Below, piece after piece: positions 1-38,487 of a DNA stretch of 38,487 nucleotides. The stretch is from Actinomycetota bacterium (GTDB taxonomy: Bacteria > Actinomycetota > Thermoleophilia > RBG-16-64-13): contig JAHJSA010000021.1 in assembly GCA_018830645.1 (NCBI GenBank), positions 1-38,487 on the forward strand, written 5' to 3'. A model generated the notes under the pieces. It was not told the DNA's origin, did not search any database, and worked only from the letters and a program-made list of their open reading frames with translations. Position 1 is the stretch's first letter, and the number at the start of each line of letters is the position of its first letter. A program made the position numbers and the translations under genes.

Positions 1-135
1 GATGGAGAGGAGGAACTCCTGCGGCCCGCTGCCGTACTGGTGCTCGGTGCCGTCCCACATCCGCGTCCGGAAGGACACGTCGGGCAGTTCGCGGCTCATC
101 TGCTGGAAGATGCGATCAACGGTGGCCAACACCAC
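1..135 (-). CDS. Cyclopropane-fatty-acyl-phospholipid synthase paralogue, N-terminal part (runs off the left edge)
   Basis: Only the first 45 codons lie in the window, read from a GTG at 135 towards base 1. The peptide (VVLATVDRIFQQMSREL and onward to GPQEFLLSI) is almost identical to the start of the intact cyclopropane synthase at 34789-35979, so this is a second copy or a fragment of one. The family transfers a methylene group from S-adenosylmethionine to unsaturated acyl chains of membrane phospholipids. The methyltransferase domain would lie outside the window, so it cannot be told whether the copy is complete. The upstream side is broken: the similarity stops near base 187 and an unrelated nucleotidyltransferase fragment follows. 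Confidence 0.7.
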   Translation of the reverse strand, partial: MVLATVDRIFQQMSRELPDVSFRTRMWDGTEHQYGSGPQEFLLSI

Positions 136-187
136 GCATGACTCCGGCGTCCGAGAGTATTCCTTCTGTAGTGATGATAGCGCAAAG
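1..187. repeat. Direct repeat of the 5' end and upstream region of the cyclopropane synthase gene (copy 1)
   Basis: Bases 1-187 match 35845-36031 in the same orientation with about nine differences by eye. Six of these fall in one 7-base block (attcctt here, tgaggat in the other copy, near base 158). The repeat covers the first 45 codons and about 50 bases of leader, and probably continues left of the window. Confidence 0.9.
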
Positions 188-204
188 GATCGCGTTCACC
201 ATAG

Positions 205-417
205 GACGCGGACGAAGGATCCGATATCGACGTACTGGTCGTCTTGCGTGGCGAGGTGCGCGCAGGGGAAGAGATCTCGCGCACGATCGACATCGTCGCC
301 GCGCTGTCACTCGAGCACCACGTCGTGATCAGCTGCATCTTCGTCGCTCTCGATCGCTACCAGGCACAGGGCTCTCCCCTACTGAGGAATGTCCGTAAGG
401 AAGGCTTGGCAGTATGA
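205..417 (+). pseudogene. MNT-type nucleotidyltransferase, 5'-truncated remnant
   Basis: The frame opens after a TAG at 202-204 with no start codon. It reads DADEGSDIDVLVVLRGEV and continues to the end of a small nucleotidyltransferase, stopping at TGA 415-417. GSDIDVLVV is the metal-binding GSDxD part of the minimal nucleotidyltransferase fold (MntA-like antitoxins of HEPN/MNT pairs). The N-terminal helix and the GSRARG loop that should precede it are missing. They are lost about where the cyclopropane synthase repeat ends, so the gene seems cut by that junction. An ATG overlaps the stop (414-416), the arrangement expected for a HEPN partner, but it closes after 16 codons. Confidence 0.55.
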
Positions 418-575
418 ACGCTGAGGAATCTGAACGCCGACGAGCAATTACTCCACGCTGCTGAGTTCGTGGATCGCGTCCGAGATCTCCTGAGAGAGAC
501 GGCCGTTCCAGAGCTTGACTGAATCGCCCGCCTGCCGAGCGACGGAAGCCCCGCATCGATGGGGCCGGTCTGAGG

Positions 576-610
576 TGGCGGGACCCGGACTCGAACCGGG
601 GACATCATGA
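576..610 (-). pseudogene. tRNA 3' end remnant (T arm and 3' acceptor strand only)
   Basis: On the minus strand the sequence shows a 5-bp T stem (CCCGG/CCGGG) around the loop TTCGAGT, then the acceptor strand TCCCGCC and a discriminator A. A complete tRNA would need a GGCGGGA-like 5' strand and D and anticodon arms at about 610-650. Nothing there fits. This is a tRNA tail, as left behind at an integration site (att) or by deletion. The tRNA identity cannot be given without the anticodon. Confidence 0.5.
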
Positions 611-613
611 TAG

Positions 614-889
614 ACCTCTCGCCGCGAATTCCTCAAGCCGGCCGGAAGCGCCGTGCTCCTGGGGGCCGGAGGGCTGGCGGGCTCAGGCTGCGGCCGGCTC
701 CTGGACTGGTCGGGGAGCCAGGAGCGTGGGAGTTTGCGCACCATGGCATCGAATCCAGGCGAGCGTGCCGGCGGCGGTTCCGGCCCCGACCTGGCTGTGG
801 CCTGCTACGGGGCGGGAGCGGACGAGGTGGCAGTGCTCGATCGGCCCACGGGCACCGCCCGCACGGCCTTCGAGGTGTCGGGGATCGCC
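614..889 (+). pseudogene. Tat-exported DUF362 protein remnant with internal deletion
   Basis: The frame begins after a TAG at 611-613 with SRREFLK followed by AVLLGAGGLAG, a clear twin-arginine signal, but its start codon is missing. After a linker it reads PDLAVA and then jumps to GADEVAVLDRPTGTARTAF and VSGIA. These blocks normally lie about 65 residues apart in DUF362 proteins, so an internal deletion is inferred. Similarity stops at about 889, where an acyl-CoA dehydrogenase fragment on the other strand takes over. The assignment comes from recalled family patterns and was not searched. Confidence 0.45.
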
Positions 890-890
890 G

Positions 891-1100
891 GCCTCGAGCT
901 TCTCTTCCTCTCTGCCCACCGAAACCCCTTCGAGCGACATGTCCGCGATGAACGTCGACATGCCCCTAGCCTTGGACGCCTCCAGGGAGGTGCGAGCAAG
1001 GGCAGTGAGAGCGCCTGCGTGACCGGCATTTGGTGATGAACTGTTTGCGGCCGTTCAGGATGTAGTCGCTCCCATCTCGGCGAGCCGACGTGATGAGGGA
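891..1100 (-). pseudogene. Acyl-CoA dehydrogenase internal fragment
   Basis: The minus strand reads LITSARRDGSDYILNGRKQF then IT, the middle beta-domain of acyl-CoA dehydrogenases. A frameshift near 1035 follows, then GHAGALTALARTSLEAS, MSTFIADM and GVSVGREEEKL, which is the next stretch of the same family. Both ends are missing: the N-terminal helical domain, the C-terminal domain and the catalytic Glu. The fragment abuts the DUF362 remnant at about 890 without spacer. Bases 1100-1196 show nothing recognisable. Confidence 0.5.
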
Positions 1101-1196
1101 TGTCGCGTGCTCGTAGGTCAGTCGGAAGTGCTTGATGGCTTTCCTGTCGGCAGATGGTTGACTGCTTTGCCCTGGGGATCGCGGCCGTCCGATAGC

Positions 1197-2921
1197 TCAG
1201 CTTGAAGCCGGTTGTTCGGTCGACCGACGCGTGTCAAGCTCGACGAAGTCCACCTCCCAGAACTCAAGCGGCCCTCGGGTCCCCGCTTCTTGGTTCTCCT
1301 TGTCGCCGTTACGAAGCTCCACTCGGCGGATCTTGCCAGAAATCGTCTTCGGTAGGTCGGCGAACTCAAGACGCCGCAGTCTCTTGTACGGCGCCAGTCG
1401 CCGGCGAGAGAAGCGGAAGATGGAGAGCGCGGTATCTCGTGAAGGTTCGTGACCGGGTGCTAGGGACAGATAGGCCTTCGGCACGGCGAGTCTGACCGGG
1501 TCGGCGCTGGGCACGACCGCGGCCTCAGCCACTGCTTCGTGCTCGATCAAGACGCTCTCGAGCTCAAAGGGGCTGATGCGATAGTCGGCGCTCTTGAACA
1601 CGTCGTCCGAGCGGCCGATGTACCAGTAGTAGCCGTCTTCGTCACGGGAGGCCCAGTCAGAGGTCCGATACCGCTTTCCTCCCGCAAGGCCGACGGCGCC
1701 ATCGCGGTTGTCCGCGTACCCCGCCATAAGCCCGCACGGCGGTTGAGGATCCAGATCGAGAGAGATCTCCCCCTCCGCGGCCACAGCGTCATCGGCGTCG
1801 AGCAGTGTTACTCGGTAGCCCGGAAGCGGTCGCCCCATCGAGCCGAACTTCACCGACTGCCCGGGAGAATTCCCAATCTGTGCAGTCGTCTCCGTCTGCC
1901 CGTAGCCATCGCGGATCGTGAGGCCCCAAGCAGTGCGGACGCGCTCCATCACCTCGGGATTCAAAGGTTCCCCGGCCGAGACGAGCTCGCGCAGCTTCAT
2001 GGGGTACGCCTCAAGATCCTCGAGGATCAACATCCGCCAGACGGTAGGCGGAGCGCAGAGCGTCGTCACCTCGTATCGTGAGATGGTCTCCAGAGTCTTG
2101 GCGGCGTCGAAGCGCGGCACGTTATGGGAGAAGACTGTAGCCCCGGCGTTCCAGGGTGCGAATAGACTGCTCCACGCGTGTTTCGCCCAACCGGGCGAAC
2201 CGATGTTGAGATGTACGTCCCCCTGCTTCAAGCCGATCCAGTACATCGTGGAGAGATGGCCGACGGGGTAGCTCTGATGCGTGTGCACTACCATTTTGGG
2301 TTTGGCGGTCGTACCGGAGGTGAAGTACAGCAGCAGTGGATCACTCGAGCGCGTCACCCCTTCAGGCTCGAAATCACCCGGGTAGTCCTCTGCATCGTGG
2401 AAAGAAAGCCAATCGGGTTGGTGTCCCCCGACAATGATGCGCGTGAAGTCGCCCGAGACGCCCTCGAAGTTGCGTGCGGCCGACGCTTCCACCACGACGT
2501 GCCGCATGTCGCCCCGAGATACTCGATCCTGCAAGTCACCCTGCATGAGCAACGTGGTAGCGGGGCAGACGACCGCGCCGAGCTTCATCGCACCAAGTGA
2601 CAACTCCCACAGAGGAGCGACATTGGGAAGCATCACCAAGATCCGGTCGCCACGATTCACTCCCTGCTCCCGCAGCCAATTCGCCACTCGATTCGAGCGC
2701 GAGCTCATGTCGGCGAAGCTCAGTTTCGTCTCGGTTCCATCCTCGTCCACGATCCACAGGGCGGGATGGTCATTGCCCATGGCGTAGCGATCGAAATAGT
2801 CGAGAGGCCAGTTGAATTCGTCGAGTATCGGCCACGTGAACTCGCGATACGCCCGTTGGTAGTCCTCGCGGTGGCGAAGTAGGAAATCGCGTGCCTCCAC
2901 AAACGCCTCTGCAGAGCTCAT
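1197..2921 (-). CDS. AMP-forming acyl-CoA synthetase (medium-chain/aryl, ACSM-like)
   Basis: A 574-residue adenylate-forming enzyme that makes an acyl-AMP from a carboxylic acid and ATP and then the CoA thioester. The phosphate-binding loop is LLYFTSGTTAKPKMVV, the A5 motif is DGYGQTET, the hinge region is YRTSDWASRDEDGYYWYIGR with SADYRISPFELES, and the C-terminal lysine motif is PKTISGKIRR. Full length for the family. The ATG start follows a GGGGGG Shine-Dalgarno sequence. The pattern resembles ACSM/MbcS medium-chain or branched-acid ligases more than acetyl-CoA synthetase, but the exact acid is not readable. It lies downstream of a second ligase on the same strand (161-base gap) and could take acids made by the AOR at 7503-9254. 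Confidence 0.9.
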   Translation of the reverse strand: MSSAEAFVEARDFLLRHREDYQRAYREFTWPILDEFNWPLDYFDRYAMGNDHPALWIVDEDGTETKLSFADMSSRSNRVANWLREQGVNRGDRILVMLPNVAPLWELSLGAMKLGAVVCPATTLLMQGDLQDRVSRGDMRHVVVEASAARNFEGVSGDFTRIIVGGHQPDWLSFHDAEDYPGDFEPEGVTRSSDPLLLYFTSGTTAKPKMVVHTHQSYPVGHLSTMYWIGLKQGDVHLNIGSPGWAKHAWSSLFAPWNAGATVFSHNVPRFDAAKTLETISRYEVTTLCAPPTVWRMLILEDLEAYPMKLRELVSAGEPLNPEVMERVRTAWGLTIRDGYGQTETTAQIGNSPGQSVKFGSMGRPLPGYRVTLLDADDAVAAEGEISLDLDPQPPCGLMAGYADNRDGAVGLAGGKRYRTSDWASRDEDGYYWYIGRSDDVFKSADYRISPFELESVLIEHEAVAEAAVVPSADPVRLAVPKAYLSLAPGHEPSRDTALSIFRFSRRRLAPYKRLRRLEFADLPKTISGKIRRVELRNGDKENQEAGTRGPLEFWEVDFVELDTRRSTEQPASS

Positions 2922-3081
2922 TCTGGGTCCCCCCTTTGATCATGCTTGCGAGATCGTGCCTCACCCCGAAGCCGGCGATGGAACTCGCCGGCGTCCGACG
3001 GCGGGACTATGCCGGCCAAATCCTCTGCAGTCTCCCCGAGGCCGAAATCGAACGGACGGTAGCTACTCACACTGCTTCCCC

Positions 3082-4740
3082 CTATGCCGTCTCCCCTATC
3101 TCCTGCAATCCGAGCTCGAGGACGGCCATCTCGCGGAGTCTGTGTTTCTGGACTTTTCCCGAGGCGGTCATGGGATACGAATCCACGAATCGGACGTATC
3201 TTGGCACTTTGTGGCGCGCGATCTTGGCGCGACAGTGCTCCCTGAGTCCCTCTTCCGACAGAGCAGCGTCTTGCCGAAGAATGACTGCGGCTGCAACCTC
3301 TTCACCATACTTCTGGTCCGGGACGCCGAAGACCTGAACATCGAGTATGTCGGGGTGCAGATGAAGGAACTCCTCGATCTCCCGCGGGTAGACGTTCTCT
3401 CCTCCCCTGATGATCATGTCCTTGATCCGTCCTGTGATTCGGCAGTAGCCCCCCTCGTCCATGACCGCCAGGTCGCCTGTGTGCAGCCAGCCTTCGGAGT
3501 CGATGGCTTCGGCTGTCTCCTGGGGCATCCTGTGATACCCACGCATGACCAGATAGCCGCGTGTGCAGAGTTCTCCTTGTTGGCCGTGCGGCAGCTGTTG
3601 GCGGCTCACCGGGTCGACGATCTTCACCTCCACGTCAGGGAGAGCCCGTCCGACACTGCGGACCCTGAGCTCGATGGGATCCTCGGTCCTCGTCTGAGTG
3701 ATGACCGGAGAGGACTCGGTCTGACCATACGCGATTGTGATCTCGCGCACGTGCATCTCATCCATCACCCGCCGCATGACCTCTATGGGACAGGGAGCGC
3801 CCGCCATGATGCCTGTACGGAGGCTCGAGAGATCGTACGTGCCTTTGTCGAGTTGATCGAGTTCAGCGATGAACATCGTCGGGACGCCGTGCAGCGCCGT
3901 ACACCTCTCGCTCTCGACGACCTCGAGCACCTTGGCGGGCTCGAAGATTTCGATCGGCACCATCGTCGCCCCGTGCGTGACGCACGCCATGACGCCCAGA
4001 ACGCAGCCGAAGCAGTGGAAGAAGGGCACCGGGATGCACAGGCGATCCTGGGAGGTGAGGCGCATGCACTCGCCAACGTTGAACCCATTGTTGACGACGT
4101 TGACGTGCGTGAGCATGACGCCCTTGGGAAAGCCGGTCGTTCCCGACGTGTATTGCATGTTGATGACTTCATCCGCCTGAAGCCCGCCTTCGACCTCCTC
4201 CAGATCAGGATCCCCCAGTGCGGCTTTCATGCCGGCGATGTCGGAGAACCTGAATGCCCCAGGCCGAGCCTGATCATCGATGAAGACGACGTTCTTGAGA
4301 TGAGGCAGGCGCTCGCTCTCCAGTGCACCAGGGGCACAGTCCGACAACTCCGGAACAACCTCATAGAGGATGTCCGAGTAGCTCGTGCCCTTGAATCCGT
4401 CCACCAAGATCACAGTGCTCGCGTCGGACTGCCTGAGCACGTACTCGAGTTCGCTCGACATGTAGCTCGTGTTGACAGTCACCAGAACGGCTCCGATCTT
4501 GGCCGTTGCGAACTGGACGAGAACCCACTCGGGCACGTTATTTGCCCAAATAGCCACGTGATCGCCTTTCCGGACTCCCATGGCCAACAATCCTTTGGCC
4601 AGCTCTCGGCAACGGTCGTTCAGCTCGCGGTAGCTGTACCGGATGCCGCGCTCCACATACACGAGTGCATCGTTCTCCGGGAACCGCTCGGCCGCTTGGT
4701 CGAGAACCCCTCCAAGCGTGTAGGTGAGGATTTCCGACAT
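3082..4740 (-). CDS. AMP-forming acyl-CoA ligase (FadD-like)
   Basis: A 552-residue adenylate-forming ligase. Motifs in order are [18 protein letters not shown] (ATP loop), [10 protein letters not shown] (A5), [40 protein letters not shown] (hinge) and [13 protein letters not shown] (catalytic Lys). These fit the fatty-acid ligase branch (FadD or 2,3-dihydroxybenzoate-AMP-ligase type) and differ clearly from the downstream ligase. The ATG follows an AGGGGGG ribosome binding site. It probably heads a two-gene unit with 1197-2921. A long plus-strand frame over the same bases is only its shadow. Confidence 0.9.
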
Positions 4741-5811
4741 CGCTATTCCCCCCTGTTTTCGGTTCTTTCAGCAGACTGCGGGTCTGCGAGACGCCGCCCT
4801 GCTGTCTGCCACTGAGGTGCTAAGGGCGGCCGCCGCGTTCGTCGAGACACGCAACGCCGACTGGTGCGTCGAGAAGGTCGAAAGCGGTGAGATATCCGGC
4901 CCCTTCAGTCCTATACCAGGCCTCGAGTGAGGCGTAGTCGCCCGAAGCTCCCGCGATGGGACCGCGCACGAGGATTTCGATACCGGCGAGGTGCCTGGCT
5001 CGCCGAACGTAGACACAACCGGAGTGACAGTATCGACGCCCAGGCCGCTCACCGACATCTTGGTGAATTGGCCTCGCGTGTGCGGATGGCACGGGCGGAA
5101 CGTGCCGTCGGGGTGCCTGTCCGCCACCTCGGCACCCGCTGCGTCGGAACGGCTGTGACCAGCCGCAGGAACGCTCCCGTCACCAAGACGACGAATACGG
5201 CGAACCGCCGGATTATCCGCATGCCAGCTCCGTAGGCGTGGGCCGTCAGGACGGCGGATTCGTGGACCCGTCGGCGACGGGTCCACGCAACCTATGTACC
5301 TTAGGAATAACCCTATCAATGTGACGGTCGTTTTGGTAGACGGAAACCACCTCCGACCCATCGAGGAAGGCCCCCGCGGCCGCAGCAGCGGGTTCGCCCC
5401 GGAGGTCCCGCACCGCCCGCGGCAGCGGGCTGCCCACGATGACGCCGTCGGAGACAGCGGCGAGCTTCGCCGCGCTCTCCAGACCAGAGGCCCCGAAGCC
5501 TACGAGTGCGGGCTGATCGGTGTGCCGCCGTACTCGCTCGACCACTTCGGCGGCCCGTTCGGTATCGGCAATCGTGCACCCGGGAGCGACAGGCACCGAT
5601 GCGTGCCGGCAGCGACGCCGCGATGGCTCCTGGCCACGGACCACCACCACAGCGTCCAGCCCTCCGTCGGCGCACGGCCCTTCACGAAACTCAACCATCG
5701 GACGGTGGCAGACGAGAGCCCCTTGTCCATTGGCGATCTGGGTCGTACTGTTGCCACCTGTCATCGATCCACGGAAGCGATTTCATGGGCAACGCCCGCA
5801 GGAAAGACACG
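4741..5811. other. 1.07-kb stretch with no intact gene
   Basis: The stretch contains the trpA-like remnant described separately. On the minus strand from about 5232 there is also an ATG-initiated peptide with a signal-like start (MRIIRRFAVFVVLVTGAF). It loses its frame after some 20 residues and continues, out of frame, into unrecognised sequence (MSVSGLGVDTVTPVV; GASGDYASLEAWYRT) down to about 4820. It could be a decayed secreted protein; no family is recognised. No tRNA or repeat was seen. Confidence 0.35.
5300..5700 (-). pseudogene. Tryptophan synthase alpha-like remnant (TrpA C-terminal half, degraded)
   Basis: The minus strand reads GLDAVVVV (like the strand before the PDLPPEE loop of TrpA), then out-of-family sequence, then VAPG, TERAAEVVERVRRHTDQPAL, VGFGASGLESAAKLAAVSDG and VIVGSPLPRAV. 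The last blocks match the phosphate-binding C-terminal part of TrpA (GFGIS; DGVIVGSA). The catalytic Glu and Asp region and about 45 residues between the blocks are missing. No trpB lies nearby. It could be a remnant of another TIM-barrel protein of the same superfamily. Confidence 0.4.
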
Positions 5812-6861
5812 ATGACTCCATCCGAGCGCCTGAACGCCTACGGCCGGGGTGAGGCGGTGGACCGGCTCCCCTGCGTGCCCATCGTGGGCAATACGGCGGC
5901 CCGCGTCCTCGGAGTGAAGGTGTCGGCGTTCCGCGGCAACGGGCGACTCATCGCCGAGGCCCAACTCGCCTCGTACCGGCGCTTCGGTTACGACGGAATC
6001 CGGATCTTTACCGATCTCTACCAGCAGGCCGAAGCCATGGGAGCAACGGTCTGCTACCCAGACGACGAAACCGCCTATCTCAAGACGCCCGCCATCAGCG
6101 AAGTCTCCCAGATCGATTCCCTGAAGCCGGCCGATCCCAACCTGGACGGCAATCTCCCCCACCATCTGGAGGCGATGAAGAGGGTTACAGAAGCCGTGGG
6201 GGAGGAAGTCCCCGTCACCGGCGCAATCACGGGTCCGTTCACCAACGCGTCGTTCTTGATCGGTAGCGAGCGATTGGTGCGAATGACCATCAGGGATCCC
6301 GAGGCCGTCCACAGGCTCTGCGAACTCTCCTTTCAGACGGCCCTCGCTTACGCCGAAGCGATCCTGGAGGTGGGGTGTACACCGAGTCTCACCGACGCCC
6401 TGTCGTCCTGTTCGGTCATCGGCCCGAAGCAGTTCCGGGAGTTCGGGTACCCCTATCTCAGGCGCCTCGTGGACTACGTACACAGCAGGGGGAGGCCCGT
6501 GACCCTCCACATCTGCGGAAACACCCGGCTCATATGGGATCTGATGGCCGACACCGGTGCGGACTGCCTCTCTCTCGACAACGACGTAGACCTTTCCGCA
6601 GCCGTTGGGGAAATCGGGCATCGAACGAGGATCATGGGTAACATCCACCCTGCGGAGACCATGTTGCTGGGTGGACCGGCGCAGGTGCGCCAAGCTACCC
6701 GGGAGTGCGTGGCCCAGGCCTACCAGAACCCCAAAGGATACGTGGTAGCTTCGGGTTGCAGCCTACCCACCGACACGCCTTTCGAGAACATCGAAGCCAT
6801 GCTCGACGCCGTACGGGAAATCGGATACCCGGTGAACCCAGAGACCCTTCCCTCAACGTAG
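5812..6861 (+). CDS. Uroporphyrinogen decarboxylase-family methyltransferase (MtaA/CmuA-like)
   Basis: About 349 residues, full length for the UroD/MtaA family. It carries the zinc-site pattern of the methyltransferase branch: HICGN (His and Cys) and ASGCSLPTDTP (second Cys) near the C-terminus. True UroD enzymes of haem synthesis lack this HxC...C set. Such proteins move a methyl group between a corrinoid protein and a thiol or another acceptor. No corrinoid protein gene is present in the window, so donor and acceptor are unknown. The ATG at 5812 was chosen because AGGAAAG lies at good distance; an in-frame ATG at 5785 is possible. The gene sits between two gene remnants (trpA-like and DUF1847-like). 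Confidence 0.85.
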   Translation: MTPSERLNAYGRGEAVDRLPCVPIVGNTAARVLGVKVSAFRGNGRLIAEAQLASYRRFGYDGIRIFTDLYQQAEAMGATVCYPDDETAYLKTPAISEVSQIDSLKPADPNLDGNLPHHLEAMKRVTEAVGEEVPVTGAITGPFTNASFLIGSERLVRMTIRDPEAVHRLCELSFQTALAYAEAILEVGCTPSLTDALSSCSVIGPKQFREFGYPYLRRLVDYVHSRGRPVTLHICGNTRLIWDLMADTGADCLSLDNDVDLSAAVGEIGHRTRIMGNIHPAETMLLGGPAQVRQATRECVAQAYQNPKGYVVASGCSLPTDTPFENIEAMLDAVREIGYPVNPETLPST

Positions 6862-6876
6862 GGAGATGAAAGATAG

Positions 6877-7044
6877 TATCAGCCCGTCCCAGGCAGCGAC
6901 GCGATCAACGCCCGCTGGACCAGGGTGGAGGACACGATCGCCTTCGCCAAGAAGATGGGCTATCGGAAGATCGTCGGTGTCGGTGCCCACACCCGTGATG
7001 AGAATGAGGTTGTCGCAGACCTTCCGCGCTACCTGCTCCGAGAG
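6877..7044 (+). pseudogene. DUF1847 metal-binding protein remnant
   Basis: Just after the methyltransferase gene, and following a TAG at 6874-6876, a frame without a start codon reads DAINARWTRVEDTIAFAKKM and GYRKIVGVGAHTRDENEV. The NARWTR...EFAKKMGYRKI block is typical of DUF1847 proteins. The N-terminal cysteine region and everything after this block are missing. The rest of the gap to 7138 shows nothing recognisable. Confidence 0.4.
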
Positions 7045-7138
7045 GTGATTCGTCGTCGCGTGGCATCAAGGGTCGACGCGAACGGCACTGTACCACCAAG
7101 CGGCCCCGTGGCGACCGGGCCACCTCGCCACGACCGCC

Positions 7139-7414
7139 TCAATCGACCTTCCTGCGGAGGTAGAACTGAGAGAAGTGGATGAAGTTCGGCGGGAACAGAG
7201 CCACCCGGTCGCCGTTTGCGACAGAAGCCTCGACGGCGACCAGCTGGTGATTGCGGTAGATGATATTGACCTCGTCCGACCGTATGCCCAACGCCGACAT
7301 GACCTCGGCAACCGCGTGCGGTCCGTGGCCCGGCACTTCGATCACTCCCTCGCCGCCGACGAATCCCGGAGCCTTCGCCCTCAAGGTCGACCCGAGCTTC
7401 ACGGTGACGTTCAC
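7139..7414 (-). CDS. MoaD/ThiS-like ubiquitin-fold protein without terminal GG
   Basis: A small beta-grasp protein of about 91 residues (VNVTVKLGSTLR ... VIEVPGHGPHAVAEVMSALG ... NIIYRNHQLVAVEASVANGD then RVALFPP). It follows the AOR gene on the same strand, as sulfur-carrier proteins often do beside tungsten or molybdenum pterin enzymes. Known MoaD and ThiS carriers end in GG, which is adenylated and thiocarboxylated. This one instead runs on to NFIHFSQFYLRRKVD and has no C-terminal GG. The GTG at 7414 is preferred; the frame is open further upstream but crosses a strong hairpin. Its role as a sulfur carrier is therefore doubtful. A structural or regulatory partner of the AOR is an alternative. 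Confidence 0.7.
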   Translation of the reverse strand: MNVTVKLGSTLRAKAPGFVGGEGVIEVPGHGPHAVAEVMSALGIRSDEVNIIYRNHQLVAVEASVANGDRVALFPPNFIHFSQFYLRRKVD

Positions 7415-7446
7415 CGCGGGCCGGTTTCGGCAGACGCCCGCAGGCG

Positions 7447-7475
7447 GCGGGGGAGGGCCGACGGCCCTCCCCCGC
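7447..7475 (-). terminator. Perfect 13-bp hairpin between AOR and the MoaD-like gene
   Basis: Left arm 7447-7459 and right arm 7463-7475 pair perfectly around a 3-base loop (GAC or its complement GTC). The arms are G/C except for one A-T pair. No T-run follows in the direction of transcription. It lies 27 bases after the AOR stop and before the MoaD-like start, so it may partially terminate or stabilise the AOR mRNA and lower downstream expression. Confidence 0.6.
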
Positions 7476-7502
7476 TCCAAGCTTGGCACAGTCCGCGCTG
7501 GT

Positions 7503-9254
7503 TCACCCGAGTTCGATCACCGGGCTCCAAGCGCACACCTCGTCGAGCTCCGCGGACGGGACGTCCCACACCACGTTGTGCGGCGGCAGGGGCTCGTTGC
7601 TGAAGAACTCCGGCAGGCGATCGTCGGCCTCGGTCAGACCCGCCGCCCGATTGAAGCCTAGTTCCACATCAAGGACCTTAGACCCGGCGGCGACCATGTC
7701 GGCCACCGTGATCTCCACACCGTACTTGGCCGAGACCAGTTCCGGGATGGCGGCCAGGGATTCGGGCTGGTCGAGACACGGGAAGGCCAGGAAGAGGCAG
7801 AGACCTGTGGAGTCGAAGAACCCCGCCGTGGCCTCCTGCAGGTTCCGAGAGAGGCCGCACTGCCCCTCGGCCTTCAGGGGATCGACGCTCCCCCCCACGC
7901 CGAGGACGTTGGTGGCCACCGCGTAACCGGAAGTGTGATCAGCGCCCATGGGCGACGTTGCATACGTCACGCCGATGCCCTTGATACCGCGAGGGTCGTA
8001 GGCGGGCATGCTCTGATTCTTCACCGTGGGCACGTGGGTGACTCCGAACTCCTTGCCGGCGTGGCCGGCGCCGTTGCCGATCTTCTTGCCCAGGTCGGTG
8101 TTGTTGCGCACCTCTTCGAACAACTCGATCATGCGGGCGGCGTCGCCCCAGGGCAGGAGACCGCCTTCCATGGCTACACCGAACGTGCCGCCCATCTCGA
8201 TGGTGTCCAGCCCCAAGTCGTCGCAGAGGTAGTCCATCCGGGCGATGGCGTCGATGTCGGCGTTGTCGCAGTTCGCGCCCAGGGCCCAGATGGTCTCGTA
8301 CTCGACTCCGGACGAGATGTACTTGCCGTCCTTGTCGTTGTAGACGTTCGAGCAGTGGACGATACAACCGGTCATGCAGCCGTGGCTGCGCTTGCCGCCC
8401 CGGTCCTCGCAGTTCTGGTGGACCGTCTCGCCGGAGATGGCCTCCGCCTGGTCGAAGCGGCCGTCGTGGAAGTTATGCGTGGGAAACGCCCCGGCCTCAT
8501 TGATGATGTTGACGAGGATGGCGGTGCCGAAGTTGGTCAGGCCCTGGCTCGTGACCGGGTGGGCCTTAACGCCTTCGACCAGGGTCTTGCGGGCCTTCTC
8601 AAAGCGCTCGACGTCTTTGATCGGAGCGCGCTCGGAGCCGGCATCGTCGATGACGACGGCCTTCAGCCCCCGAGCGCCCATGACTGCGCCCACGCCGCCG
8701 CGGCCGGCGTGACGGGCGGGGTTGCCTTCGGGGTCGGTGGTCGCCACCGTGGAGTTGCGCATGCTGTGCTCGCCCGCCGGGCCCACCTGGATCGTGGCCA
8801 CTTTGGCCCCGTAGGCGGCCCGCAGCGCGGCGGCCGTGTCGTAGTTGCTTTTGCCCCAGAAGGCGGCGCCGTCGTCCATCCGGGCGCCGTCTTTGGACAC
8901 GTGCAGCACATACTTCTTGCCCTTGGGATCGCCCTGTACGATGATCGCGGCGATGCCGAGCCGGCCCAGACGGCCCGCGGCCTGGCCACCGGCGTTAGCC
9001 TCCTTGATGCCTCCCGTCAGCGGGCTCTTGGTGCCCACGGAGATCCGGCTCGAGTTGGGGGCGGTGGTGCCGGCCAGCAGGCCGGGAGCGAACACGATCT
9101 TGTTATCCGGGCCCAGGGCGTCGGCCTTGGGGTCTACTTCTCGGGCAACGAGAGTGGACGTGAGAGCCCGGCCGCCGTAGGTGGCCAGATCCGGAGGCAG
9201 ATCTTCGAACGTGGCCGTGCCGGCCCCGACGTCGACGCGTAGAATACTTGCCAT
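7503..9254 (-). CDS. Aldehyde ferredoxin oxidoreductase family enzyme
   Basis: About 583 residues, normal for the AOR family, which oxidises aldehydes to acids (or the reverse) with ferredoxin, using a tungsten or molybdenum bis-pterin and one [4Fe-4S] cluster. Seen are the N-terminal fold (YGGRALTS, PDNKIVFAPGLLAGTTAP, SRISVGTKSPLTGGIKEAN), the cluster motif HGCMTGCIVHC at about residues 288-296 and a late Cys (TGLCLFLAF) at about 485. The start at 9254 follows AGGAAGGGG; the open frame upstream of it has no family sequence. It is followed by the MoaD-like gene. With the alcohol dehydrogenase and acyl-CoA ligases in the window it could form an alcohol-aldehyde-acid-CoA route. Substrate range and metal cannot be read from sequence. 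Confidence 0.92.
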   Translation of the reverse strand: MASILRVDVGAGTATFEDLPPDLATYGGRALTSTLVAREVDPKADALGPDNKIVFAPGLLAGTTAPNSSRISVGTKSPLTGGIKEANAGGQAAGRLGRLGIAAIIVQGDPKGKKYVLHVSKDGARMDDGAAFWGKSNYDTAAALRAAYGAKVATIQVGPAGEHSMRNSTVATTDPEGNPARHAGRGGVGAVMGARGLKAVVIDDAGSERAPIKDVERFEKARKTLVEGVKAHPVTSQGLTNFGTAILVNIINEAGAFPTHNFHDGRFDQAEAISGETVHQNCEDRGGKRSHGCMTGCIVHCSNVYNDKDGKYISSGVEYETIWALGANCDNADIDAIARMDYLCDDLGLDTIEMGGTFGVAMEGGLLPWGDAARMIELFEEVRNNTDLGKKIGNGAGHAGKEFGVTHVPTVKNQSMPAYDPRGIKGIGVTYATSPMGADHTSGYAVATNVLGVGGSVDPLKAEGQCGLSRNLQEATAGFFDSTGLCLFLAFPCLDQPESLAAIPELVSAKYGVEITVADMVAAGSKVLDVELGFNRAAGLTEADDRLPEFFSNEPLPPHNVVWDVPSAELDEVCAWSPVIELG

Positions 9255-9453
9255 GAAAACCCCTTCCTTTCGTGGAATCTTCGCTGTGGACTGAGGAAGA
9301 GCAGAATAGCCCCCCCGGCCATACTCCCCACCACCGCAGGCCACCGCTCACCCGAGCCAGATGCGGCTCCACTACCCTACCGAAAAGCCCGCGGGACTCC
9401 CCCCCGCCTAATGGTCGAACCCCCCTGCCCATTCGCACAGTCGAGCGACGGGA

Positions 9454-11625
9454 TCAACGCAAGACCGGCGTCACTGTGAGCGGTACCTGAAGCATGATCT
9501 GGGTCCCCTCCCCGGGCCAGCTCTCCACGGTGAGCGTTCCGCCCAGCGCAGCCGCCCTCCTGTACATGTTCGCGAGCCCGAAACCCGTAGCTGCCTCGTC
9601 GCTCGCCTCCTCGCTCATCCCCGCTCCGCAGTCGCCCTCCTCGCTCATACCCACGCCGTCGTCTTCAACGATCGCGCAGAGATCTTCCCCCAGGACAAAC
9701 ACTCGAATCCAGACGTGAGACGCCCGGGCATGCTTGCGGATATTGACGAGGGCCTCCTGCACGATGCGATACACCTCGATCTCCTCCTTCTCCCCCAGGC
9801 CAGGTAGCTCATGGGGAACCTGCAGGTGGAGGACGAACCCGAGCGCGTGGTTGTCGACGGCTATGTTGCGCAACGCGTTGAGAAGCCCGCGCTTGATCGA
9901 TGGCGGAGCGAGATCGAAGATCGACTGACGGATCTCACGAATGCCCCCGCCGGCTAGGCGCCGCAACGCCGCGAGGCGTTCGTGCAACGCGCCGCCCTGT
10001 TCGGTCTTGGCCATACACCAGTCAAGATTGAGCCCGATGCCGTAGAGCACTTGGGCCACCGTATCGTGCAACTCGCCCGCGATGCGCTCACGCTCTTCCT
10101 GCACCACCCGCTGCACCTCGATGTCCTGGATCCTCTCGAGGGCCCACTGGAGCTCGCGATGTCTGTACTCCAGTTCCTTCTTCTGGGCGAGCGCCATGCC
10201 GTACAGGGTTTCGGCCTCTTGGCGCAGCCGCTGCTCCTCTTGGTGCAGCCGGAGGTTCTCCAGGGACACACCTAGCTGGTTCCCCAGGATGCGCAGCATC
10301 TCGGCTTCTCGCGGTCGCATCTCACGGGAGCCGATGAACGAGACGAGGATCACCCCCGACAGCTCCAGACCACGACTCATGGGGATGCACAGACTGCGGG
10401 CCAGTCGCTCGGGCAGGCCGAGTCGGCTCCCCAGGGCGCTCGCACGGAGCAACTCGAGCACCTGCTGCGGCACCCACTCGGGCCTACCCGCCGCCCTGGC
10501 CAGCTGTACAAGCGACACCAGCGTTGCGCGCGTGCTCGACACGTCCGACGTACCCGCCGGCGGAACACTGACCTCGTCTCGACGCCCGGGCACGTCTCCC
10601 GAGGTCCACCAGACCGGAACCAAGTCGTTGTCGGCGTCGCTCACAAGCACCGCGACGTGCCGTGCCCCCGTGAGCTCCAACACTGTGGACGCGAGCTGCC
10701 CCAGGAAGGCTTCCTGACCGTGTGCGGTCAGCGTCAAGGACTGCGAGATGGAGGCCAGCCCCTCGAGCATGCGGTCGAGAGTGCTGGTCTGGGACAACAC
10801 ACGACGGTACAGGGCGGCATTCTCGATGGCGGAGGCCAGCGAAGTCGCGATACCCTCGCAGACATCCAGGTCGGCAGACATCGCTTGCTCAACGAGCACT
10901 GACATCACGCCCAGGGATTGAAGACCCGTCACAAGCGGGAAGAAGACCAGTGAGAGGCCGCTTTGTCGGCCGGCGACGCAGTCCACCCTGCCCACTCGGC
11001 CGCTCTCGCGGGCCTCGATAAAGCCCTGCTCGAACTCGAGTTCAGCCAGACAGATAACGTGGTCACCCACTGTACAGCTCGACCTGGACACAGCCTCCGA
11101 GAGCACCTCTCGGGTGCCCGCCTCACGAAAGACGTGGATGGCGGCCCAGGAGTAGCCGAGGGGGCCGGTGAGGATGTCCAGAGTCTCCCGCACCACCTCT
11201 TCGAGCCCTAGGTGGCTGCTGATGTGCCGCGTGGCCGCCAGGACCGACGAGGTGCGCGTGACGGCCCGCTGTAACTCCTCAGACAACCGCTCGGCCCGCT
11301 CCCGCGACCCGTCGAGTTGGAGGTTGCTCAGTTCGAGTTCGGCGACCTTCTGTTTGAGGGCAGGGTAGTAGGTCTTGCGGGAAGAGTTGATCCCGGTAAG
11401 CAGCTCGATGGTATGTCGCCGCTCAGTTTCCCCGAAGTCGAAGCGCAGATCCTCCGAGTGATCGGGCATTCGGCCATCGCCGACCACCAGGGAGCCGGGC
11501 ACATGGCCTGCCGGTCCTGCATCAAGGCGGGGATCGGGTTTCGGGGCGTCGCCCGTTCGATCGACCGGCAGCCGAGCGCCACCGGCAAGACCTCGCGACA
11601 CATTCGTGGAGGGTGCTGCATTCAC
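9454..11625 (-). CDS. GAF-domain sensor histidine kinase, NarL/DegS type
   Basis: A soluble 723-residue kinase without evident membrane segments. An N-terminal low-complexity part and a coiled coil (KVAELELSNLQLDGSRERAE) lead into two GAF-like domains (about 130-280 and 300-460). A second coiled region follows, then the HisKA_3 box EERERIAGELHDTVAQVLYG with the phosphorylated His near residue 518, and an HATPase_c domain (VQEALVNIRKHARASHVWIR, VEDDGVGM, GFGLANMYRRAAALGGTLTV). A small duplication (GMSEE twice) expands the loop after the N/G1 box. Start is a GTG at 11625; a later ATG at about residue 53 is possible. GAF domains suggest a small ligand, redox or cluster signal. The likely partner is the LuxR-type regulator at 13189, across the alcohol dehydrogenase gene. 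Confidence 0.88.
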   Translation of the reverse strand: MNAAPSTNVSRGLAGGARLPVDRTGDAPKPDPRLDAGPAGHVPGSLVVGDGRMPDHSEDLRFDFGETERRHTIELLTGINSSRKTYYPALKQKVAELELSNLQLDGSRERAERLSEELQRAVTRTSSVLAATRHISSHLGLEEVVRETLDILTGPLGYSWAAIHVFREAGTREVLSEAVSRSSCTVGDHVICLAELEFEQGFIEARESGRVGRVDCVAGRQSGLSLVFFPLVTGLQSLGVMSVLVEQAMSADLDVCEGIATSLASAIENAALYRRVLSQTSTLDRMLEGLASISQSLTLTAHGQEAFLGQLASTVLELTGARHVAVLVSDADNDLVPVWWTSGDVPGRRDEVSVPPAGTSDVSSTRATLVSLVQLARAAGRPEWVPQQVLELLRASALGSRLGLPERLARSLCIPMSRGLELSGVILVSFIGSREMRPREAEMLRILGNQLGVSLENLRLHQEEQRLRQEAETLYGMALAQKKELEYRHRELQWALERIQDIEVQRVVQEERERIAGELHDTVAQVLYGIGLNLDWCMAKTEQGGALHERLAALRRLAGGGIREIRQSIFDLAPPSIKRGLLNALRNIAVDNHALGFVLHLQVPHELPGLGEKEEIEVYRIVQEALVNIRKHARASHVWIRVFVLGEDLCAIVEDDGVGMSEEGDCGAGMSEEASDEAATGFGLANMYRRAAALGGTLTVESWPGEGTQIMLQVPLTVTPVLR

Positions 11626-11936
11626 GATAGCACCTAGACATTGCCCGGGAGCCCCCTGTTCCCGGTGGTAGCCGGTATTCTGTCACCCCGATGGGGGATC
11701 ATCAAGAGGACGGCGGGGCCACAATGACGGGTGCGACATCCCCCGAGACGTCTCCTGTTGCATAGTGGCCGACACTTGACTAACCGGACAAGGGCGCGCA
11801 AGATGGTTGAAGGGGACAGCGCACCGTGGGGGATCTGCGCAGGCCCATGGGCGGCCCAGGGTATCCGGCTCGCTAGGAGGGTATCGGCTCGCATCCGTGC
11901 TCATAGGCCACTGCTAGAGTTCTCCAGGGGGAAGGA
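11626..11936. promoter_or_regulatory. Divergent control region between the sensor kinase and alcohol dehydrogenase
   Basis: A 311-base gap with genes pointing away from both ends, so it must carry both promoters. On the plus strand TTGACT (11776-11781) and CAAGAT (11799-11804) are spaced 17 bases, a plausible sigma-70-like pair with a weak -10. The ribosome binding site GGGGAAGGA precedes the ATG at 11937. No coding potential was seen inside. Confidence 0.4.
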
Positions 11937-13178
11937 ATGAGCATCCAGAAGTTCGTCGTTCCTGAGGTCATCTTCGGACTCGACTCCATCGATCAGGCGG
12001 GCAGTAGTCTGGGACGGCTGGGCGCCCGCCGCGTGTTCCTCGTCACCGACCCCGGAGTGCGCTCGTACGGATGGGTCGACCGCGCGCTCCCCTCCCTCCG
12101 TGAAGCCGGGCTCGACTACGTGATCTGGGATGGTGTGAGCGAGAACCCCAAGGATGTAGAAGTGCATCACGGAGCTGAACTCTTCCTTTCGGAAGAGTGT
12201 GACGCCCTCCTCGCGGTCGGTGGGGGCAGCCCTATCGACGCGGCCAAATCTGTGGCCATCATCGCGACGAACGGGGGTCGAATCATCGACTACGCGGGGA
12301 TCGATCGCATCTCTCTGCCGCTCCCCCCGATGGTGATGGTGCCCTCCACGGGCGGGACCGGGGCCGACGTGTCCCAGTTCGCAATCATCACCGACAAGCG
12401 ACGCAGGGTCAAAGAGGTGATCTGCTCCAAGAGCCTCGTGCCGGACATCTCCATCACCGATCCCCGTCTTCTGACCACAAAGCCGAGCGAACTGACGGCG
12501 TTCACGGGGATGGACGCGTTGACCCATGCCATAGAGGCGTACGTCTCCGTGGCGGCCACGCCGCTGACCGACGTCCACGCTCTGAGCGCCGTTGAATTGA
12601 TCGCCCAGAACCTGCGGCAGTCCGTGGCCTGCAAGGACAACATCCGCGCGAAGGTCAACATGGCCATGGCCTCACTCAAGGCGGGCATCTGCCTGTCGAA
12701 CGCGTCGTTGGGAGCCGCTCATGCCGCAAGCCACCAGATCGGGGGGCTCTTTGACCTGCCGCACGGCATGGTCAACGCGATCATCCTGCCGCACATCATG
12801 GAGTACAACCTCATCTCGGACACCGACCGCTATGCCCGCGTCGCCCAAGCCATGGGCGAGAAGGTAGAGGGGTTGAGCAGCCGCGACGCCGCCCTGCGTG
12901 CCGTTGCGGCGGTCCGCAACCTGGCCAACGACATCGGGATCCCCACCCGACTGACGGAGACGGAGCCGGTCACCGACGCGGCTGTCTCCGCGATGGTCGA
13001 ACAAGCGCTGGTCGACGTCTGCCTCGCCACCAATCCGCGCGACCTCGACGCAGAGCGCATGGAGGAGCTGTTCCGAGCGGTACTGATCTGCGAACGCGAG
13101 CTGAGCGACCAGCCGGCTCCCCACCCCGTCCACTCGTTGCGGGAACTCCCCCTACCCCCCCTCAGAGCCCAGCGCTGA
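11937..13178 (+). CDS. Iron-containing (group III) alcohol dehydrogenase
   Basis: A 413-residue NAD(P)-dependent dehydrogenase that interconverts alcohols and aldehydes. The nucleotide-binding motif is VGGGSPIDAAKSVAI, followed by GGTGADVSQFAIITD. The four metal ligands of the family are all present: Asp and His in GMDALTHAIEAY, and two His in GAAHAASHQIGGLFDLPHG. The ATG at 11937 has an excellent GGGGAAGGA site. It lies between the sensor kinase and response regulator genes, suggesting that this two-component pair controls it. Group III enzymes with tightly bound NAD (methanol:NDMA-type nicotinoproteins) can use mycofactocin as acceptor. Since mycofactocin genes lie about 12 kb away, that is possible but not shown. 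Confidence 0.92.
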   Translation: MSIQKFVVPEVIFGLDSIDQAGSSLGRLGARRVFLVTDPGVRSYGWVDRALPSLREAGLDYVIWDGVSENPKDVEVHHGAELFLSEECDALLAVGGGSPIDAAKSVAIIATNGGRIIDYAGIDRISLPLPPMVMVPSTGGTGADVSQFAIITDKRRRVKEVICSKSLVPDISITDPRLLTTKPSELTAFTGMDALTHAIEAYVSVAATPLTDVHALSAVELIAQNLRQSVACKDNIRAKVNMAMASLKAGICLSNASLGAAHAASHQIGGLFDLPHGMVNAIILPHIMEYNLISDTDRYARVAQAMGEKVEGLSSRDAALRAVAAVRNLANDIGIPTRLTETEPVTDAAVSAMVEQALVDVCLATNPRDLDAERMEELFRAVLICERELSDQPAPHPVHSLRELPLPPLRAQR

Positions 13179-13188
13179 CAGGCTTGGT

Positions 13189-13845
13189 GTGGAGACCGCG
13201 ACCCAGCGCCCGGTCAGCCTTCTCCTCATCGACGATCACAAGATCGTCCTCGAGGGTCTCAAGTCGACCCTGGAGCTGGAGGACGACTTCACGGTCATTG
13301 GGACGGCGACCGACAGCCGCGAGGCGCTCCGGCTCGTCGGCCGGCTGAAGCCCGACGTCGTACTGCTGGACCTCATGCTGAAGGGCGAGTCGGGTGTGGA
13401 CATCTGCAAGACACTGCTCGAGAACGACCCGGAGGCCAAGGTGGTCGTCCTCACGACATTCCTCGATGAGGACAAGCTCTTCCAGTGCATCATCGCCGGC
13501 GCTAAGGGCTATGTGATCAAGGACGTGGAGCCCGACGAACTCAAGAAGATCATCCGTAGAGTGGCGGAGGGTCAGTCCATACTCGACCCCCAGATCACGA
13601 GCCGGGTGATGCAGCGGCTCCGGCGGCAGGAGGTGGAGCGGTCGACGGAGGCCTTGCTCTCGCCACGGCGCATCGAGGTACTGCGGCTGCTGGCCGACGG
13701 GCTCACCAACAAGGATATCGGTCGGAGGCTGTACCTGTCGGAGTCGACGATCAAGTACCACGTTCATCAGGCCATGCAGGTGTTCGGCGTGGAGCGACGC
13801 GCCGAACTCGTGCGCGAGGTGATGCGTCGAGGGATCGTCGACTAG
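13189..13845 (+). CDS. LuxR/NarL-type response regulator
   Basis: 218 residues. The receiver domain (1-125) has the acidic pair IDDHK at 15-16, the phosphoacceptor in LLDLML (Asp61), the switch Thr in VVVLTTFLDED and the Lys in GAKGYVIKD. The C-terminal LuxR helix-turn-helix reads SPRRIEVLRLLADGLTNKDI and then YLSESTIKYHVHQAMQVFGV. The start is a GTG at 13189, ten bases after the alcohol dehydrogenase stop, so the two are probably co-transcribed. Its natural partner is the NarL-type kinase at 9454-11625, on the opposite strand. It probably controls the alcohol dehydrogenase and neighbouring operons. Confidence 0.9.
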   Translation: METATQRPVSLLLIDDHKIVLEGLKSTLELEDDFTVIGTATDSREALRLVGRLKPDVVLLDLMLKGESGVDICKTLLENDPEAKVVVLTTFLDEDKLFQCIIAGAKGYVIKDVEPDELKKIIRRVAEGQSILDPQITSRVMQRLRRQEVERSTEALLSPRRIEVLRLLADGLTNKDIGRRLYLSESTIKYHVHQAMQVFGVERRAELVREVMRRGIVD

Positions 13846-13961
13846 ACGACGCGCATGGTCGTAGGCGCCCGCCGGCCGGACCGCGGAGTCTGGTAATGGC
13901 AAGTGCGCAATGCAGACGCGAACGGCAAGGCATGATAGCCCCTCGACGGCCTCTCGACCCC

Positions 13962-15845
13962 TCACCGCCAGAGAGCCGCGTGCCGGCGCTCCCCTTCGGC
14001 GATCATCTGGTCGAGCAGTCGCATCAGCACGCCGATCGCGTCCCAGCTCGAGGTAATGCACACGGCGTCCTCGTGGTAGTCCGGATAGACGTCGATGCCG
14101 ATGGCCATGACGTCGATGCCCGCCCGCCGTATCCACGGGATGAGCGTCTGCTGGTAGTACGTCTTGAGGTCGGAAGCCCCCGAGGCGTAGAACCCGCCGC
14201 CGTTCGGGCGACCGTCGGTGATGACGATGATCAGCCTGCGTTCCTCCGAGACCCGCTCGGCCTGCAGCTTCGCGTAGGCCAGCGCCTCGATCTCGTACGT
14301 CCCGGCGCTCAAGTAGCCGAAGTCCTCGCCGAAGAAGAGCTCGAGCACGTCCTTTCGCCAGTCGTGCAGCACGGTGATCGCCGACGAGTACAAGGTGACG
14401 TCGAAAGGCACGCGGAGCCCCTGCAGTGAATCGGCCATCGCGTAAGCGACCGCCAGCGCTTTGGCCGCGTTGTTGAAGTGCAGCATCGATGGCGACACGT
14501 CGACCAGCAGATGGAAGTAGTAGGAGAGACGGGCGGGGACCTCGATCCGCTGGAACAGGCGCAGGTCCTGCGACGCGAGGTATCGCCTGAGGTTGGTCGT
14601 ACCCACCCGCCGTCCGGAGCGGTAGCTGCCCGCCGCCCGCCGGTCGGCATTGACCTGGAAAGCCCGACGCAGGGCGGCGGTCTCGGCTGCGAAGGCCTCC
14701 AGAGCAAGCGGGCCGTACCGCTCCCGCACCTGACGGAGGACTGTCCTCACCTCCGCCGTCGGGACCAGACGATGGGCGCGCGCCACCTCGATCTCGTCGA
14801 CTACCAGGGAGCCGTCGACGTGCGGGTAGAAGATCAGCTCGAAGTCGCCGGTGATGCGGGGCGCGGCCCCTTCGCCGCCCGCGCTCTGCTCGCGGGCGTC
14901 CTCGCCGAGACCCAGGCCGGTGGGACTCACCAGGTCGTCCAGCAGATCGCCCGGACGGTCCGGCAGGATCGGCTCCCGCAGGGGCATCTCTCCCTCCTCC
15001 GAAGGGAGCGTCGTGCCCGCAGACGGCCTTCCCACCCTCGCCCGCTGCCCGGCCGATGGATGCTCATACGCTGCCCAGCCCGCGGCCATCCGGTCCGCGA
15101 TGCGCGGGAACAGATCGTAGACGACCGACTCCGCCACGTCGGCCGCCTCCGGGGGATTGGGCAACCGGGCGAGCAGGTCGGCCCCGTTGCGCGCCACCGA
15201 AGGGGTCACCAAGGCCGGGAGATCGGCAGGCCCACCCCGGATCCCCAGGAACAGGTAGGCGAGGGTTTGCTCGACCTCGTCGGCTCCTACCGAAGCCAGG
15301 CGCTTTCTCGCCAGGTGGGCATTCTCTCCGAGGAACTGGGGCGCTCCGCGGAACTCCTCCAGCAACAAGCGCTCCACACGGGCATCCTCGAGGTAGTCGA
15401 TCATGCGATCGAGCAGATCGGCGGCGGCGGGGCGTTCTGCCAGCGCCACGAGCGAACCACAGAGCTCCCGCCTGCGCGGATGAGCCGGGGCGAGGGCTTC
15501 TTCGCGGGCCTGACCACGACGCCGGTACGGCGTGTGCATGATGTGACCGAGCTCGTGCAGAAATGCCGACTTGAAAGCCGTGGTGTGCGCACGCGTCCGC
15601 GTCTCGTCGCCGAGGGCTTCGATGAGGGGGTTGAGCCCCAGCCGCAGGCTCACCACCGGCGACCCGTCCGGGCCCTCGGCCCACCACGGCGCCACGGTTC
15701 GGCCTCGCAGCGTCCAGCTCAGGCGCACATCAACACCGGCGATGCTCGACCCGAACACGCGGGCCGCCTCGGTGAGCGCCTCGAGCTGAGCCACCAGCTC
15801 CGCAGCCTCATCCTCGGTGAGGCGCAGCGGTCCCCGTTCGTCCAC
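13962..15845 (-). CDS. VWA-domain protein (CbbO/NorD/CoxE-like)
   Basis: 627 residues with a C-terminal von Willebrand A domain carrying an intact MIDAS (VDVSPSMLHF near residue 450, then IVITDGRPNGGG). The N-terminal part contains HELGHIMHTPYRRRG, an HExxH-like sequence (HELGH) that could bind metal. Proteins of this type work with a MoxR-family AAA+ ATPase to remodel or insert metal cofactors into a target enzyme (Rubisco for CbbQO, NO reductase for NorQD, CO dehydrogenase for CoxDE). Its GTG start lies one base from the ATPase stop codon, so the two are translationally coupled. No Rubisco, NO reductase or CO dehydrogenase lies in the window. Confidence 0.8.
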   Translation of the reverse strand: MDERGPLRLTEDEAAELVAQLEALTEAARVFGSSIAGVDVRLSWTLRGRTVAPWWAEGPDGSPVVSLRLGLNPLIEALGDETRTRAHTTAFKSAFLHELGHIMHTPYRRRGQAREEALAPAHPRRRELCGSLVALAERPAAADLLDRMIDYLEDARVERLLLEEFRGAPQFLGENAHLARKRLASVGADEVEQTLAYLFLGIRGGPADLPALVTPSVARNGADLLARLPNPPEAADVAESVVYDLFPRIADRMAAGWAAYEHPSAGQRARVGRPSAGTTLPSEEGEMPLREPILPDRPGDLLDDLVSPTGLGLGEDAREQSAGGEGAAPRITGDFELIFYPHVDGSLVVDEIEVARAHRLVPTAEVRTVLRQVRERYGPLALEAFAAETAALRRAFQVNADRRAAGSYRSGRRVGTTNLRRYLASQDLRLFQRIEVPARLSYYFHLLVDVSPSMLHFNNAAKALAVAYAMADSLQGLRVPFDVTLYSSAITVLHDWRKDVLELFFGEDFGYLSAGTYEIEALAYAKLQAERVSEERRLIIVITDGRPNGGGFYASGASDLKTYYQQTLIPWIRRAGIDVMAIGIDVYPDYHEDAVCITSSWDAIGVLMRLLDQMIAEGERRHAALWR

Positions 15846-15846
15846 C

Positions 15847-16971
15847 TCAGCGACGGGGACGGTCGAGCAGGGACAGATCCCAAGGCGTGACGTACGAAAA
15901 CACCTGCTCCCTGAAGATCGCCTTCAGTCGGTCGTCGAGTAGATCATAGAACGCCATCTTCGCGGCGGCTACGGGACCGATGTGAGGGACGAACGAGGCC
16001 CAGGCCTCCAGCGTGCCGGTACTGAACACGAAGTTGAAGGCGCGCGACCGGTTCAGTAGCATCTCGCGCGAGACGCGAGCTACCTGGAGCATGGTCTCAA
16101 GAATCTCCATGTACGCAGGCTCCACGAATGCGGGAAAACGCTCGAGCAGGATGGCACGTTCCATGTCGAACTCCATGAACTCCAAGCGGACCGAGGCCCA
16201 GCGACGCAAGTACGCGGCCGAGAGCTCCTTCGTGCCCGGGTACAGGTCGGGGTACTCGGCCGGGTTGAACGTGGCGTAGATCCGACAGCGTGGGTGCTGA
16301 TGGACCACCTCGTTGTCCTTCTCCACCAGAGTCAGCGCCCGGGAGCCGTCGAGTAGCCCGTGCAGCGCGAACCACACCTCCTGGCCGGTTGCGTTCATCT
16401 CCTCCAGGAGTAGGACCCCCCCACGACGCACGGCCGTGGTGACCAGACCATCCTGGAACCAGACAGCGCCGCCGCCGGAAGGGACCAGCTTCCCGATGAT
16501 GTCGTCGGTGGTGGAGAGGCCGTGCAGGTTCATGCGGTAGAGCGGCGCGCCTAGGAGTGCCGCGAAGTATCGCACCAGTTCGGTCTTACCCACGCCCGTG
16601 TGACCGTGGATGGCGAGTGGAGCGTCCAGCATGTACGCAAGCGCGCAACTGAAGAGCAGCGAATCATGGTCATGATAGAAGCGCAGGGGCGGGACGAGGC
16701 CCTCCCCGCCGCCCACGGCGCCCGCATCCCACCGGGGCACCATGACCCCCCGGGCCATGAGCTTCCCCCCAGGATCGGGGAACGAGCCCGTGAACAGCAG
16801 GAGACCATCACCAACGTGGTAGACACCGTCGAAGGGAGTGTGCGCCGTGGCCTCCGGCTCGACGCCCGCGATCTCCATCGCGCCGGCAAGAAGACGCTCG
16901 CGGTCGGGCGCGACAAGAGCCCGACAGCCGTTCTCGCAAGCAGCGAACATGGACGGGCGCTGCATCTGCAA
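15847..16971 (-). CDS. MoxR/CbbQ-like AAA+ ATPase
   Basis: 374 residues. An N-terminal extension of about 100 residues starts with a Cys pair (FAACENGCRAL). Then come Walker A GHTGVGKT at 123-130, the CbbQ/NirQ-like stretch MNLHGLSTTDDIIG, Walker B GGVLLLEEMN at about 184-193, sensor 1 in CRIYATFNPAEYPDLYPG and an arginine finger region (AYLRRWASV). The ATG follows GGGGAGG. It is co-transcribed with the VWA gene and divergent from the DUF362-Mrp-lar-mft operon. This makes that operon's products its most likely clients, though that is inference. Confidence 0.88.
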   Translation of the reverse strand: MQMQRPSMFAACENGCRALVAPDRERLLAGAMEIAGVEPEATAHTPFDGVYHVGDGLLLFTGSFPDPGGKLMARGVMVPRWDAGAVGGGEGLVPPLRFYHDHDSLLFSCALAYMLDAPLAIHGHTGVGKTELVRYFAALLGAPLYRMNLHGLSTTDDIIGKLVPSGGGAVWFQDGLVTTAVRRGGVLLLEEMNATGQEVWFALHGLLDGSRALTLVEKDNEVVHQHPRCRIYATFNPAEYPDLYPGTKELSAAYLRRWASVRLEFMEFDMERAILLERFPAFVEPAYMEILETMLQVARVSREMLLNRSRAFNFVFSTGTLEAWASFVPHIGPVAAAKMAFYDLLDDRLKAIFREQVFSYVTPWDLSLLDRPRR

Positions 16972-17379
16972 GCCTCCCCGTAGGACGAGTGCTTCGGATG
17001 ATAGCGCACCTCAAGGCGCCCGACACTGTCGGGTCGGGCAGTTGTCACCGGACGACCGGGCGGCCGAGCCGTATCGGCCCGGGAGGGCACTGTAGCGGCT
17101 GCCGGCCCCGCATCGACCTTCATACGAACGGCTAGTCTCGGATTGGTCCGGGGGTCGAAGCCGAGACGGCCGGAACCGCGTAGAGTGGCTACTGCCAACT
17201 CCCGGGGGGCGCCTGTGCGGTGCGGGTAGATGCGGCATTGACGAGGTACCCCGTAGACCGCAGGCGCGACAGAGGGACAGAAGGTCGCGCAGATCACACC
17301 GGGACTGGCCGAGTGCCGCAGGATGCGGCGTCAACTATGCGGCATCTACCCAGAGTGCGACTGCAGGAAAGGGGCACGA
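16972..17379. promoter_or_regulatory. Divergent intergenic region upstream of the DUF362-lar-mft run
   Basis: A 408-base gap between two divergent operons. It holds three copies of a near-palindrome around ATGCGGC: GTAGATGCGGCATTGAC (17226-17242), GGATGCGGCGTCAAC (17321-17335) and ACTATGCGGCATCTAC (17334-17349). A short inverted repeat GCCGCA/TGCGGC also lies at 17315-17329. The last copies sit 31-60 bases before the start at 17380, a fitting place for an operator. AGGAAAGGGG is the ribosome binding site. No clear -35/-10 pair was seen. Confidence 0.4.
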
Positions 17380-18849
17380 ATGGCCAAGAAAGAGAAGGTG
17401 TGGTTCTCAGACGCGAACGCTACGTGCTGGACGGAAGCCTTGCCGTGCAAGGCGAAAGACCTCTTCTATGAAGCGAAGTTCGACGAGATCATCGAAAAGG
17501 ATGACGAGGTCGCGATCAAGATCCACGTTGGCGAGTGGAACCGCACACGGGTCCTGCGGCCCGAGTTGGTTGCCGCGATCGTCGAAGAGGTCAAGGCCGC
17601 CGGCGGCCGCCCCTTCGTGTGCGACACCACGACCGTGCCATACCACGCGTACAACTCGCGGGTGACTGGGAGTCTCGAGCTCGAGTCGGCCTACCGTCAC
17701 GGCTTCACCCCGGATGCCCTGGGCTGCCCGCTTGTCATCGCCGACGGTTTCTCGGGCGACGACGACGTTCGCGTCGAGGTTCCAGAGGGTGTCATCCTCA
17801 AGGAGGCCTACGTCGCGGCGGCTCTGGTTCACGCGGACGCCATGATCAACCTGGCACACGCCAAGGGCCACCCCATCACCTCGTACGGTGGCGGGATCAA
17901 GTGCATCGGTATCGGTGGGCAGTCCAAGCGAGGCAAGTTCCACGAGCACCTGGCTCACTGGGGAGAGCCGCAGGACGCCATCGGCTGGCCGCTCTCCAAC
18001 CCAGATGAATGCCACGGCGTGAAGTGCGACTTCCATCAGCAATGCATGGACGGTTGCCACCGAAACGCCATCACAATCAACGAGAAGGGCTTCCACAGAG
18101 ACACCGCGGCGTGCCGTCTCTGCTACAGCTGCCAGGTGACCTGCATCTTCACCGGCCACCTTTCGCAGGGATTCACCCCCGACTACTTCCCCTACGCTCA
18201 GATGGCCATGTCCGACGCGGCCCTCGGCGTGCTGAAGACATTCGAGGGCGGCAAAGTCGGGCACATGGCGTACGCCATCGACATCGACCCCAACTGCGAC
18301 TGCATCCCGTGGGCGACGCTGCCGTTGTGTCCGGACCTCGGCGTGTACGCCTCATATGACGTTGTGGCCATGGATAGCTGCATCCTCGACGACATCGACA
18401 ACGCCCCCGTCGCCCCGGGCGGCGCCAACGATGCCTTCGAGGGCAGCGACTACAAGGTCGGCGAGGACAAGTTCAAGATCACCCAGAGTACCCCGCCGCG
18501 CTATCAGCTAACGGCCGGCGTGGCCAACGGCATGGGCACCATGGACTACGAGAAGGTAGTGTGGGAACCGCCGATCACCCGAGTGCACAGCGCGAAGTGG
18601 CAGATCCGTCGGGACCCCGCCGCTCTCATCCTCCGCCGTATGTGGACCAAGCGGGACTACCTGAAGGAAGCAGAGCCCTTCGCGAAGATCCCGTTCGCCG
18701 ACAAGCCGGTCATCCCCGACTGGCTGCCGCAGGACGGCAAGACCAAGGCTCTCGAAGGCATGCCGGTGGTCACGGCGTCGATGCACAAGTCCAAGGGCGT
18801 GGGTCGCGAGCTCTCGGCTCCGGGCCATCCGAAGGATTTCGCCAAGTAG
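17380..18849 (+). CDS. DUF362 protein with two Cys4 Fe-S motifs, first gene of the cluster
   Basis: 489 residues. The DUF362 domain (KIHVGEWNRTRVLRPELVAA and GGRPFVCDTTTVPYHAYNSR) continues through NLAHAKGHPITSYGGGIKC. Two Cys4 sets follow, C211/C216/C222/C226 (CX4CX5CX3C, atypical) and C245/C248/C251/C255 (CX2CX2CX3C), which suit two [4Fe-4S] clusters. The DUF362 C-terminal part (IDPNCDCIPW, CPDLGVYASYDVVAMDSCIL) comes next, then about 100 residues of tail with no recognised domain. The ATG at 17380 is supported by AGGAAAGGGG. DUF362 proteins are redox-type proteins of unknown reaction. No Tat signal is present, so this one is cytoplasmic. It opens the plus-strand run leading to the lar and mft genes. 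Confidence 0.8.
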   Translation: MAKKEKVWFSDANATCWTEALPCKAKDLFYEAKFDEIIEKDDEVAIKIHVGEWNRTRVLRPELVAAIVEEVKAAGGRPFVCDTTTVPYHAYNSRVTGSLELESAYRHGFTPDALGCPLVIADGFSGDDDVRVEVPEGVILKEAYVAAALVHADAMINLAHAKGHPITSYGGGIKCIGIGGQSKRGKFHEHLAHWGEPQDAIGWPLSNPDECHGVKCDFHQQCMDGCHRNAITINEKGFHRDTAACRLCYSCQVTCIFTGHLSQGFTPDYFPYAQMAMSDAALGVLKTFEGGKVGHMAYAIDIDPNCDCIPWATLPLCPDLGVYASYDVVAMDSCILDDIDNAPVAPGGANDAFEGSDYKVGEDKFKITQSTPPRYQLTAGVANGMGTMDYEKVVWEPPITRVHSAKWQIRRDPAALILRRMWTKRDYLKEAEPFAKIPFADKPVIPDWLPQDGKTKALEGMPVVTASMHKSKGVGRELSAPGHPKDFAK

Positions 18850-18864
18850 CAGACCACGGTACCA

Positions 18865-18900
18865 GCGAAGGGCGGGGTGGTACGCCGCCCCGCCCTTCGC
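18865..18900 (+). terminator. Strong 16-bp hairpin between the two DUF362 genes
   Basis: Bases 18865-18880 pair with 18885-18900 (13 perfect pairs, one G-T, two more G-C) around a TACG tetraloop. It starts 15 bases after the stop of the first DUF362 gene. No T-run follows, so it may be an attenuator or an mRNA-stabilising element. It could keep the first gene more abundant than the rest of the operon. Confidence 0.6.
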
Positions 18901-19001
18901 ACGTTCCACGCCTGTGTGGACGGCCAAGCGAAGCTTGTGTTCCGACCTCTCGCGAGCTTCCCCGACCGACGGAAGGCGATCAACTCAACTGAAGGTGGAC
19001 C

Positions 19002-20168
19002 ATGGCAAACACCGCACCCGACGTGCACCCTCTGAGCACCCGTCAAGAGAGGTCGGGCGAGCCCGCCTGGGTGCTCTACGAGCCCGCGAGGTCCCGTCAT
19101 GCCGGGGATTCCTTTCTGGCGCGCTACACGGAGCTGCTCGGTGAGTCCCAACTCGAGCGCTTGGCCAAACGGAAGGAGGAGATCCTGATCAGGGTCGACT
19201 CCGGCGAAGTGGGCGCGTTCCGCGGCCTGCGGCCTGCGTTCGTACGCGCGGTCGTTGAACAGGTTCGCGAGCTCGACCGTCATCCCGTCCTCTTCGATAC
19301 ATGTCACCTCCGGCAGTCCGCCAAGGGCCTCGGATGGTCCTCCGTCGACGCCGCGACGACAAACGGGCTGGTCTCCTCGGCTCTGGGAACCGAGATCAAT
19401 ATCGGCGACGGCTGGGGAGGCGGAGAGACCGAACTCCTGGCCGTGGAAGGCGAGGAACTCGGAGGCATCGAGGTCGCCCGGGTCGTCGTCGATGGCGGTG
19501 GGGTGGTCGTCATGTCGCACGTCACCGGGCACCCACTCACCGGCCTTTCTGGAGCCCTGCTGGCCCTCGGGGAAGGGTGCCTCGGCCGGACCGGCAAGCT
19601 GCGCTTGGCGAAGGGGCTGCTGCCGGGCGTCACGCCGGCCTGTGACGGCTGCGCGGCGTGCGTGGAAGCATGTCCGGTGGATGCGCTCAGCGTGGTGGAC
19701 GGCGCGGCCCGGCTCGATGGGCAGCTCTGCCTGGGTTGCAGTCTCATCTGCACCCCTACCTGTCCCGAGGGCGCCCTGGAGGTGAGCCCGCGCGACAGAG
19801 AAAGGTACTCCCGGCGGGTGGTGGAGGCGGGAGGCGCGGTACATCTGGCCGCCATGGACAAGCTGCTGTTCGTCAACCTGCTCCTCGACGTCACAGTAGA
19901 GCCCGAGGCCGCCGGGTACTCCGACCTGCCGGTCGTGCCCGACCTGGGAGTTCTCATCTCTACGGATCCAGTGGCCGTGGATACCGCAACGCTCGACCTG
20001 CTCGACATGGCTCCGGGCATAGCCGGGACGGCCGCCCAGACTGCCGGCGTCCTCGAGGCCGGATCCGCTAAGTTGGAACAGCTGTGCGGAGCGAATCCCC
20101 GCACCCTGGTTGCCATGGCCGAGGAGTTCGGCCTAGGCACGAGGGCCTATCGACTCATGAGCCTGTAG
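19002..20168 (+). CDS. DUF362 protein with 2x[4Fe-4S] ferredoxin domain
   Basis: 388 residues in the common DUF362 arrangement. The N-terminal part (ILIRVDSGEVGAFRGLRPAF, VLFDTCHLRQSAKGL) is followed by VVMSHVTGHPLTGLSGALL. A bacterial ferredoxin insert has CDGCAACVEACPVDAL and CLGCSLICTPTCPEGAL (two Cys4 sets), and the C-terminal domain has DLPVVPDLGVLISTDPVAVD. It shares architecture with the gene before it but is only distantly similar. The two may form a pair of electron-transfer or metal-handling proteins. It is followed 10 bases later by the His-rich Mrp ATPase. Confidence 0.85.
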   Translation: MANTAPDVHPLSTRQERSGEPAWVLYEPARSRHAGDSFLARYTELLGESQLERLAKRKEEILIRVDSGEVGAFRGLRPAFVRAVVEQVRELDRHPVLFDTCHLRQSAKGLGWSSVDAATTNGLVSSALGTEINIGDGWGGGETELLAVEGEELGGIEVARVVVDGGGVVVMSHVTGHPLTGLSGALLALGEGCLGRTGKLRLAKGLLPGVTPACDGCAACVEACPVDALSVVDGAARLDGQLCLGCSLICTPTCPEGALEVSPRDRERYSRRVVEAGGAVHLAAMDKLLFVNLLLDVTVEPEAAGYSDLPVVPDLGVLISTDPVAVDTATLDLLDMAPGIAGTAAQTAGVLEAGSAKLEQLCGANPRTLVAMAEEFGLGTRAYRLMSL

Positions 20169-20178
20169 GAGTATAACC

Positions 20179-21408
20179 ATGCACCCTGACCGCCCGGATA
20201 GTCACGGCCTGAACGGGAAGCACGCGGGGCACGACCACGACCACGGTCATGACCACGGTCACGGTCACGCCCGCGACCGCGGTCTCGCCGGAACTCCGGC
20301 GCCCGCTGCGAATCCGGCCCTTCCGCACGACCCCGACGACCACAGCGAGTTCGCGATCCTGGCCTCGGCCGGGAGCGCCCAAGAACGTAGGCAGGTATTC
20401 GAGGAGTTGCAGCGCAAGGCGCGGGAAGACTACATCCGCCAGAGCGGCCCTATCGCGCGGGCCTTGCGCGGGGTCAAGCACAAGGTCGCCATCCTCAGCG
20501 GCAAGGGCGGTGTGGGCAAGACCACGCTGACCGTGAACCTGGGCGCCACGCTCCATGCCATGGGATACAGCGTGGTCATCTTCGACGCCGACGTCCATGG
20601 GCCGAGCGTGCCCAAGATGCTGGGCGCCCTGGGCCGGACGGGGGTGAAACCCCTGCACGACCACGATAGCGAGGACGAGCAGCCCGAAAGCCATGCGCCC
20701 AGCAGTGGAGGAGGGTGTCCGGCGAGCCAAAGCCAAGGCCACTCCCACGGGCACTCGCACCAGGAGGAGGGAGAGTCGCCCGAACCCAACCTCGACCATC
20801 ACTCGTTCCTCTTCGAACCGGTACAGACCAAACATGGAGTCAGCGTCATCTCGGTCGCGTCGATCTGGCCCAACGAGGAGACGCCGGTTCTCTGGAAAGG
20901 CCCCCACAAGATGCGCGCCATCCGGCAGTTCTTAAGCGCGGCCCACTGGGGCGACGTGGACTTCCTCCTGGTCGACCTCCCCCCGGGCACCGGCGATGAG
21001 GTCCAGACCATCATGACTGCCATCCCGGGACTGGACGGCATGCTCCTCATCACAACTCCACAGGGCGTGTCGCGCATGGTCTGCTCCAAAGCAGTGAACT
21101 GTGCCCGGGAGCTGGAAGCCCCGATCCTCGGTCTCGTTGAGAACATGGGCCTCTTGTGCTGCCCTCACTGCAGCGGTCCCATCAGACCGTTCGGACAAGG
21201 AAAGGGCGAGCGTCTGGCCCGCATGATGGACGTGCCCTTCTGGGGTTCCATCCCGTTTGGGTCCGACGTGGGTACCGCCTGCGACCAGGGGATCCCGGCG
21301 GTACTGGACGACCCCGAAGGTCCGGTGGCTGATGCCTTCCGAGAAATCGCCCACCGGCTCCTGGTCGCCATCGGTGAAGAGCAGCCCGTGATCTCGGAGA
21401 ACCGTTGA
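20179..21408 (+). CDS. Mrp/NBP35-family P-loop ATPase with two His-rich segments
   Basis: 409 residues. The deviant Walker A of the family is ILSGKGGVGKTTLTVNLG, with Walker B VDLPPGTGDE and a C-terminal CCPHC that, in dimers, holds a bridging [4Fe-4S] cluster. Mrp proteins carry and deliver Fe-S clusters. Two extras stand out: an N-terminal tail full of His and Asp (GHDHDHGHDHGHGHARDRG, residues 17-35) and a similar insertion after the first ATPase motifs (SQGHSHGHSHQEEGE, about residues 188-202). His-rich runs like these occur in nickel chaperones such as HypB and SlyD. Together with the downstream lar genes they suggest nickel or mixed Ni/Fe-S delivery (inference). The start has TAGGAG upstream, and the stop overlaps the next start. 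Confidence 0.88.
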   Translation: MHPDRPDSHGLNGKHAGHDHDHGHDHGHGHARDRGLAGTPAPAANPALPHDPDDHSEFAILASAGSAQERRQVFEELQRKAREDYIRQSGPIARALRGVKHKVAILSGKGGVGKTTLTVNLGATLHAMGYSVVIFDADVHGPSVPKMLGALGRTGVKPLHDHDSEDEQPESHAPSSGGGCPASQSQGHSHGHSHQEEGESPEPNLDHHSFLFEPVQTKHGVSVISVASIWPNEETPVLWKGPHKMRAIRQFLSAAHWGDVDFLLVDLPPGTGDEVQTIMTAIPGLDGMLLITTPQGVSRMVCSKAVNCARELEAPILGLVENMGLLCCPHCSGPIRPFGQGKGERLARMMDVPFWGSIPFGSDVGTACDQGIPAVLDDPEGPVADAFREIAHRLLVAIGEEQPVISENR

Positions 21409-21782
21409 TGACGATGCAGCCCCTTGATCTACCCGAGGTCGAACTCCGCGCGGGATGGGACCCCTTGGACTCGGTCGTGGAGCGCGCCTGCCGCATCGGC
21501 CTGGCGGCACTCATCGTTATCCACCAGACCCTGCGGCAGCTTGTTGAACCCCAGGAGCTGGGCCCCGCGCTCTGCCGCCTCGGGGCGGGTGAGGCGCTGG
21601 GGGAATCCTGGGACCGGCTCGGCGAACTGCCCGACGGCATGGCCACGATCTCCCTACTCCAACTGGTCGACTCGCTGGCCTTCGACGCCGACTACCAGCT
21701 TGCACGCTACGGACTCACCTCCCTCTCGGAGGACCACAAGGAACTGCTTCAGACTCTCAGGCACATAGGCGTGCGCGTCTAA
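21408..21782 (+). CDS. Hypothetical protein of 124 residues in the lar cluster
   Basis: Starts with an ATG that overlaps the stop of the Mrp gene by one base, so it is coupled to it. The protein (MTMQPLDLPEVELRAGWDPL onward) looks mostly helical, with a hydrophobic stretch IGLAALIVIHQTLRQLVEP, and has only one Cys (ALCRLG). No family is recognised. Its position between the Mrp ATPase and lar genes suggests a partner of one of them. Confidence 0.7.
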   Translation: MTMQPLDLPEVELRAGWDPLDSVVERACRIGLAALIVIHQTLRQLVEPQELGPALCRLGAGEALGESWDRLGELPDGMATISLLQLVDSLAFDADYQLARYGLTSLSEDHKELLQTLRHIGVRV

Positions 21783-21806
21783 CCGCAACGGGAAGGAGAA
21801 ACGAAG

Positions 21807-22133
21807 ATGGCAGAAGTGGTGAAGGACGGACGGCATTATCTCGCGGACGTCACCGGGGTCCTCGCGGCGATAGGGCCGAAGCTCGACGCGGCGAGACAAC
21901 GGAAGATCGAGGAGTTCGGTACCCGTGGTGAGAGGGTGCAGAAGAAGCTCTTCCTCAAGACCCAAGGCGGCACCGACCTGGCCGCCACAACCGCCGACAT
22001 CGCCACCAGGCTGCAGAGCGAAGTCGACGCCGGCGCCCCCGAGGCCGACATCAACAAGACCTTCGACGAGCTGGTTGAAGCCCTCGAGTTCTTCATCCAC
22101 AGGGCCGAGACCCTAATAATCCGGATGACCTAG
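21807..22133 (+). CDS. Hypothetical protein of 108 residues in the lar cluster
   Basis: Preceded by GGGAAGGAG. The protein has no Cys and few His, and reads as helices rich in Ala, Lys and Glu (LAAIGPKLDAARQRKIEEFG; TFDELVEALEFFIHRAETLI). No family is recognised. It ends two bases before the larE start, so it is in the same operon. Confidence 0.7.
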   Translation: MAEVVKDGRHYLADVTGVLAAIGPKLDAARQRKIEEFGTRGERVQKKLFLKTQGGTDLAATTADIATRLQSEVDAGAPEADINKTFDELVEALEFFIHRAETLIIRMT

Positions 22134-22135
22134 TC

Positions 22136-23047
22136 GTGGACAAGGGGGACAACGAGCTCCGAGCGACCTTCGCGTCGCCGAACAGCGCGCCGCCGGCCGC
22201 CCAAGAGGCTGGGTGGAGTCGCCTGCAGGCACTGTTGAAGGACACCGGCGGGGCCGTCGTCGCTTTCTCGGGCGGCGTCGATTCCACGCTTCTGCTGGCC
22301 GCGTGCCGCGCAGCACTGGGAGATCGGGTACTGGCCGCCACCGCCCTGTCCGAGACCTACCCCCAAGAAGAAGCCGAGGGTGCCGAGCGCCTGGCGCACT
22401 CCCTGGGGGTGGCGCACCGCTTCGTCGTGTCGGAGGAGCTTGACCTGCCCGAGTTCGCTCACAACCCGCGGAACCGCTGCTACTACTGCAAGAAGGAGCT
22501 CTTCTCCAAGCTTGTCGACGTGGCGTCGAGCGAGGGCCTCGCCTGCGTGGTCGACGGTTCGAACCTGGACGATCAGAGCGACCACCGTCCCGGCTCGCAG
22601 GCGGCGTCCGAGCTCGCCGTGCTGAGCCCTCTCAGAGAAGCCGGCCTAACCAAGGCCGATATCAGAGCTCTGTCCCGCTGGCTGGAGCTACCCACGTGGA
22701 ACAAGCCCTCATTCGCCTGCCTCTCGTCGCGCTTCCCCTATGGGACGGCGATCACACGCGAGCGTGTGGGCCGGGTCGGCAGGGCCGAGAGAGAGCTTCG
22801 CCGGCTGGGCTTCACCCAGCTACGCCTGCGCTACCACGAGGAGGTGGGCCGCCTCGAGGTCCTGCCCGAGCAGTTCGGGCTGCTGCTGGAACTGGGCGTG
22901 GCCGAGCGGGTCGTCGCCATCGTCAAGGAGGCGGGCTTCACGTACGTCACCTTCGACCTCCAGGGCTACCGCACCGGCAGCATGAACGAGGTGCCCGAAG
23001 TCGAGGTGCCTACTTCCTTCCAGGTGGCGGCCGAGGTGGGCGCATGA
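22136..23047 (+). CDS. larE: LarE: sulfur insertase of nickel-pincer nucleotide synthesis
   Basis: 303 residues. The PP-loop is VVAFSGGVDSTLLLAA, followed by RNRCYYCKKELF and GSNLDDQSDHRPG. LarE adenylates the carboxylates of the pyridinium dicarboxylate mononucleotide and replaces them with thiocarboxylates. The Cys in PSFACLSSRFPYG is at the place of the sacrificial Cys of LarE from Lactiplantibacillus, and no further Cys follows. This suggests the single-Cys, self-sacrificing type rather than the three-Cys cluster type. A GTG start two bases after the previous gene gives coupling, and it overlaps larB by 4 bases (ATGA). The gene order E-B-C is unusual next to the textbook larABCDE. Confidence 0.92.
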   Translation: MDKGDNELRATFASPNSAPPAAQEAGWSRLQALLKDTGGAVVAFSGGVDSTLLLAACRAALGDRVLAATALSETYPQEEAEGAERLAHSLGVAHRFVVSEELDLPEFAHNPRNRCYYCKKELFSKLVDVASSEGLACVVDGSNLDDQSDHRPGSQAASELAVLSPLREAGLTKADIRALSRWLELPTWNKPSFACLSSRFPYGTAITRERVGRVGRAERELRRLGFTQLRLRYHEEVGRLEVLPEQFGLLLELGVAERVVAIVKEAGFTYVTFDLQGYRTGSMNEVPEVEVPTSFQVAAEVGA

Positions 23048-23883
23048 ACCGCGATGACCTCCAGCACCTGCTCGACGACGTCGCCGCAGGCCGGGTAGAT
23101 GTGAACCGCGCCTTCACGCGATTGTCCCAGCTCCCGTATGAAGATCTGGGCTACGCCCACATCGACCACCACCGCACCGTGCGGCGCGGCTACGGCGAGG
23201 CCATACTCTGCGCCGGAAAGACCGTGGAGCAGGTGGTGGGCATCGCCCAACGGATGGTGGCCTACGGGCACACCAACGCCCTTGCGACGCGGGCGTCCCC
23301 CGAGATGCTGACCGCCCTGGAAGCGGGCCTACACTCCGTCCGCCTGATACCGGAGGCGGGGCTGGCCGTGCTCAACCCGGTGGAGCAAGAGCTCCACGGC
23401 CTAGTGTGCGTCGTCACGGGGGGGACATCCGACATCCCCGTGGCCGAGGAGGCCGCCGTCACGGCTGAATGCCAGGGGAGCCGAGTGGAACGCCTCTACG
23501 ACGTGGGGGTGGCGGGTATCCACCGGCTGCTGGCGAAGATCGATACCTTGGCCGAAGCCAACGCCATCGTCGCGGTGGCCGGCATGGAGGGAGCGCTGGC
23601 CAGCGTGGTCGGAGGGCTTGCCTCATGCCCAGTCATAGCCGTGCCCACCAGCGTCGGCTATGGCGCCAACCTAGGCGGCATCGCCGCGCTGCTATGCATG
23701 CTGAACTCCTGCTCCCCCGGGGTGTCGGTGGTCAACATCGACAACGGCTATGGAGCCGGGTACCAGGCCAACGCCATCAATCGTATGGCCTGCGGCGAGC
23801 GGCCTGGCGCTGCCGCTGGTCGCATCCCGGACGGCACCGTCGTCGCGGATCGCAACGCAGATCACGCGGAGGCAGGTCGATGA
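23044..23883 (+). CDS. larB: LarB: nicotinate-nucleotide carboxylase/hydrolase
   Basis: 279 residues, PurE-like. The motifs VVTGGTSDIPVAEEA, AVAGMEGALASVVGG and AVPTSVGYGA are diagnostic. LarB carboxylates nicotinic acid adenine dinucleotide at C5 and cleaves off AMP, giving the dicarboxylate mononucleotide for LarE. It overlaps larE and larC by ATGA at both ends, so the three are translated together. Confidence 0.95.
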   Translation: MNRDDLQHLLDDVAAGRVDVNRAFTRLSQLPYEDLGYAHIDHHRTVRRGYGEAILCAGKTVEQVVGIAQRMVAYGHTNALATRASPEMLTALEAGLHSVRLIPEAGLAVLNPVEQELHGLVCVVTGGTSDIPVAEEAAVTAECQGSRVERLYDVGVAGIHRLLAKIDTLAEANAIVAVAGMEGALASVVGGLASCPVIAVPTSVGYGANLGGIAALLCMLNSCSPGVSVVNIDNGYGAGYQANAINRMACGERPGAAAGRIPDGTVVADRNADHAEAGR

Positions 23884-24722
23884 CCACCGCCTACGTTGAC
23901 ACCTTCAGCGGCGTCAGCGGCGACATGCTGCTGGGTGCTCTCGTCGATGCCGGCCTCCCGCTTGAAGAGCTTCAAGGCGCGCTGGATACCCTGGGGGTCC
24001 AGGGTCTGCGCCTCATCAGCACCGCCGAGCGGCGCAACAGCATCGGCGCCACGCGCGTCATGGTGAACTACCCGCCACAGCACGAGCACCGCCACCTCAA
24101 GCACATCGTGTCGCTCATCGAGGCCGGCAGCCTCCCGGAAGAGGTCAAAGGACGGGCGGTGGACGTGTTCCTCCGCCTCGCCGAGGCGGAGGCGCAGATT
24201 CACCGCATCGACCCGCAGCGGGTGCACTTCCACGAGGTGGGAGCGGCCGACGCCATCGCCGACGTCGTCGGCACGGTGTTCGGTTTCCACCACCTAGGCA
24301 TAGAAGAGATCCTCGTCGGGCCGGTCAACGTGGGCGCAGGACTGGTCCGCTGCGAGCACGGTCTCCTTCCGGCGCCGGCGCCGGCCACGCTCGCCCTGCT
24401 CGCCGGTTGGGTCTGCCACTCAGCCGGCCCTGTGCGCGAGCTCACCACACCCACCGGCGCGGCCCTTCTGACCACCCTGGGACGGCAGGTGGAGTCGTTC
24501 CCCGCACTGCGCGTTAGGCGGGTGGGGTACGGCGCCGGCGGAGCCGACACCCCGGGGTGGCCGAACGTGCTGCGCGTCGTACTCGGGGAGCTGGTAGTGA
24601 CCGGGTCGCAGGGGCCGCGTCCGGACGAGGCCCCCAAGGGCCAACGTAGCGCGCCCGACGAGCAGGGGCACGAACAACGTCACGATCACAATCACCCCCA
24701 TAGGCACCAGCACCAGCACTAA
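23880..24722 (+). CDS. larC: LarC, N-terminal domain (LarC1) only, with His-rich tail
   Basis: 280 residues. The N-terminal LarC domain is complete: YVDTFSGVSGDMLLGALVDA, the His cluster HEHRHLKHI, HFHEVGAADAIADVVG, NVGAG and LTTPTGAALL, ending in GWPNVLRVVLGE. Full LarC inserts nickel into the cofactor at the cost of CTP, and its C-terminal LarC2 domain binds CTP. Here the usual LarC2 part (about 130 residues, recognisable by ETNIDDM) is absent from this frame and was not found in the following frames. Instead there is a spacer and the tail HEQRHDHNHPHRHQHQH. The start ATG overlaps the larB stop. Whether the short form is active is unknown. Confidence 0.88.
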   Translation: MTTAYVDTFSGVSGDMLLGALVDAGLPLEELQGALDTLGVQGLRLISTAERRNSIGATRVMVNYPPQHEHRHLKHIVSLIEAGSLPEEVKGRAVDVFLRLAEAEAQIHRIDPQRVHFHEVGAADAIADVVGTVFGFHHLGIEEILVGPVNVGAGLVRCEHGLLPAPAPATLALLAGWVCHSAGPVRELTTPTGAALLTTLGRQVESFPALRVRRVGYGAGGADTPGWPNVLRVVLGELVVTGSQGPRPDEAPKGQRSAPDEQGHEQRHDHNHPHRHQHQH

Positions 24723-24727
24723 CCCAC

Positions 24728-24735
24728 GAAGGAGG
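24728..24735 (+). promoter_or_regulatory. Strong ribosome binding site of mftA
   Basis: GAAGGAGG lies 5 bases before the ATG at 24741 and only 2 before the ATG at 24738, which favours the second ATG. The site is stronger than those of the coupled genes upstream, fitting the need for many copies of a precursor peptide. Confidence 0.6.
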
Positions 24736-24740
24736 ACATG

Positions 24741-24887
24741 ATGGACGACCCCGTCACGCTGGAGCCCAATCAGGTGTCGGTGGACGAAGGTGCGGCGACC
24801 CACGATGAGCCCAGCCTCGCCGACCTCGTGCTCGGCGAATGGGACTTCGAAGAGATCTCCATCGACGGCATCTGTGGCGTCTACTAG
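24741..24887 (+). CDS. mftA: Mycofactocin precursor peptide MftA
   Basis: 48 residues, starting MDDPVTLEPNQVSVDEG and ending WDFEEISIDGICGVY. The C-terminal IDGxCGVY is the hallmark of MftA: MftC decarboxylates the last Tyr and crosslinks it to the preceding Val. Most precursors have Met before the Cys (IDGMCGVY); Ile here is a small variant. The peptide is very acidic, as usual. It starts 18 bases after larC, which places mycofactocin genes in the same run as the lar genes. Confidence 0.93.
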   Translation: MDDPVTLEPNQVSVDEGAATHDEPSLADLVLGEWDFEEISIDGICGVY

Positions 24888-24916
24888 ACGGCAAAGAACA
24901 AGCGAAAGGAGCAAGG

Positions 24917-25723
24917 GTGAAGCTGGACGGTAAGGTGGCTGTCGTCACTGGGGGAGCGCGGGGGAACGGCCTCGCATCGGCGTTGGCGCTGGCCCGCGAG
25001 GGAGCAGACATCGCCCTCTTGGATATCTGCCGGGACATCGACACGGTCCCGTACCCGCTGTCCGACCAGGCAAAGCTTGACGACGCGGTACAGCAGATCA
25101 AGGCTCTTGGCCAGAACGCCATCGGCGTCGCGTGCGACGTACGCTTCGAGGCAGACGTCATAGCCGCGGTGCAGCGGGTCCTCGACGAGTTCGGTCACGT
25201 GGATATCTTGGTGAACAATGCCGGCGTGACATCCCTCACCGCCGTGGTCGACATGCCCGAGGAGGAGTGGGACAACCTCGTGGACACCCATCTCAAGGGT
25301 GCGTTCCTCTGCAGCAAACACGTCCTGCGGCACATGATCGGGCAGCACTCGGGCAAGGTGGTCAATATCGGCTCGGTGGGCTCGTTCAAGGGTTTCGGCC
25401 TAGGCGCGCACTACTCAGCCGCGAAGCACGGCATGCTCGGCTTCACCAAGTCGCTGGCGATGGAAGTAGCCGACCACAACATCAACGTGAACGCGGTGTG
25501 CCCCGGGACTGTGTGGACCGACATGATGATCGGCCTCGTCGACAGCCTGGGGATGGACCAGGAAGAGGCTCAGGAGCAGTTCACCATGGACCACCTCATG
25601 AACGCCGACCACCCCGTCACCTCCGAGGATGTCGCAAACGCCGTGCTGTGGCTGTGCACCGATGATTCCCGCAACACCACGGGTTTCGCTCTCGGCGTCG
25701 ACTCGGGGTGGCTGGCCCATTGA
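24917..25723 (+). CDS. Mycofactocin-coupled short-chain dehydrogenase/reductase
   Basis: 268 residues, classical SDR: VAVVTGGARGNG (nucleotide), NNAG, the catalytic Ser in GSVGS, and YSAAKHG (Tyr and Lys). It carries the insertion typical of the mycofactocin-associated SDRs (LDICRDIDTVPYPL and SDQAKLDDAV) between beta-2 and alpha-2. Members hold NAD very tightly and depend on mycofactocin to reoxidise it. The substrate is probably an alcohol, not further defined. Start GTG at 24917 after AAAGGAGCAAG. It is placed between mftA and mftB, unlike the common mftABC order. Confidence 0.92.
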   Translation: MKLDGKVAVVTGGARGNGLASALALAREGADIALLDICRDIDTVPYPLSDQAKLDDAVQQIKALGQNAIGVACDVRFEADVIAAVQRVLDEFGHVDILVNNAGVTSLTAVVDMPEEEWDNLVDTHLKGAFLCSKHVLRHMIGQHSGKVVNIGSVGSFKGFGLGAHYSAAKHGMLGFTKSLAMEVADHNINVNAVCPGTVWTDMMIGLVDSLGMDQEEAQEQFTMDHLMNADHPVTSEDVANAVLWLCTDDSRNTTGFALGVDSGWLAH

Positions 25724-25728
25724 CATCC

Positions 25729-25989
25729 ATGACACACGTCGGCACCGTCAGCACCGAAGCCTCCGAGCGGAGGTTGAGCCTGGCTCCGGGCGTCCGTCTT
25801 CGCCCGGAGCCATTCGGCGGTATGGCATTCACCCCACGGACGGGGACGCTTGTGATTCTCGCCCCAGCGGCCTACACCCTCCTCGTGGATCTTGGCTCAG
25901 AAGGACCGCCGGTCCCCATCACGGAGCAGGCGGAGGCGGCGATTCATCGTCTCGTGCGAAGCGGGATCGTCGTTGACTCGCCTGCTTGA
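25729..25989 (+). CDS. mftB: Mycofactocin chaperone MftB (PqqD-like)
   Basis: 86 residues in the winged-helix RRE fold. It binds the MftA leader and presents it to the radical SAM enzyme MftC. The family pattern is LAPGVRLRPEPFGGMAFTPR, followed by LVILAPAAYTLLVDLG and a helix ending VRSGIVV. The start ATG is 5 bases after the SDR stop, and the end overlaps the mftC start by 17 bases. Confidence 0.88.
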   Translation: MTHVGTVSTEASERRLSLAPGVRLRPEPFGGMAFTPRTGTLVILAPAAYTLLVDLGSEGPPVPITEQAEAAIHRLVRSGIVVDSPA

Positions 25990-26227
25990 CAAGGTCCGTC
26001 TGTCTGCGCCTGTCACCGTCACCTGGGAGGTCATCGCGGCGTGCAGCCTCCGGTGCCGCCACTGCCTGTCCTCGTCGGGTAATGGTGGGGCCGGGGAGTT
26101 GTCCACGTGCGACGCTTTGCGACTGGTCCGTATCCTGGCGCAGGCCGGCGTGTTCCAGGTCGAAGAACGCTACGCTGACTGGAGGAGCCCGTGTCGAGTC
26201 AGTTCAGGTATCTGTTCAGCCCCCTGA
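25973..26227 (+). pseudogene. mftC: MftC radical SAM enzyme, truncated to its first ~63 residues
   Basis: From a TTG at 25973 the frame reads LTRLLDKVRLSAPVTVTWEV, then IAACSLRCRHC with the SAM-cluster cysteines C24, C28 and C31, then CDALRLVRILAQAGVFQV. Here MftC should continue with the GGEP motif and about 280 more residues with auxiliary cluster cysteines. Instead, at about 26161, unrelated residues follow (EERYADWRSP), and the frame runs into the next gene and stops at 26227. MftC catalyses both decarboxylation and crosslinking of MftA, so this form cannot be active. The cut joins cleanly to the leader of the next gene, so a real deletion or an assembly collapse is possible. Confidence 0.85.
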
Positions 26228-28146
26228 AGATCGGATCGACCACGGTCCGCAACCGCATCTCCTTCTCGGCCCACCTGACGCGGTTTGCAGAGAACTGGCT
26301 CCCCACGGAGAGAAACGCCGCCTACCTGGGTGAGCGGGCCAAGGGCGGCTGTGGCCTCATCATCACGGAGGAGCAGTCGGTGCACCCCACCGACCGCGCT
26401 TACGACCGCATGATCGACGCCTTCGAGCCGGCGGTGGTCCCCGGCTACCGGCAGATCACCTGGGCGGTGCACCACTACGGAGGGCGGGTCTTCGCTCAGC
26501 TCAACCACAACGGCCAACAGTGCGACGGCACACGTTCCCGTCTCCCCGTCATCGCCCCGTCGGACATCCCCGACGTGCTGTTCCGCGAGACCCCAAAGAT
26601 CGCCGAGGCCGAGGATCTCGCCGACATACTCGAAGGCTTCTACACCTCCAGCCGCCACGTCGTGCTGGGAGGCTTCGACGGCATCGAGATCCAGGCGAGT
26701 CACGCCTCGCTGCTTCGCCAGTTCATGTCGCCCCTCTCCAATCGCCGCAGCGACGTCTACGGCGGCAGCCTGGAGAACCGGATGCGCTTCACCTATGAGG
26801 TGATCGACGCGCTGCGCGAAGCGGTGGGCCCCGACTACACCCTGGGCATCCGTCTCACCGCCGACGAGATGATACCCGGCGGCCTCCGCCTAGAGGACAC
26901 CCAGGAGATCGCTTCGCTCCTCGAACAGACCGGCAAGATCGACTACATCAATCTCTCCATCGGCACCTTCTACAACCTCTACCTTGTGGAAGGCTCGATG
27001 CATACACCGCTGGGCTATACGGTGCCCTTGGCGGCCGCAGTGCGCAGCGTCGTCTCGCTCCCGGTGTTCGCAACCGGTCGCATCAACGACCCCGTGCAGG
27101 CCGAGAAGGTCCTCGCCGACGGACACGCCGACATGATCGGCATGGTGCGGGCCCAGATCTGCGACCCGGAACTCGCGATCAAAGCGCTGGAAGGTCGACT
27201 GGACGACATCCGAGCCTGCATCGGGTGCAACCAGGGATGCATCGGGCGCATCGGCTCCGGACTCACGGTGGGCTGTGTGCAGAACCCCGCGGTCGGCAAG
27301 GAGAACACCTGGGGCGTCGACACCCTGAAGCCGGCTCAGCGTCAGCGCAGGGTCCTCGTCATCGGTGGCGGCCCAGCCGGCATGGAGGCCGCCCGGATGG
27401 CCTCTCTCCGGGGTCACCGGGTGACGCTCTGGGAGCGCAGCGACCACCTGGGAGGACAGGTAGCCATCGCGGCGCTGGCCACGGGCCGCTCAGAGTTCGC
27501 GGGGGCAACGCGATGGCTGCAGGGGCAAATCAAGAAGCTACCCATCGACGTGACCCTGAACCACGAGGCGACGGTCGACGCCGTGCTCGCTTTCAACGCC
27601 GACGTGGTGGTCGTCGCTACCGGCAGTCGCCCGATAGACGTGGCGGTGCCGGGCGCCGATGGACCTGGGATCTACTCGGTGTGGCAGGTGCTGCAGGAGA
27701 AGCCGGAGCTGGGCGAACGGGTGCTTGTGGTCGACTACAACGGCCACCACCAGTCCACCAGCGTGGCCGAGGGTCTACTCGACGACGGCCACAAGGTGAC
27801 CCTCGTGACACCGTCGCTCTTCGTCGGCGCCGAACTCGGCCCCCTGCAGGATCTCTACATGGCCCTGCAGCGCCTCATGACCAAAGGTGCCGACATGGTC
27901 ATGAACATCGCCGTCATGTCCTTCGACGGCACGACCGCCCAGGGCTTCAACGTGTACTCCAACATACCCTGGTCCTCCCCCGAGGCCGACAGCGTGGTCC
28001 TCTCTATGGGCAATCAGGTCAACGATGAGCTCTACTTCACCCTCAAGGGTAAGGTGCACGAGCTCCATCGGGTGGGAGATTGCGTCGCACCCCGTAAGGT
28101 CGACATGGCGATCCTGGAAGGTCACGCCCTGGGGAGGACGCTTTGA
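26191..28146 (+). CDS. Mycofactocin-system FadH/OYE-family oxidoreductase
   Basis: 651 residues, built like 2,4-dienoyl-CoA reductase. An N-terminal OYE TIM barrel with FMN (LFSPLKIGSTTVRNRISFSA, FAQLNHNGQQ, FDGIEIQASHASLLRQF, SDVYGGSLENRMRF) is followed by a [4Fe-4S] site C343, C346, C350, C362 (CX2CX3CX11C). The C-terminal FAD/NAD domain has VLVIGGGPAGMEAARMAS and ends HRVGDCVAPRKVDMAILEG. Homologues occur in many mycofactocin loci beside the ETF genes, as here. The GTG start has GGAGGAG upstream. Its start sits at the broken end of mftC. Likely role: electron exchange between reduced mycofactocin or a substrate and the ETF (inference). Confidence 0.92.
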   Translation: MSSQFRYLFSPLKIGSTTVRNRISFSAHLTRFAENWLPTERNAAYLGERAKGGCGLIITEEQSVHPTDRAYDRMIDAFEPAVVPGYRQITWAVHHYGGRVFAQLNHNGQQCDGTRSRLPVIAPSDIPDVLFRETPKIAEAEDLADILEGFYTSSRHVVLGGFDGIEIQASHASLLRQFMSPLSNRRSDVYGGSLENRMRFTYEVIDALREAVGPDYTLGIRLTADEMIPGGLRLEDTQEIASLLEQTGKIDYINLSIGTFYNLYLVEGSMHTPLGYTVPLAAAVRSVVSLPVFATGRINDPVQAEKVLADGHADMIGMVRAQICDPELAIKALEGRLDDIRACIGCNQGCIGRIGSGLTVGCVQNPAVGKENTWGVDTLKPAQRQRRVLVIGGGPAGMEAARMASLRGHRVTLWERSDHLGGQVAIAALATGRSEFAGATRWLQGQIKKLPIDVTLNHEATVDAVLAFNADVVVVATGSRPIDVAVPGADGPGIYSVWQVLQEKPELGERVLVVDYNGHHQSTSVAEGLLDDGHKVTLVTPSLFVGAELGPLQDLYMALQRLMTKGADMVMNIAVMSFDGTTAQGFNVYSNIPWSSPEADSVVLSMGNQVNDELYFTLKGKVHELHRVGDCVAPRKVDMAILEGHALGRTL

Positions 28147-29306
28147 TCCGCCGGGACCCTGTATGGGCGCTGGTGTGGCTCCAGGAGGACCGCGGCGAAG
28201 TCACGCCCGAGTCGTGGGGTGCCGCGCGACTCGCGGCCCGGCTAAGCGAGGGGCGCGGCATCGTGGGCGTCGTGCTCGCCGGCGACGACGAGCCCAGGCC
28301 GGATCCACCCGAGATGTGCGGCCTCACCGATCTCGTGGTCCTGCGTCACCCCGCCCTGCACCTGTATGCGCGCGAATCCTATGCGGCCGCCTTCGACGAG
28401 TTCTGGACGCGCACCGGTGCCGACCTGTTCCTCACGCCAGCGACGCCGGACGGCCGGGAGATAGCCGTGGATCTCGCGCTCCGCCGGCGGCTGCCATGCG
28501 CCACCAACGTCATCTCCCTTGCCCGTGAAGGAGAGCAGCTCGTGGCGTGTCAACCACTGCCGGCGGGCACGTACATGGTGCCCATCCCCTTGCCGGGCGG
28601 GCGGGGCTGCGTGGCCCTTGCACCCGAGGTCCTCGAGCGCACCACCGTCGCCTCGGAGCGCACGCCGGTGACCGACCCACTCGGCCTTGACTTTCCGGTG
28701 GCCTCGTATCACGTCCCCCCGGTGCCGGCCATCGTTCCCCGCCCCGTTCTCGGCCAGGCCCGCTCCGAGGTGTTCCCTGTGGAACCCGCCGTAGGCCGGA
28801 TCGAGGAGGAGCGGCCTTCCGTCGAACCACCCACCTGGGTGTCCGTGCGCATCCTTTCCGCAGACCCCGAGACCGTCGATCTTAGCGAGGCCGACGTGGT
28901 AGTCGCCGCCGGCTACGGCATCGGCTCACAAAGCGACACCGATGCGCTCCAGGGCCTCGGACACGAGTTGGGAGCGGCCCTAGGCGTGACGCGCCCGGTG
29001 GTCGACGAAGGGTGGGCGGCATTCGATCGGCAGATCGGCCAGACCGGTCGGTACCTCAAAGCCCGGGGATACGTGGGCTTCGGGGTCTCGGGAGCAGTAC
29101 ACCACACTGCGGCCATCGCCGAATGCGATCTGGTCATCGCCGTCAATCTTGATGCGACCGCGCCCATCTTCACGGTATCCCACGTAGGCTTCGTCGCCGA
29201 TGTACACGAGGTCGTCCCCGCTCTTCGCGCCGAGCTTGCCCGACGACGGGCCGAGCGAGGCTCTGGTGACGACGCCCCCGTCGTTCCTAACGAGGTGACG
29301 CCTTGA
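28143..29306 (+). CDS. Electron transfer flavoprotein alpha subunit (mycofactocin-associated)
   Basis: 387 residues. The C-terminal FAD domain is typical of ETF-alpha/FixB (VVAAGYGIGSQSDTDALQGL; VVDEGWAAFDRQIGQTGRYL; VGFGVSGAVHHTA; VIAVNLDATAPIF). The N-terminal domain is more divergent, as in the mycofactocin-associated group. It starts with a TTG that overlaps the previous stop by 4 bases. It pairs with the beta subunit at 30877, separated by the FixC and FixX genes (order alpha-C-X-beta). Confidence 0.88.
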   Translation: MIRRDPVWALVWLQEDRGEVTPESWGAARLAARLSEGRGIVGVVLAGDDEPRPDPPEMCGLTDLVVLRHPALHLYARESYAAAFDEFWTRTGADLFLTPATPDGREIAVDLALRRRLPCATNVISLAREGEQLVACQPLPAGTYMVPIPLPGGRGCVALAPEVLERTTVASERTPVTDPLGLDFPVASYHVPPVPAIVPRPVLGQARSEVFPVEPAVGRIEEERPSVEPPTWVSVRILSADPETVDLSEADVVVAAGYGIGSQSDTDALQGLGHELGAALGVTRPVVDEGWAAFDRQIGQTGRYLKARGYVGFGVSGAVHHTAAIAECDLVIAVNLDATAPIFTVSHVGFVADVHEVVPALRAELARRRAERGSGDDAPVVPNEVTP

Positions 29307-30595
29307 GCACGGCGTACGACCTCGTCGTGGTCGGAGCCGGTCCGGCCGGCTCGACCGCCGCCCTGGTTGCCGCCCGCAGCGGGCTTACGGTGGCACTCCT
29401 CGAGCGGGGTGATCACCCCGGCAGTAAGAACATGTTCGGCGGCGTACTGCACACCCACAGCCTCAACGAGATCATCCCGCGCTTCTACGAAGAGGCCCCC
29501 TTGGAGCGGGCCATCACACGCCGAGTGATCAACCTCGTCACTGACGAAGCCTCCCTTGCCCTGGACTTCGGCCACCGCAAACTCGCCCGACCTCCCTACA
29601 ACGCCTTCTCGATCATCCGCAGCCGTTTTGATCGCTGGCTCGCCGGCAAAGCCCAGGAAGCGGGTGCCCTGCTGCTCACCCGCACGGTGGCCCAAGAACT
29701 TATCCGCGGCCGTTCCGGAGCCTACGAGGGCGTGGTGCTGCAGGACGGCACCGAGATCCACGCGCCCGTCACCATATGCGCCGACGGGGTGAACTCGCTC
29801 CTGGCGAAGAAGGCCGGTCTGCGTCCTCCCCTGCGCACCGATCAACTCGCACTTGGCGTGAAACAGACCTTGGCCCTGCCGCCGGATGTCATCGAGGACC
29901 GGTGTGGCCTCCAGGCGGGCGAAGGCGTGGACATGATCTACATCGGGTCGTTCACGCGAGGGGTGGGCGGCGGCGCCTTCGTCTACACCAACAGCCGTAC
30001 CCTGTCGGTCGGTGTGACTCTCAATCTCGCGGACCTCAGCCGCAGCCGCCTACGGCCCGAGCAGGTGCTCGAACTCTTCCTGGAAGAGCCAAGGATTGCG
30101 GAGCTCGTTGAGGGTGCGGCCCCAAGGGAGTACTCGGCCCACCTGATCCCTGAGGGCGGGGCTCACATGGTGCCCACGCTCGCGCACCACGGCGTCATGC
30201 TCGCCGGCGACTCAGCCGGTTTCGTTCTGAATTCCGGGCTAAACCTGGAAGGCGCCAACCTGGCCATCACCTCGGGACGCCTAGCAGCCGAGACTGCCGT
30301 GCAGGCCTACCTGGACGGCGACCTGAGCGCTCAATCCTTGGGGCGCTACCGCACGGCATTGGAGCAGTCCCACGTTCTGGCCGACCTGCACACCTTCAAA
30401 GGCGCGCACAGCTTCCTCGCCAACAACCGCATCTACACTACGTATCCCCAGACAGTGGCCTCGTTCATCGAGGAGGTAATCACGGTGGGCGGAACCCCTA
30501 AGCGCCGCCTCCACGCCATCGCGCTCGACCACCTCGGCAAGGTTGGCTGGCGAGACGCCCTACGGGACTTGGTCGCATCGAGGAGGTACATCTGA
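29303..30595 (+). CDS. FixC-like ETF:quinone oxidoreductase flavoprotein
   Basis: 430 residues. FAD-binding DLVVVGAGPAGSTAALVAAR at the N-terminus, ERGDHPGSKNMFGGVLHTHS (the FixC signature) and a second dinucleotide motif VMLAGDSAGFVLNSGLNLEG. Works with FixX and the ETF to pass electrons to quinone or, in bifurcating FixABCX, to ferredoxin or flavodoxin as well. TTG start overlapping the ETF-alpha stop; ends one base into the fixX start. Confidence 0.92.
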   Translation: MSTAYDLVVVGAGPAGSTAALVAARSGLTVALLERGDHPGSKNMFGGVLHTHSLNEIIPRFYEEAPLERAITRRVINLVTDEASLALDFGHRKLARPPYNAFSIIRSRFDRWLAGKAQEAGALLLTRTVAQELIRGRSGAYEGVVLQDGTEIHAPVTICADGVNSLLAKKAGLRPPLRTDQLALGVKQTLALPPDVIEDRCGLQAGEGVDMIYIGSFTRGVGGGAFVYTNSRTLSVGVTLNLADLSRSRLRPEQVLELFLEEPRIAELVEGAAPREYSAHLIPEGGAHMVPTLAHHGVMLAGDSAGFVLNSGLNLEGANLAITSGRLAAETAVQAYLDGDLSAQSLGRYRTALEQSHVLADLHTFKGAHSFLANNRIYTTYPQTVASFIEEVITVGGTPKRRLHAIALDHLGKVGWRDALRDLVASRRYI

Positions 30596-30867
30596 TGGCC
30601 GTGGTCCACCTGGTCTCCCTGGACTACTACAACATCGACCGGCAGCCGCACATCACCGTGAACTCGAGCTTCTGCCCGACGTGTCCGCACCAAGCCTGCC
30701 TGGTCACGTGTCCCGCGGAGTGCTACACCAAGGACCCCGAGCGCGGGGTGCAGTTCAGCTATGAGGCCTGCCTCGAATGCGGCACCTGCCGGGTGGTCTG
30801 CGATCGTGGAGCCGTCACCTGGGACTATCCCCGGGGCGGTTTCGGCGTCGGGTTCCGGCTGGCGTAG
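30595..30867 (+). CDS. FixX-like ferredoxin
   Basis: 90 residues with eight Cys: CPTCPHQACLVTCPAECY and ACLECGTCRVVCDRGAV. The ending WDYPRGGFGVGFR matches the GGFGV tail of FixX. It carries one or two Fe-S clusters and hands electrons from ETF-FixC to the acceptor. ATG overlaps the FixC stop. Confidence 0.9.
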   Translation: MAVVHLVSLDYYNIDRQPHITVNSSFCPTCPHQACLVTCPAECYTKDPERGVQFSYEACLECGTCRVVCDRGAVTWDYPRGGFGVGFRLA

Positions 30868-30876
30868 GGAGCGACG

Positions 30877-31728
30877 ATGAGCGAACCACGTGCCGCAGTC
30901 GTCCTCGTCAAGCGGGCCCTCGCTCCCGGGCTGCCGGCCGGTCTCGACGCCGCCGGACAAGTATCGGCCGACGAGTCCTATCCCGTGATGGAACCATCCG
31001 CGGTCGTCGCGCTCGACGTGGCGAGACAGGTCGCGGGCTCCGGGGGCGAGGTCATCGTGTTCTCGGTTGGCGGACCTCTGGTGGACGACGTCCTGCGCCG
31101 CGCCTTGGAGCTTGGCGCCGACCGCGCGATCCGGGTCGACCTAGCCCGGTGGCGGCACCTACCAGCCCATGCAGTTGCCGCAGCGCTCACCAAAGCCATT
31201 CGGCGTTCGGTCGACCACGTCGATCTGGTGGTCTGCGGAGACCGCTCAATCGACGAGGGGACCGGAGAGGTAGGCCCTCGCGTGGCTCACGCTCTCGGCC
31301 TTCCCTGGGCGACCGCCGTCGCGTCGGTGCAGCTGCAGGAGGACGGCGGCTTGATCCTGCTGCGGCGAAGGCCCCGCGGAGAGCGGCTCGTCGTGCACGC
31401 GACCCTGCCCGCCGTACTCTGTCTCGACCCCACACCCGCGCCGACCGAGCCCGTGACCGCAGCCGTCGTCATAGCGGCAGCGACGGCACCGATCGAAATC
31501 CTAGCCTTTCCGCCGCTCGCGCGGGAGCCGGCACCGGCGCTTCGCCGCCTCCGTCCCCGTGTCCTCCCGCTGACCATCCCCCGACAGGACCTTCCCGCCG
31601 ACCAGCGCATCTGGTCGATGTTCTGGGGGGGCGAGGCCCACCGTGAGGGCACCGTGTACACACTACCGCCTGAGGAAACAGCGCGGCGCATCCTCGATCT
31701 CCTGGATCAGCGAGGTCTCCTGGTGTGA
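30877..31728 (+). CDS. Electron transfer flavoprotein beta subunit (mycofactocin-associated)
   Basis: 283 residues of the adenine-nucleotide alpha-hydrolase-like fold. Family features are PRAAVVLVKRALAPGLPAGL, VIVFSVGGPLVDDVLRRALE (GADRAI follows), LVVCGDRSIDEGTGEVGPRV, and HALGLPWATAV. It forms the heterodimer with the alpha subunit at 28143 and accepts electrons from a dehydrogenase. It overlaps the next start (GTGA), so mftF is coupled. Confidence 0.87.
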   Translation: MSEPRAAVVLVKRALAPGLPAGLDAAGQVSADESYPVMEPSAVVALDVARQVAGSGGEVIVFSVGGPLVDDVLRRALELGADRAIRVDLARWRHLPAHAVAAALTKAIRRSVDHVDLVVCGDRSIDEGTGEVGPRVAHALGLPWATAVASVQLQEDGGLILLRRRPRGERLVVHATLPAVLCLDPTPAPTEPVTAAVVIAAATAPIEILAFPPLAREPAPALRRLRPRVLPLTIPRQDLPADQRIWSMFWGGEAHREGTVYTLPPEETARRILDLLDQRGLLV

Positions 31729-32570
31729 CGGACTCCGTCCCGGCGCAATCCAACCGGCAGGGGCCGGGAGCCGTGGTCCACCTCCGCCCGGGAATCGAGG
31801 TCCACGACATGGGCGACCGTCTGCGCGTGGCCTCTCGGCGCCCCGCGCGCGCCGTCGACCTCTCTCCTTCTGTGCGACCACTCCTCGCGCAGCTTGCCGG
31901 ACACGGGGTCGCCATTGCGAACCCAGCGCCGGGAGCAGTTCGCGTTGGCCACGTCACCAACGGCCCGGTCCCCGCGACCGGCCCCGTCCCCGTCGGAGCG
32001 CCCGCGGAACTCCAGCTGATCGAGTACCTGGTGCAGCGCGGATTCGCCTTCGAGTCGACCGCGCCGCAGCCTCCCCACCACCACGAAGCTGCCGATGAGG
32101 AGGCTGGTCGCCTGCCGTCGGTTTCGTGTGTGGTCGTTGTGCGCAACCGCCCCCGAGAGCTCGCCCGATGCCTGCGCTCCCTGATCCGGCTGGACTACCC
32201 CTCGGAGCTCCTCGAAGTACTGGTGGTAGATGACGCGTCGGAGGACGCCACGCCGCAGGTCGCTCGGGCGTTCGCCCGCTGGGCCGAGAGTGCGCGCGGC
32301 CTCCGTCGGCCGGTACCGAACGTACGGCTGCAGAGGCTATCCGTTCACGGCGGGATCGCCGAGGCACGGAACCAGGGACTACTGCGCGGCCGTGGCGAAC
32401 TCATCGCCTTCACCGACAGCGACTGCGTCGCCTCCCCGCTCTGGGTCCGACGGCTCGTCTCTCAGCTCCGACCCGACGTGGCCGCTGTCGGCGGCGGAGT
32501 AACCGGCCTCCACACGGAGACCGCCCTACAGAGGTACGAAGCCGCCTACTCGCCACTCCACATGGGTGAT

Positions 32571-32590
32571 CGCCCCACCCGGGTGGGGCG
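32571..32590. repeat. Perfect 20-bp palindrome just before the mftF frameshift
   Basis: CGCCCCACCCGGGTGGGGCG is its own reverse complement. It ends five bases before the C7 run at 32596. Very GC-rich palindromes can cause polymerase slippage in replication or sequencing. Confidence 0.85.
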
Positions 32591-33360
32591 GGACTCCCCC
32601 CCGTCCCCTACCTACCCACGTGCAACCTGCTTGTGCGGCGCGAGGCCGCCCTCGCCGCCGGGGGCTTCAACTCCGCATTCCAGGTGGGAGAGGACGTGGA
32701 TTTCTGCCGGCGGCTCGAGGAGCACGGCTTCGCTCTTCGCTACGAGCCGAGTGGCACGGTGGCCCACGATCACCGGGACCGCCTGATCTCATTCCTTCGT
32801 CGCCGGGCAGCGTACGGTAGCTCCGAGGCTACGTTGTACGGCAGTTCGGGCGGTCGCCGTGCGGGGGGCGGCCCGGGCGGGAGCCCATTCGACGTCCGCT
32901 TCGCGGCGGCGGCCATCGTGACTGCCACCGCCCTGTCCCTGGGACCGGCAGTCGTGGTAGTGTCCTCGACCCTCCTCGGCCTCGCTCTACGCCGACTCGC
33001 CCGCTGGCTCCAGGCCGACCGCCCTCTCCCCCTCGGAGTCGTACTGGGCTCGACGCCCAGGCTCGTGGTCGCTTCAATCCACCAACTGGGGGGTTGGGTG
33101 CTCCGCTACTGGTCGCTCCCCCTCCTCGTCGTCGCCCTCGCCATCGAGACGACCGGCAGGCCCGTGCCGTCACCACTTGTCCCCTTGGTCGTTCTGGCCG
33201 TGGTGACGGCCCTTGTCGAGTGGCGTCGCCGACGGCCTCGCCTCGACCCACTGCGGGCCGGTCTCCTCTACCTCCTGGACGTCACTGCATACCAAGTGGG
33301 TGCCTGGCAGGGGGGTCTGCGGGCGGGCCGGCTCGGCTTCATGCTACCGCCCCGCATAAG

Positions 33361-33391
33361 GGTCACGGGCCCCAGAGGGGAGCCCGTGACC
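33361..33391 (+). terminator. Hairpin in the last part of mftF
   Basis: GGTCACGGGC (33361-33370) pairs perfectly with GCCCGTGACC (33382-33391) across an 11-base loop. It lies within the predicted C-terminal codons of mftF, about 80 bases before the stop, and no T-run follows. It may end transcription for the long plus-strand operon before the convergent gene, or mark an earlier true end of mftF. Confidence 0.4.
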
Positions 33392-33457
33392 TCTCCGGAT
33401 CCGCGATTCACGCGCCCTCGCACCACCGGTGCGGGGGAATGCCGTAGAGCCGGGGGC

Positions 33458-33985
33458 TTAGAACGGTAGCTTTCCCGCCACCAGGATCCAGAAGGCGGGG
33501 ATCCACAAGGATGCGACTACTCCGACGATGAGCGACCAGGCAAGTATCTTGCCGGAAAGCTTCCCGTAGCAGTTGAGAAAGACTTCGTACGTGAGGATGG
33601 CGTAGATGGTGGCCATGATGAAGAGAGACCAGTTCGCGGCCACGAGTGGTGCGCCGTCGACATCCGGTCCGCCGATCAAGAACACGATGGCATAGACGGT
33701 GGATACCAGTGCCGTCGTCAAGCTCACATTACCCATCGGCCTCAGGTCCGTTTGCCCGGTCATGAACGACCAGGAGACCGTCAGGTAGAAGATGCCGTGG
33801 ACATAGAGCAGGCCGGCCGTCCAAGCGTCTTTGAAGACCGCCGCCTGCAACGTGGCCCCGATGACGACGAACAGACCCACGACCCCAGTAGCCAAGCCGG
33901 TTCCCTTGGCTTCGCCGTGGCCGAGAAGTAGGAGTGCAATAGGGAACCACATCAGGGCTATGAATATCAGAATCGCTGCTGTCAT
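33458..33985 (-). CDS. UreI/AmiS-family membrane channel or transporter
   Basis: 175 residues with six hydrophobic segments (about 4-22, 31-50, 58-75, 88-108, 119-136 and 149-168). The pattern GLLYVHGIFYLTVSWSFMTG, DLRPMGNVSL, and AILTYEVFLNCYGKLSGK to SLWIPAFWIL follows the UreI/AmiS family, whose members let urea or short amides through the inner membrane. No urease or amidase is nearby, so the solute is unknown. Acetate-type transport is another option. Start ATG after GGGGAGAG. Its 3' end overlaps the mftF end on the other strand. Confidence 0.65.
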   Translation of the reverse strand: MTAAILIFIALMWFPIALLLLGHGEAKGTGLATGVVGLFVVIGATLQAAVFKDAWTAGLLYVHGIFYLTVSWSFMTGQTDLRPMGNVSLTTALVSTVYAIVFLIGGPDVDGAPLVAANWSLFIMATIYAILTYEVFLNCYGKLSGKILAWSLIVGVVASLWIPAFWILVAGKLPF

Positions 33986-34078
33986 GCTGTGCTCTCCCCT
34001 TGAGTCGAGGGCGGTTGCATGCCCTGCGTATGTGACTGTGTCGGTGATTCCAGGCGACTCAGAGCGTCGATTCGCACC

Positions 34079-34351
34079 TTACTCAGCGGTCGTAGGATCG
34101 ATCATCCCCCTCACTTCGGCGACGCTATCGGCAGGGAACCCGCCCTGCCGCGCGTGTTCCAGGACTTCGGCTTCACTCGGCGCAATGTATACGCAGTAGA
34201 TCTTGTCCTGAGTGACGAAGCTCTCCACCCACTGGATCTGCGGCCCCATGCCGGTCAACACCTGGCATGACTTCTGCGAGATCCCGTTCAACTCCTCTGG
34301 TGTCAGGTTCCCGGCGCCCGGGATACTTCGTTCGATGACGTACTTCGGCAT
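34079..34351 (-). CDS. DUF4242 protein (SCO4226-like, possible nickel binder)
   Basis: 90 residues: MPKYVIERSIPGAGNLTPEE, QKSCQVLTGMGPQIQWVESF, DKIYCVYIAPSEAEVLEHAR, and a C-terminal helix with QGGFPADSVAEV. This is the DUF4242 ferredoxin-like fold. The family member SCO4226 of Streptomyces is known as a nickel-binding protein. The His and Cys count here is low (one His, two Cys), so metal binding is not certain. GGGGG lies before the ATG. It is upstream of the UreI/AmiS-like gene on the same strand and may share its transcript. Confidence 0.75.
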   Translation of the reverse strand: MPKYVIERSIPGAGNLTPEELNGISQKSCQVLTGMGPQIQWVESFVTQDKIYCVYIAPSEAEVLEHARQGGFPADSVAEVRGMIDPTTAE

Positions 34352-34788
34352 TGCTACCCCCTGGTCGTTGTCTAGCCGGCACGGGCCTCCACGGCGCCAT
34401 GCTCAGCACATTCGCGCGCCCCTACCAGCGCGACTCGACGATACCCTATGCACCGCAGAAGCGATTCCGCCCGACGGGCAGGGCGCCCTACCCGTTAGGT
34501 CCAACGTGACCTCAGCAACACCCGCCTCGGCCTGCCCGCCAGAAGCCTCATCAATCGAGTCTTTGGCTTTCCGAGCTGGCGAACGCTAGCTGACCATGAC
34601 TGGGGAGTGCCGGTCGATGATTGTGACATCGCCAACCTGGCGGGTAGGAGCCCTGGTCACCTCCTCCAGAGCGTTCACGCCGAGCTGGTCGAGGAGGTTC
34701 ACCGCAGCCGACATCCGCACCCAGCTTTCGGAGAACGGCTCGAGAAGGGGTCACACCTGCCGGACAACGCGCGTAGGTGCGCCCCGGA
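34352..34788. other. 437-base gap with an unrecognised short reading frame
   Basis: On the minus strand, bases 34750-34586 form an open frame of about 54 residues (PLLEPFSESWVRMSAAVNLL; DQLGVNALEEVTRAPTRQVG) ending SPVMVS and TAG. It opens right after a TGA with no good ribosome binding site, so it looks like the C-terminal end of a lost gene. No family is recognised. Nothing else was seen in the gap. Confidence 0.3.
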
Positions 34789-35979
34789 CTACGCGTACAG
34801 ATACGCCCGGGTCAGCGGCAGATCGGAGCGGAGCCCGTTGGTGAAGGCGACCTGGAACACCCTGCTGTCACCCCACTTGAAGCCCGCGCACGTGCTGTTG
34901 AGGTAGAAGCGCCACATGCGCACGAAGGAATCTCCCAGGCGCTCGCGGACCTCGCTCTCGTGGGCCTCGAAGGAAGCCGTCCACGCCTCCAGGGTGTGGG
35001 CGTAGTGAAGGCGCAGGTTCTCCACGTCGGTGACGGCCAGATGGCGCTCACCCATGTTCTGTACGATCTGCGCCAGCGTGGGCAGATGGGCACCGGGGAA
35101 GATGTACTTGCCGACCCACGGATCGATGTCGCGTTCCCTCTCCTTGCCGATGGTGTGAAGCACGCCGATGCCGCCCTCCACGAGGAGCTCGCGCACCTTG
35201 TCGAAGAAGACTCCGTAGTACTCCTCGCCGACGTGCTCGAACATGCCGATCGAGACGAACTTATCGAACTCGCCCCGAACCTCGCGGTAGTCGGCCAACT
35301 CCACCCGCACCCGGGGATGGAGACCCAGGTCTTTGAGCCGTCGCTCGGCGTAGGCATGCTGCTCGGTGGACAGGGTACAGCCGACCCCCTCCACCCCGTA
35401 CTCGGCGGCGGCCTGCGCGAGCATACCCCCCCAGCCGCAGCCGATGTCGACCAGGCGATCTCCCGGCTGGAGGTGCAGCTTGCGACAGATGTGGTCGTAC
35501 TTGGCCCACTGTGCCTGGTCGAGCGTTTCGCACTCCTCACCCCAGTAGGCGCACGAGTAGGTCATGCTCTCGTCGAGCCACAACCGATAGAAGTCGTTCC
35601 CCAGATCGTAGTGGTGCTGCACGTTCTCGCGCGAACGTCTCTGGGTGTTTCGGTGCTTCACCGCATGGGCCAGGAGCCTGCCCTTGTCGCGCGCTCCCAG
35701 ATGAAGCTCGCTGACGGTGGGGAGGAAGGCGAAACGGATGAGCGCCTGCAGATCGCCCTCTACGTCTACGGCCCCGGCCATGTAGGCCTCCCCGAAACCC
35801 AGGGAGCCGCGGGTGAGCACGTCGGTGAGGGCCGCGGCCGAGTTGATGGAGAGGAGGAACTCCTGCGGCCCGCTGCCGTACTGGTGCTCGGTGCCGTCCC
35901 ACATCCGCGTCCGGAAGGACACGTCGGGCAGTTCGCGGCTCATCTGCTGGAAGATGCGATCAATAGTGGCAAACACCAC
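34789..35979 (-). CDS. cfa: Cyclopropane-fatty-acyl-phospholipid synthase
   Basis: 396 residues, normal for the family. An N-terminal lipid-binding region (FRTRMWDGTEHQYGSGPQEF) is followed by HHYDLGNDFYRLWLDESMTY, the SAM motif LVDIGCGWGGMLAQAAAEYG, and SIGMFEHVGEEYYGVFFDKV. The enzyme adds a methylene bridge to unsaturated membrane lipid chains. The GTG at 35979 has GGAG seven bases before it. The first 45 codons and leader are duplicated at 1-187. It lies downstream of the M29 aminopeptidase on the same strand. Confidence 0.93.
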   Translation of the reverse strand: MVFATIDRIFQQMSRELPDVSFRTRMWDGTEHQYGSGPQEFLLSINSAAALTDVLTRGSLGFGEAYMAGAVDVEGDLQALIRFAFLPTVSELHLGARDKGRLLAHAVKHRNTQRRSRENVQHHYDLGNDFYRLWLDESMTYSCAYWGEECETLDQAQWAKYDHICRKLHLQPGDRLVDIGCGWGGMLAQAAAEYGVEGVGCTLSTEQHAYAERRLKDLGLHPRVRVELADYREVRGEFDKFVSIGMFEHVGEEYYGVFFDKVRELLVEGGIGVLHTIGKERERDIDPWVGKYIFPGAHLPTLAQIVQNMGERHLAVTDVENLRLHYAHTLEAWTASFEAHESEVRERLGDSFVRMWRFYLNSTCAGFKWGDSRVFQVAFTNGLRSDLPLTRAYLYA

Positions 35980-36031
35980 GCATGACTCCGGCGTCCGAGA
36001 GTTGAGGATCTGTAGTGATGATAGCGCAAAG
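35845..36031. repeat. Direct repeat of the 5' end and leader of cfa (copy 2)
   Basis: Matches 1-187 (offset 35844) with about nine differences. It covers codons 1-45 of the synthase and about 50 bases upstream, including the sequence TGTAGTGATGATAGCGCAAA at its outer end. Confidence 0.9.
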
Positions 36032-36102
36032 CCCGTCGTTGGCAGAAGGCTCAGCTTGCGTTGCGGATCGCGGAGCCGTTGGGCGCTACGTGATGGGTGG
36101 CG

Positions 36103-37209
36103 CTACGCGAGGTTCTCGGGATTCAGCCCTTCGAGCTCGGATAGCACGAACACCCCGTCCTTCCGCACCAGCACCCCATCGAACCAGATCTCACCGCCAC
36201 CCCACTCCGGGGTCTGGATGAGCACGAGGTCCCAGTGCACGGCGGAGCGATTGCCATTGTCGGCCATATCTTCGTACGCATCGCCCGGAGTGAAATGCAG
36301 ACTCCCCCGGATCTTCTCGTCGTAGAGGATGTCGAGCATGGGCTTCTCGATGTAAGGGTTCACGCTCAAGGCGAATTCCCCCACGTACCGTGCCCCCTCG
36401 TCCGTATCGAAGATGGCGTCGATCTTCTCCTGGGGGGTGCCGGTGGCCTTCACGATGCGTCCCTGCTCAAAGATGAGCGAGACCGCCTCACAGGTGACGC
36501 CGTCGTAGACCGAGAGGGTGTTGTAGGTGATCACGCCGTTCACCGAGTCCTTGACGGGTGCGGTGAAGACCTCACCGTCGGGGACGTTCACCCGTCCCGC
36601 GCACTTGACCACGGGGATGCCCTTGATGGAGAAGGAGAGGTCGGTGCCTGGACCGCGGATCTCCACCCGATCTGTCCGCTCCATGAGTTCCACGAGTGGA
36701 TCCATGGCCCGGTCCATGCGGGAGTAGTCGAGCGCTGAAACCCGGTAGCAGAAGTCCTCGAAGGCATCGGTGGACATGCCTGCTCCCTGGGCCGCCGCCG
36801 CGGTGGGGAAGCGAAGGAGGACCCACTTCTTGCGGCAACCTTCGTCGAGCACCGGCTTGCGCGCCAGTTCGTAGGCCTGCATGGCCTCGGCGGGAACGTC
36901 GGCGAACTCGAAGAGGTTGTCTCCGGCCAGGATGTAGATGCGGGCGTCCATCTCCTTGACCCGCGCCAGGCGCCATCTCATCTCGAGATCGAGCTGCTCC
37001 CTCGTAGCCCCGAGAAGTTGTGCCCGGCGAAGGGTGGGGTCGGATAGCTCGAAGAAGGGCTCCGCTCCCCGAGCGTAGGCTCCGGCGATCAACCCGCGCA
37101 CCAGCTCCTCGCAGCCGGTCTCGCCCTCGATCAGGAGCTTGTCTCCCGGCTGGAGGGAGACGGAGTAGTCGAGGAGGTTGCGGGCGAGGGCGGTGACTCG
37201 TGTGTCCAA
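36103..37209 (-). CDS. M29-family metallo-aminopeptidase
   Basis: 368 residues. The N-terminal part (LLDYSVSLQPGDKLLIEGET; RGAEPFFELSDPTLRR) and C-terminal metal site (GEFALSVNP with Glu; RGSLHFTPGDAYEDM with His; SAVHWDLVLI with His and Asp) fit the M29 family (AmpS/PepS), which removes N-terminal residues using two divalent metals. The TTG at 37209 was chosen because AAGGAGGAT precedes it at ideal distance; the open frame above it is not family sequence. It probably leads the cfa gene 124 bases downstream. Confidence 0.88.
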   Translation of the reverse strand: MDTRVTALARNLLDYSVSLQPGDKLLIEGETGCEELVRGLIAGAYARGAEPFFELSDPTLRRAQLLGATREQLDLEMRWRLARVKEMDARIYILAGDNLFEFADVPAEAMQAYELARKPVLDEGCRKKWVLLRFPTAAAAQGAGMSTDAFEDFCYRVSALDYSRMDRAMDPLVELMERTDRVEIRGPGTDLSFSIKGIPVVKCAGRVNVPDGEVFTAPVKDSVNGVITYNTLSVYDGVTCEAVSLIFEQGRIVKATGTPQEKIDAIFDTDEGARYVGEFALSVNPYIEKPMLDILYDEKIRGSLHFTPGDAYEDMADNGNRSAVHWDLVLIQTPEWGGGEIWFDGVLVRKDGVFVLSELEGLNPENLA

Positions 37210-37413
37210 GGACGATCCTCCTTCACAGAGGTTGAGCCCCCACGATGACAGCTCGCGCCACGGTGCGCAATCCTGGGCAAGGCGGGCCGAGCTGGGGTCA
37301 ACCCCATTCAGCCTGGGCCAAGACCTCAAGGGCGTGGGAAGACAGGCCGGCCGCCGCTCCAGTCGCGTGGGCCGATGGAGATGAGCGGAAACCACCGGCA
37401 CTTCGGCACCGCG

Positions 37414-37512
37414 TTACCCGCTGGTTAAGCTTCGCAGAAAGTCCAAGTCGCTGTCACGAACGCGCTGGTAGATCTCGGCTCGGTTTCCGACCTTGAGAAC
37501 GACGACCACCAC
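37414..37512 (-). pseudogene. RelE-type toxin remnant (C-terminal 32 residues)
   Basis: Directly after the antitoxin stop, the frame reads VVVVVLKVGNRAEIYQRVRD and then SDLDFLRSLTSG, stop. The VLKVGxRxEIY strand is the end of RelE/ParE-like toxins. The preceding ~55 residues, including most of the RNase surface, are missing, so the toxin must be inactive. The cut lies between the yefM stop and this point. Confidence 0.6.
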
Positions 37513-37521
37513 AGACGTCAG

Positions 37522-37776
37522 CTAGACGCCAAGTTCAGCTTTGAGGTCATTCCAGGAGACAGGACCTTGCTCGCTCAACTCCTTCAGAGCATCCAGTGCG
37601 TCGGAGAGATCAAGCCGGTCTTCGATGAGATCAAGTAGTCTTGCTTCCTCAACTGAGACCACGCAAGCAACGTCCTTGCCATGACGAGTCAGGCAAATGC
37701 GCTCCTTGCTGTATGCCACACGATTGACGACCTCTGACAGGTCGTCGCGCGCGGCGGTGATCGGCATGCTGCGCAT
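37522..37776 (-). CDS. YefM/Phd-type antitoxin
   Basis: 84 residues: MPITAARDDLSEVVNRVAYS then KERICLTRHGKDVACVVSVE and EARLLDLIEDRLD, the standard Phd/YefM fold with an N-terminal DNA-binding half and a C-terminal toxin-binding helix. It represses its own promoter in such systems. Its toxin gene is reduced to a tail, so it is an orphan. Start ATG 37776 after GGGAGAA; a second in-frame ATG lies at 37767. Confidence 0.85.
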   Translation of the reverse strand: MRSMPITAARDDLSEVVNRVAYSKERICLTRHGKDVACVVSVEEARLLDLIEDRLDLSDALDALKELSEQGPVSWNDLKAELGV

Positions 37777-37814
37777 GGACTCGTTTCTCCCATCTCGTCG
37801 GGGGCCGTATGATT

Positions 37815-37851
37815 ACGTACAGAGCGTAACTTATGTACGTTTTGTCGTCAA
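37815..37851 (-). promoter_or_regulatory. yefM promoter with overlapping palindromic operator
   Basis: On the minus strand TTGACG (37851-37846) and TACGCT (37828-37823) are spaced 17 bases. The dyad ACGTAC (37815-37820) and GTACGT (37835-37840) frames the -10 box, 39-64 bases before the start codon. That is where an antitoxin would bind to repress itself. Confidence 0.5.
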
Positions 37852-38487
37852 GTCCCTCTGCTGAGCTGAGAATTCGACTGAGCACTCCAATTCCCTATCA
37901 GGGCCCCCCTGCAGACGTCCATATCTGATGGCGTGTGCACGCAATCTGTACTCTCAGACAAGCAAACCCATGCTCTTGAGAGGACAGTCGCCTCTGCGCG
38001 GCACGGGTCGATTCTGCCGCACTTTCCTGATGTGATGGGTCTGCGGCACCCGACTCGGCACCCTGGCACAAGGCCAAGTCAGCGCAGGGCCTGACAGCCC
38101 CCGGCGCGCAGTGCTGCACTTCTGAGCGGCGCCACAATCTGCCCGCTACTGTTGCGCCCCAGCGGCTGCTCGAGGAAGCGAGGGTGGGCCTGGAGAGCCC
38201 AACCCTGACTTGACAGCCTCAGCGCGCCCCGGCGGCGCCACTACGGCGCCTTGTGCTTCATTCGCGGAGAGGATCACTATGACATCATGGTGCGCGCGGC
38301 CCCGCCGGCAGTACAGCCACTACCGCGAATGGGTCCCGCTGCCTGACGACCTGGAGTCAGTAGGTGGCTCGGCAAGTTCGCTCCGGTTGGAGGCGTCCGG
38401 GAGTCAATCGATGAAGAGTGCCGGCCGGGACGAGCCGCGGTACCGCTTGAGATACTCCTAGTCGTGCATCCTGGTGCCACGCACTGC
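37852..38487. other. Right-end stretch with no recognisable gene
   Basis: About 636 bases with only short frames of arginine- and serine-rich composition on both strands. A minus-strand piece near 38445-38400 (EYLKRYRGSSRPALFID) faintly recalls tyrosine recombinases but is too short to call. No tRNA, repeat array or hairpin was noted. Confidence 0.4.

Follow-up and report, generated by a model that had tools for sequence, protein, structure and literature searches.

A histidine-rich Mrp ATPase in a lar/DUF362 gene cassette found in two bacterial phyla: likely iron-sulfur clients and a candidate NPN user

In the genome of an Actinomycetota bacterium, we found that a histidine-rich Mrp/NBP35 ATPase is encoded in one operon with larE, larB, a short larC and the genes for two DUF362 proteins, which are related to lactate racemase (LarA). 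The same set of nine genes was found in a metagenome-assembled genome (MAG) of Myxococcota, and in both genomes LarC2 is encoded elsewhere. The CXXC motif of the Mrp, the [4Fe-4S] motif of LarE and the ferredoxin-type clusters of the DUF362 proteins favor Fe-S delivery, which judging from these sequence features is most likely the job of the Mrp. What the cassette possibly reveals is a missing user of the nickel-pincer nucleotide (NPN), and not a novel route of nickel insertion.

The window analyzed is the whole stretch of 38,487 nucleotides of contig JAHJSA010000021.1 (assembly GCA_018830645.1). On its forward strand, the genes for DUF362a, DUF362b, the Mrp, a 124-aa protein, a 108-aa protein, LarE, LarB, the short LarC, MftA and an SDR follow each other nearly without gaps. 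At several gene boundaries the stop and start codons share a few bases, and these genes may therefore be translationally coupled. The features of the operon are listed below, where L079 is the Myxococcota locus.

17380–18849, forward strand: DUF362a, a LarA-clan protein and candidate NPN enzyme (PF04015, E = 2.1e-36; 52% identity to L079)
17869–17949, forward strand: H164, K174 and H190 of DUF362a, aligned with LarA His174, Lys184 and His200 (profile alignment)
18010–18144, forward strand: two ferredoxin-type Cys clusters of DUF362a (residues 211–226 and 245–255)
19002–20168, forward strand: DUF362b with a ferredoxin domain (family search and motif alignment)
20179–21408, forward strand: Mrp/NBP35 ATPase, 409 aa (PF10609, 258 bits against a cut-off of 27.1, E = 8.5e-77)
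20203–20268, forward strand: N-terminal His/Asp-rich segment of the Mrp (residues ~9–30)
20500–20523, forward strand: deviant Walker A motif GKGGVGKT of the Mrp (residues 108–115)
20626–20802, forward strand: insertion of ~60 residues with the second His-rich segment of the Mrp (residues ~150–208)
21160–21171, forward strand: CPHC of the Mrp, the CXXC for [4Fe-4S] (residues 328–331)
21408–21782, forward strand: conserved 124-aa protein, p125 (no Pfam or NCBIfam match; L079 homologue, E = 3e-9)
21807–22133, forward strand: conserved 108-aa protein, p108 (no family match; weak L079 homologue, E = 0.001)
22136–23047, forward strand: LarE (TIGR00268, 310 bits; CXXC-C cysteines 115, 118 and 195)
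23044–23883, forward strand: LarB of the cassette type (NF033503, 272 bits; 69–74% identity to those of genomes G005, G054, G039 and G029)
23880–24722, forward strand: short LarC, LarC1 only, 280 aa, with a His-rich tail (PF01969 positions 1–235 of 375; TIGR00299)
24738–24887, forward strand: MftA mycofactocin precursor, 49 aa, ending in IDGICGVY (TIGR03969, 28.9 bits against a cut-off of 25)
24917–25723, forward strand: mycofactocin-coupled SDR oxidoreductase (NF040490, 416 bits; 59% identity to L079)

The Mrp open reading frame is a convincing gene and encodes the sole true Mrp found in the window genome. The protein had been described in an earlier note on this DNA as an Mrp with two His-rich segments, Walker motifs and CPHC, which is borne out by the PF10609 match, the motif positions and the His counts. 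The His/Asp-rich run of the N-terminal segment (20230–20268) reads HDHDHGHDHGHGH, and the insertion, which is absent from the L079 Mrp, begins after DADVHGPSVPKMLG and contains GHSHGHSH at 20737–20760. The His content of this Mrp peaks at 8 per 20 residues (p ~4e-8 per 20-residue stretch against a background of 2.8%), an enrichment that is not due to chance. At least 6 His per 20 residues were found in 3 of the 207 proteins predicted at 14 loci, the three being the window Mrp, the short LarC encoded with it and the Mrp of the L079 cassette; this count left out the L079 LarC, which was missed by the gene caller and is likewise His-rich. Of 54 other Mrps of the phylum, 53 had at most 3 His per 20 residues, and the remaining one (5 His) is a wrongly extended frame.

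The Walker A motif and the CXXC are intact in the window Mrp and kept in its L079 orthologue, with both Cys of CPHC invariant between the two; the CXXC of Mrp/NBP35 proteins binds a bridging [4Fe-4S] (PMC6345978). The window Mrp resembles the Fe-S carriers ApbC and MrpORP (PF10609) in fold family, deviant Walker A, CXXC and solved-structure matches, the best of which are Fe-S carriers. It differs from them in its two His-rich segments, in lacking the N-terminal MIP18-like domain, in its fixed place in a lar/DUF362 operon and in its deep, separate clade, and its scores fell below the cut-offs of both the NCBIfam MrpORP (NF041136, 260 vs. 450 bits) and ApbC (NF008669, 174 vs. 348 bits) families. 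Together with the L079 Mrp it forms one clade (100/99) with long branches, apart from 55 other Mrps.

The contig scan with this Mrp returned a single close relative, MEMX01000126.1 (L079), from the MAG Anaeromyxobacter sp. RBG_16_69_14 (Myxococcota). This locus has all nine genes, for DUF362a, DUF362b, Mrp, the two small proteins, SDR, LarE, LarB and the short LarC. The link between a His-rich Mrp and lar genes, with a short LarC among them, had been reported for the window in the earlier note; it is not peculiar to one locus but recurs in a second phylum with the whole set, and the short LarC is His-rich in both. The identity between the two cassettes is 52% for DUF362a, 30% for DUF362b, 45% for Mrp, 29% for p125 (E = 3e-9), 59% for SDR, 56% for LarE and 54% for LarB, and the 108-aa protein shares the end RMT with its weak L079 homologue. 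In L079 the genes for the two small proteins stand in the opposite order, and larE is preceded by the SDR gene. The His segments of Mrp and LarC1 are also placed differently in the two cassettes: the L079 Mrp has a His tail at its C-terminus and the L079 LarC a long His-rich insertion, while the His-rich tail of the window LarC starts at 24669.

No further full cassette was found among 396 genomes of the phylum, where the next DUF362 scored 263 bits vs. 1011, or in viral contigs; plasmids yielded distant DUF362 proteins only, and no DNA-level copies were found in phages. The two known full cassettes both come from metagenome or draft assemblies. Given these two cases, the simplest reading is that the nine-gene cassette may have been passed between phyla. 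The genome of the same genus as the window genome has canonical LarB only and no Mrp, and the window Mrp thus seems to belong to the cassette. No Mrp gene was found near cassette-type larE-larB-larC1 in other genomes, so the lar step in itself does not depend on the Mrp. Cassette-type larE and larB (74–75% identity) with no larC nearby were observed in G005 (L095, 13901–15705). In G054, genes for another type of DUF362 protein, of 496 aa, and for a putative beta-keto acid cleavage enzyme directly precede larE-larB-larC1 (L070, 10907–14558, reverse strand), a second DUF362-lar neighborhood, without Mrp.

The LarB, LarE and LarC1 of the window pass their curated cut-offs and belong to the same families as those of the NPN pathway of L. 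plantarum, T. maritima and M. thermoacetica. The window differs from this pathway in that LarC is split (LarC1 alone), larA is absent from the operon, and DUF362, Mrp and SDR genes are added. A seven-row LarB tree was not resolved. LarE contains SGGVDS and has both the SGGXDS and the CXXC-C of the [4Fe-4S]-type LarE; the CXXC-C of T. maritima LarE was shown to bind [4Fe-4S] (PMC9283937).

We give about even weight to the following scheme as a whole, in which the Mrp is dedicated to the cassette and serves clients encoded in its own operon. The Mrp would form a homodimer, hold a [4Fe-4S] between the CPHC motifs of its two subunits and hand it to LarE, the CXXC-C sulfur insertase, and to the ferredoxin-type clusters of DUF362a and DUF362b. 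Its His segments most likely bind a divalent metal, for which nickel is a plausible candidate, and would form with the His-rich LarC1 a shared local metal buffer. The CTP-driven step would stay with a LarC2 from another gene and would not be taken over by the Mrp. The cassette would make NPN, which is probably used in DUF362a, beside a mycofactocin-coupled dehydrogenase. If so, the Fe-S clients of this Mrp can be guessed from its operon. Counting against the scheme, the Mrp falls short of the MrpORP and ApbC cut-offs, the cassette-type lar genes of other genomes have no Mrp nearby, and the known full cassettes number two.

DUF362 and LarA (DUF2088) share Pfam clan CL0471 (PMC11770544). Alignment of a profile of 31 DUF362 sequences with one of five LarAs gave one confident ungapped segment of 50 columns with a score of 41.2 (at most 17.9 in the controls, for which the LarA profile was reversed once and column-shuffled 19 times), in which residues 141–190 of DUF362a are paired with 146–195 of the LarA of the window genome. 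The alignment is gapless over LarA His174, Lys184 and His200, and the spacing of +10 and +26 is the same in both proteins. In L. plantarum LarA, His174 is catalytic, Lys184 attaches the cofactor and His200 is a nickel ligand (PMC9283937, PMC12611868). DUF362a differs from the LarA superfamily in having ferredoxin-type Cys clusters and in belonging to PF04015, not PF09861. No match to Lar_N (PF09861) was found in the window DUF362a; the L079 DUF362a has a weak one over the same segment (E = 0.006; 16.3 bits, below the cut-off of 23.3). In the DUF362b of both cassettes, neither the Lys nor the second His of this motif is retained.

On the basis of this alignment, we hypothesize that DUF362a could bind NPN. 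In the phylum sample, LarC was present in 90 of 96 genomes with DUF362a-like proteins vs. 158 of 300 others (Fisher test, 5e-15, ignoring relatedness). A rule that DUF362 proteins lack the His/Lys/His motif where LarC is absent was rejected, as 3 of the 6 genomes with DUF362a-like proteins and no detected LarC keep the motif, which is thus not strictly tied to NPN synthesis. No proposal of an NPN-binding DUF362 was found in the portions of the DUF362 literature that were searched. The hypothesis is well aimed, since a survey found larB, larE and larC without larA in ~15% of genomes, whose NPN-using protein is unknown (PMC11796402). We regard it as tentative that DUF362a is a non-LarA Fe-S enzyme using NPN and that the cassette is self-contained, with the His-rich Mrp and the split, His-rich LarC building an NPN/[4Fe-4S] enzyme, perhaps mycofactocin-coupled. 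By joining NPN synthesis with two LarA-clan proteins in a single operon, and doing so in two phyla, the cassette provides a concrete candidate NPN user; by extension, DUF362 proteins with His/Lys/His would account for the missing NPN users of many genomes with larB, larC and larE but without larA.

It is doubtful that the Mrp is instead a nickel-loading ATPase, whose His segments would take Ni2+ and whose ATP hydrolysis would pass it to LarC1, with LarC2 in trans keeping the CTP step. Both cassettes have His-rich segments in the Mrp and in LarC1, and their differing positions suggest repeated selection for metal binding. A precedent is the HypB of T. kodakarensis, an Mrp/MinD-family ATPase that acts in nickel maturation (PMC7055735). 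The ATPase domain of HypB (3vx3) is related to that of the window Mrp, but the partner of HypB is HypA/hydrogenase rather than lar genes, whereas the window Mrp has its operon link to LarC1 and more similarity to CXXC-type Mrps. The HypB-type reading is lowered by the score against 3vx3 (81 bits vs. 170 bits for Fe-S-type Mrps), the CXXC is kept in the window Mrp, and a nickel site was not found in T. kodakarensis HypB itself (PMC7055735).

A further point against nickel loading is the Mrp encoded at L080 of an alphaproteobacterial MAG in which no LarC match was found. This Mrp has an N-terminal domain and a linker that, with 11 His per 20 residues, is richer in His than the window Mrp, and judging from it the His runs are not specific to lar-linked Mrps. 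It should be noted that L080 surfaced in a scan whose patterns included HDHDHGHD and hence tells nothing about frequency. The earlier note had held that its nickel-loading proposal would be refuted if the same His-rich Mrp were common in genomes without lar genes and tracked only with Fe-S enzymes; the L080 Mrp is one case that goes against the proposal in this way. A very His-rich stretch was also observed in a planctomycete LarC with a LarC2 part (L081, 9371–10624, reverse strand), near the place of the L079 LarC insertion, and His-rich LarC insertions are thus wider than this cassette. The His segments of the window Mrp may bind nickel.

We consider it improbable that the Mrp is a housekeeping protein that lies beside lar genes by chance, with His runs that are neutral linkers. 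That it is the only Mrp found in its genome and that the unrelated alphaproteobacterial Mrp has a His-rich linker are in keeping with this explanation. However, the same-genus genome and several genomes of the family have no Mrp, which is therefore not needed for housekeeping, and the Mrp accompanies the cassette in a second phylum as well; in the tree, the window Mrp falls with the copy from there and outside the Mrps of its own family.

As the earlier note stated, the window LarC is short; it does not have the two domains, LarC1 and LarC2, of a full LarC, and no LarC2 is encoded nearby. A LarC2 encoded by frameshift after the short LarC was ruled out, as no LarC2 homology was found in any frame of the window or of L079. 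A full-length LarC is encoded on another contig (C94) of the window genome, and in the Anaeromyxobacter genome LarC2 (156 aa) has a gene of its own, on a different contig from the cassette. In G039, of the same class as the window genome, a stand-alone LarC2 gene (164 aa) closely precedes a larB of the cassette type and a short larC; a similar LarC2 gene is found at a contig end in G029, and G054 has a full LarC plus a short one. Given LarC2 elsewhere in both cassette genomes and beside larB-larC1 in G039, the short LarC is best explained as half of a split LarC, or as an additional LarC1 that relies on LarC2 in trans, rather than as a new nickel-insertion mechanism. The suggestion of the earlier note that the Mrp replaces LarC2, with ATP instead of CTP driving nickel insertion, is in line with the operons of the window and L079, which are without LarC2, but is very improbable given these LarC2 genes. 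Of the variant nickel-insertion machine proposed there, the coupling of Mrp to the short LarC recurs in L079, but LarC2 is kept elsewhere.

The full-length LarC gene on C94 (L099) lies beside genes that by sequence reading resemble those for CO dehydrogenase, CooC, FolD and formyl-THF synthetase, a Wood-Ljungdahl neighborhood. A 593-aa protein without Pfam match adjoins the stand-alone LarC2 in G039 and G029 (L069, 6262–8043; L071, 691–2472).

MoxR-VWA pairs often help insert metals and could be another possible helper of NPN enzymes. A MoxR/CobS-like AAA ATPase and a VWA protein are encoded divergently upstream of DUF362a in the window (13962–16971, reverse strand), and a MoxR-VWA pair directly follows larC1 in G054 (L070, 5559–9085, reverse strand).

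Mycofactocin genes continue the window operon after the lar genes; no MftA was found in the L079 locus. Both these genes and the two LarA-clan DUF362 proteins had been overlooked in the earlier note. The window resembles a mycofactocin gene cluster in having MftA, an MftB-like protein, the coupled SDR and an OYE-type oxidoreductase, and differs in that MftC is seemingly truncated. An MftC-like radical-SAM start (CSLRCRHC) at 25986–26227 runs for ~60 residues to a stop, with no NCBIfam match, and the window MftC looks truncated or misassembled. The mycofactocin OYE-type oxidoreductase is encoded next, at 26191–28146.
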